From Candidatus Riflebacteria bacterium GWC2_50_8 (GTDB lineage: Bacteria; Muiribacteriota; Ozemobacteria; Ozemobacterales; Ozemobacteraceae), in contig MFYY01000073.1 of the NCBI GenBank assembly GCA_001787855.1, positions 909 to 37,655 of the forward strand: 36,747 nucleotides of DNA, in the 5' to 3' direction. This document shows positions 1 to 36,747 of the stretch, in pieces. How positions within the stretch are numbered: the first letter of the stretch is position 1; the number at the start of each line of letters is the position of its first letter. The notes below the pieces were generated by a model that was not told the origin of the DNA, searched no databases, and saw only the letters and a list, made by a program, of their open reading frames with translations. The translations under genes and the position numbers were made by a program.

Positions 1-1608
1 GACCGACGAATGTGGAAACACATTGAGTTCGAGATCTTTGCAGACCGAGCACCAGTCCGCTCTGAAATCAACAAAAACAGTTTTGCCGGTTTGTGCTGCC
101 TCGGCAAGAGCCTGTTTTAGATCGTGAAGCCAGAAAATTTCGGCCATATCACTTTGTTTCTCAGCAGCTGATTTTGGCAGGCACAGGCAACCCCATTGTG
201 ACGCCGCGCTTATGGCGAAAGCACAGGCTACCGCTACGGCGACTACCCCAAAGCTTTTTAACACGCGTGGCTGCATTTCGGCGGTATCTGGAACATTGGT
301 AAACAGGCCGAGGAATGCGGCAAATGCGGCAAGTAACGCGGCAATGCCAAGTTCAGCCCATGCCACGCCAACCAGTGGCTTTGCAAAGTAAATCGCGGCG
401 GCGAGCAGTAGAAATCCGTAAAATTCTTTAACCCGGTTCATCCATTCACCGGCTCTTGGCAATGCATTCATCGATCCCGAAAATGCTCCAATCAGAAGCA
501 ACGGAACGCTCATTCCCCAGGCAAAAAGAAGCAGCATAAAAAAGCCGAGGATCTGACTACCGGTAGATGCAATAAAAGCGAGGATTCCAGCCAGTGGTGC
601 CGCAACGCAAGGTGAAGCCATGAGTCCTGACACCATGCCCATGAAGAAAATGCCGACCGGGCCAGTTTTCTTGATGTTGCCCAGTCTGGTGCGCAGCCCG
701 GCTGGCGCCTGAATAAGGATCAGGTCGAACATTGAAAGAGCGAGCAGAAAAAAGATGATTGAGATCAGTCCCTGAAAGAGGCCCCCCTGAATGAAGCCAC
801 GTATTTGCGCGCCAAAAGTGGCGGCCGCCAGGCCGAGCAGGGCATAAGTAAGCGAAAGACCGGCTACATAAGTGGTTGACAGTGCAAGGCCCTTCGAGAA
901 GCTGACGTTTTCGTTGCGGCTTCCAATGATGGAAAGTGTGATCGGAATCATTGGGTAAACGCAAGGTGTGAGGCTGACCAGCAATCCGCCAAGAAAAGCC
1001 AGCAGCAGAACCCAGTATATGCCTTTGCTGGCAAGGGCTGCCGAAAAATCAACGGTTTCCTGTGACATTTCGACATTTATTGGAGCGGTATCGGTTGTTT
1101 TATTTCGGGATTCTGCCGTTGCTGCCTGTATTGATGCAGAGGTAGCAACAGAAGATGCCTGCGACTCGCCGGGAGTTGCAAGCGGCTGCAGTGGCGGATC
1201 AAAGGTCAGGGTGAATTTTTTAGTCGCCGGCATGAAGCAGGTCAGGGTGGTGCAGCCCTGATAGCCGAGAGAGAGCTCAAAAGAGCTTAGCGGTGCGCTG
1301 GCAAGCATCTGAATGCTGATCTGATGATTCCCAGCCGGGTAGATCTCGACCATATCTTCGCCAAAAGGATCTTTTTTTTCGGTAACCGGCGGCCATTCTA
1401 TTTTGAGAGCACCACTCGAAGTCTTAAGACTGAGCTGATTGCGATAAAGCATGTGTTGAGGCGCTACGCGCATCTCGACTATAATGGTTCCCTGCTGATG
1501 ATCGCTTATCCTGGCCGAAAAATTGAAGTTTGGATCAAAGCTCGCCAATGCGCTAATACTTAACAGCAGCAACGAAGAGAGCAGGAAGATTGCTTTAAAA
1601 CGGTTCAT
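1..1608 (-). CDS. dsbD: Thiol:disulfide interchange protein DsbD, C-terminus cut by window edge
   Basis: DsbD carries electrons from cytoplasmic thioredoxin across the inner membrane to periplasmic reductases. My translation gives 536 residues from ATG 1608, with AGGAGG six bases upstream, and it is still open at base 1. A signal peptide (MNRFKAIFLLSSLLLLS) precedes an N-terminal DsbD-alpha-like domain with a C119/C124 pair; the spacing is CX4C, one residue tighter than the E. coli CX5C. A proline/serine linker leads to the CcdA-like membrane domain, where the conserved pair sits in LTPCVYPMIP (C216) and MASPCVAAP (C334). The last visible part is the start of a periplasmic thioredoxin-like domain with DWCSVCK (C520/C523). 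All three redox pairs are therefore present. It is the last visible gene of the minus-strand cluster and starts 15 bases after nadK. Only the C-terminal end of the thioredoxin domain is missing, and that is because of the window, not a mutation. Confidence 0.95.
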   Translation of the reverse strand, partial: MNRFKAIFLLSSLLLLSISALASFDPNFNFSARISDHQQGTIIVEMRVAPQHMLYRNQLSLKTSSGALKIEWPPVTEKKDPFGEDMVEIYPAGNHQISIQMLASAPLSSFELSLGYQGCTTLTCFMPATKKFTLTFDPPLQPLATPGESQASSVATSASIQAATAESRNKTTDTAPINVEMSQETVDFSAALASKGIYWVLLLAFLGGLLVSLTPCVYPMIPITLSIIGSRNENVSFSKGLALSTTYVAGLSLTYALLGLAAATFGAQIRGFIQGGLFQGLISIIFFLLALSMFDLILIQAPAGLRTRLGNIKKTGPVGIFFMGMVSGLMASPCVAAPLAGILAFIASTGSQILGFFMLLLFAWGMSVPLLLIGAFSGSMNALPRAGEWMNRVKEFYGFLLLAAAIYFAKPLVGVAWAELGIAALLAAFAAFLGLFTNVPDTAEMQPRVLKSFGVVAVAVACAFAISAASQWGCLCLPKSAAEKQSDMAEIFWLHDLKQALAEAAQTGKTVFVDFRADWCSVCKDLELNVFPHSSV

Positions 1609-1622
1609 TGAGTGCCTCCTGG

Positions 1623-2486
1623 TCAGCCCCACTTCATTTTCTTGCGTAGGACTTCGAAAAAATTTCTTGATTTAAAAACAACTACGCGACCCAGTTCCTG
1701 AGCCCGGGTTATTTCGACCTCATCGCCATCCTGGAGTTGAAAACTCTCCTGCCCGTCGAGAACCAGGTCTACTTTTGAATGTCTGCAGTCCAGAAGGGCG
1801 TTGAGCGTTTCCTGGTCTGAGGTGATTACTGGTCTGGCACTGAGAGTGTGGCAGTTGAGGGGACACAGGATTATGACATTGACCCATGGTGGCACAATGG
1901 GGCCGCCGGCTGAAAGGGAGTATGCGGTAGATCCGGTGGGAGTCGAGAAAATGAGGCCATCGCCATGATAGGTGTTCACCAGACAGCCTGAAATAGAGAC
2001 TTTGATGTTAATGACTCTCAACATTGGCTCTTTTTGAATGACGACATCGTTAAGTGCGATGCCGCAAAAGACCTTATGATTGTCACGTTTGACTCTGGCC
2101 TGCAGCATCATGCGGTTTTCAATCTTAAAATGTCCGTCACGAATCTTTTCGAGCGTGTTGATGGCATTTTTGGGTTCTTCGAGAGTCAGAAATCCGAGAT
2201 GTCCAAGATTGATGCCGGCAATTGGCAGGCCGTCAGCGGCAAAGGCACGTGCCGTCTGAAGAATGGAGCCATCGCCGCCCAAAACAACTATCAATTCTAC
2301 TTCGGCGGCCATGTCTTTCGGGTCGAGGCCCAGTTCTGGTCTGCCAATCTGTTTTGCCATCCGCCTGGTGAGACGGGCGCTGATACCATTGTCTTCGGAC
2401 CATTTCAAAAGAGTTATCAGAAGCGGCGGCAGTGACTCGCGGGTCGGATGGCAGATAAAAGCCAGTTTTCTGATGGGCTTTTTCAT
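1623..2486 (-). CDS. nadK: NAD kinase
   Basis: This cytoplasmic enzyme phosphorylates NAD to NADP, the only route to NADP. The 287 residues match the usual length of about 290. Family motifs are in order: GGDGS at residues 70-74, the NAD-binding GINLGHLGFLT, LNDVVI (the NE/D-type motif), NTYHGDGLIFSTPTGSTAYS, and a C-terminal region with SARPVIT and VLDGQ. The ATG lies three bases after the TGA of the upstream TPR gene and has no clear Shine-Dalgarno, so translation is probably coupled. The stretch after GGPIV (PPWVNVIILCPLNCHTLS) varies from the common form but stays in frame and ends in the expected SARP. NADPH feeds thioredoxin reductase, so the link to dsbD downstream makes sense, though that functional link is inferred. 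Confidence 0.95.
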   Translation of the reverse strand: MKKPIRKLAFICHPTRESLPPLLITLLKWSEDNGISARLTRRMAKQIGRPELGLDPKDMAAEVELIVVLGGDGSILQTARAFAADGLPIAGINLGHLGFLTLEEPKNAINTLEKIRDGHFKIENRMMLQARVKRDNHKVFCGIALNDVVIQKEPMLRVINIKVSISGCLVNTYHGDGLIFSTPTGSTAYSLSAGGPIVPPWVNVIILCPLNCHTLSARPVITSDQETLNALLDCRHSKVDLVLDGQESFQLQDGDEVEITRAQELGRVVVFKSRNFFEVLRKKMKWG

Positions 2487-2489
2487 TTA

Positions 2490-3683
2490 TCAGTTGGGCG
2501 GGAATATCTGGTAGTAATTTCTTCCAGACCTGATTGATGCGGCAACGCTTCTTGCGGCCAGACCATAAACGGTTCCGCGATGTTTTTCGGTAACATCATC
2601 GAGAATCTGGAGCGCTGCGTCTTTCTGCCCCTTCTTGAAGTAGAGATTGGCAAGAAGTAGTCTGGCATCGAGATTGCCCGGTTCGTATTTCAGGCAATTG
2701 CGCAGAGAACTGACAGCCGGGTCGGTTTCGCCGAGTCTGAACAGGGTGTCTGCCAGCTGAAAATGCGCCTCAGCCCATCTCGGATAAAGAATTACCACCT
2801 GCTCAAAAGATTTTAGAGCATCAAGGTAGTTGCGGCTGAGTTTTGAACGCATGCCGTTGTTGAATTCGCTGAACACGTTGGTGACTTCGGCGCCGGCCGA
2901 AGAGCTCAAACCATGTTTGCTGCACTCGACATCGTCTGATTTCCAGGTGTATTCCCCCGCATTCGGGCAAACTGGCGCGGCAGTGAGAAATTTTTCGGCA
3001 ACGAGTGCAGTCAGTGAAAATTCGGATTTGCGGGTCAGGTTGGCAGCAATGAAACTCGTTTGCGCACGCTTTATTGCAGACATGCTGTGATAACATTCCT
3101 GCTTGTCCTTGATTTCGATAAAGTAGCTGGCTTCAAGAACTTTCTTCTCGGTTGGGGCAGGTTTTACCATGACTGGCGCTTCTGGAGCGTCTTTGGCCGC
3201 TGGGCGCGACTGTCTGGTCAGCAAAGGTAACGCGCGGCGCTCTGGCTGTAGAGTGCGTTCAACAGAATTGAGAGAGGTTCTGGCGTAGCGGTCTTCCGGG
3301 TCGAGTTGTAAAACCGTAATGAAAATAGAGCGTGCCTCGGCTAGTCTTCCCTGACGTGCCAGCAGGGCTGCTTTGAGGTTCATCAGTCTGGTGTTGCGAG
3401 GATTGAGCTGCAGTCCGGTTCGAATGGCTTTTTCAGCTGCCTCTATATTGTTTTTGCGTGCTTCGGAAAGCGCCATGAGATAGTAGGTGTCAGATCTGGG
3501 GGCTCGTTTGTGCCCTTCGAGCAGGTCTCTTACCGTGACTTCAGAGTCTGGTGGCTGAAAATCCTGGGCATTAGAAGCTGAACAAAGCGTCATCATAAAC
3601 AGAACTGCTGTAATGATCTGATAAACAGCCGTTGAAAAGCTTACGCTGCCTGGATGTTGGTTCCTGTTGATAAGGCTTTTCAT
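2490..3683 (-). CDS. Secreted TPR protein with an embedded pilin-like cysteine segment
   Basis: The protein has 397 residues if started at the ATG at 3683, whose A is shared with the stop of the upstream gene (TGATG). A TTG one codon earlier is possible but less likely. A long N-region and a hydrophobic stretch ending LCSASNAQ look like a signal peptide. TPR-type helices lie at about residues 55-140 (NPRNTRLMNLKAALLARQGR) and again at 275-385 (YPRWAEAHFQLADTLFRLG). Between them, after a Pro/Lys-rich linker, residues 197-258 carry CYHSMSAIKRAQ, then CPNAGEYTW, then CSKHG. That pattern resembles the C-terminal part of type II/IV pseudopilin-like proteins, without the N-terminal pilin helix. The function is unknown; a periplasmic scaffold is inferred. 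It belongs to the cluster with the zinc-ribbon TPR gene, nadK and dsbD. Confidence 0.8.
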   Translation of the reverse strand: MKSLINRNQHPGSVSFSTAVYQIITAVLFMMTLCSASNAQDFQPPDSEVTVRDLLEGHKRAPRSDTYYLMALSEARKNNIEAAEKAIRTGLQLNPRNTRLMNLKAALLARQGRLAEARSIFITVLQLDPEDRYARTSLNSVERTLQPERRALPLLTRQSRPAAKDAPEAPVMVKPAPTEKKVLEASYFIEIKDKQECYHSMSAIKRAQTSFIAANLTRKSEFSLTALVAEKFLTAAPVCPNAGEYTWKSDDVECSKHGLSSSAGAEVTNVFSEFNNGMRSKLSRNYLDALKSFEQVVILYPRWAEAHFQLADTLFRLGETDPAVSSLRNCLKYEPGNLDARLLLANLYFKKGQKDAALQILDDVTEKHRGTVYGLAARSVAASIRSGRNYYQIFPPN

Positions 3684-6016
3684 CAACTTGTCCTTGCCAG
3701 TCGGCGGCGCATCAATTCTGCCCAGCTGATCATGTCTGGTTCGGCATTTGATGCGGCAACAAAGGTGAATTCCTTGAGAGCCCGTGGTGCCAGTCCTTTA
3801 GCAAAATAGATTTTGCCGAGCAGGAAATGTACCCGGGGATCTTCTGGAACGAGTTTCTGTGCGATTACTGCATGGCGTAGCGCTTCGTTGAGAAAGCCAA
3901 GATTGAGGTTGGCCTGAACGAGAAACAAATGCGTATCAGCGTTTTCAGGCTGCAATTTAAGGATTTCACGATAACATCGCATGGCCATCTTAAGCTTGCC
4001 GCGTTTGCGAAGCAGTTCAGCGTAGGCCATCAGACCGGGCACATATTCAGGGTTGATTGCGAGCAGGCGCTGATAAGCCATCATGGCGTCGTCAGTCCGT
4101 TCCATGGTTTCGAAGGCGCGCCCCATATCAAGATAAGAATCGAGATCGCCAGGGGACTTTTCGAGAGCTTCACGTCGTGTATCGATGACGCGCTGGCAGC
4201 TGGTTTCGATCTTTTTCTGAACGGCCTTAAGATTGCTGGCTATCTGCGGATCTGTATAATCAAAGCTGGCAGCCTTTTTGAATGCTTTCAAGGCTTCTTC
4301 GTAAGCTTTCTGGTTAGACAGCAGTATGCCGATGTTGTTCCAGATGCCGGCCTGATCTGGAGCGCTTGTTGATGCTCTGATAAATGCTGAGACGGCCTTA
4401 TCAGGGTGTTTGTCGACCTGATAGAGTTTGCCGAGTTCCAGCCAGGCTTCGTAACTGGCGGCCGGGTTCTCGGTGAGCTTCTCAAGCAAAGCAATTGCTT
4501 CTATGCTGCGATTCTGCTTGATCATGGCTATTGCCTTTAAAAAGGCACCTTCGCAGTGATCAGGTTCAAGACGCAGAACTTCATTCATAAGAACCTCGAT
4601 CTCGGCATAGTCTTCAAGTCGGCGCAAAACGCGACCCAGCGAGATCATGGTTTCGACACGCGGATGAAACTGGCGTGCCAGGGCTTCTTGAAAGAGTTCT
4701 GCTGAACGTTCAAACATTTCTTTTGCCGCCAGTACTTCGCCCAGTCGTTCCAGCACAAATGGGTCGTCAGGTTTGAGGCTGAGCGCCTGAGAATAAGCAG
4801 CTATTGCCAGTTCATGCTGACGGTTTTGCTGGTAGAGCTGGCCAAGCTTGCTGTGTCCGTATGAATCGGTCGGATGCAGGATGGTGGCGCGTTTAATCTC
4901 CATAAGGGCCAGCGAGGTCTCACCGAGTTCGCGATAGATCATGCCAAGCTGGTAATGAGCGTATGGGTCATCCGGCGAGAGTTGAATACATTTCTGCAGC
5001 AGATCGCGTGCCTCGCCGATGTTGTCAGCGCCTCTTTCCAGGGTGCCGAGCTGATAGTAAGCCTTTGACATGAAGCGATTAAGTTCAAGCGCCTTCAAAA
5101 AAGCTTTTTTGGCCGCATCGACATTACCGTGCCGGCGCAGGAGAATGCCGTGATAGAGATAAACTTCGGCGATTTCCGGCTCAAATTTGATGCATTGTTC
5201 GAGGTTCTCAAGCGCCAGATTGATTTCGCCGCGTTCTTCGTGCAGCTGCGCCAGCTTCATTAACAGAGCATAATTTTCAGGGGAACGTTTGATTTTGTCT
5301 CTGGTTGCAATGATCTCTTTTTCGATGCCATCGGCAAGAAACTCAGCGAGAGTCTCATATTTGGGTTTGCTTTGAGATTCTGAAACTTGTTCGGTGGCGG
5401 TCTCAGCAGATTCAATCGCTGACCCCTTTTCTGAAGCAGTTTGCAGGCTTACTTCGTCAGGTTGAGCAGCATGCGTACTTTTTTCAAGTTCCCTTTCGAG
5501 TTCTTCAAAAGATTCGCCAGTATGTGGCAGAGACTTTGAATAACTCTCTGGAAATACTTCGGCCGACTTTGCCGCTGCTGTCGGCGTTTCGATCTCGCTA
5601 TCCTCAATTACCCAGAAGGTGATTTCGACGAGGCCCCACAGCGCGATAATGCCGCTGACAAGGCCTGTTGCGAGCAGAATGAACGGGTGGCCGCTTAAAA
5701 TCTGGCTGATGTAGAGCAGCGCAAAGATGAATCCACCGAGAACTACCTTAAGAAAAGCGTCCTTGGGGTAATGAGTCGTAAACGGATTTTTTACTGGCTT
5801 TTCATACATTTCGGCAACAGGATCGCCGGTCTTCTGCTGAAAAAGCTTGGGATCGTTCTTTTCATTAAGAATACGTCCGCATTGATTGCACACTGCTGCA
5901 GAAATCGGGTTTCTGCCAGTGCACTGGGGGCATACCACCTGGAGGGTTCGGTTGCATGCAACACAACTCAGCGAATCTTCATTGTTTACGGCACCACAAC
6001 TTTGACAATTAACCAT
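3683..6016 (-). CDS. Double zinc-ribbon, membrane-anchored TPR repeat protein
   Basis: The protein has 777 residues from ATG 6016, which lies two bases after the TGA of the upstream gene. The N-terminus has two back-to-back zinc ribbons, each CX2C-X10-CX2C (C4/C7/C18/C21 and C29/C32/C43/C46). Two hydrophobic helices follow at about 88-107 and 111-137, then a Ser/Glu-rich linker to about residue 225. The rest is a long TPR array with repeated motifs such as AEVYLYHGILLRRHGN, AYYQLGTLERGADN and AHYQLGMIYRELGE. The ribbons are probably cytosolic, and with two helices the TPR part would return to the cytosol; this topology is inferred. The role is probably a protein-interaction scaffold. No enzyme motif was seen. 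It is not related by sequence to any named pathway that I recognise. Confidence 0.85.
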   Translation of the reverse strand: MVNCQSCGAVNNEDSLSCVACNRTLQVVCPQCTGRNPISAAVCNQCGRILNEKNDPKLFQQKTGDPVAEMYEKPVKNPFTTHYPKDAFLKVVLGGFIFALLYISQILSGHPFILLATGLVSGIIALWGLVEITFWVIEDSEIETPTAAAKSAEVFPESYSKSLPHTGESFEELERELEKSTHAAQPDEVSLQTASEKGSAIESAETATEQVSESQSKPKYETLAEFLADGIEKEIIATRDKIKRSPENYALLMKLAQLHEERGEINLALENLEQCIKFEPEIAEVYLYHGILLRRHGNVDAAKKAFLKALELNRFMSKAYYQLGTLERGADNIGEARDLLQKCIQLSPDDPYAHYQLGMIYRELGETSLALMEIKRATILHPTDSYGHSKLGQLYQQNRQHELAIAAYSQALSLKPDDPFVLERLGEVLAAKEMFERSAELFQEALARQFHPRVETMISLGRVLRRLEDYAEIEVLMNEVLRLEPDHCEGAFLKAIAMIKQNRSIEAIALLEKLTENPAASYEAWLELGKLYQVDKHPDKAVSAFIRASTSAPDQAGIWNNIGILLSNQKAYEEALKAFKKAASFDYTDPQIASNLKAVQKKIETSCQRVIDTRREALEKSPGDLDSYLDMGRAFETMERTDDAMMAYQRLLAINPEYVPGLMAYAELLRKRGKLKMAMRCYREILKLQPENADTHLFLVQANLNLGFLNEALRHAVIAQKLVPEDPRVHFLLGKIYFAKGLAPRALKEFTFVAASNAEPDMISWAELMRRRLARTS

Positions 6017-6018
6017 TA

Positions 6019-6420
6019 TCAGTGTCTGCTCTCCTCAAAGTGATGATCGATTATGCTCCAGGTGCTGCTGATATTGTATTCTATCGGGTCTTTGTCCTCT
6101 TCAAGGAATCTGCCATTGTGCGGGACAACCTGACCAATGTGGCGCAGAGGCTGGTATGCCTGAAAAGATTCGATACAGCAGTGGTCCCAGCTGATTACCA
6201 GCAGGCCATCGTCATAACCCTCGAGCAGGGGGGAATTATCGAGATTGGTAAGAAAGTGTTCTTTCAGTCCCGGGTCTACAGCATTTACGGCGTCCCAGAA
6301 TTCGTTGGTGCTCCTGGCTCCCTCCGCTATTGCCCACATGACAGAAGAGATTGAAGCTGATGGGATATGCCCGGAGGATGCATGACCGTTTTCTGACATT
6401 ATGAGTCTGATAACGCTCAC
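6019..6420 (-). CDS. Hypothetical protein, 133 aa
   Basis: I do not recognise this protein. It starts with GTG at 6420 inside GTGA, overlapping the stop of the preceding membrane-protein gene by four bases; its own stop lies two bases before the zinc-ribbon TPR start, which argues for a real, coupled gene. An internal ATG at codon 8 is an alternative start. The sequence is acidic and soluble-looking, with no signal peptide or membrane helix. It has a central SWDHCCIESFQAY segment and a histidine-rich C-terminus (IIDHHFEESRH). The HCC and DHH residues could bind metal, but no family pattern is complete. Confidence 0.7.
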   Translation of the reverse strand: MSVIRLIMSENGHASSGHIPSASISSVMWAIAEGARSTNEFWDAVNAVDPGLKEHFLTNLDNSPLLEGYDDGLLVISWDHCCIESFQAYQPLRHIGQVVPHNGRFLEEDKDPIEYNISSTWSIIDHHFEESRH

Positions 6421-6839
6421 TGGTAATGCTCCGGGGTTTCTGAGTCATTTTTCTCTGAATCAATTGACCCATTTTCGTTCTCCTGCTCAGATTCATGCGC
6501 TTCCCGCCAGAAAAGTGCCAGCGGTTCCCCCATGATTGCACCGAGCAGGGCCATTATAAAAACAACTAGGTAGGCTGTCTCAAAATCGATGAAGTAAAAC
6601 ACCAGTGGTCCAACCAGCAGGCCGGTGAACATTCCGGCCATGCAACCGATAATGGTTGATTCATACACCGAAATGAACGCGCCAAGAGCTGAACCAAGAA
6701 AAAGGCCCATAAGTGAGTATTGAGGTGCAACATTGCCGGCCAGAACTGCACCGATCGAGCCAAAGGCTACGACCAGCGTACAGACCATGGCGTAAACCAT
6801 AAGTCGGGTTGTCTGTCTTGGCGAGGCAAGCATGCTCAT
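6417..6839 (-). CDS. Small four-helix membrane protein with acidic tail
   Basis: The protein has 140 residues. After a short positively charged N-terminus (SPRQTTR) there are four hydrophobic stretches, at about residues 13-34, 42-60, 62-82 and 86-108. Glycine is frequent in them (LMGLFLGSALGAF, GCMAGMFTGLLVG), which suggests tight helix packing. The last 30 residues are very acidic and polar (ESEQENENGSIDSEKNDSE) and probably lie in the cytosol. I recognise no family. The gene starts four bases after the stop of the secreted-protein gene and overlaps the next gene by four bases, so it is part of the same operon. Transport or channel function cannot be claimed from this sequence. Confidence 0.75.
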   Translation of the reverse strand: MSMLASPRQTTRLMVYAMVCTLVVAFGSIGAVLAGNVAPQYSLMGLFLGSALGAFISVYESTIIGCMAGMFTGLLVGPLVFYFIDFETAYLVVFIMALLGAIMGEPLALFWREAHESEQENENGSIDSEKNDSETPEHYQ

Positions 6840-6843
6840 ATAA

Positions 6844-7491
6844 TCAGGGTTTCAAGATGGTCTTTTCGTAATAATAGTTGTTTTTGGGATTCTCGGCAAC
6901 AAAGGTGGTCATTTCGGCCAGGTAAGTGTAGCCCTCTATTGTGGCTGCTTCGCTGCAGAGTTGTCTTATTTCTGCCAGATTGCCCTGGATTTCGTTGTAG
7001 CTGTTACGAGTTTTCAGGTTGCGTGAAACCCTGATTACAGCACGCAGCTTGTTATGCAGGCTTCCTTCCGGCAGGTCGAGCAGGTCGAGTTGAGAAATAG
7101 TGTAGCCTTTGCTTTCGAGTGCAGTTCTGATGCTGGCAGCCAGCGCCTGCTTAAGTTCGTCGCTGAGCGGTTCGGCCTTGGTGGCATCTGGTGACATGTG
7201 TTCCCAGTATGAGAGAACTTCGTCGCGAATATTTTCCGAGCGGTCTTCCAGATTGGCAGACAGTGATCTGGTGCGGCCAAGTTCGTATAACTGTTCTTTG
7301 ACCTGGGTTGCTTCGTCGTTGTTGTCTGGGGCTATTTCTGGCGATTTCACCGGTGTCATGCCGCTTACATTAACGGCTTCATCGATTATTTCCTGTGAAT
7401 AACCAAGATATTTCAGGTCTCCTTCGGTTGCAAAAGCGCCGCAGGTAATCGCCAGAGTGGTTGCCAGAAAGACTGTTTTAACGTATCTCAT
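6844..7491 (-). CDS. Secreted hypothetical protein, first gene of the cluster
   Basis: The protein has 215 residues from ATG 7491, with GGAGGA five bases upstream. A clear signal peptide (MRYVKTVFLATTLAITCGAFA) points to export. The mature part is mostly helical, charged and without cysteines. It includes a segment reading YLGYSQEIIDEAVNVSG near the N-terminus and a Tyr/Asn-rich end (NPKNNYYYEK). I recognise no family. It is the first gene behind the promoter at 7523-7550 and is followed after four bases by the membrane protein, so it is probably the periplasmic member of the cluster that runs down to dsbD. Confidence 0.75.
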   Translation of the reverse strand: MRYVKTVFLATTLAITCGAFATEGDLKYLGYSQEIIDEAVNVSGMTPVKSPEIAPDNNDEATQVKEQLYELGRTRSLSANLEDRSENIRDEVLSYWEHMSPDATKAEPLSDELKQALAASIRTALESKGYTISQLDLLDLPEGSLHNKLRAVIRVSRNLKTRNSYNEIQGNLAEIRQLCSEAATIEGYTYLAEMTTFVAENPKNNYYYEKTILKP

Positions 7492-7522
7492 CAGTGTCCT
7501 CCATGAATATAAAATCGTGAGA

Positions 7523-7550
7523 ATTATAACACAGAATCAGTTGCTGCCAA
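7523..7550 (-). promoter_or_regulatory. Sigma70-like promoter for the 7491-to-1 cluster
   Basis: Read on the minus strand, TTGGCA (7545-7550) is followed by a 16-base spacer and a perfect TATAAT (7523-7528). The -10 ends about 31 bases before the ATG of the secreted-protein gene. A palindrome, CCAAGCTTGG, overlaps the -35 and could serve as an operator, though ten bases can occur by chance. Confidence 0.7.
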
Positions 7551-7561
7551 GCTTGGAATTG

Positions 7562-8062
7562 CTAAAAGTTGAGGTCGACAAAAGCCTCGCGCAGTCGCGT
7601 AAGTGTGACATTAGGGTCTTCGATGATGATTTTGGCCCCGGCAGTTATGTCTACGAATCCGAGTTCACGAGGGTATCGCGGCACGATGTGTTGGTGCAGG
7701 TGCTCTATGCTGGCTCCAGATGCCTCGCCGATATTGTAACCAACATTGTAGCCCTCGGGATGATAAACTGAATCAAGCCGGTCAAGAGAGTGACGAAGCA
7801 GCGTGTGCATTTGTTTTGATTCTTCATCGGTCAGTTCACGTGGATCTTTGATGTGTCGTAACGGGTAAAGCAGAAGGTGCCCGGCATTATATGGATATAG
7901 ATTGGCGCAGGCAGCCACTGTAGAATTTTTCCAGATGGTAAGGTTCGATACCGCCGGGTCGTCATTGATGATGGCACAGATAATACAATCTACGGAAGGA
8001 CGTCTCAGGCCGGTTATATATGCGCGCTTGTTGGGTATAAACAGCTGTTGTCGAAAGGTCAT
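7562..8062 (-). CDS. HIT-family nucleotide hydrolase/phosphorylase
   Basis: This is a histidine-triad protein of 166 residues. The active-site motif is HLHQHIVPRY (H121, H123, H125), with H123 or its neighbour expected to attack the alpha phosphate of a nucleotide substrate such as Ap4A or an AMP conjugate. An N-terminal CIIC (C26/C29) is a likely zinc half-site seen in many bacterial members. The PR after the triad resembles the Ap4A phosphorylase-like branch. I chose the ATG at 8062 because it begins one base after the stop of the upstream DUF885 gene, and the longer reading frame is only an extension into that gene. No Shine-Dalgarno stands out beyond CGAGG. It is the last gene of a two-gene operon. 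Confidence 0.9.
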   Translation of the reverse strand: MTFRQQLFIPNKRAYITGLRRPSVDCIICAIINDDPAVSNLTIWKNSTVAACANLYPYNAGHLLLYPLRHIKDPRELTDEESKQMHTLLRHSLDRLDSVYHPEGYNVGYNIGEASGASIEHLHQHIVPRYPRELGFVDITAGAKIIIEDPNVTLTRLREAFVDLNF

Positions 8063-8063
8063 T

Positions 8064-9737
8064 TCAGCCTCGGTGGTTTTCTTTGAATTCTGCTTTGAGT
8101 AGTTGCGGGTAAAAGCTGCGGGCGGTGGCAAGTGGCAGACTGCCCTGATATAGAACCAGATCGTGAAATGCGCGGTCACTGAAATCGTTTTTGAATTGCT
8201 GTTGCAGTTCAAGTTTGATCTGGCGAAGCAGATGCTCTCCTGCCAGTCCAGCCATCTGACATCCTGGTGACTGCGTCTGTCTCTTAATTTCAGCCAGCGC
8301 AGAGTTTTTATCGATTTTTGTCTGCTCCATCAGGAAACGAATGGCTTCGTTGAAGCTCCAGGCTCTGGTCTGCAGGTTAATATCGGTGATCAGACGGGCC
8401 GCGTTGAACACTTCTTCGGTAGCGTGGGCGAACAGACTCTCGGGAGAAGTTTCGAAGCCCATCTCGCGAACCATGTTCTGGCAGTAGCTTGCCCAGCCTT
8501 CTATCAGTTCAATGCTTTCGCAGAAAGCACGCATTTTTCCGGGGTGCAAGTTTTGCGAGGTGAGTTGCAGGTGGTGTCCTGGATAACCCTCATGAATAGC
8601 GCAATTTACTATGTCAGCGAAGTTGTATCTTGCCGGATCGCCTGACGGAGAACGAGTCAGGAGATAAGTTCCCTTCTGGGTTTCAGATGTTTTTTCAGGC
8701 CCGATGTAAGCAGAAAACGGAATTAGATGGCTCATAAAATCAGGGGTCTCGACGACCTCGAGTTCCTCATTCTCTGGTATAGAAGCGAATCCACTGGTTG
8801 CAACGAATGCCCTGCTCCGATTAAGTGCATCGCGAAAAGATTCAAGCGACAGCTCAAAAGTATTAGGAGCATGGCTTCGTATCTTCTTCTGAACTTCAGC
8901 GCGGGCGCCTGTTGCGGAACCAGTGTCGACGCCAAGTATGAGGCAACTCAAATTTTCAAGTCTTTCGTTGGCCGTTTGCAGAACCTGTTTGCCGAGGTCA
9001 AGGATTTCATTCTGATTCAGGCCAAGTTTCTTAACTGCCAGAAGAGTCTGAAACCCGTTCGGGCCGAGAGACCATTCAGATTCTGCTTTTGGTAATACAG
9101 CGTGTTTTAACCAGTTGGCAAATTCGGCGAGGGCGCGCTTTGCTTCGCTGGCGGCAATTTTGTACTCGTTGTGCAGAACAGGCGGAATTTTACTGCCGAT
9201 GCAATTTTCAATGGTATCGATAAAGCTCGGCAGATTTCTTGACGAATCAAGATATATTTCACCCCAAAGAGCAGGAACCCTCTGAAACAGGGTTTTACCG
9301 GTCATCAGAAAAGCCGGAACCGAACGCAGGCGGGAAATAATTGACTGAACACGATCAGAAAGCGGCGCAAAATCACGGGCAAATAGCAGAAAGATCGAAT
9401 CACCAATGTTCATGGCCAGATCTCGCCCAAGTTGCCAGCGGTTCAGGTCGCTCTCCCAGAACAATTGCTGATCGATAAACTGCAGCATTGCTTCGCGGTC
9501 AATCTTTTCGTCGATACTCAGCTCGCTCTCAGGCAGGGACGAAAAATTATGGTGCATGTCACGCAAAAATGAAATATTTTTCTCAACGGCGTCAGCGCCG
9601 ATTTCCGGCAACAGTCCGTCGAATTGGTGATCGCCCATCCAGCTTGCAGTTACAGGGTTTCGGCTGATAAATTCGCGGTAAAAATGATCCGAAACGTTTT
9701 TAAAACCTGAGTGAGAATACTGGGCTTGATAAGACAC
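8064..9737 (-). CDS. DUF885 family putative metallopeptidase
   Basis: The protein has 557 residues starting at GTG 9737, with GGAGG nine bases upstream. The family signature HEGYPGHH lies at residues 382-389, and ELIEGWASY about 30 residues later supplies the likely third ligand glutamate. This matches the DUF885 family of uncharacterised proteins with an HEXXH-like zinc site (known family pattern; peptidase activity is assumed from it). No signal peptide was found, so it is probably cytosolic. The length fits the family (about 550-600). The gene has its own promoter at 9770-9797 and is followed after one base by the HIT gene. The two activities are not obviously linked. Confidence 0.88.
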   Translation of the reverse strand: MSYQAQYSHSGFKNVSDHFYREFISRNPVTASWMGDHQFDGLLPEIGADAVEKNISFLRDMHHNFSSLPESELSIDEKIDREAMLQFIDQQLFWESDLNRWQLGRDLAMNIGDSIFLLFARDFAPLSDRVQSIISRLRSVPAFLMTGKTLFQRVPALWGEIYLDSSRNLPSFIDTIENCIGSKIPPVLHNEYKIAASEAKRALAEFANWLKHAVLPKAESEWSLGPNGFQTLLAVKKLGLNQNEILDLGKQVLQTANERLENLSCLILGVDTGSATGARAEVQKKIRSHAPNTFELSLESFRDALNRSRAFVATSGFASIPENEELEVVETPDFMSHLIPFSAYIGPEKTSETQKGTYLLTRSPSGDPARYNFADIVNCAIHEGYPGHHLQLTSQNLHPGKMRAFCESIELIEGWASYCQNMVREMGFETSPESLFAHATEEVFNAARLITDINLQTRAWSFNEAIRFLMEQTKIDKNSALAEIKRQTQSPGCQMAGLAGEHLLRQIKLELQQQFKNDFSDRAFHDLVLYQGSLPLATARSFYPQLLKAEFKENHRG

Positions 9738-9769
9738 TCCAAGGCACCTCCGGAAAAAATGCTGAAGGT

Positions 9770-9797
9770 ATTATAGCACAGCGAATCAAACCGTCAG
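9770..9797 (-). promoter_or_regulatory. Candidate promoter for the DUF885-HIT operon
   Basis: On the minus strand, CTGACG (9792-9797, four of six consensus bases) is followed by a 16-base spacer and a perfect TATAAT at 9770-9775, about 32 bases before the GTG start. The -10 is strong and the -35 is moderate. Confidence 0.55.
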
Positions 9798-9817
9798 TAA
9801 TCTCTTTGCTCTTCCGC

Positions 9818-9833
9818 CAGTAATATTTTACTG
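9818..9833. repeat. Inverted repeat CAGTAA-tatt-TTACTG
   Basis: A 6-bp perfect inverted repeat with a 4-base centre sits upstream of the DUF885 promoter. A further direct copy of CAGTAA is at 9795-9800, overlapping the proposed -35. The arrangement may be an operator or a scar of the neighbouring insertion sequence; chance is also possible. Confidence 0.35.
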
Positions 9834-9863
9834 AAGCAGAAAAAGTAAACTTTAAAGTCATAA

Positions 9864-10157
9864 AACGCAGTCATAAGATACTATTTAAGCAGCCTGGACG
9901 GGGAGATAGAGAAGACGATGTCGGCTATTAGAGGGCATTGGGGAATAGAAAATTCATTGCACTGGACATTAGACGTCTGTTTCAATGAAGATCAATGCCG
10001 AAAAAGAATTAAAAACGCTGCTGCAAACATGACGGTCATAAGAAAGATAGCTGTAAATATGCTCAAAACAGAAACTTCATTCAAAGGCAGCATAAATAGA
10101 AAATTTCTCAGAGCTTGTCTGAATCAGGATTACCTCGCAAAAGTCCTTGGTATCTGA
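9864..10157 (+). pseudogene. C-terminal remnant of an ISAs1-family transposase
   Basis: The open frame after the stop at 9861-9863 reads RYYLSSL, then AIRGHWGIENSLHWTLDVCF, then NEDQCRKR, and ends in NQDYLAKVLGI. These are the conserved last part of ISAs1-type DDE transposases (YYISSL, R.HW.IEN.LHW.LDV.F.ED). Only about 95 codons remain of roughly 370, so the N-terminal HTH and the first catalytic aspartates are missing. The ATG at 9918 is merely the first in-frame methionine inside the conserved domain and is not a natural start. No promoter or Shine-Dalgarno precedes it. It is a decayed copy and cannot move itself. It lies directly between the DUF885 gene and the etf cluster. Confidence 0.85.
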
Positions 10158-10161
10158 AAAA

Positions 10162-10178
10162 GGTTTGCGTTTGCCCTG
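10162..10178. repeat. Probable right terminal inverted repeat of the ISAs1-like remnant
   Basis: The stretch GGTTTGCGTTTGCCCTG begins four bases after the transposase stop and ends in CCCTG, as expected for the right end of an element whose left end begins CAGGG. I found no matching left end upstream of 9864. A hairpin GGAAGG/CCTTCC (10182-10187 with 10196-10201) follows directly. Confidence 0.45.
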
Positions 10179-10242
10179 TGCGGAAGGGCCTTAAACCTTC
10201 CCCTCGGTTTACTCTACATGTTATTATAAGAAACTTCTGAAA

Positions 10243-10271
10243 TTGAAACTATTTGCAGCTATGGTGATAAG
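10243..10271 (+). promoter_or_regulatory. Weak candidate promoter for etfB
   Basis: TTGAAA (10243-10248), a 17-base spacer and GATAAG (10266-10271) lie about 55 bases before the etfB start. The -10 matches only four of six positions. An alternative TTGTCT near 10284 is no better. Confidence 0.3.
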
Positions 10272-10326
10272 ATGTTAAGATCTTGTCTCATAATTCATTG
10301 TCCAATAACAATACAGGAGAGCTAGT

Positions 10327-11223
10327 GTGAAACGCCAATTAATGGTTTTCGTAAAGCAGGTACCTGACACAAAGAATATTTCAGGCGAGGCCATGACGCC
10401 GGAGGGAACAGTAAATAGAGCCGCTCTGCCGGCAATATTCAACCCGGAAGACCTGAATGCTCTGGAGCTGGGTCTGCAGTTAAAGGAAAGACATAACTTT
10501 AAAGTCACAGTTGCTACGATGGGCCCTCCGAATGCGGCGGAAGTCCTTAGAGAATGCCTCTATAGAGGCGCTGATGAAGCAATCCTCATTACAGACAGAG
10601 CATTTGCCGGAGCAGATACGCTCGCTACAAGCTATGCGTTGAGCTGTTGCGTAAAAACGGTTGGAAATGTCGATCTCATCCTCTGCGGCAGACAAGCTAT
10701 TGACGGCGATACCGCTCAGGTGGGTCCGCAGATCGCAGAAAAACTCAACATACCGCAAATCGCTTATGTAGAAGAAGTAATCAGTCTATCCGATAAAGCA
10801 GTCAAGGCAAAACGCGCCATCGAAGGCGGTTATGAGATTCTCGAATCCCCTCTTCCGGCCCTCCTTACGGTCATTGACGCGAACGAGCCAAGATCAGCCT
10901 CAGCAAAATGCATAATGAAGTACAAAAAAGCAAAAACCCGTTCCGAAATACACAAACTCATGAGAGATGCGGATTATACCGATGCGCAGGCTCTGGCTGA
11001 CAAGGAAAACGAAATGAAGGCTAAAAACCTCTGGATTCACGAGTGGGATGCCGCAAAAATCCAGGCTGATGTAAACAGAATCGGATTAAAAGGTTCACCG
11101 ACCAAAGTAAAGAAAATAGAAAATGTCGTCCTCAAGGCCGACAAAGTCGTTTCCATTGAGCCTACAGAAGCAGGCATAAATGGGCTGATCCGCGAACTTA
11201 TTGAAGATCATACTTTAGGGTGA
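10327..11223 (+). CDS. etfB: Electron transfer flavoprotein beta subunit
   Basis: EtfB pairs with EtfA to form a soluble flavoprotein that accepts electrons from acyl-CoA dehydrogenases. It has 298 residues from GTG 10327, with GGAG nine bases upstream. Family signatures are VKQVPDT at the N-terminus, NPEDLNALE, the AGADTLATS nucleotide-binding loop, GRQAIDGDTAQVGPQ, and GLKGSPTKVKK. It is about 35-45 residues longer than usual; the extra residues form a charged, Lys/Glu-rich stretch at about 205-245, just before GLKGSPTK. Of 13 arginine codons, nine are AGA, whereas flanking genes prefer CGN, which suggests separate origin. The stop TGA overlaps a GTG in the etfA frame. Whether the complex is canonical or electron-bifurcating cannot be decided here. 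Confidence 0.95.
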   Translation: MKRQLMVFVKQVPDTKNISGEAMTPEGTVNRAALPAIFNPEDLNALELGLQLKERHNFKVTVATMGPPNAAEVLRECLYRGADEAILITDRAFAGADTLATSYALSCCVKTVGNVDLILCGRQAIDGDTAQVGPQIAEKLNIPQIAYVEEVISLSDKAVKAKRAIEGGYEILESPLPALLTVIDANEPRSASAKCIMKYKKAKTRSEIHKLMRDADYTDAQALADKENEMKAKNLWIHEWDAAKIQADVNRIGLKGSPTKVKKIENVVLKADKVVSIEPTEAGINGLIRELIEDHTLG

Positions 11224-11228
11224 TAAAT

Positions 11229-12248
11229 ATGAATACTAAGGGAAATGTTTGGATTTTTATTGAACAGGAAGGCGGCAAGATTGCCGATGTCAGCCTTGAA
11301 CTCGTATGCAAGGGAACTGAGCTTGCAAAGCAACTCGGATTAGTCAGCGAAGCAGTAATACTCGGAGACAAACTCGACGGAAAATTTGATTCTCTCTTCC
11401 ATTACGGATGCGAAACAGTCTATCAGGTAGAAGACAAGGCTCTCGAACCTTTTACGGTTCTTCCATACGCTCAGGCTCTTGTAAAACTCTTAAAACAGCA
11501 CAAGCCCAACATTCTAATGTTCGGTGCCACGCTAAAGGGCAGAGAACTTGGACCAAGAGTAGCCTCAGAAATGATGTGCGGACTCACAGCTGACTGCACC
11601 GATTTGCAAATCGATGACTTCGAAGACAAGGTCAACAAGGCCATCTACAAAGACAAACTCATGCAGATAAGACCTGCTTTCGGCGGAAACATCATTGCCA
11701 CAATCGTCAACACCTGGGAAGATCCGCAAATGGTTACAGTCAGAGAGGGCGTAATGAAACTTACGGCTCCTGATACTTCAAAAAAAGGCAAAGTAGTAAA
11801 AGTTACTCCTGAACTTTCAGATGAAACAAAAGTAATGAAGGTAATCAAAAGAGTAAGAAAGCCGAAAACCGTTGACCTCAAAAAAGCATCAATAATCGTT
11901 GCCGGCGGTTACGGAGTCGGCACAAAAGAAAACTTCAAACTCATTGAACAGCTCGCTGAAGCTCTCGGCGGACAAGTCGCGGCATCTCGCGCGGCAGTTG
12001 ATGCAGGCTGGATTAACCATGATTATCAGGTAGGTCAGACAGGTGTTACAGTCAGGCCGAAACTCTACATTGCATGCGGCATAAGCGGTTCAGTTCAGCA
12101 CGTTGCCGGAATGAACGAGAGCGCGAAGATTATTGCTATTAACAATGATCCGGGCGCTCCAATATTCTCTGTAGCACATTACGGAATCGTTGGTGAACTG
12201 AATGATGTCGTTCCAAAACTGATCAAAGCCTTCAAGGCTAAAGTCTAA
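11229..12248 (+). CDS. etfA: Electron transfer flavoprotein alpha subunit
   Basis: EtfA holds the FAD of the ETF dimer. I start it at ATG 11229 (339 residues), where AGGGTGA lies upstream; a GTG at 11220, overlapping the etfB stop, is the alternative. The N-terminal domain has the ETF alpha/beta fold. The C-terminal FAD domain shows ASRAAVDAGW, QVGQTGVTV at about residue 267, CGISGSVQHVAGM at about 286, and AINNDPGAPIF, all typical. The usual G-R-G loop reads VAGGYGVGTKENF, so the arginine seen there in many EtfA proteins is replaced. Length is close to the family norm. It lies between etfB and the dehydrogenase in one transcription unit, and its Arg codons are again mostly AGA. Confidence 0.95.
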   Translation: MNTKGNVWIFIEQEGGKIADVSLELVCKGTELAKQLGLVSEAVILGDKLDGKFDSLFHYGCETVYQVEDKALEPFTVLPYAQALVKLLKQHKPNILMFGATLKGRELGPRVASEMMCGLTADCTDLQIDDFEDKVNKAIYKDKLMQIRPAFGGNIIATIVNTWEDPQMVTVREGVMKLTAPDTSKKGKVVKVTPELSDETKVMKVIKRVRKPKTVDLKKASIIVAGGYGVGTKENFKLIEQLAEALGGQVAASRAAVDAGWINHDYQVGQTGVTVRPKLYIACGISGSVQHVAGMNESAKIIAINNDPGAPIFSVAHYGIVGELNDVVPKLIKAFKAKV

Positions 12249-12259
12249 GGAGGTTTAAA

Positions 12260-13984
12260 ATGTCTAACTATTTTGCTGATAATAAGGATCTCCAGTTCAC
12301 CCTGGCTAATATCGACCTCGAAGAAATAGCAGGTCTTCGCGAGAATAATTATAAACAAGCTGAAGATTTCGATTACGCTCCTGAAAATTACGCCGATGCC
12401 AAAGACAACTATAAAAGAGTTCTTGAACTGGTCGGCGAAATCGCAGGCGAAAGAATTGCCCCCAGGGCAAGAGTTGTGGATGAGGAAGGTCCTCATTTCG
12501 AAAATAATAAGGTTACATACCATCCGCTTACTGTTAAAAATCTGGAAGAACTCAGCCAGGCCGAAGTTTTCGGCGTTATGCTCCCAAGAAGATATGGCGG
12601 GCTGAATTTCCCTGTAACAGTCTATACAATGATGACAGAAATGGTTTCCAGAGCTGATGCCAGCCTGCAAAACCTCTTCGGCCTCCAGGACATAGCTGAA
12701 ACTATCTGTGAATTCGGTTCAGAAGAACAAAAGCAGAGATATCTGCCAAGATTCGCAAGCGGCGAAGCTGACGGTTCAATGGACCTTACAGAGCCAGACT
12801 CAGGTTCAGACCTACAGTCAGTAAGACTTAAAGCCACTCTCGATCCGAAAACAAATCAGTGGTATCTCGACGGGATGAAACGCTTCATCACCAACGGATG
12901 CGCAAAAGTACACCTCGTTCTTGCCAGATCTGAAGAAGGCACATCAGACGGACGCGGACTTTCAATGTTTATCTGCGAAGCATGCCCTCAGCTTGTTGTA
13001 AGAAGAATCGAGGATAAACTAGGCATACACGGTGTGGCGACTGCAGAATTGCAGTATAACCGTGTACCTGCTGAACTCTGCGGACAAAGAAAACGCGGTT
13101 TGATAAAATATGTAATGAGCCTCATGAATGGTGCACGCGTCGGAATCAGCGCACAAGCCCTGGGTATAGCCGAAGCAGCTTACAGGGAAGCAAGAAAATA
13201 CGCAGCAGAAAGAAAACAGTTCAAAACTGCTATCGAGGAATTCCCTCAGGTATTTTCAATGCTGGCAAGCATGAAAATGGAAATTCTTGCCGCCAGAACT
13301 CTGCTCTATGAAACAACCAAAATGGTTGACCTCAGAAATGCATACAACAGCATAGTTGAACATGGCAAAACTGAAGAAATAACTCCTGAAGACAGGCAGA
13401 AAGACAAACTCTATAGCAAAATTGCGGCAGTGCTTACTCCTATGAGCAAAGCTTTTGCTACTGAAATGGCAAATAGAGTCTGCTACCAGGGGATACAGAT
13501 TCACGGCGGAACAGGCTACATGAAGGACTTCAATGCTGAAAGGTTCTACAGGGACGCCAGAATCACAAATATCTACGAAGGAACAACTCAGCTCCAGTAT
13601 GTCGCTGCAATAGGCGGCATCGTCCAGAGAGTTCTCGATCCTCTTATGGATGAACTAGCCGGCCTTCCTTACCACGGAAAACTCAAGAGGCTCTCAACTT
13701 ATGTACACGAAATGCGCGAAAAACAACAAATCGCTGTTCAGTATGTTGCAGAAAAGAAAGATTCAACCTATTTTGATTTAGTCACAAAGCATCTTGTTGA
13801 AATGGAAACTTATATTTTTGTAAGTTCCCTGATGCTGAGAGACGCTCTCAAAGTCTCCGAAAGAGAAAACTTTGCGGAAAGATATGTACTGGATGCCGTT
13901 CCGGAATTCGACAGATCTTATGCAGTAGTAATGAGCGGTGATGTGACATTAATAGATAATTATAGAGAACTTATTGATTACTGA
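12260..13984 (+). CDS. Acyl-CoA dehydrogenase, long form with C-terminal extension
   Basis: This FAD enzyme oxidises acyl-CoA to trans-2-enoyl-CoA and hands electrons to ETF. It has 574 residues, longer than the 380 of short/medium-chain forms, with an added C-terminal domain after about residue 450 as in the 560-600-aa subfamily. Signatures are LTEPDSGSDL (177-186), the RFITNG loop (208-213), GARVGISAQALGIAEAAY, HGGTGYMKD and the catalytic glutamate in NIYEGTTQLQ (E440). An insertion at about 350-385 (VDLRNAYNSI... to ...EDRQKDK) is also typical of this subfamily. The Shine-Dalgarno GGAGG (12249-12253) directly follows the etfA stop TAA. Substrate chain length is not known. Codon use is AGA-rich, like etfBA, and unlike the flanks. 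Confidence 0.93.
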   Translation: MSNYFADNKDLQFTLANIDLEEIAGLRENNYKQAEDFDYAPENYADAKDNYKRVLELVGEIAGERIAPRARVVDEEGPHFENNKVTYHPLTVKNLEELSQAEVFGVMLPRRYGGLNFPVTVYTMMTEMVSRADASLQNLFGLQDIAETICEFGSEEQKQRYLPRFASGEADGSMDLTEPDSGSDLQSVRLKATLDPKTNQWYLDGMKRFITNGCAKVHLVLARSEEGTSDGRGLSMFICEACPQLVVRRIEDKLGIHGVATAELQYNRVPAELCGQRKRGLIKYVMSLMNGARVGISAQALGIAEAAYREARKYAAERKQFKTAIEEFPQVFSMLASMKMEILAARTLLYETTKMVDLRNAYNSIVEHGKTEEITPEDRQKDKLYSKIAAVLTPMSKAFATEMANRVCYQGIQIHGGTGYMKDFNAERFYRDARITNIYEGTTQLQYVAAIGGIVQRVLDPLMDELAGLPYHGKLKRLSTYVHEMREKQQIAVQYVAEKKDSTYFDLVTKHLVEMETYIFVSSLMLRDALKVSERENFAERYVLDAVPEFDRSYAVVMSGDVTLIDNYRELIDY

Positions 13985-14034
13985 TCCCTAATGAGGAAAA
14001 GAGGATTCAAACGATTTCCTCGACCAGGAAGACT

Positions 14035-14070
14035 AAAAAAGGAGCGGGTTTTCATCCGCTTCTTTTTTTT
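14035..14070 (+). terminator. Rho-independent terminator after the acyl-CoA dehydrogenase
   Basis: The stem GGAGCGG pairs with CCGCTTC with one mismatch around a GTTTTCAT loop, and eight T residues follow. A run of six A residues precedes the stem and extends the pairing. It ends the etfB-etfA-dehydrogenase unit. Confidence 0.8.
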
Positions 14071-14224
14071 GTACGCCCGGCATGGGAGTGAACTTATGAC
14101 AGAAAGAAGGTAATAGTATCTGATATGGTAATGTTGAATTTTGTCTTTGATTGTGGCAGTATTTACCATCTTGTTCAGCGGGGGCACGTTCTTTGTTTGA
14201 GTCAGAATTGCCGGAGGATATGAT

Positions 14225-14767
14225 TTGGCAACGTTGAAACCGTTTTTGCAGATGCCGGCGATCTGGTTTTCCAGATTGTATCTGCTTGCTTTTTTTATAT
14301 TCGCCATGCTGGCGTTGCCAGGACATAAATATCTGGTGGGAACTTTGTTGCAGCAGGGGTTTATTGCCGTGCTGATTATTCTCAGGCTTCGTCGAAAGGT
14401 GCAGCTTTTTTTTATTCCTGATGAGATGCTGGTCTGTCTGCCATACTTCTGGGCGCTGGCAACGATTGGCGGCGCTGTGAGCTGGTTTGCTGACTGGCAG
14501 TATCTCTTGCTGACAGTTTTTGCGATTGCAACTTTGCGGCTAGCGGCTGTTAATCATCGGTGGTTTCGCGGCGGGTTGCCTCATAACAGCCTGTTACAGG
14601 CCGTTTATTGCGCGCTGATGTTCATACTGATTTTTGCTACTTCTTTACGAAGTGTTTTCCCGCCCTTTACCCTCGATCTTTACCGCGAAACAATAATGAA
14701 CACTATTGTGTTTTTTGCCGGCATACCGATCTGTCTGGTTGCAGCAGAAGGCCGAAGCAGCAGCTAG
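14225..14767 (+). CDS. Hypothetical four-to-five-helix membrane protein
   Basis: I do not recognise this 180-residue protein. The start is TTG at 14225, supported by GGAGG seven bases upstream; an ATG just before it opens only a five-codon frame. Hydrophobic stretches lie at about residues 15-33, 40-52, 67-82, 90-104 and 125-175, separated by basic loops (RLRRKVQ, NHRWFRGG). No catalytic or binding motif stands out. Because of its position opposite an O-antigen ligase-like gene, a cell-envelope role is possible but unproven. Both genes end in the same CTAG, so their coding regions overlap by four bases. Confidence 0.7.
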   Translation: MATLKPFLQMPAIWFSRLYLLAFFIFAMLALPGHKYLVGTLLQQGFIAVLIILRLRRKVQLFFIPDEMLVCLPYFWALATIGGAVSWFADWQYLLLTVFAIATLRLAAVNHRWFRGGLPHNSLLQAVYCALMFILIFATSLRSVFPPFTLDLYRETIMNTIVFFAGIPICLVAAEGRSSS

Positions 14768-16023
14768 CCCGGCAGTTCAATTTCCCGCGGCTGACTGAGT
14801 AGAAGTCCGGTGAGAAAGAAGGCCATCATGCCAACCTCTTCATCGCCCCAGGCATTTTCAGTCAGCCCAAACAGAATAAATGCTATAAAGATTGCGGCAG
14901 CAGCAAATTGTCTGAAATTTTCGCCAGAATCCGGCTGTCTGACGAATTTTAGAATTGAAATGATAGTATAAAAGAAAGCGATCAGAGAGATGAACCCGCC
15001 TGCAGCAAGCATCTGCATGAAATTGCTGTGCTGGTGAGAGAAGATGAAGCATCTGTGATGCTCGTATTCGCTGGATAATTTCTCATACCAGTGTTTGAGA
15101 TTCTTGTGACCTACGCCGAATACCGGGTGTTGCTGGATCATTTGAAAACCTCTTGTCCATGTGGTTGGTCTCAGATAATTCGCCTCAAAGACGCCATCTT
15201 CAAATTCATGGGCAAAAGGTTTGTTATTGTAGAGATCCAGGGTTTTTTTTATGTTAAAGCCGGAAAGTCGATTATGAAAGGCCTCGTGATAATAGGCTAC
15301 CGGGGCTAAAATAATCAGCAACAGTATCATTGCTGCAGAAACCTTTTTGCAACGCCAGAACAGCAGGTAGGCAACACCTCCGACAAAGCCTATCCAGACT
15401 CCTCTTTGCAACGACAAAAAAACAGCTGCTGCGGTTATGATAAATGATATCAGCAGAATTCCAGAAGATCTCGGGGTATTGTTGTCCCTGCAGAACCATG
15501 CCAGAATAAGCAGAGAAAGCATGGCCTGGCATTCGCCAAAAGTAAGCGACATAGAAAAAAAACCGGTGGCCCTGTCTCCAGGCGCCGTTCCCAGATACAC
15601 CGTTAAAATGGCAAAAGCTGCAACTAGTGTAGCTGAAAACACCGACAACCCAAGTAGTTTAAATCGCAGCGGGTTGCGCAATTGTGCCCAGTAAGGCAGC
15701 AAAAAACAAATTATTATCAAGAGCGTTTTGAGGCCCTTGATTCCAATAATCGGCATTTCGGCACGAAAGGCTGCCAGAAATCCGGTCAGCACTAGAAATG
15801 CGTAGGGCTTGTCGAATGCGGTCGCCTTTATGCCTACTCTGCCAGTGCGATATAATACTATGAAGGCGATCAGAGCCAGTCCAAGCCCAATCTGGCTGGC
15901 AGCAATCGAGAAGCTGCTGCAGAATGAATAGATCATCAGGCCGGCAATGAAGAGCTTGTCGGCCCAGTTCTGCTCTATTGGCGGAAATAGTTGATCGTGG
16001 CTGCTGCTGGCAGTGGTTTCCAT
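14764..16023 (-). CDS. O-antigen ligase/polymerase family (Wzy_C-type) membrane protein
   Basis: This is a 419-residue protein with about eleven membrane helices and a large periplasmic loop, the layout of WaaL/Wzy-type enzymes that join or extend surface polysaccharide. The middle carries SLQRGVWIGFVGG, the Wzy_C entry motif with its conserved arginine. The periplasmic loop contains RPTTWTRGFQMIQQHPVFGVG and then HQHSNFMQMLAAGGFIS at about residue 330, with the conserved histidine of the family. The start is ATG 16023; no strong Shine-Dalgarno is seen, and the promoter lies only about ten bases upstream, so the leader is very short. No sugar transferase or flippase genes lie next to it, so ligase and polymerase cannot be told apart. 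Confidence 0.88.
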   Translation of the reverse strand: METTASSSHDQLFPPIEQNWADKLFIAGLMIYSFCSSFSIAASQIGLGLALIAFIVLYRTGRVGIKATAFDKPYAFLVLTGFLAAFRAEMPIIGIKGLKTLLIIICFLLPYWAQLRNPLRFKLLGLSVFSATLVAAFAILTVYLGTAPGDRATGFFSMSLTFGECQAMLSLLILAWFCRDNNTPRSSGILLISFIITAAAVFLSLQRGVWIGFVGGVAYLLFWRCKKVSAAMILLLIILAPVAYYHEAFHNRLSGFNIKKTLDLYNNKPFAHEFEDGVFEANYLRPTTWTRGFQMIQQHPVFGVGHKNLKHWYEKLSSEYEHHRCFIFSHQHSNFMQMLAAGGFISLIAFFYTIISILKFVRQPDSGENFRQFAAAAIFIAFILFGLTENAWGDEEVGMMAFFLTGLLLSQPREIELPG

Positions 16024-16032
16024 AAGTTCGAT

Positions 16033-16061
16033 ATACTAATCAAATTGAATGAGAATGTCCA
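16033..16061 (-). promoter_or_regulatory. Candidate promoter for the O-antigen ligase-like gene
   Basis: On the minus strand, TGGACA (16056-16061, five of six) is followed by a 17-base spacer and TAGTAT (16033-16038, four of six). Transcription would begin only a few bases before the ATG, so the mRNA would have almost no leader, which fits the lack of a Shine-Dalgarno. Confidence 0.45.
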
Positions 16062-16139
16062 GCCGATTTAACTCGCGTAAGATAGAGGTTTATTTTATCG
16101 CCAGCATTTATTACACTGTTACTGTTGCAGGAGATATAT

Positions 16140-16955
16140 ATGAAGCTTAAAACTATGATTGTGCTGACCGCCTTGCTGCTGAGTTCTGGAAGGTGCGCAA
16201 TGACCAGAGAAGCCATGCTCGTTGAGCAAAAAGGTGGCGGAGTGATATTGACCAACGATCCGGTTGTCGCGTCAGGTGCGCTGAGTGTAAAGCCTGTCGG
16301 AAATCCAGAAGTCATGGTTTTTCCGACGCGCTCGCGTAGACCGACAAGTCGGCCGCGTGCAGAACGCATTCTGACTGGAATATTTTCAGGCCGCGAGGAA
16401 GAAGCCAGCGAAGTGTTGCCAGCAGAAGAGTCTTTCAGCCCTGCTGCCAGGCGTCGCCAGCCTGTCCCGGCAAAGACAACTGCAACCATCGCCTGGATAA
16501 CAGAAAGCGGCACGGTTTATCATGACCCATTTTTAGAATGCGCAACAGGCAGTGAGCGGATCTGGGTTGACAATATTCAGGATTTAAGCGGTCGCGCGGC
16601 CTGCGAAGAGTGTTTTATCAAAACCGCGCATGCTCCAGAATTTATAAGCAAAGAATCTGGTGGTCTAGATCTGGCATCGGCAGCGGCGTTACTTGGCAAT
16701 CAGGAATTCCTGACCTGGGCCAGTGAGCGCCTGCCGATAAAGAATCCCGGGTTCATTTCGACCCGTCGCCTGTTGATTTACCCTAAAATGGAAATGACCG
16801 AAAATGGATTGCGGCAGCTCGCCAAAGAAACAGAGTTGGCATATCGACGCCATACCTGGCGTGTTATCGAGGTTATTGCCAAAAAGTCAGAAACCGACAC
16901 CGATAATTTAAGCTCGTTTGGCGACGAAGGCGAAGATGAGAGCAACGATGACTGA
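16140..16955 (+). CDS. Secreted hypothetical protein with His/Cys metal-site-like motif
   Basis: The protein has 271 residues from ATG 16140, with AGGAG six bases upstream; a TTG five codons earlier is a weaker choice. The N-terminus MKLKTMIVLTALLLSSG is a signal peptide, perhaps with cleavage near GRC-A. A basic, Pro/Arg-rich middle (RSRRPTSRPRAER) leads to ITESGTVYHDPFLEC, and then AACEECF, with H128, C134, C155 and C158. This spacing resembles the short YHx(n)C...CxxC repeat found at the ends of various extracellular nucleases and envelope proteins, which may bind zinc. The C-terminus is acidic. Its last eight bases overlap the rarA start, so the two are co-transcribed, although one product is exported and the other is a cytosolic DNA helper. 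Function is unknown. Confidence 0.75.
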   Translation: MKLKTMIVLTALLLSSGRCAMTREAMLVEQKGGGVILTNDPVVASGALSVKPVGNPEVMVFPTRSRRPTSRPRAERILTGIFSGREEEASEVLPAEESFSPAARRRQPVPAKTTATIAWITESGTVYHDPFLECATGSERIWVDNIQDLSGRAACEECFIKTAHAPEFISKESGGLDLASAAALLGNQEFLTWASERLPIKNPGFISTRRLLIYPKMEMTENGLRQLAKETELAYRRHTWRVIEVIAKKSETDTDNLSSFGDEGEDESNDD

Positions 16956-18294
16956 TCTGTTCGATTTCTCAAGTGGCAATCTTAAAGTATCAGAGGCGTA
17001 TCAGCCGCTTGCTGACCGCATGCGCCCAGAAAAGCTCGAAGATATACTTGGCCAGGAACATATTCTCGGTCAGGGCAAGCCGCTGCGCATGCTTATGCAG
17101 GCAGGCTTGAGTGGATCGATAATTTTCTGGGGCCCCCCGGGTTGCGGCAAAACGACACTGGCCAGAGTTATGGCCAAACATTCTGATGCTGAGTTTATTC
17201 AGTTGTCAGCGGTAACTTCCGGCGTTAAAGATCTTAAGGCGGCTTTTGAACAGGCTTACGAACTGCGCCGCCGTTTAAACCGCAAAACCATGTTGTTTGT
17301 CGACGAAATTCACCGCTTCAACAAGGCCCAGCAGGATGCTCTACTACCGCATATCGAATCTGGCGCCGTCGTGTTTGTTGGCGCAACCACAGAAAATCCT
17401 AGTTTTGAGGTTATTTCGGCTCTTTTATCGCGTTGTCAGGTTCTCATTCTTAAGCCGGTCGCAGTAGAAGCACTGCTGAACATATTGTTGCGTGCGGTCG
17501 ATACCGATCGCAAGATTGGCAAAGAGCCTAAAATCTCGATTGACGAGAGCGCTCTCGAACGCATAGCCCAGATGGCGGCAGGAGATGCCCGCATAGCGCT
17601 CAATGTTCTGGAAACCTGCTGCGATGTTGCCCGCCAGCAGTCGCCAGAATCGCCGGCTTTTGGCGCCGAACTGGTTGCCGAAACTTTTCAGAGCAAAATG
17701 TTACGATATGACAAGGGTGGTGAAGAACACTACAACCTTATTTCAGCACTGCATAAGTCAATGCGAGGTTCTGATCCGGATGCCAGTCTTTACTGGCTTT
17801 ATCGAATGATAGAGGGTGGTGAGGACTGCCGTTTTATTTTACGGCGAATGATCAGATTTGCCGCAGAAGACGTTGGCATGGCCGACCCGTTTGCATTGAC
17901 CCTTGCCATGTCAGCATCACAGGCTTACGATTATATTGGCCCGCCAGAAGCGCATCTTTGCCTGGCACAGCTCGCGGTTTATCTGGCGGCGGCACCCAAA
18001 AGCAATGCCTTATATCGGGCTGAAAAGCTGGTGAAACAGGTGATCAGAAGTGGACAGGAACCATCAGTCCCCTTTCATCTCAGAAACGCGCCGACCGGTT
18101 TGATGCGCGAGCTTGGCTATGGTCACGAATACAGGTATCCACATGATTTCAAGGGTGGTTTTATCGACGAAAACTATTTTCCTGACGGCCTTGAAAATTC
18201 AAGATTTTACAAGCCCACCGAACACGGCAAGGAAAAGCTTACTGCCGAGCGCTTGCGCGCACTCTGGCCAAAACGTGGCAGCAGCAGAGATTGA
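16948..18294 (+). CDS. rarA: Replication-associated recombination protein A (MgsA/RarA AAA ATPase)
   Basis: RarA is a clamp-loader-like AAA+ ATPase that acts at stalled replication forks. It has 448 residues from ATG 16948, in line with the family; the open frame extends ten codons upstream, but MTDLFDF is the typical beginning. Motifs are [20 protein letters not shown], Walker [10 protein letters not shown] (62-70), Walker [13 protein letters not shown] (D119/E120), the sensor region [11 protein letters not shown], and SRCQVL with the arginine finger. The C-terminal part has DALHK-like [19 protein letters not shown] and [10 protein letters not shown], the MgsA_C signatures. Arginine codons here are mostly CGC/CGT, the background use of the region. 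Shine-Dalgarno is weak (GAGAG), and coupling to the preceding gene is likely. Confidence 0.95.
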
Positions 18295-18302
18295 GGCAAT
18301 CT

Positions 18303-18785
18303 GTGGCGAACAGCGATAATATTGTTGTCTGGTGGCTCAAGAGAGTGGCATACCGGCTCTGGCAGTTCAAACAGACGATGCTGCCAATACTTGACACCGC
18401 AGAGTGGCACAGGGCCGTATCTGAGCTTTCGCAACCCCTGCAAGCTTATCTCAATTCTTTGCGCAAATCAGAAAAAGCCCACATTCAAAGAGTATGCCGC
18501 GCTGTCAGTGCAGATCGCCAGATCAATGAGCAGCAACGCGTAGAGATGCTGCAGCTGGCTTTGCTGCATGATATTGGCAAATCAATCATGCGATCGAGTG
18601 TCATTATGAAAGTGGCGCGGGTTTTTTTTCCGATTGGTCGCAATGAACATTGTATTGCCGGGGCCAGGTTGCTTAAACGCCATGGTTTTGATCGCAGACT
18701 GGTTCGAAGGGTTCTTCGTCATCACACATTTGATCATGACGACAAACTTCTGCAGAAGTTTCAGCAGATTGATGACAGCTGCTGA
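18303..18785 (+). CDS. HDIG-type HD domain protein
   Basis: The protein has 160 residues if started at GTG 18303, with GAGG six bases upstream; a TTG at 18291 overlapping the rarA stop is the alternative. An N-terminal amphipathic region is followed by an HD domain: HIQRVCRAVS, LLHDIGK (the HD metal site), NEHCIAGARLLKRHGF and RRVLRHHTFDHDD. The order H...HD...H...HH fits a minimal HD phosphohydrolase, and it lacks the GYP part needed to be an HD-GYP cyclic-di-GMP phosphodiesterase. The substrate is unknown, with nucleotides or phosphodiesters likely from family knowledge. It lies between rarA and ferritin and may share the rarA transcript, since no terminator separates them. Confidence 0.82.
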   Translation: MANSDNIVVWWLKRVAYRLWQFKQTMLPILDTAEWHRAVSELSQPLQAYLNSLRKSEKAHIQRVCRAVSADRQINEQQRVEMLQLALLHDIGKSIMRSSVIMKVARVFFPIGRNEHCIAGARLLKRHGFDRRLVRRVLRHHTFDHDDKLLQKFQQIDDSC

Positions 18786-18837
18786 ATTTGACTCCTGGAA
18801 AAAAATCGGTTGCCTAAATGCTATCCAAATAGTATCG

Positions 18838-18843
18838 TATAAT
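18838..18843 (+). promoter_or_regulatory. TATAAT -10 box upstream of ferritin
   Basis: A perfect TATAAT lies 29 bases before the ferritin ATG, in an AT-rich gap after the HD gene. The best -35 (TTGCCT at 18810-18815) is 22 bases away, which is too far, so an activator may be needed or the box may be fortuitous. Confidence 0.4.
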
Positions 18844-18872
18844 GTTAGAAAAAATAACTGGAGGAAATTATT

Positions 18873-19397
18873 ATGTTCGCAAAAAAAATGGAAACAGCAC
18901 TGGTTCACCAGATCTACGAAGAAATGTATTCATTCTATCTGTATCTTGCCATGGCAGAATATGGCACTTCTGAAGGCATGCCCGGTCTGCGTCACTGGAT
19001 GCAAAATCAGGCCATGGAAGAACTCAGTCACGCGATCAAGTTTATGAATTACATTGCCGAAAAAGGTGGCAAAGCTGAGTTAAAAGCCCTGCAGGCACCG
19101 CCGAAGAGCTGGAAATCAGCAAAAAATGTCTTTGAAGAAGTTCTTAAGCACGAGCAGCATATCACCAGCTGCATCAACAATCTTGTCGATGTTGCCATTT
19201 CGGTTAAGGATCACGCTACTGTTAACTTTCTCAACTGGTTCGTCGCCGAGCAGGTCGAAGAAGAAGCCGCTGCCCAGGCTGTCATAGATATGGTCAAGCT
19301 GACCGGCAGTGCTCCAGGTGGCATGTTTATGGTTGACCGCGAACTGGCCGCAAGACCGGCGGCTCTTAATCCGCTCAACCCAACTCCGGCTGCCTGA
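18873..19397 (+). CDS. ftnA: Bacterial non-haem ferritin
   Basis: Ferritin stores iron as a 24-mer shell and oxidises Fe(II) at a di-iron centre. The 174 residues start at ATG 18873, after GGAGG (seven bases upstream). The ferroxidase residues fall at the same positions as in E. coli FtnA: E17, E50, H53, E94, Q127 and E130 (in EEMYSFY, MEELSHA, KHEQHI and AEQVEEE). No haem-binding methionine typical of bacterioferritin was noted. The last 20 residues are Ala/Pro-rich (ARPAALNPLNPTPAA) and may protrude into or outside the shell. A bidirectional terminator follows. Regulation by iron is likely, but no convincing Fur box was found. Confidence 0.95.
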   Translation: MFAKKMETALVHQIYEEMYSFYLYLAMAEYGTSEGMPGLRHWMQNQAMEELSHAIKFMNYIAEKGGKAELKALQAPPKSWKSAKNVFEEVLKHEQHITSCINNLVDVAISVKDHATVNFLNWFVAEQVEEEAAAQAVIDMVKLTGSAPGGMFMVDRELAARPAALNPLNPTPAA

Positions 19398-19416
19398 TAG
19401 CTGTTAGACAACGTCT

Positions 19417-19455
19417 GACATAAAAAAATCGCCATCTGGCGGTTTTTTTTATGTC
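19417..19455. terminator. Bidirectional terminator between ferritin and the site-2 protease gene
   Basis: The stem CGCCA/TGGCG is flanked by seven A residues on one side and eight T residues on the other, with GACAT and ATGTC pairing further out. It works in both directions and separates two converging genes; its outer edge touches the stop codon of the minus-strand gene. Confidence 0.85.
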
Positions 19456-20287
19456 AATACTGCATGCCACCTGTCTTAAAGCGGAGCAGGTAAGTGCCAA
19501 TCTCGCGCAGAGGGTCACCGAACAGGTCATTCAGGGCATTGAATGAAAAATTAATGGCTGGCGAAAGTATTACTCCGAGCCCGCCAACCGCAAACAGAAT
19601 AAGCAGGAGCATTGGAGCCAGCTCTTCGAATTGCCTGTATTTAAGCCTGTATTTGCCCGGCAAAAAATAAGAGGTGATTCGCGATCCGTCGAGAGGCGGT
19701 ATTGGCAGCAGGTTAAACAGTGCCAGGCTCAGGTTGATTATTATTATGGTTTCGCAGAACTTGTAAAGGAGCATAATTGCGTTTGGTGAAAGTGCAAGAT
19801 AAGACAATGATGCGGCAAGAGCCTTTAACAAAGCTACTCCAAGGATTGCCATTATCAGGTTGGAAAGAGGGCCTGCCATAGCAACAGAAAGCATGGCGCG
19901 GCGTGGAACGCGAAAGTTTGCCGGGTCGACAATAACGGGTTTGGCCCAGCCAAAGCCGGCAAAAAACAGCAGCAGCGTGCCGACCGGTTCAAGATGGCGC
20001 AGTGGGTTCAAGCTCAAACGCCCCATTCGTCGAGGTGTCGGGTCGCCAAGAAAATCAGCCATGATGGCGTGAGCGTATTCGTGAACAGTCAGAGATACCA
20101 GAATTACCGGCACCAGAAAAATGTAGTAGAACGCCGACCCGATCAAAGAACTTGAAGATTGCAGAGTCAGGCTGATAACAAAAAGAAAGAGTATCGTGCC
20201 GCCGATGATCAACAGCCGATTAAAAGATTCAGGCGGCATGCCGCCCGGCGGTGAGAATTTATAGATTTTTGTATAATTGTAAGGCAA
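19454..20287 (-). CDS. Site-2 protease (M50 family), membrane zinc protease
   Basis: Intramembrane metalloproteases of this type cut membrane-spanning substrates such as anti-sigma factors. The 277-residue form starts at TTG 20287, which has GAGGAG seven bases upstream inside the preceding gene; ATG 20239 is another candidate. HEYAH (H69, E70, H73) is the zinc site in the first helix pair, and NLLPIPPLDGSR with D200 is the third ligand. RRMGRLSLNPLRHLEPVG and AGPLSNLIMA are typical of the YdfH/Rv-type short subfamily without PDZ domains. About six membrane helices were seen. It overlaps the poly(A) polymerase gene by 29 bases and is the last gene of that operon. No anti-sigma factor is encoded in the window, so its substrate is unknown. 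Confidence 0.9.
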   Translation of the reverse strand: MPYNYTKIYKFSPPGGMPPESFNRLLIIGGTILFLFVISLTLQSSSSLIGSAFYYIFLVPVILVSLTVHEYAHAIMADFLGDPTPRRMGRLSLNPLRHLEPVGTLLLFFAGFGWAKPVIVDPANFRVPRRAMLSVAMAGPLSNLIMAILGVALLKALAASLSYLALSPNAIMLLYKFCETIIIINLSLALFNLLPIPPLDGSRITSYFLPGKYRLKYRQFEELAPMLLLILFAVGGLGVILSPAINFSFNALNDLFGDPLREIGTYLLRFKTGGMQY

Positions 20288-22880
20288 GTGCCAACTCCTC
20301 TTCGTGCGTAAAGTGCGAGCCTGTAAGCTTTTGCTCGATTATGTGCTTGAATATGTGGCGCATGTGCGGACCCGGCCTAACGCCAGAATCAATAAGATCC
20401 TGGCCGGAAATGCCGCAGCGGATGGCGCGCAGATTCATAATAAAGTGCAGAATTTTTCTGGCATTGCGCTTGTCGAGAGAGAATGCCATCAGTGACAGCA
20501 AAGTCTCAAGCGATAATTCATGCAGCAGGTTGAAAAGACCGATGGCGTCAGAATCATCTGTTTTGTTTACCACTGCAGGAACAGATTTTATCGCTGCCAG
20601 TGCCTGCACAATCAGACGTCTTCGGCTATGGTTGGTGCCCAGGTTGTCGAGTATCTCTTCGGCATTGTTGTTTCTGATTACTGATAAGATGCCTGTCCAG
20701 AAAATAGCTTCATCATCGATTTCTTCGCCGAGCGGCTTGAAACGCCTGATCAGGCTTTTGATCAACTTGAAACGCCCGGGAAGAATATCAGCATCAATCA
20801 TTTCGGGACTGAGATATTTCATCAGACCTGCCGAAAAAAGGTCGGCCACGATCTGCTGCGGGCGGTCCTCGTTAAGACAGCGCGAGATTTCAGCGCCGAT
20901 TCGTTTCAGCGAAAGTTTTTCCGGTGCTTCGCGGCTGATGGCAAGTTCGAATGCTCTCTGCGTATCCTGTTCAAGTGCGAAATTGAAGCGTCCGGCAAAT
21001 CTGATGGCCCGAAACAGTCGGGTTGGGTCCTCTAAAAAGCTGAATGAGTGAAGAATTCTGATGCGCCTGTTGACCAGATCGTTGTAGCCGCCAAAAAAAT
21101 CCTTCAGCTCAAGATAGTGTTCGGGGTTTAATGCGAGCGCCAGCGCGTTAATCGTAAAGTCCCGGCGATAAAGATCGTTTGACAGGCCACTGAACTCTAT
21201 CTGCGGCAAAGCTCCCGGATCTGAATAGTGTTCAATTCTCGCCGAACTGAAGTCTATTTTGAGATCTTCGAGATAAATTCTGGCAGTATGAAAGCGATCG
21301 AAAACCTTATATTCACAGGAAAATTCGCGGCTCAATTCAACAACGAAAGGCATTGCGTCGCCGATTATTACAATGTCTATGTCGAAGTTCTGACGCTCAA
21401 GCAGCAGGTCTCTGACAAATCCGCCAACCGCAAAGGCATTTACCCCTTTCTGCTCGGCAAAACGGCCTATGCGGTGCAGAAGATGATAAATGCGCAGAGA
21501 AAAAACCAGTTTAAGCAGCTTTTCAAGTTCGCCAGGAGCGGGCAGGGTGGCTTGTTCTGCCAGCGGAAGAAAATCGTGCGGAAGCGGCAAATAATCTGGC
21601 AGCGCGCGTAAAAGCTCGTGAGTGGTGATTATCCCGACTACTTTGCTATCCTGAAGAACAGGCAATCTGGTCAGATTATAGCGCACCATAAGGTTTTTAA
21701 GTACCCGCACCGGTGTGGCCGGGCTGACAATCGGGACGCTGGTTGGCACATAGGGGCCAATTTCTGAGTCGAGAAGATTCATCTGCAGGGCCCGGTCGAG
21801 ATCACGCCTTGTAACTATGCCAGCAAACTCGCTATTCTGCATAACTATCAACGACATGATGTTGAATTTGAGCATCGTGTCGAATGCGCTGCGTACACTG
21901 GCGTTCCAGTCTATACATTGTGGCGAGGCTGACATGATATCGCCGGCGGTCAGGTCTGGGTGGAGGTTCTTTTCTAGATGCTGCAGAACCCGGCTGCGAT
22001 TCTGCTCGTGTCCGATACCTGAAAAGTGAAAGTAAACCCAGTTGCGTAACCGAGTTGGACGAAAATCGGCGAAGATATCGCGAAAGTCGATTTGTGAAAC
22101 GCTGCTTCTGCACCATACTCTGGTAAAATTACCAAAAGTAAGCATGAGCAATAAAATTGGCGGCGAGATATCTGACCAGATAGTGTCTACTACAGGTTCT
22201 ATGTCTTGTACATGGTTGCCAGCCCTCACTGCAATAAGGGTCACCGGCCAGTAGCCTGGTTGAATGTCTTCGATATTTTTGAGCATATTGCGATATAGAC
22301 TGGTCTGGCCATCATGCATGCCGAGTACTACTGTGTTGGCAATTTTGCCGGGAGACATGGCCTGGCGGCCAAGAAATGCAAGTGCCTTGTGATCTTCCGA
22401 CTTGACTCGTCCCGACAGGCCGGCCCAGGTCTTTTCGGTGACTGCCAGCCGAAATATCTGCATGTCGTCGCTGGAAAAGTGTAACTGGTTGTCACGAAGC
22501 CGGTTAACCAGCCATGCAGTCAAGCTCATTGAATCACAAATTTCATTCTCAACTGCAAATGGTAGCGTGGCCGGCCGGTCAGCCATGACGACAATCCTTG
22601 GCGAGACCTTGCCGACAGCTTCGACAAACTCCTGATTCTGACGCAGGTGCGTTATGCCAACCAGGTAGACTGTTTTCAGCGCAGAAAAGTCAATATCGTC
22701 AAACTTGACGGTCTTAAACCAGTCCAGTTTCCGTGCTGTTTCCCAGGCATTTTGTCTGAATCTTACCGGATGCAGAATACTGGCGTCTCGCTCGCGAAGA
22801 AGCAGGCACCGTGCTGCTCCAAGATGGTCGAGATCAGCATTGTGCGGAAAAACAATCAGTTTATTCGGGCATTGCTTCAT
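20259..22880 (-). CDS. DHH-CBS-CBS tRNA nucleotidyltransferase/poly(A) polymerase
   Basis: The protein has 873 residues with four parts. Residues 1 to about 300 form a DHH-type phosphoesterase-like region: FPHNADLDHLGA keeps the first aspartates, but the DHH signature itself reads MADRP. Two CBS domains follow at about 315-365 (IVTRRDLDRAL) and 375-435 (IITTHELLRAL). The nucleotidyltransferase head has VGGFVRDLLL (about 485), the catalytic DIDIVI (about 499) and the RRDFTINALAL motif (about 577), then EDPTRLFRAIRFAGRF. This is the layout of A-adding enzymes in lineages where CCA addition is split between two proteins; CCA activity is also possible. The start codon is ATG 22880, 13 bases after the HD-GYP stop. 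It shares a transcript with signalling genes, which is unusual for a tRNA maturation enzyme. Confidence 0.9.
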   Translation of the reverse strand: MKQCPNKLIVFPHNADLDHLGAARCLLLRERDASILHPVRFRQNAWETARKLDWFKTVKFDDIDFSALKTVYLVGITHLRQNQEFVEAVGKVSPRIVVMADRPATLPFAVENEICDSMSLTAWLVNRLRDNQLHFSSDDMQIFRLAVTEKTWAGLSGRVKSEDHKALAFLGRQAMSPGKIANTVVLGMHDGQTSLYRNMLKNIEDIQPGYWPVTLIAVRAGNHVQDIEPVVDTIWSDISPPILLLMLTFGNFTRVWCRSSVSQIDFRDIFADFRPTRLRNWVYFHFSGIGHEQNRSRVLQHLEKNLHPDLTAGDIMSASPQCIDWNASVRSAFDTMLKFNIMSLIVMQNSEFAGIVTRRDLDRALQMNLLDSEIGPYVPTSVPIVSPATPVRVLKNLMVRYNLTRLPVLQDSKVVGIITTHELLRALPDYLPLPHDFLPLAEQATLPAPGELEKLLKLVFSLRIYHLLHRIGRFAEQKGVNAFAVGGFVRDLLLERQNFDIDIVIIGDAMPFVVELSREFSCEYKVFDRFHTARIYLEDLKIDFSSARIEHYSDPGALPQIEFSGLSNDLYRRDFTINALALALNPEHYLELKDFFGGYNDLVNRRIRILHSFSFLEDPTRLFRAIRFAGRFNFALEQDTQRAFELAISREAPEKLSLKRIGAEISRCLNEDRPQQIVADLFSAGLMKYLSPEMIDADILPGRFKLIKSLIRRFKPLGEEIDDEAIFWTGILSVIRNNNAEEILDNLGTNHSRRRLIVQALAAIKSVPAVVNKTDDSDAIGLFNLLHELSLETLLSLMAFSLDKRNARKILHFIMNLRAIRCGISGQDLIDSGVRPGPHMRHIFKHIIEQKLTGSHFTHEEELALALQLYKNL

Positions 22881-22893
22881 ATTGGCTCGGCGC

Positions 22894-25089
22894 CTATTTA
22901 TCGATGCCTTCGCGCTTGAGTATTTCGAAAAAGACTTTTACTATCTCAGGGTCGAGCTGGCTGCCAGCCGCTTTTTTCATTTCCTGTCTGACATATTCGA
23001 ATGGAAAAGCCTTGCGATATGGGCGGTCGGCAATCATTGCGTCGTATGTGTCGGCAACCGCGAGAATTCTGGCACCAAGCGGGATCTGCTCGCCCTTAAG
23101 ACCCAGCGGGTAGCCTGCTCCGTCGTAGCGCTCGTGATGATATAAAGTCAGCGGTGCAATTTCCTTAAGGATTTCGACACGTTCCATGATGCTGGCGCCA
23201 TATTCAGGGTGGCGATGCAGTTCTTCAACTTCTTCGAGGGTCAGTCGTTCCTGTTTCGTTAAAATGACATCTTTAATGCCTATTTTGCCTATATCATGCA
23301 GTAGCCCGGCATAACGAACGGTTTCGAGTTCGTCTTCGTTCAGGCCGAGCTCAATGCCAATCTTGACGGCGTATTCCATGACTTTTGTACTGTGTCCGTG
23401 AGTGTATGAGTCCTTGGCTTCGATTGCTGCCGCAAGAGCCATGACCATCGAAAGATACTGGCGTTTCATTTCAGCATAAAGCTGGGCATTTTCGATTGCA
23501 ATACTGGCCTGCGAAGCAAAAGTTGACAGCAGATCGATTTCGTCCTGCGAAAAATCGCGCGGTTTGCTGGTGTAGACAGTAATGACCCCGATTGGTCGAC
23601 CGCGCTGCATTATCGGCACGGCAAGCAGTCCAGCAAGCTTTTCGCGTTTGATCAGACTTGTATATTTTGTGCGTGGATCTTTTCGGGCATCGACGACAGA
23701 AATGGGCAGGCGCTGCGAAAAACAGCTTCCGATAATGCCTTCGCCGGTTTTAATAGCAGTCGATGATAAAAACGATTTTGACAGGCCGCGTGATGCCCTG
23801 ACTTCGAGCAGTTCTCCTGTTGCATCAAGCAGGCGCAGTTCGCAACGCAACGCGTTCATCATTTCCATTGAGAAGTTGACAATTGAGTCAAGAACCTCGT
23901 CGAGCACCAGAGTCGAGGTGATCGACTGTGAGATTTCGAACAATACAGAAATTTCATCGATACGTCGCTCAAGATACAACCTGATTTTTACGTTTTCGAT
24001 AGCGGTCGACAACAGGTTCGACAGCGTCGTAAAAGTGCGCAGATGTTCTCGGTTAAAAGCTTTCTGTCTGGTAGCAGAAAGGTTGATCAGCCCGATGTTT
24101 TTGCCCTGAACAGTCAGGGGCACTGTCATGAATGACTGTATTTTTCGCCTGAATACTTTGTCCATGCTCATGGCATTCTGCCCGGGCAGAAATAACTGCT
24201 GGCAGCGCGTAATCCTCACTGACTTTCCTCTGATTTTCAGACTGATGTCGTCGATGTGCCCGGTCAGGCTGTCGAGACTGGCTGGTGCGAGCGGCAGTCG
24301 CGAAACAAAATAGCGCGTTTCTTCATCGTCTTTGAACAGGCAGACAATACCGAGGTCGTGGCCGATCAGCTGTGCCAGGTATTCAAACGACAGCCCGATC
24401 AGCCCTTCAAGGGTCTGCACCGAAGAAAAGCGCTTGGCCAGAACGTTAAGTTTTTCCATCTCGCGAATTCTGTTCTCGCGTTCCTGCAGCAGGCCGCTGT
24501 GTTCGATCTTCATGGCAGCAAGATTCGCGAAAACAGTGGCCTCTTCGAGGTCGTTAACGTCAAAAGCTTTCGTTTTGGAAATATTCCCGACCACAAGAAG
24601 GCCGACGCACTGGGTGTTGGTGGTAAGGGGAATGATCATTGCCGATTTGAACGGTGCGTCCTTGAACAGGGGGTCGTGCATCTCGCCGGTGTATAAGAGC
24701 CTCTGGCGGCAGGAAAAGGCGTTGCGCAGAAGCAGGGATTCTCCTGCCAGCACTTCTTCTTCGTCATTCTGGTCGGTTGAGCAGGGCGCAAATCCAAATT
24801 CTTCTTCTGAATTCATTATGGTGCGCCGGTCGAGGCACCTGATCAGATTTGGCCTGGGGCGTTTTGGGCCGCTGAAAGCCTTGAAGCATAGCTCAAAGGT
24901 TTCACGGTCGAGCAGCATAAAGTAGGCTTCGTCAGATCTTATCGAATCCCTTACCGACCTGGCCATGTTTTTGAGCAGCTCATTCAGGTCAATGCCAGAC
25001 GAAAGCGCCATCGACAGGTCTGAAAGTCGAGAAAGACGCGCAAAGGTAAGTTCGGTTGAGTTTACTGGTCTGGCTGTTTTATTTGGCAT
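22894..25089 (-). CDS. Triple-GAF HD-GYP protein, putative cyclic-di-GMP phosphodiesterase
   Basis: The protein has 731 residues. Three GAF-type sensor regions lie at about 25-200, 215-370 and 385-545, and the last of these is the clearest (GEGIIGSCFSQ, GLLAVPIMQRGRPIGVITVY). The HD-GYP domain follows at about 550-725, with HGHSTKVMEYA, LLHDIGKIGI (about 597), HPEYGASIM, and HHERYDGAGYP (about 650), then ARILAVADTYDAM. All metal-binding residues expected in an active phosphodiesterase are present. There is no membrane helix, so sensing is cytosolic. The ATG at 25089 lies inside the end of the diguanylate cyclase gene (11-base overlap), so the two are translated together. The ligand of the GAF domains is unknown. 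Confidence 0.93.
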   Translation of the reverse strand: MPNKTARPVNSTELTFARLSRLSDLSMALSSGIDLNELLKNMARSVRDSIRSDEAYFMLLDRETFELCFKAFSGPKRPRPNLIRCLDRRTIMNSEEEFGFAPCSTDQNDEEEVLAGESLLLRNAFSCRQRLLYTGEMHDPLFKDAPFKSAMIIPLTTNTQCVGLLVVGNISKTKAFDVNDLEEATVFANLAAMKIEHSGLLQERENRIREMEKLNVLAKRFSSVQTLEGLIGLSFEYLAQLIGHDLGIVCLFKDDEETRYFVSRLPLAPASLDSLTGHIDDISLKIRGKSVRITRCQQLFLPGQNAMSMDKVFRRKIQSFMTVPLTVQGKNIGLINLSATRQKAFNREHLRTFTTLSNLLSTAIENVKIRLYLERRIDEISVLFEISQSITSTLVLDEVLDSIVNFSMEMMNALRCELRLLDATGELLEVRASRGLSKSFLSSTAIKTGEGIIGSCFSQRLPISVVDARKDPRTKYTSLIKREKLAGLLAVPIMQRGRPIGVITVYTSKPRDFSQDEIDLLSTFASQASIAIENAQLYAEMKRQYLSMVMALAAAIEAKDSYTHGHSTKVMEYAVKIGIELGLNEDELETVRYAGLLHDIGKIGIKDVILTKQERLTLEEVEELHRHPEYGASIMERVEILKEIAPLTLYHHERYDGAGYPLGLKGEQIPLGARILAVADTYDAMIADRPYRKAFPFEYVRQEMKKAAGSQLDPEIVKVFFEILKREGIDK

Positions 25090-27199
25090 TTTTCAACTTA
25101 CTTTCTTTATACATGATTACCCGGTTGCGGCCAGTATCCTTAGCTTTGTAAAGAGCAATGTCAGATGCCTCTATCAGATCAGACGGTTTTTCACAATTAG
25201 TAACGGTGGTGCAGGCGACGCCAATAGAAAGAGTAACGGACAGTTCCCTGTTGTCGTCGATTATGTGGGAAGCTTCTACAGCCGCGCGAATACGTTCAGC
25301 AAATCTGCTGGCACCTTCCAGTGAAGTTTCAGGTAGAACCACTGCAAACTCTTCGCCACCGTAACGTGCAACCGTATCGATCTGTTCGCGGACAGAACTC
25401 TTAAATACGGCTGCAACATGGCGTAAAACCTTGTCACCAACAAGATGTCCGTATGTATCATTGAATTTCTTGAAAAAGTCGATATCGATAAACATCAACG
25501 ATAACGGCTTGGCGTAACGTTTTGCGCGGGTGAATTCATGGTTGAGAGTTTCCTGAAAGTAGCGATGATTGAACAGTTCGGTAAGCTGATCAGTAAATGC
25601 CAGCTTTTCGGTGCGTTTGTGAATCAGCGCATTTTTGATACTGGTTATGAAGATGCCGGTAAATTGCGAGGTGCTGTCGAGATCGTCATTGCTGAATGGC
25701 TTGTCTGAGCTGCGAGTTAGGTGAATCAATCCACGCACCATATCACCAATTACCACCGGCAGGTGCAGTGTGTGTTTGTAATCAGTTGCTGGTCTGCCAT
25801 AATGTTTCTGCGGTTTGAAAAATACCGGCTTACAGTAATTTTCTCTGGTGAGCGGCGGATCGGCCGGGAAATCGCTGAACAGAGTGAATATATGCTCGCT
25901 CAGTTTCTTCTGGTAACGTATCGAAACAGGCTCATCTGGTTGCACGATCAGTCGGTAGCTGTTGTCGATGTCGTCAAAGAGCAGAATGGCAATGGTTGAG
26001 AAGCCAATGACATTGTTGAAGTTACTGAACGCCTTCTGCAGAATAATGTATGGGTCAAGGGTGGAGGTCAAATCCTTGCTGATCTCCAGAAAGAACACGT
26101 TGCGCTGGTTGCTTATATAGAGCAGATCCTGCTCTTCACTGATTTGCCTGATCATGTTTTCACGCTCAATAGCCATGCTCAGATTTTGCGAAACAAGATA
26201 GAGAAACCGGTAGTGTTTGCTGGCCTGACGTGTGTCGTCATCGATATACCTTCGGCTTACCAGCAACACGTGCGAGGGTTGCCCTTCAACCAGCAGCGGA
26301 ATGCAAAAGAGTTCACGGCTGCTGCCGTCGTTTTCTTCGAATGACAGCGTTGGTGGTCGCTGTTCTTCGTGTTTCGAAGCATAAATTTCTGATGCCTGGG
26401 AAAGCTGTATCTGCATGCGGGAAGAAACTGATCTGAACATTTGCTGCAACAGAGATGGCTTGAGATTGTGCGCAGCCAGAATAGTGAAGTTGATATCCTG
26501 TTCAACAGCGCCTGGCGTGCCGGGGGTTTTGGCAATATGCAGTATCGCGAGTCTTTCGAGTCCGAGCTGCCCAGACAGCTTTTTGAGAAACTCTGCCAGT
26601 CGCCCGGTAAAGTCGTTGGCTTCGGTAAGAATGCTTGCCATCTCATAAAGTCCGGCAATTTCGCGGCGGTTTTCTTCGAGAACTTCAAGCAGGCTTTCTT
26701 TCTCGATGAGGCTTGCTATCATTGTGTCGACTGCTCTCAGTCGATTCAGATCATTGCTGGTGAAGCCAGGCTGAGAGGCGGGGCGGTTGAGATTCATTAC
26801 GCCAATCAGCTTCTGATTTATTTTCAATGGAATTGATAAAAATGATCCAGAATCACCTTTTCTTCTGAGCTTTGTTTTAACGTCGCTTTGCTTAGTGCTT
26901 TCTACAACCATGGGAAGTCCGCTTTCGAATACTTTCCCGGCGATTCCTTCTTTAACAGGAATTTCGGTAACCAGTCCGCCTTTGCTGTCTTTTAATGCTG
27001 GATGATGTGATGATACATATAGCTTCAGGCTGTCGGCATGCCTGTCGTAAACCATGATTGAGCCAGATGCGGCGTCCATGTATTCTACGGTTTCGCTGAT
27101 CAGCGATTCTACCAGTTTGTGCAGATCGGTGGTCTCGGCAGCTTTTTCTGCCAGTCTGGCATGAAAATCCAGAATAGTATCGAGTTTATGCCCGTTCAT
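25079..27199 (-). CDS. Multi-GAF GGDEF protein, putative diguanylate cyclase
   Basis: The protein has 706 residues. GAF-type regions lie at about 20-170 (VKEGIAGKVFESGLP, SFLSIPLKINQKLIGVMNLN), 185-345 and 365-530, and the C-terminal GGDEF domain spans about 540-700. The catalytic signature is RYGGEEF (about 613), with FIDIDFFKKFNDTYGHLVGD as the metal and substrate region, so cyclase activity is likely. The inhibitory I-site (RxxD, five residues before GG) reads EQID here; the arginine sits one residue too early. Product inhibition may therefore be lost. The ATG at 27199 overlaps the stop of the upstream phosphatase gene (ATGA), and the 3' end overlaps the HD-GYP gene. Synthesis and breakdown of cyclic di-GMP are thus translationally coupled. 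Confidence 0.93.
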   Translation of the reverse strand: MNGHKLDTILDFHARLAEKAAETTDLHKLVESLISETVEYMDAASGSIMVYDRHADSLKLYVSSHHPALKDSKGGLVTEIPVKEGIAGKVFESGLPMVVESTKQSDVKTKLRRKGDSGSFLSIPLKINQKLIGVMNLNRPASQPGFTSNDLNRLRAVDTMIASLIEKESLLEVLEENRREIAGLYEMASILTEANDFTGRLAEFLKKLSGQLGLERLAILHIAKTPGTPGAVEQDINFTILAAHNLKPSLLQQMFRSVSSRMQIQLSQASEIYASKHEEQRPPTLSFEENDGSSRELFCIPLLVEGQPSHVLLVSRRYIDDDTRQASKHYRFLYLVSQNLSMAIERENMIRQISEEQDLLYISNQRNVFFLEISKDLTSTLDPYIILQKAFSNFNNVIGFSTIAILLFDDIDNSYRLIVQPDEPVSIRYQKKLSEHIFTLFSDFPADPPLTRENYCKPVFFKPQKHYGRPATDYKHTLHLPVVIGDMVRGLIHLTRSSDKPFSNDDLDSTSQFTGIFITSIKNALIHKRTEKLAFTDQLTELFNHRYFQETLNHEFTRAKRYAKPLSLMFIDIDFFKKFNDTYGHLVGDKVLRHVAAVFKSSVREQIDTVARYGGEEFAVVLPETSLEGASRFAERIRAAVEASHIIDDNRELSVTLSIGVACTTVTNCEKPSDLIEASDIALYKAKDTGRNRVIMYKESKLKNAK

Positions 27200-29985
27200 G
27201 CAGCAGCTTGTCCTTTATATTTAAGAGTCAGGATCGTAAGGTCGTCATGAACTTCTGCAACTCCCCGCCAGTCAACTACTGCAGTAAACAGGGATTCAGC
27301 GAGTTCTTCAGCGTTTTTTTCGGCATTCTGATGCAGAAGCATCTTGATTTGTTCTGTTCCAAACATTTCAAGATCGGGATTTTTTTGTTCAGAAAGCCCG
27401 TCTGTATACATAATCAGTGCATCACCGGTAGACATTTTAAACGGATTTCTATCATAACCAAGTTTTGGCGGGAACCCCAGAGGTGGGCCGCTTTTGGTTT
27501 CCACGCACTGGACTTCTCCCGACAAGTGAACCATTAGTGGCCCGTGTCCAGCCGAAGACATCTCGCAATCCCCATTCTCGGGATTTATTGCAACCAGTTG
27601 CAGAGTGACAAAGTGATAAGCATCAAGTTCTGGCGAAACTTTTTTGTTAACTTTTTCAAGAATCATGACCGGGTCAGAGCATTCCTGGACTACCTGTCTG
27701 ATGATCATGCGTGTGATGGTCATCAGAATTGCTGCCGGCATGCCTTTGCCGGAAACGTCACCAAGAACTGCCAGCAGTCGACCATCTTCGAGATTGAGAA
27801 TGTCAAAAAAGTCACCGCCAATCTGGCTGGCTGGTATGCTTTTTCCGAACATCTCTATGGACGAAGGCAGTTCGGTAAAGGTCTTGGGCATCAGCGACAT
27901 CTGAATCTCACGAGCATCGGCAAGCTGGCGGTCGATGATGTCTTTAACGTGTTTTTCCTTCATGAGCCTGACGTTCTCAAGAGCGGTAACGACCAGATGC
28001 GCTATGGCTTCCAGCAGTTGCTGATCCTGAAGCGTAAAAGTCAGCCCGTTGGTTTTATTGTTGACGTTGATAACGCCAAGAACCTTTTTTACTATCACGC
28101 CCCGCTGTTTAATCTGCCTGACAAGAGGGACAGAAAGCAGAGAGCGGTTAAGATAATGCTCAGAAGGGCGCTTTTTGAAAATGCCCTCTGACTCAATGTT
28201 GTCGATGCGGTACGAGCGGCCCTGTTTGGCTACGTATCCTGAGATTTCTTCGCCAATGGCTATTTTGGTCTTTTCGATTATTTCAAGCGGCAAATCTAAT
28301 CCATAGGCTCGTTTTATCGTCAGAAACTTCTCGCTCGCGTCGACTTCAAGATAGGATATGCGGTTAACCTTGAGCAGGCGCCTGATAATTATTATCATTT
28401 CGTCAAGCAGTGCGTCGCTGTCTGACAGTTTTTCCATCAAACCTTCAAGAGCGTTGATGGTATCGAGCTTTTCAGAGTAGTTGCTGGCAACCTGCAGGGC
28501 GGCGCTCATGCCGTTGAGAAGAATTGGCATCAGCGCAGTGAGGTCTTCTTCGGCCAGTGGCTTATTCAGTTCTGATTCAAAAAGTATTACTCCGCCGAGC
28601 GACCGAAGTGGCAGAAATTCTGTATTGATAGACGTCGCCTGCGGAGTTGTTGCCAGAGGTAAGACGTAGCGAACCGGCAACGGGTAGTGCCCGTTACGGT
28701 TATCAAACGCCGAGCCTTCATTAATCGCGTCGATTACCGGGCCTTTGCTGTGAATAAGCTTGTTGACATCAAGATTTTTCGGCTTTTCGCCGCCTAAAAA
28801 ATTTGATAACTCCAGCTCAGATGTATCACGGGAAAACATCAGAATCGCACCTGAATATTGGCCAAAGAGGTAGTTGAGGCTCTCTACCAGCTTGAACAGA
28901 ATTGCGTCGATGTTGACTGACGAAATGATTGTATTGCAGGTCTGGTTTATCTGTTGCAGCATTCGGCCGTGTCTGGCCTCTTTGCGCATCTGGTAAAAAT
29001 GGCTGAAATAAAGGCCGAGCTGATTGGCCAGGGTTGGCATGAGCTTCGACCTGTGGCTGATGTGTCGCTTAAAATTGTCGTCTGACATCAGAAAACCGAG
29101 ATGCCCGTATGTCTGGCCGCCAGCCTGACACGCGAATACCAGTGGCGACAGGCTGTTGCAGCTGAACTCCTGTATAGCGCTGGAAACAGTAGATCTTGTA
29201 ATGATTGCATGCTTTTCAATCTTGTAGTGCTGCATGGCAATCTCTATCATCTCTGAAATTTCGCTGCTGGTTCCATCGCTTTCACAGGCTGCCATTACGG
29301 TTATCTGATTGTAGGTGTCAGGTCCGGCATGTTGTAAGACAAATACGGTGTGAAAATTGAATGCACATTGAAGCTTAAGCAGAAAGCTTGTCAGCATCGG
29401 ACTGTCTTCGTCAAACCATAGCTGGGCCTGCTTTTCTTCGTATCCTGGAGCTGGCGGTAAAGCATCAGCACGTCGGCTTGGATTGAGCAGTTTCTGGGTA
29501 TCACGCAAAAACAAGAGCAGGCGGTCTGAGCTTTCAACCTGGCTTCTGATCAGGTGAAGCGGAAACTGGAATTTGCTGCAGATTCTCGTTGCCAGATGAT
29601 CTGCGAAATAGTGCCATTCTCTAATGCTGATACTGGTTTCTGCGGAGAGTAGCAACAGCAGGTCTGCAAAATGTGAGCTGTCTACCATGAAAGGGCTGAT
29701 AATTGTTATACACTTCTCGCCAGCCAGTTCCTTGATCAGCAGGTCTTCTGGCTTGTCTGGCAGTGGGTCTGCATTCAACCGGTAGAGCTCGTCAATACTG
29801 TGGTCAGCAGACCTGTTTAATCTGAATTCTTTCCATGGCTGGCCAGAACTGCCGGTATACAGGCGCAAAGCCAGTCCGCGATATTCAGGGAAATCTTTCA
29901 GAAGATTGAAATCGCTGCCGGAAAGCTCACTGAAGCAGGGAAATTCTTCTGCTTCAGCCAGTGCATTCAATAATGCAGTTTTCAA
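27196..29985 (-). CDS. Multi-GAF SpoIIE/RsbU-type PP2C serine phosphatase
   Basis: The protein has 929 residues from TTG 29985, which has GGAG six bases upstream. The N-terminal two thirds hold GAF-like regions, at about 190-340, 345-505 and 515-675, of which the last is clearest (GEEISGYVAKQGRSYRID, LGVINVNNK). A coiled linker (RQLADAREIQMSLMPK) leads to a SpoIIE-type PP2C domain at about 690-929 with GGDFFD (about 724), VLGDVSGKGMPAA, SAGHGP, IMYTDGLSE (about 861) and VHDDLTIL. The metal-binding aspartates are all present. Members of this family dephosphorylate anti-anti-sigma (STAS) proteins, but no STAS or anti-sigma kinase gene lies in this window, so the target is elsewhere. It is the first gene of the five-gene signalling operon. 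Confidence 0.93.
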   Translation of the reverse strand: MKTALLNALAEAEEFPCFSELSGSDFNLLKDFPEYRGLALRLYTGSSGQPWKEFRLNRSADHSIDELYRLNADPLPDKPEDLLIKELAGEKCITIISPFMVDSSHFADLLLLLSAETSISIREWHYFADHLATRICSKFQFPLHLIRSQVESSDRLLLFLRDTQKLLNPSRRADALPPAPGYEEKQAQLWFDEDSPMLTSFLLKLQCAFNFHTVFVLQHAGPDTYNQITVMAACESDGTSSEISEMIEIAMQHYKIEKHAIITRSTVSSAIQEFSCNSLSPLVFACQAGGQTYGHLGFLMSDDNFKRHISHRSKLMPTLANQLGLYFSHFYQMRKEARHGRMLQQINQTCNTIISSVNIDAILFKLVESLNYLFGQYSGAILMFSRDTSELELSNFLGGEKPKNLDVNKLIHSKGPVIDAINEGSAFDNRNGHYPLPVRYVLPLATTPQATSINTEFLPLRSLGGVILFESELNKPLAEEDLTALMPILLNGMSAALQVASNYSEKLDTINALEGLMEKLSDSDALLDEMIIIIRRLLKVNRISYLEVDASEKFLTIKRAYGLDLPLEIIEKTKIAIGEEISGYVAKQGRSYRIDNIESEGIFKKRPSEHYLNRSLLSVPLVRQIKQRGVIVKKVLGVINVNNKTNGLTFTLQDQQLLEAIAHLVVTALENVRLMKEKHVKDIIDRQLADAREIQMSLMPKTFTELPSSIEMFGKSIPASQIGGDFFDILNLEDGRLLAVLGDVSGKGMPAAILMTITRMIIRQVVQECSDPVMILEKVNKKVSPELDAYHFVTLQLVAINPENGDCEMSSAGHGPLMVHLSGEVQCVETKSGPPLGFPPKLGYDRNPFKMSTGDALIMYTDGLSEQKNPDLEMFGTEQIKMLLHQNAEKNAEELAESLFTAVVDWRGVAEVHDDLTILTLKYKGQAAA

Positions 29986-29993
29986 ATGTTACT

Positions 29994-30025
29994 CCACTGT
30001 ACAAGTAGCTATTTTTTTACAGTGG
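29994..30025. repeat. Perfect 8-bp dyad at the signalling-operon promoter
   Basis: CCACTGTA (29994-30001) and TACAGTGG (30018-30025) are perfect inverted copies with a 16-base centre. On the minus strand the dyad begins one base after the -10 box and ends in the Shine-Dalgarno GGAG of the SpoIIE gene. The first arm would lie at or before the transcription start, so a DNA operator is more likely than an RNA hairpin. Confidence 0.55.
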
Positions 30026-30026
30026 A

Positions 30027-30055
30027 ATTATAGTCTTTTCTCAATTCTATTTCAA
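30027..30055 (-). promoter_or_regulatory. Strong sigma70-like promoter of the signalling operon
   Basis: On the minus strand, TTGAAA (30050-30055, five of six), a 17-base spacer and a perfect TATAAT (30027-30032) precede the TTG start by about 40 bases. It is the best-scoring promoter I saw in the window and should drive the genes down to 19454. Confidence 0.78.
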
Positions 30056-30255
30056 GGAGCGCTGATTTTGCAGCGAATTGAATTTTTGGGATGCCAGAAC
30101 AGTTGCTTTGCTGATGAAAATGCAATTGCTTTGAATAGTGTGCCTGTACAGCTGGTATATTTGGCAATATTGGGGATTGCGCGTGTTAATTCCCTGAACA
30201 GCGCAATGAATACAACCGCAGATGCAGTCAGTGTACATTTTATTAAGTAAAACTG
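30056..30255. other. Intergenic stretch without recognisable gene
   Basis: These 200 bases between the divergent signalling-operon and rpsT promoters contain only short open frames without Shine-Dalgarno sequences or recognisable protein motifs. I see no tRNA, riboswitch or clear repeat. They may hold part of either regulatory region. Confidence 0.5.
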
Positions 30256-30284
30256 TTGAAATTGTTGTGCAATTATGATAGCAT
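30256..30284 (+). promoter_or_regulatory. Candidate promoter for rpsT
   Basis: TTGAAA (30256-30261), a 17-base spacer and TAGCAT (30279-30284) with a TG two bases before it, the extended -10 pattern, lie about 40 bases before the rpsT ATG. Confidence 0.5.
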
Positions 30285-30323
30285 TAAATTTCCAATATTG
30301 ATTATTTATGAAAGGTGAACTTT

Positions 30324-30593
30324 ATGGCTAATACTAAGTCTGCTGCTAAAAATGCAAGAAAGGCTGTCCGCCGACACACTCTGCGGGTATCCGTCAAATC
30401 TGAACTCAGAACTCTGCGCAAAAGAGTTCTCACCGCTGCCGAAGCCAAACAGCCGGCCGCAGAAGTCAACGACCTTACCAAGGTCGCAATCAAGAAGTTT
30501 GCCAAGGCAGCTTCTAACAAATACATTCATCCCAAGACCGCTGCCCGCAAAATCAGCCGTCTGATGAAAGCAGTCAATAGACTGCAGGCCTGA
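30324..30593 (+). CDS. rpsT: 30S ribosomal protein S20
   Basis: S20 binds 16S rRNA early in assembly of the small subunit. It has 89 residues from ATG 30324, with AAGGTG upstream; three extra codons upstream (MNF) are not part of the gene. The start MANTKSAAKNARKAVRRH is diagnostic, and the basic helices end in HPKTAARKISRLMKAVNRL. Length is normal (85-90). It has its own promoter and is followed by a hairpin terminator. It converges on holA, an adjacency also seen in Firmicutes such as Bacillus subtilis, so it may be an ancestral pair. Confidence 0.96.
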   Translation: MANTKSAAKNARKAVRRHTLRVSVKSELRTLRKRVLTAAEAKQPAAEVNDLTKVAIKKFAKAASNKYIHPKTAARKISRLMKAVNRLQA

Positions 30594-30629
30594 TTAAACT
30601 AATTTACTGATCCGTTTATTAGCCATCAT

Positions 30630-30663
30630 ACCGGGAACGTGCTAAGGCGTGTTTCCGGTTTTT
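30630..30663 (+). terminator. Rho-independent terminator of rpsT
   Basis: ACCGGGAAC (30630-30638) pairs with GTTTCCGGT (30651-30659), with one G-T wobble, and five T residues end the structure. It lies six bases before the holA stop codon on the other strand. Confidence 0.75.
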
Positions 30664-30668
30664 GGCGT

Positions 30669-31799
30669 TCAGCCGGTTTGGCTGGTCAGAAAACTGGCGG
30701 TAAATCGCTGTAATGAAGCGCCCGGGTCGGCTATTCCTGATTTGAAAGCCAGGTCAGTCTCGATAATCTCCTGCGTGGCTGCAGTCAGTTCTGAATAAGT
30801 AAAGTTCAGTGCCAGATGAAGATTGCGCAGCTTTCCCGGCTGGCGCAGACCAGCTGCTTTGGCTAAGGTCTCTGGCATCGAGTCGGCGATCTGCTGAATT
30901 TCAGAGAGCAGATTCTTTTTTTCCTGGTTGGACTTGAAATCAGACTTGCTGGCCAGTTGGCTGTAACGCCGTAATAGCACAAAAACTGGCTCAAACAGAT
31001 CGGGGCGATCACGCAGTAAGGCATGCAGCAGTTTGAAGTCCCGGAGCTGCCGGCAGAGCATGAACCATAATTTGGGGGCAGCCTCGCCACTGTTTATAAG
31101 TGTTTCCAGGCAGCGCAATGCCTTTATTGGACTACGTTGACCAAAAGCTTCGAGAAAATCAAAGACGTTATTCTGGCGCAGATAGGCAACGCCAGCTTTT
31201 ACTTCGGCCAGGCCGATCTTTTTTCCGCGGGAGCTCAGGGCGAGCTTGCTCAGTTCCTGGTGAAGCATGGCCAGATCGCTGCCGACAAGCTCAATAAGTT
31301 GATCGGCAGCTTCGTTACTTATCTCTGCCCCTTGTTCGGCAGTCTGGCGCTTTATCCAGGCACCAAGTTGATTGGCAAAAGGTGCCCAGAAGTCAATCCG
31401 GTCAGACTGCTGCTTGAATTTGCCAGCGATCTCGCCGGCAACTTTTGCGTCTGATACGATAAAAACCAGGTATGTATCAGCTGGAATTCCGCCGTTGGCA
31501 AGTCTTTCAAGAAAATCTTTGCGTTGCTTTGCTGTTGCAGAATCAATTTCCTGGATAAGAAACAATCTTGGGCTTTCGTTAAAAGTAAAACTGAAAATCT
31601 GCTGGATTACGCCGGGCAGCTCTTTGGCATTGCTGCCAGCCCGAACCACATTGTCCTGGCGATCCGTTTCGGGGACCAGGCTCTGAATCATGTCTGAAAA
31701 AGCTTTTTCCTTGAGAAAATCCTCTGGCCCGGCAAAGACTAATACCGGGTTGCTGATTTTGCCAGTTTTTAGCTGCTTCTCAAAGGTTGCCAGATCCAA
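30669..31799 (-). CDS. holA: DNA polymerase III delta subunit
   Basis: The delta subunit opens the sliding clamp within the replicative clamp loader. The 376 residues start at TTG 31799; AGGT lies about ten bases upstream and no better start is near. The N-terminus NPVLVFAGPEDFLKEKAF replaces a working Walker A, as is normal in HolA (it is an AAA+ fold without ATPase activity). LFLIQEIDSA and TYLVFIVSDAK mark the following strands, and LAMLHQELSKLAL, NVFDFLEAFGQRSPIKALRCL and WFMLCRQLRDFKLL are typical of the C-terminal collar domain. Length is within the family range (about 340-380). It follows the aminopeptidase gene and a strong hairpin, and converges on rpsT. Confidence 0.9.
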   Translation of the reverse strand: MDLATFEKQLKTGKISNPVLVFAGPEDFLKEKAFSDMIQSLVPETDRQDNVVRAGSNAKELPGVIQQIFSFTFNESPRLFLIQEIDSATAKQRKDFLERLANGGIPADTYLVFIVSDAKVAGEIAGKFKQQSDRIDFWAPFANQLGAWIKRQTAEQGAEISNEAADQLIELVGSDLAMLHQELSKLALSSRGKKIGLAEVKAGVAYLRQNNVFDFLEAFGQRSPIKALRCLETLINSGEAAPKLWFMLCRQLRDFKLLHALLRDRPDLFEPVFVLLRRYSQLASKSDFKSNQEKKNLLSEIQQIADSMPETLAKAAGLRQPGKLRNLHLALNFTYSELTAATQEIIETDLAFKSGIADPGASLQRFTASFLTSQTG

Positions 31800-31821
31800 A
31801 TTTGTGTACCTGAGATATTGG

Positions 31822-31849
31822 CCGGGACTGCCCAGGCGGGCAGTCCCGG
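31822..31849. repeat. Perfect 12-bp hairpin between aminopeptidase and holA
   Basis: CCGGGACTGCCC (31822-31833) and GGGCAGTCCCGG (31838-31849) are perfect inverted copies around the 4-base centre AGGC. It begins six bases after the aminopeptidase stop and lies 22 bases before the holA start. No T-run follows on either strand, so it is not a standard terminator; it may protect or punctuate the mRNA, or be a REP-like unit. No second copy was seen in the window. Confidence 0.8.
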
Positions 31850-31855
31850 GAGATG

Positions 31856-33301
31856 TTATAGGTAACTGTTCTGTAGAAACGCTTTGTAGGCGCTGACTGA
31901 ATAGTGATAATCGACTTTCGAGATGAGCTCAAAAGGTGAGTGCAGGCTGAGCGTGGGTAGCGAGATGTCAACCACGTTCATGTTCAGGTTGGCCAGCAGA
32001 TAGGCTACGGTTCCGCCGCCGCCTTCGTCAACCTTGCCCATCTCACCGAACTGGTAAGGTATGCTTTCCTTGCTGAGCATGCGTCTAATATAGGCGAGAT
32101 ATTCGATGTCAGCTTCGCTGCTGCCAGATTTGCCCGCAGAGCCAGAATGCTTGGTGATCCAGACGCCTTTTCCGACAACGCCGGAATTGAGCGGGTCGTA
32201 AGCCCCTTCAAAAGTTGGGTCAATCGGAGCGTTGGTGTCGGCAGAGAGGACCATAGTTGCTCTAATAGCTGTTCTGATTGTGGCAAATGAACTTTCGCCT
32301 GAAGTCGCTTCGGTAAGCATACTGAGAAAGTCTGTTGTCAGCATTGACTGTGCGCCATTTGGGCCTGCCGAGCCAATTTCTTCCTTGTCGTAAAACATTA
32401 CGGCAGCAGTGTGCTCAGGGATGCCCATTTCGGTTATTGCGGCGAGAGCTGCTCCGACGCAGGCGCGGTCGTCGTGGCCGTAAGCGCCGATAAGCGCGCG
32501 GTCAAAGCCGACTTCGCTGGCTGCCATCGCCGGAACTGCACGAATTTCTGCCCATGCAATATCTTCTTCAGTCAGATGGTAGTTTTTCTCAAAATACTCG
32601 AGAACTGCATTTTTAACGCGATTGGGTGTTTCAGCGGTCTGATCTTTGCCGAGTGCCATCGGGCGATTGCCAACTACTATGTTGAGTTCTTCACCAGCCA
32701 GGACATCCGCAGTTTTGCGCTCATACTGAACTTTTTTGCCAATATGTGGTGCCACGTCGGTGATGGTGAATACTGGATCGCCAGCCTTTTCGCCAATTAC
32801 AAAGCTGAGCGGTTTGCCTGCCTTGTCGATAGCAAAAATATGCAGTGACAAAGGAATTGCCGCCCACTGAAACTTCTTGATGCCGCCGTAATAGTGGGTT
32901 TTGAATAGTGCCAGGCCATGTTTTTCATACAGTGGCTGAGCTTTAATGTCTATTCTGGGGACGTCATGGTGTGCGGCGATAAACCTGAAACCCTCGCTGA
33001 CTGGTCTTTTTCCGATAACGGCAAGCCCCATGGCGCGGTTTTTATTTATAAAATATACTTTGCTGCCGGGTTTGAGTTTTTTATTCTGGCCAAGAGCGGC
33101 CAGTTGCTTAAATCCGGCTTTGTTGATGAGCTTTTCTGCAAATTCTATCGTGCTGCGTTCAGTTTTGCAGCGCGAGATGAATTCGAGATAGTCCTTGCAA
33201 CGCTTTTCAAGCAGCTTGAGTTCGCTGTCCTTGATTTTGTCCCAGGCGCAGTCTACCTTGAATACTGCCGGGGTCTTCGTTTTTTCTGTTTTTTTCGGCA
33301 T
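31856..33301 (-). CDS. M18-family aminopeptidase
   Basis: This cytosolic di-zinc aminopeptidase removes N-terminal residues, often acidic ones. I start it at ATG 33301 (481 residues), where AAAGGA lies nine bases upstream; ATG 33325 lacks a Shine-Dalgarno. The ligands follow the M18 order: AAHHDVPR (H111, with D113 behind it), GHDDRACVGA, the catalytic pair in YDKEEIGSAGP, SADTNAPIDP, and the last histidine in LSLHSPFE. The KVDEGGGGTVAYLL loop is also typical. Length fits the family (about 430-490). It lies upstream of holA on the same strand, with a hairpin between, and diverges from moxR. Confidence 0.93.
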   Translation of the reverse strand: MPKKTEKTKTPAVFKVDCAWDKIKDSELKLLEKRCKDYLEFISRCKTERSTIEFAEKLINKAGFKQLAALGQNKKLKPGSKVYFINKNRAMGLAVIGKRPVSEGFRFIAAHHDVPRIDIKAQPLYEKHGLALFKTHYYGGIKKFQWAAIPLSLHIFAIDKAGKPLSFVIGEKAGDPVFTITDVAPHIGKKVQYERKTADVLAGEELNIVVGNRPMALGKDQTAETPNRVKNAVLEYFEKNYHLTEEDIAWAEIRAVPAMAASEVGFDRALIGAYGHDDRACVGAALAAITEMGIPEHTAAVMFYDKEEIGSAGPNGAQSMLTTDFLSMLTEATSGESSFATIRTAIRATMVLSADTNAPIDPTFEGAYDPLNSGVVGKGVWITKHSGSAGKSGSSEADIEYLAYIRRMLSKESIPYQFGEMGKVDEGGGGTVAYLLANLNMNVVDISLPTLSLHSPFELISKVDYHYSVSAYKAFLQNSYL

Positions 33302-33369
33302 AAAATTGCTTCCTTTCTTGATCATGTCAGGTCAATGACAGCGGTATACTATCATATTTACAAAAATGC

Positions 33370-33378
33370 TGGTAGAAT
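33370..33378 (+). promoter_or_regulatory. Extended -10 candidate for the moxR operon
   Basis: TGG followed by TAGAAT (five of six) fits an extended -10 element 57 bases before the moxR ATG. The -35 region is poor, which extended -10 promoters tolerate. Confidence 0.4.
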
Positions 33379-33435
33379 ATCTGTGAGGTTTTGAATTTTA
33401 CCAGCCAATTTATTTATTCAAACCACGGAACTAAA

Positions 33436-34380
33436 ATGACTACATTAACTTTTTCGCAAGCTTTTAACGATCTTGCAAAACGATTGCAGAAGGTTATTGT
33501 CGGCAAGTCTGCCCAGATTGAAAAAACTCTCGTCTGCCTGCTCGCCGATGGCCACCTGTTGCTCGAAGATATGCCCGGAGTTGGCAAAACCACTCTGGCA
33601 TCGGCTCTGGCTACTTCTATTGGTGGCGTGTTCAGCCGCATTCAGTTTACCGCAGATCTTCTGCCTTCAGATATTATTGGTTCACGTATTTATCGACGGC
33701 AGACCGAACAGTTTGAATTCGTCAAAGGCCCGGTGTTTGCCAATGTGGTGCTTGCCGACGAGTTGAATAGAGCCCCGCCTAAAACACAAAGTGCTTTGTT
33801 GCAGGCCATGAACGACTTTTCGGTAAGTGTCGAAAAGCATCATTTTGATCTGGTTCGCCCATTCATGGTTATTGCGACCCAGAATCCGAAAGGCTTTCAT
33901 GGAACATATCCTTTGCCGGAGTCCCAGCGTGACCGCTTTATGATGAGAGTTTCGCTTGGTTATCCAAGTGAAGTCGAAGAGCTGGAGATTCTTAAAATTC
34001 ATCATGGCAAACTGCAGGAGAAGATCTGCGAAAGCTTTTTAACGCTGCAGCAGGTTGCAGAGGCCCAGGCTGAAGTTCGTGCTATTGCAATGTCTGAGAT
34101 GATTATGAAATATATCAGCCGCGTGGTATGCGCCATTCGTGCTCATGAAGAAGTTGAGCTGCCAGTGAGTCCGCGCGGCAGCATTGCCCTGATGAATGCT
34201 GCGCAGGCGATTGCTTATATTCGTGGCAAAGATTACGTCAGCATTGACATGGTCAAGGAAATTGCTCCCGAGATATTGGCACACCGCATCGGGTTGCGCG
34301 GCGTTTCATCGCTGACTTCTGAGGGCGCCCGCAATGATTGGCTGATTGGAGAAATATTGCAGAGGGTGCCTGTTGAGTAG
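33436..34380 (+). CDS. MoxR-family AAA+ ATPase
   Basis: MoxR ATPases act as chaperones for maturation of partner proteins and are usually encoded next to DUF58 and transglutaminase genes, as here. The start is ATG 33436 (314 residues), with GGAA seven bases upstream; the frame runs further upstream to a TTG at 33391 that is poorly placed for its Shine-Dalgarno. Motifs are Walker A MPGVGKTT (48-53 for GVGKTT), Walker B VVLADELNRAPPKTQSALL (D108/E109), FMVIATQNP (sensor 1), and LPESQRDRFMM with the arginine finger. The C-terminal lid has SPRGSIALMNAAQA. Length matches the family. The last eight bases overlap the DUF58 gene, so the two are coupled. Confidence 0.94.
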   Translation: MTTLTFSQAFNDLAKRLQKVIVGKSAQIEKTLVCLLADGHLLLEDMPGVGKTTLASALATSIGGVFSRIQFTADLLPSDIIGSRIYRRQTEQFEFVKGPVFANVVLADELNRAPPKTQSALLQAMNDFSVSVEKHHFDLVRPFMVIATQNPKGFHGTYPLPESQRDRFMMRVSLGYPSEVEELEILKIHHGKLQEKICESFLTLQQVAEAQAEVRAIAMSEMIMKYISRVVCAIRAHEEVELPVSPRGSIALMNAAQAIAYIRGKDYVSIDMVKEIAPEILAHRIGLRGVSSLTSEGARNDWLIGEILQRVPVE

Positions 34381-35317
34381 TCACAGAAGCAAAATCAGGC
34401 CGACCAGGTCCGGTAAAACTCTGTTCTTTCTGGGCATATTTCTTCTGTTTGCTGCGCAAAACACCGGTAACAATCTTCTTTATCTTATGAGCAGCTGTTT
34501 TTTTGCCTGTCTAATCTGGTCTGCTGTTATCAGCTGGCGTAACATAAGTGGTCTCAAGATCGAGCTTCTGCTGCCGGATTATTATTTTGCCGGGCAGAAG
34601 GACACAATCAGATGTCGAATTGAGGATCTTGTTGGTCGCCCAAGATTTTTTCTTGGTTTTGAAGATGATTTTGCCGAGTTTCTGCCGGCCAGCAACTTTC
34701 TGATGCTGAAGAGCGTTTTACAGACCTCACAGCGGGGTAGCTACAAAGTCAGCGGTTTCAAGGTGTTTTCTAGTTATCCAGTTGATCTGTTTATCTGCAC
34801 CTGTGAGGTTTTGCCGATTGATTTTCAAGTCGGCCCCCGGCCGGCAGCGAGGATTCCAGAAGTATTCAACCGTGAAGAGGGTGGCGCCGTCGATCAGCTG
34901 GTTTCTGGCAAAGAGGGCGACTACTGGATGCAAAAGCCATATCAGGATGGCGAAGATGCCATGTTGATCAACTGGAGCATCTCGGCACGCTCGCTTACCG
35001 AATGGGTGCTTATCAAATCGGTTAAGTTTGGCCTGAATAAGAAGCTTTGCTTTGATTTTGACGGCATAGAAGGACAGATGTTCGAGGACTGTCTTGAGGT
35101 TGCGGCAGGTTTGATCATGCGGCTTCGTCAGCACGACATTGATGGCTTTGTCTGGGCTGCTGAAAACGAAGGTGGTTATTGCTGGCAGTCGGTAATGTTT
35201 GATCTTCCTGGGCTGGTAAGCTGGCTGGCACGCATTCAGCCTGGCCAATTTCCTCAGCCAGATGATGCTGATGTTGAAGTGCTGAAGTTTGCAGATATCT
35301 ACAGGAGTTTTGCGTGA
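34373..35317 (+). CDS. DUF58 domain membrane protein
   Basis: The protein has 314 residues from TTG 34373, with GAGGG six bases upstream; an earlier frame start inside moxR is not supported. Two membrane helices lie at the N-terminus (GKTLFFLGIFLLFAAQ and LYLMSSCFFACLIWSAVISW). The DUF58 core follows, with GSYKVSGFKVFSSYPVDLF and the signature KPYQDGEDAMLINWSISARS, a variant of the usual Y..GDD.R.IDW..SAR pattern in which the second aspartate and the arginine are changed (EDAMLIN). DUF58 proteins have a von Willebrand-like fold and sit between moxR and a transglutaminase; their biochemical role is not known. The following gene begins inside the stop codon (TGATG). Confidence 0.9.
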   Translation: MSSHRSKIRPTRSGKTLFFLGIFLLFAAQNTGNNLLYLMSSCFFACLIWSAVISWRNISGLKIELLLPDYYFAGQKDTIRCRIEDLVGRPRFFLGFEDDFAEFLPASNFLMLKSVLQTSQRGSYKVSGFKVFSSYPVDLFICTCEVLPIDFQVGPRPAARIPEVFNREEGGAVDQLVSGKEGDYWMQKPYQDGEDAMLINWSISARSLTEWVLIKSVKFGLNKKLCFDFDGIEGQMFEDCLEVAAGLIMRLRQHDIDGFVWAAENEGGYCWQSVMFDLPGLVSWLARIQPGQFPQPDDADVEVLKFADIYRSFA

Positions 35318-36747
35318 TGAATGATGCTTCTGTAGAGCTCCGGATAATTGGGCAGAGTGATAGCAACTATTACCGTTCCCATGGTGCGTTGCCGATTTCG
35401 CAAGATTTTTTTCGACTGCTTGTGCTTCTGGCCGGGCTTTCACTGCTGGCAATCTGGTCTACCGGATATTTGCGAACTCTGCTCAGTTATCTGGCGTTGC
35501 CGCTTCTTCTTTCTGCAATATTTGCACGCCCGCTGGCTTCTGGTCGGATTTTTCTGCAACTGGGAAGTGTGGCAGCTCTACTCTATATGCTCGGCAACCT
35601 GCGCGGACCAACCCCTGGCGTAGTTCTTCTGCTGCAATTTGCCAGTCTGATTGTCTTTTTACAGATACTTGTTCTCGATTGTCTGAGAAGCGCGCATGGT
35701 GTGATTATTCTTTCTATTATGATTATTCTGGCTGTTGCGGCTATGAATATAAATTTTGTTTTTCCTTTGATTTTGATGCCTTACATTTTTGTTTTTTACC
35801 TGATTCTTCGTCACCTTGCTGTTCATCGCCATCAAGCACTGGCAAAAACGCCGGTCAAATTGCGCCTGAACAACCCTCTTGGCTTTAGCCGCCTGGCTGT
35901 CGGCACCCTTGTTTCAATATTGATATTCGGGTTTTTGTGGCTGGTCATGTTTTATCTGATCCCCAGAACTAAGAGTTTTGGAATTGCTTCTGATCTGTCC
36001 AGGCGCAAGCTCAAAGGCTTCAACGACACGATGAGCCTTGGTGATGAAGGTTTGCTCGAGGATAATCCGGCGGTAATTATGCGGGTCAGGCCTGTTGAAG
36101 AGAAGACTCATACGGCGTCTGTTATAAGGCGCATAGGAAACAAGCTGTTGCGTGGCGCCACCTTTGCCAGGTATTCGGTCGGAAAGTGGGAAAAAGGCAC
36201 GAAACGGCGGTGGTATATCGATTTGCGTCGTAACAGCGGCGAACTGAGATTGCTTCGCGATCAACCCAATCCGCGCGATCTTCATCAGCTTGAGATGTTG
36301 CTCGAGCATATTGATCCGCCGGTTATTTTTCTGCCAGAACGAACGGTCACGGCGAGATTTTCGGTGCCCTATGTGGCATACGAGGAAGACCTGTCTTTTC
36401 ACTTTATACACAGACCCGGCGCGACGCGAAGATACGTAACGACGGTTATTCTCGACCCAGAGGAGCCCGAAGACTCACCTGTGGCCGAAGTTGAGGAGAG
36501 TCGCGAAACGGCTCCCTATTTGAGCACAACAGGAATTCCTCCGCGGGTCAGTTCATTGGCTCAAAGCCTTGCTGGTGGCAGTACAACAATTTCCGCCCGC
36601 GTTGCAAAAGTCATGCGGCACCTGCGTAGTCAGTTCGAATACTCTCTGGAACAACCTGCACTAACAGTGGTTGACCCTGTCGAAGATTTTCTTTTCGTCT
36701 CAAAAGAGGGAAGCTGCGAACATTTTGCCAGTTCTATGGTGTTGCTG
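35317..36747 (+). CDS. TgpA-like membrane transglutaminase, C-terminus cut by window edge
   Basis: The 477 visible residues start at ATG 35317 (GTG 35314 is possible); AGGAG lies nine bases upstream. Five to six membrane helices fill about residues 30-215, matching the DUF3488 N-terminal part of TgpA. A periplasmic region follows with FYLIPRTKSFG and FNDTMSLGDEGLLEDNPAVIMRV, which are typical of the family. The transglutaminase-like core begins at about 430, and the nucleophile cysteine lies in SKEGSCEHFASSMVLL (C467). The His and Asp of the triad and the C-terminal helix would lie beyond the window. It completes the MoxR-DUF58-TgpA set, known from other bacteria but with no established substrate. 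Confidence 0.93.
   Translation, partial: MNDASVELRIIGQSDSNYYRSHGALPISQDFFRLLVLLAGLSLLAIWSTGYLRTLLSYLALPLLLSAIFARPLASGRIFLQLGSVAALLYMLGNLRGPTPGVVLLLQFASLIVFLQILVLDCLRSAHGVIILSIMIILAVAAMNINFVFPLILMPYIFVFYLILRHLAVHRHQALAKTPVKLRLNNPLGFSRLAVGTLVSILIFGFLWLVMFYLIPRTKSFGIASDLSRRKLKGFNDTMSLGDEGLLEDNPAVIMRVRPVEEKTHTASVIRRIGNKLLRGATFARYSVGKWEKGTKRRWYIDLRRNSGELRLLRDQPNPRDLHQLEMLLEHIDPPVIFLPERTVTARFSVPYVAYEEDLSFHFIHRPGATRRYVTTVILDPEEPEDSPVAEVEESRETAPYLSTTGIPPRVSSLAQSLAGGSTTISARVAKVMRHLRSQFEYSLEQPALTVVDPVEDFLFVSKEGSCEHFASSMVLL

Follow-up and report, generated by a model that had tools for sequence, protein, structure and literature searches.

In the SiaABCD system of Pseudomonas aeruginosa, a PP2C/SpoIIE-type phosphatase and a diguanylate cyclase are encoded in one operon, and the phosphatase dephosphorylates a partner protein that in turn controls the cyclase (PMC7647112, PMC8457831). 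In the HsbR-HsbA-HsbD system of the same species, a STAS-type anti-anti-sigma partner switch is joined to a diguanylate cyclase (PMC5085249, PMC6482189). RpfG-type proteins combine a receiver with an HD-GYP domain. For its part, the HsbR phosphatase is a response regulator.

The locus described in this study lies in a stretch of DNA of 36,747 nucleotides (the window) from a member of Candidatus Riflebacteria, the nearest named relatives of which include Candidatus Rifleibacterium amylolyticum. Like SiaABCD, it possesses phosphatase and cyclase genes in one operon, here a putative one in which the two are adjacent, and we propose that its cyclase may likewise be under the control of a substrate of the phosphatase. 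It differs from SiaABCD in that no genes for the SiaB kinase and SiaC are found between its promoter and terminator, that its phosphatase is soluble and carries a GAF domain, and that an HD-GYP phosphodiesterase belongs to the set. A genome-wide search for SiaC gave no match, although the control of this search was likewise silent. In comparison with the HsbR system, the locus has no STAS gene in its operon, whereas the HsbR system has no phosphodiesterase. As for the RpfG type, the HD-GYP motifs of the locus are intact, and other families have an adjacent receiver gene, while in G026 a receiver is fused to an HD-GYP protein; in contrast, the HD-GYP protein of family f1, that of the window, has three GAF domains instead of a receiver. 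By titles or abstracts, we found no description of such an operon in the literature.

Organization of the locus

The features of the locus are as follows.

30027..30055, minus strand: sigma-70-like promoter of the operon, TTGAAA-17-TATAAT, matching the consensus at 11/12 positions
27196..29985, minus strand: SpoIIE-type PP2C phosphatase, 929 aa, TTG start (PF07228, E=6e-47)
25079..27199, minus strand: diguanylate cyclase, GAF and GGDEF, 706 aa (PF00990, E=2e-51)
22894..25089, minus strand: HD-GYP phosphodiesterase, 731 aa (PF13487, E=2e-39, and three GAF stretches)
20259..22880, minus strand: DHH-like/CBS/CBS/tRNA nucleotidyltransferase, 873 aa (PF01743, CBS)
19454..20287, minus strand: M50 site-2-type membrane protease, 277 aa, TTG start within the preceding gene (PF02163, E=2.5e-13)
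19425..19454, both strands: hairpin with T runs (sequence), a likely terminator in common with the convergent ferritin-like gene

The preliminary description had reported five genes in this order, and all of its open reading frames (minus strand, 29985-19454) and coordinates were confirmed, as were the domain identities by Pfam (SpoIIE, GGDEF, HD_5/HD, PolyA_pol with CBS, and Peptidase_M50). The locus has a divergent rpsT gene (30324-30593) on one side and, on the other, a ferritin-like gene (18873-19397) that is convergent with it.

From the first to the last junction, the spacing in the window was -4, -11, +13 and -29 bases, exactly the overlaps and the gap reported before. The junctions vary little within the genus, being about -4, -8 to -14, +12 to +13, and -29, and the overlap of -29 between the nucleotidyltransferase and M50 genes was found in 5/5 genomes measured. 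The M50 gene begins with a TTG that lies 29 bases within the nucleotidyltransferase gene and is served by a separate ribosome site. Since the same junctions recur in relatives, including this internal TTG and its ribosome site, they are not due to chance. The overlaps suggest translational coupling. They do not establish the fixed ratio of translation expected earlier, because TTG starts that each have a ribosome site permit unequal rates.

No other site in the region 18800-31000 matched a promoter as well as the hexamers TTGAAA and TATAAT, which lie 40-70 bases 5' of the phosphatase start codon. This promoter recurs, with slightly changed hexamers, in nine genomes of three genera, where a GGAG ribosome site and a TTG start accompany it. 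The window hairpin 3' of the M50 gene was absent from the listing of the terminator/promoter scan because its stem is short; hairpins after the M50 gene are also present in four congeners. Because the phosphatase promoter is conserved over three genera and a hairpin with T runs follows the M50 gene in close relatives, it is likely that the five genes form one operon.

The three signalling enzymes

The phosphatase retains the metal-binding Asp motifs of PPM phosphatases (GGDFFD, GDVSGKG, YTDGLSE and HDDLT) in all family members covered. The cyclase retains an invariant GGEEF and the N and D residues for guanine specificity wherever the family is covered, as a diguanylate cyclase should. The HD-GYP protein keeps the HD metal residues and the HD, HH and GYP motifs wherever covered, and shows the highest conservation among the five proteins (62-96% identity within the family). 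An RxxD inhibitory site is common among diguanylate cyclases, but not universal. The cyclase of every family member, including that of the window (25079-27199), reads RxxxD at this position, and this replacement may remove product inhibition.

No membrane-like stretch was detected by a scan of the phosphatase, cyclase and HD-GYP proteins, as the preliminary description had stated. Its statement that each of them has several GAF domains holds for the HD-GYP protein, which has three, and is weaker for the other two. That is, the cyclase has one clear GAF domain, one divergent domain (sub-threshold in Pfam; 82-87% in profile comparison) and one doubtful domain. The phosphatase has one clear GAF domain at residues 522-670, and no GAF domain was detected by Pfam in residues 1-522. 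The structure models of the phosphatase and cyclase were poor (mean pLDDT 48), and the GAF counts are not settled by them. In G021 (L041), the phosphatase match consists of two pieces in different frames, reflecting a frameshift or a sequencing error.

The nucleotidyltransferase and the M50 protease

The fourth gene had been taken for a poly(A)/CCA polymerase. Its identity as a nucleotidyltransferase stands, and its DHH-like/CBS/CBS architecture is close to that of A-adding and CCA-adding tRNA enzymes (NF041569; PDB 3h37), with which it shares the CBS pair before the nucleotidyltransferase half and the GG, DxD and RRD motifs, intact wherever covered. It matched the A-adding profile NF041569 over residues 58-869 with E=1e-100 and 338 bits, a score below the curated cutoff of 1440 bits, and it matched PDB 3h37 with E=2e-61. 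It further differs from these enzymes in that the third DHH motif of its front half is not kept; no DHH domain was detected there by Pfam. We think that it is probably an A-adding (or CCA-adding) enzyme. In the genera g5, g10 and g11, the protein is a short form of 420-433 aa without the DHH-like/CBS half and keeps its place in the operon (L038-L041, L045, L056, L057). Long open frames in G008 and G020 were considered as a fusion of the HD-GYP and nucleotidyltransferase genes, and this was rejected since the reading frames differ.

The M50 protein has membrane stretches together with the HExxH and LDG motifs of site-2 proteases, which are invariant wherever the family is covered. In G020, an open frame of 723 aa with no Pfam match (L034:5467-7638) adjoins the M50 gene.

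Conservation within the family and beyond

Conservation of the gene order had been set beforehand as a test, and it held inside the family. All five genes are contiguous in 15/24 genomes of f1 (G000-G003, G005, G009, G010, G012, G016, G018-G021, G037 and G038), six others are truncated at contig ends but fit the same arrangement (G004, G006, G007, G008, G013 and G015), and the remaining three are rearranged. In G014 (L045:1118-7092), the HD-GYP gene is lacking and the cyclase (385 aa) lacks its front GAF half, so that the phosphatase and a bare cyclase remain. In G011, the phosphatase gene is located elsewhere. In G017, the trio of phosphatase, cyclase and HD-GYP genes and the nucleotidyltransferase/M50 pair lie on two different contigs, neither of them at a contig end. 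Single exceptions could be assembly faults, because all of the f1 genomes are drafts.

With looser matching, the phosphatase, cyclase and HD-GYP genes were found in the same order and strand in families f4 (G024, G028) and f2 (G022). A stand-alone CheY-like receiver gene lies between cyclase and HD-GYP there (L061:4968-5408, L071:3042-3434, L073:3191-3640); it had been considered as a STAS or RsbW gene, and this assignment was rejected. In f6 (G026, L068), a receiver-GAF-HD-GYP protein precedes a PP2C gene, and another PP2C-cyclase pair is located elsewhere. No nucleotidyltransferase or M50 gene follows the modules of f2, f4 and f6 in the stretches read, and in G024 the nucleotidyltransferase/M50 pair is on another contig than the trio.

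The best PP2C match of G024 was the clustered one. A back-search with the G028 cyclase gave the locus cyclase as the sole match at E<=1e-45 in G000, G001, G010 and G020, in support of a shared ancestry for the cyclase. The back-search with the G024 HD-GYP protein gave no confirmation of orthology across families, preferring an f1 paralogue of 1020 aa over the locus HD-GYP. Because of this preference, the HD-GYP gene may have been exchanged or replaced. No PP2C or cyclase neighbour of the paralogue was recognised in comparison with the locus genes.

Discussion

Since the trio stands without the pair in f2 and f4, and G017 is split in the middle of contigs, we regard the trio as an old conserved signalling module that was apparently combined with a separate pair of housekeeping genes in one family. 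We therefore favour, as the rather probable reading of these sequences, a composite operon in which a PP2C/cyclase/HD-GYP signalling core and a co-transcribed tRNA nucleotidyltransferase/M50 pair share no pathway. The three soluble enzymes would read cytoplasmic signals via their GAF domains, and the opposing cyclase and HD-GYP phosphodiesterase would set the local level of cyclic di-GMP. The f1 module has no counterpart of the receiver gene that separates cyclase and phosphodiesterase in other families. The pair would be co-transcribed with the module for shared expression.

The targets of the phosphatase are most likely STAS-domain proteins encoded elsewhere. A search for STAS and anti-sigma partners, as suggested previously, revealed such proteins in the genome: 14 STAS matches, 10 HATPase_c_2 matches over the cutoff (RsbW-like) and two adjacent STAS/HATPase_c_2 pairs. 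One PilZ match was found as well. None of the 14 STAS matches is inside the operon, and in the family loci read the surroundings of the trio yielded no recognisable gene for a STAS protein or a kinase. The cases of SiaA-SiaC-SiaD (PMC7647112, PMC8457831) and HsbA-HsbD (PMC5085249) suggest by analogy that STAS proteins are the probable substrates of the phosphatase; we infer this step, because none of the STAS proteins is linked to the locus. The partner switching that results, whether towards a kinase/anti-sigma factor or towards the cyclase, would be controlled jointly with cyclic di-GMP. Sigma control is a possible output of the module.

The preliminary description had proposed that all five genes form a single stress switch, in which tRNA 3' ends and regulated membrane proteolysis are connected with sigma control and cyclic di-GMP. 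The order and overlaps are conserved over 15 family genomes, M50 proteins can act in sigma signalling, and the persistence of the five-gene block in G010, G037 and G038, although their flanks differ, leaves room for a real joint function. However, the trio without the pair, the pair apart from the trio in G024 and the split in G017 leave the link of second messenger to RNA ends and protease unsupported, and the operon persists in three family genera whose tRNA enzyme lacks the DHH-CBS half. We consider such a switch unlikely. The same changed flanks, and the recurrence of the trio order in other families, speak against the view that the genes are chance neighbours, that is, independent sensor enzymes held by slow rearrangement next to rpsT. 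This view gains something from the partial conservation of the flanking ferritin, MgsA, rpsT and holA genes, and yet it seems very unlikely to us.

The strict gene order, the strong conservation of the HD-GYP protein and the lack of a recognised STAS or kinase gene beside the trio in the genomes read would also suit a closed complex, in which the phosphatase dephosphorylates the neighbouring GAF proteins and the three act mutually, with no STAS partner. SpoIIE-type phosphatases of known substrate, however, act on STAS-like proteins. SiaA, for example, acts on SiaC (PMC7647112). Many STAS proteins are present in the genome as well, and we hold the closed complex to be improbable. Still less credence is given to its extension, in which the three proteins form one complex that in f1 also controls tRNA 3'-end maturation via the co-translated nucleotidyltransferase and the membrane protease.

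On the composite reading, the locus offers a case, conserved over families of an uncultured phylum, in which a single unit encodes protein dephosphorylation together with both the synthesis and the degradation of cyclic di-GMP. It extends the idea of the Pseudomonas SiaABCD and HsbRAD systems. It would also illustrate that operon membership alone can mislead, for the tRNA enzyme and the protease seem to form a pair of their own that was added in one family.

Finally, relatives carry a second tRNA nucleotidyltransferase, with an HD domain, beside a glycine-dehydrogenase-like gene (L093:416-1903). It is a candidate CC-adding partner, and would fit a split CC-adding/A-adding pair.
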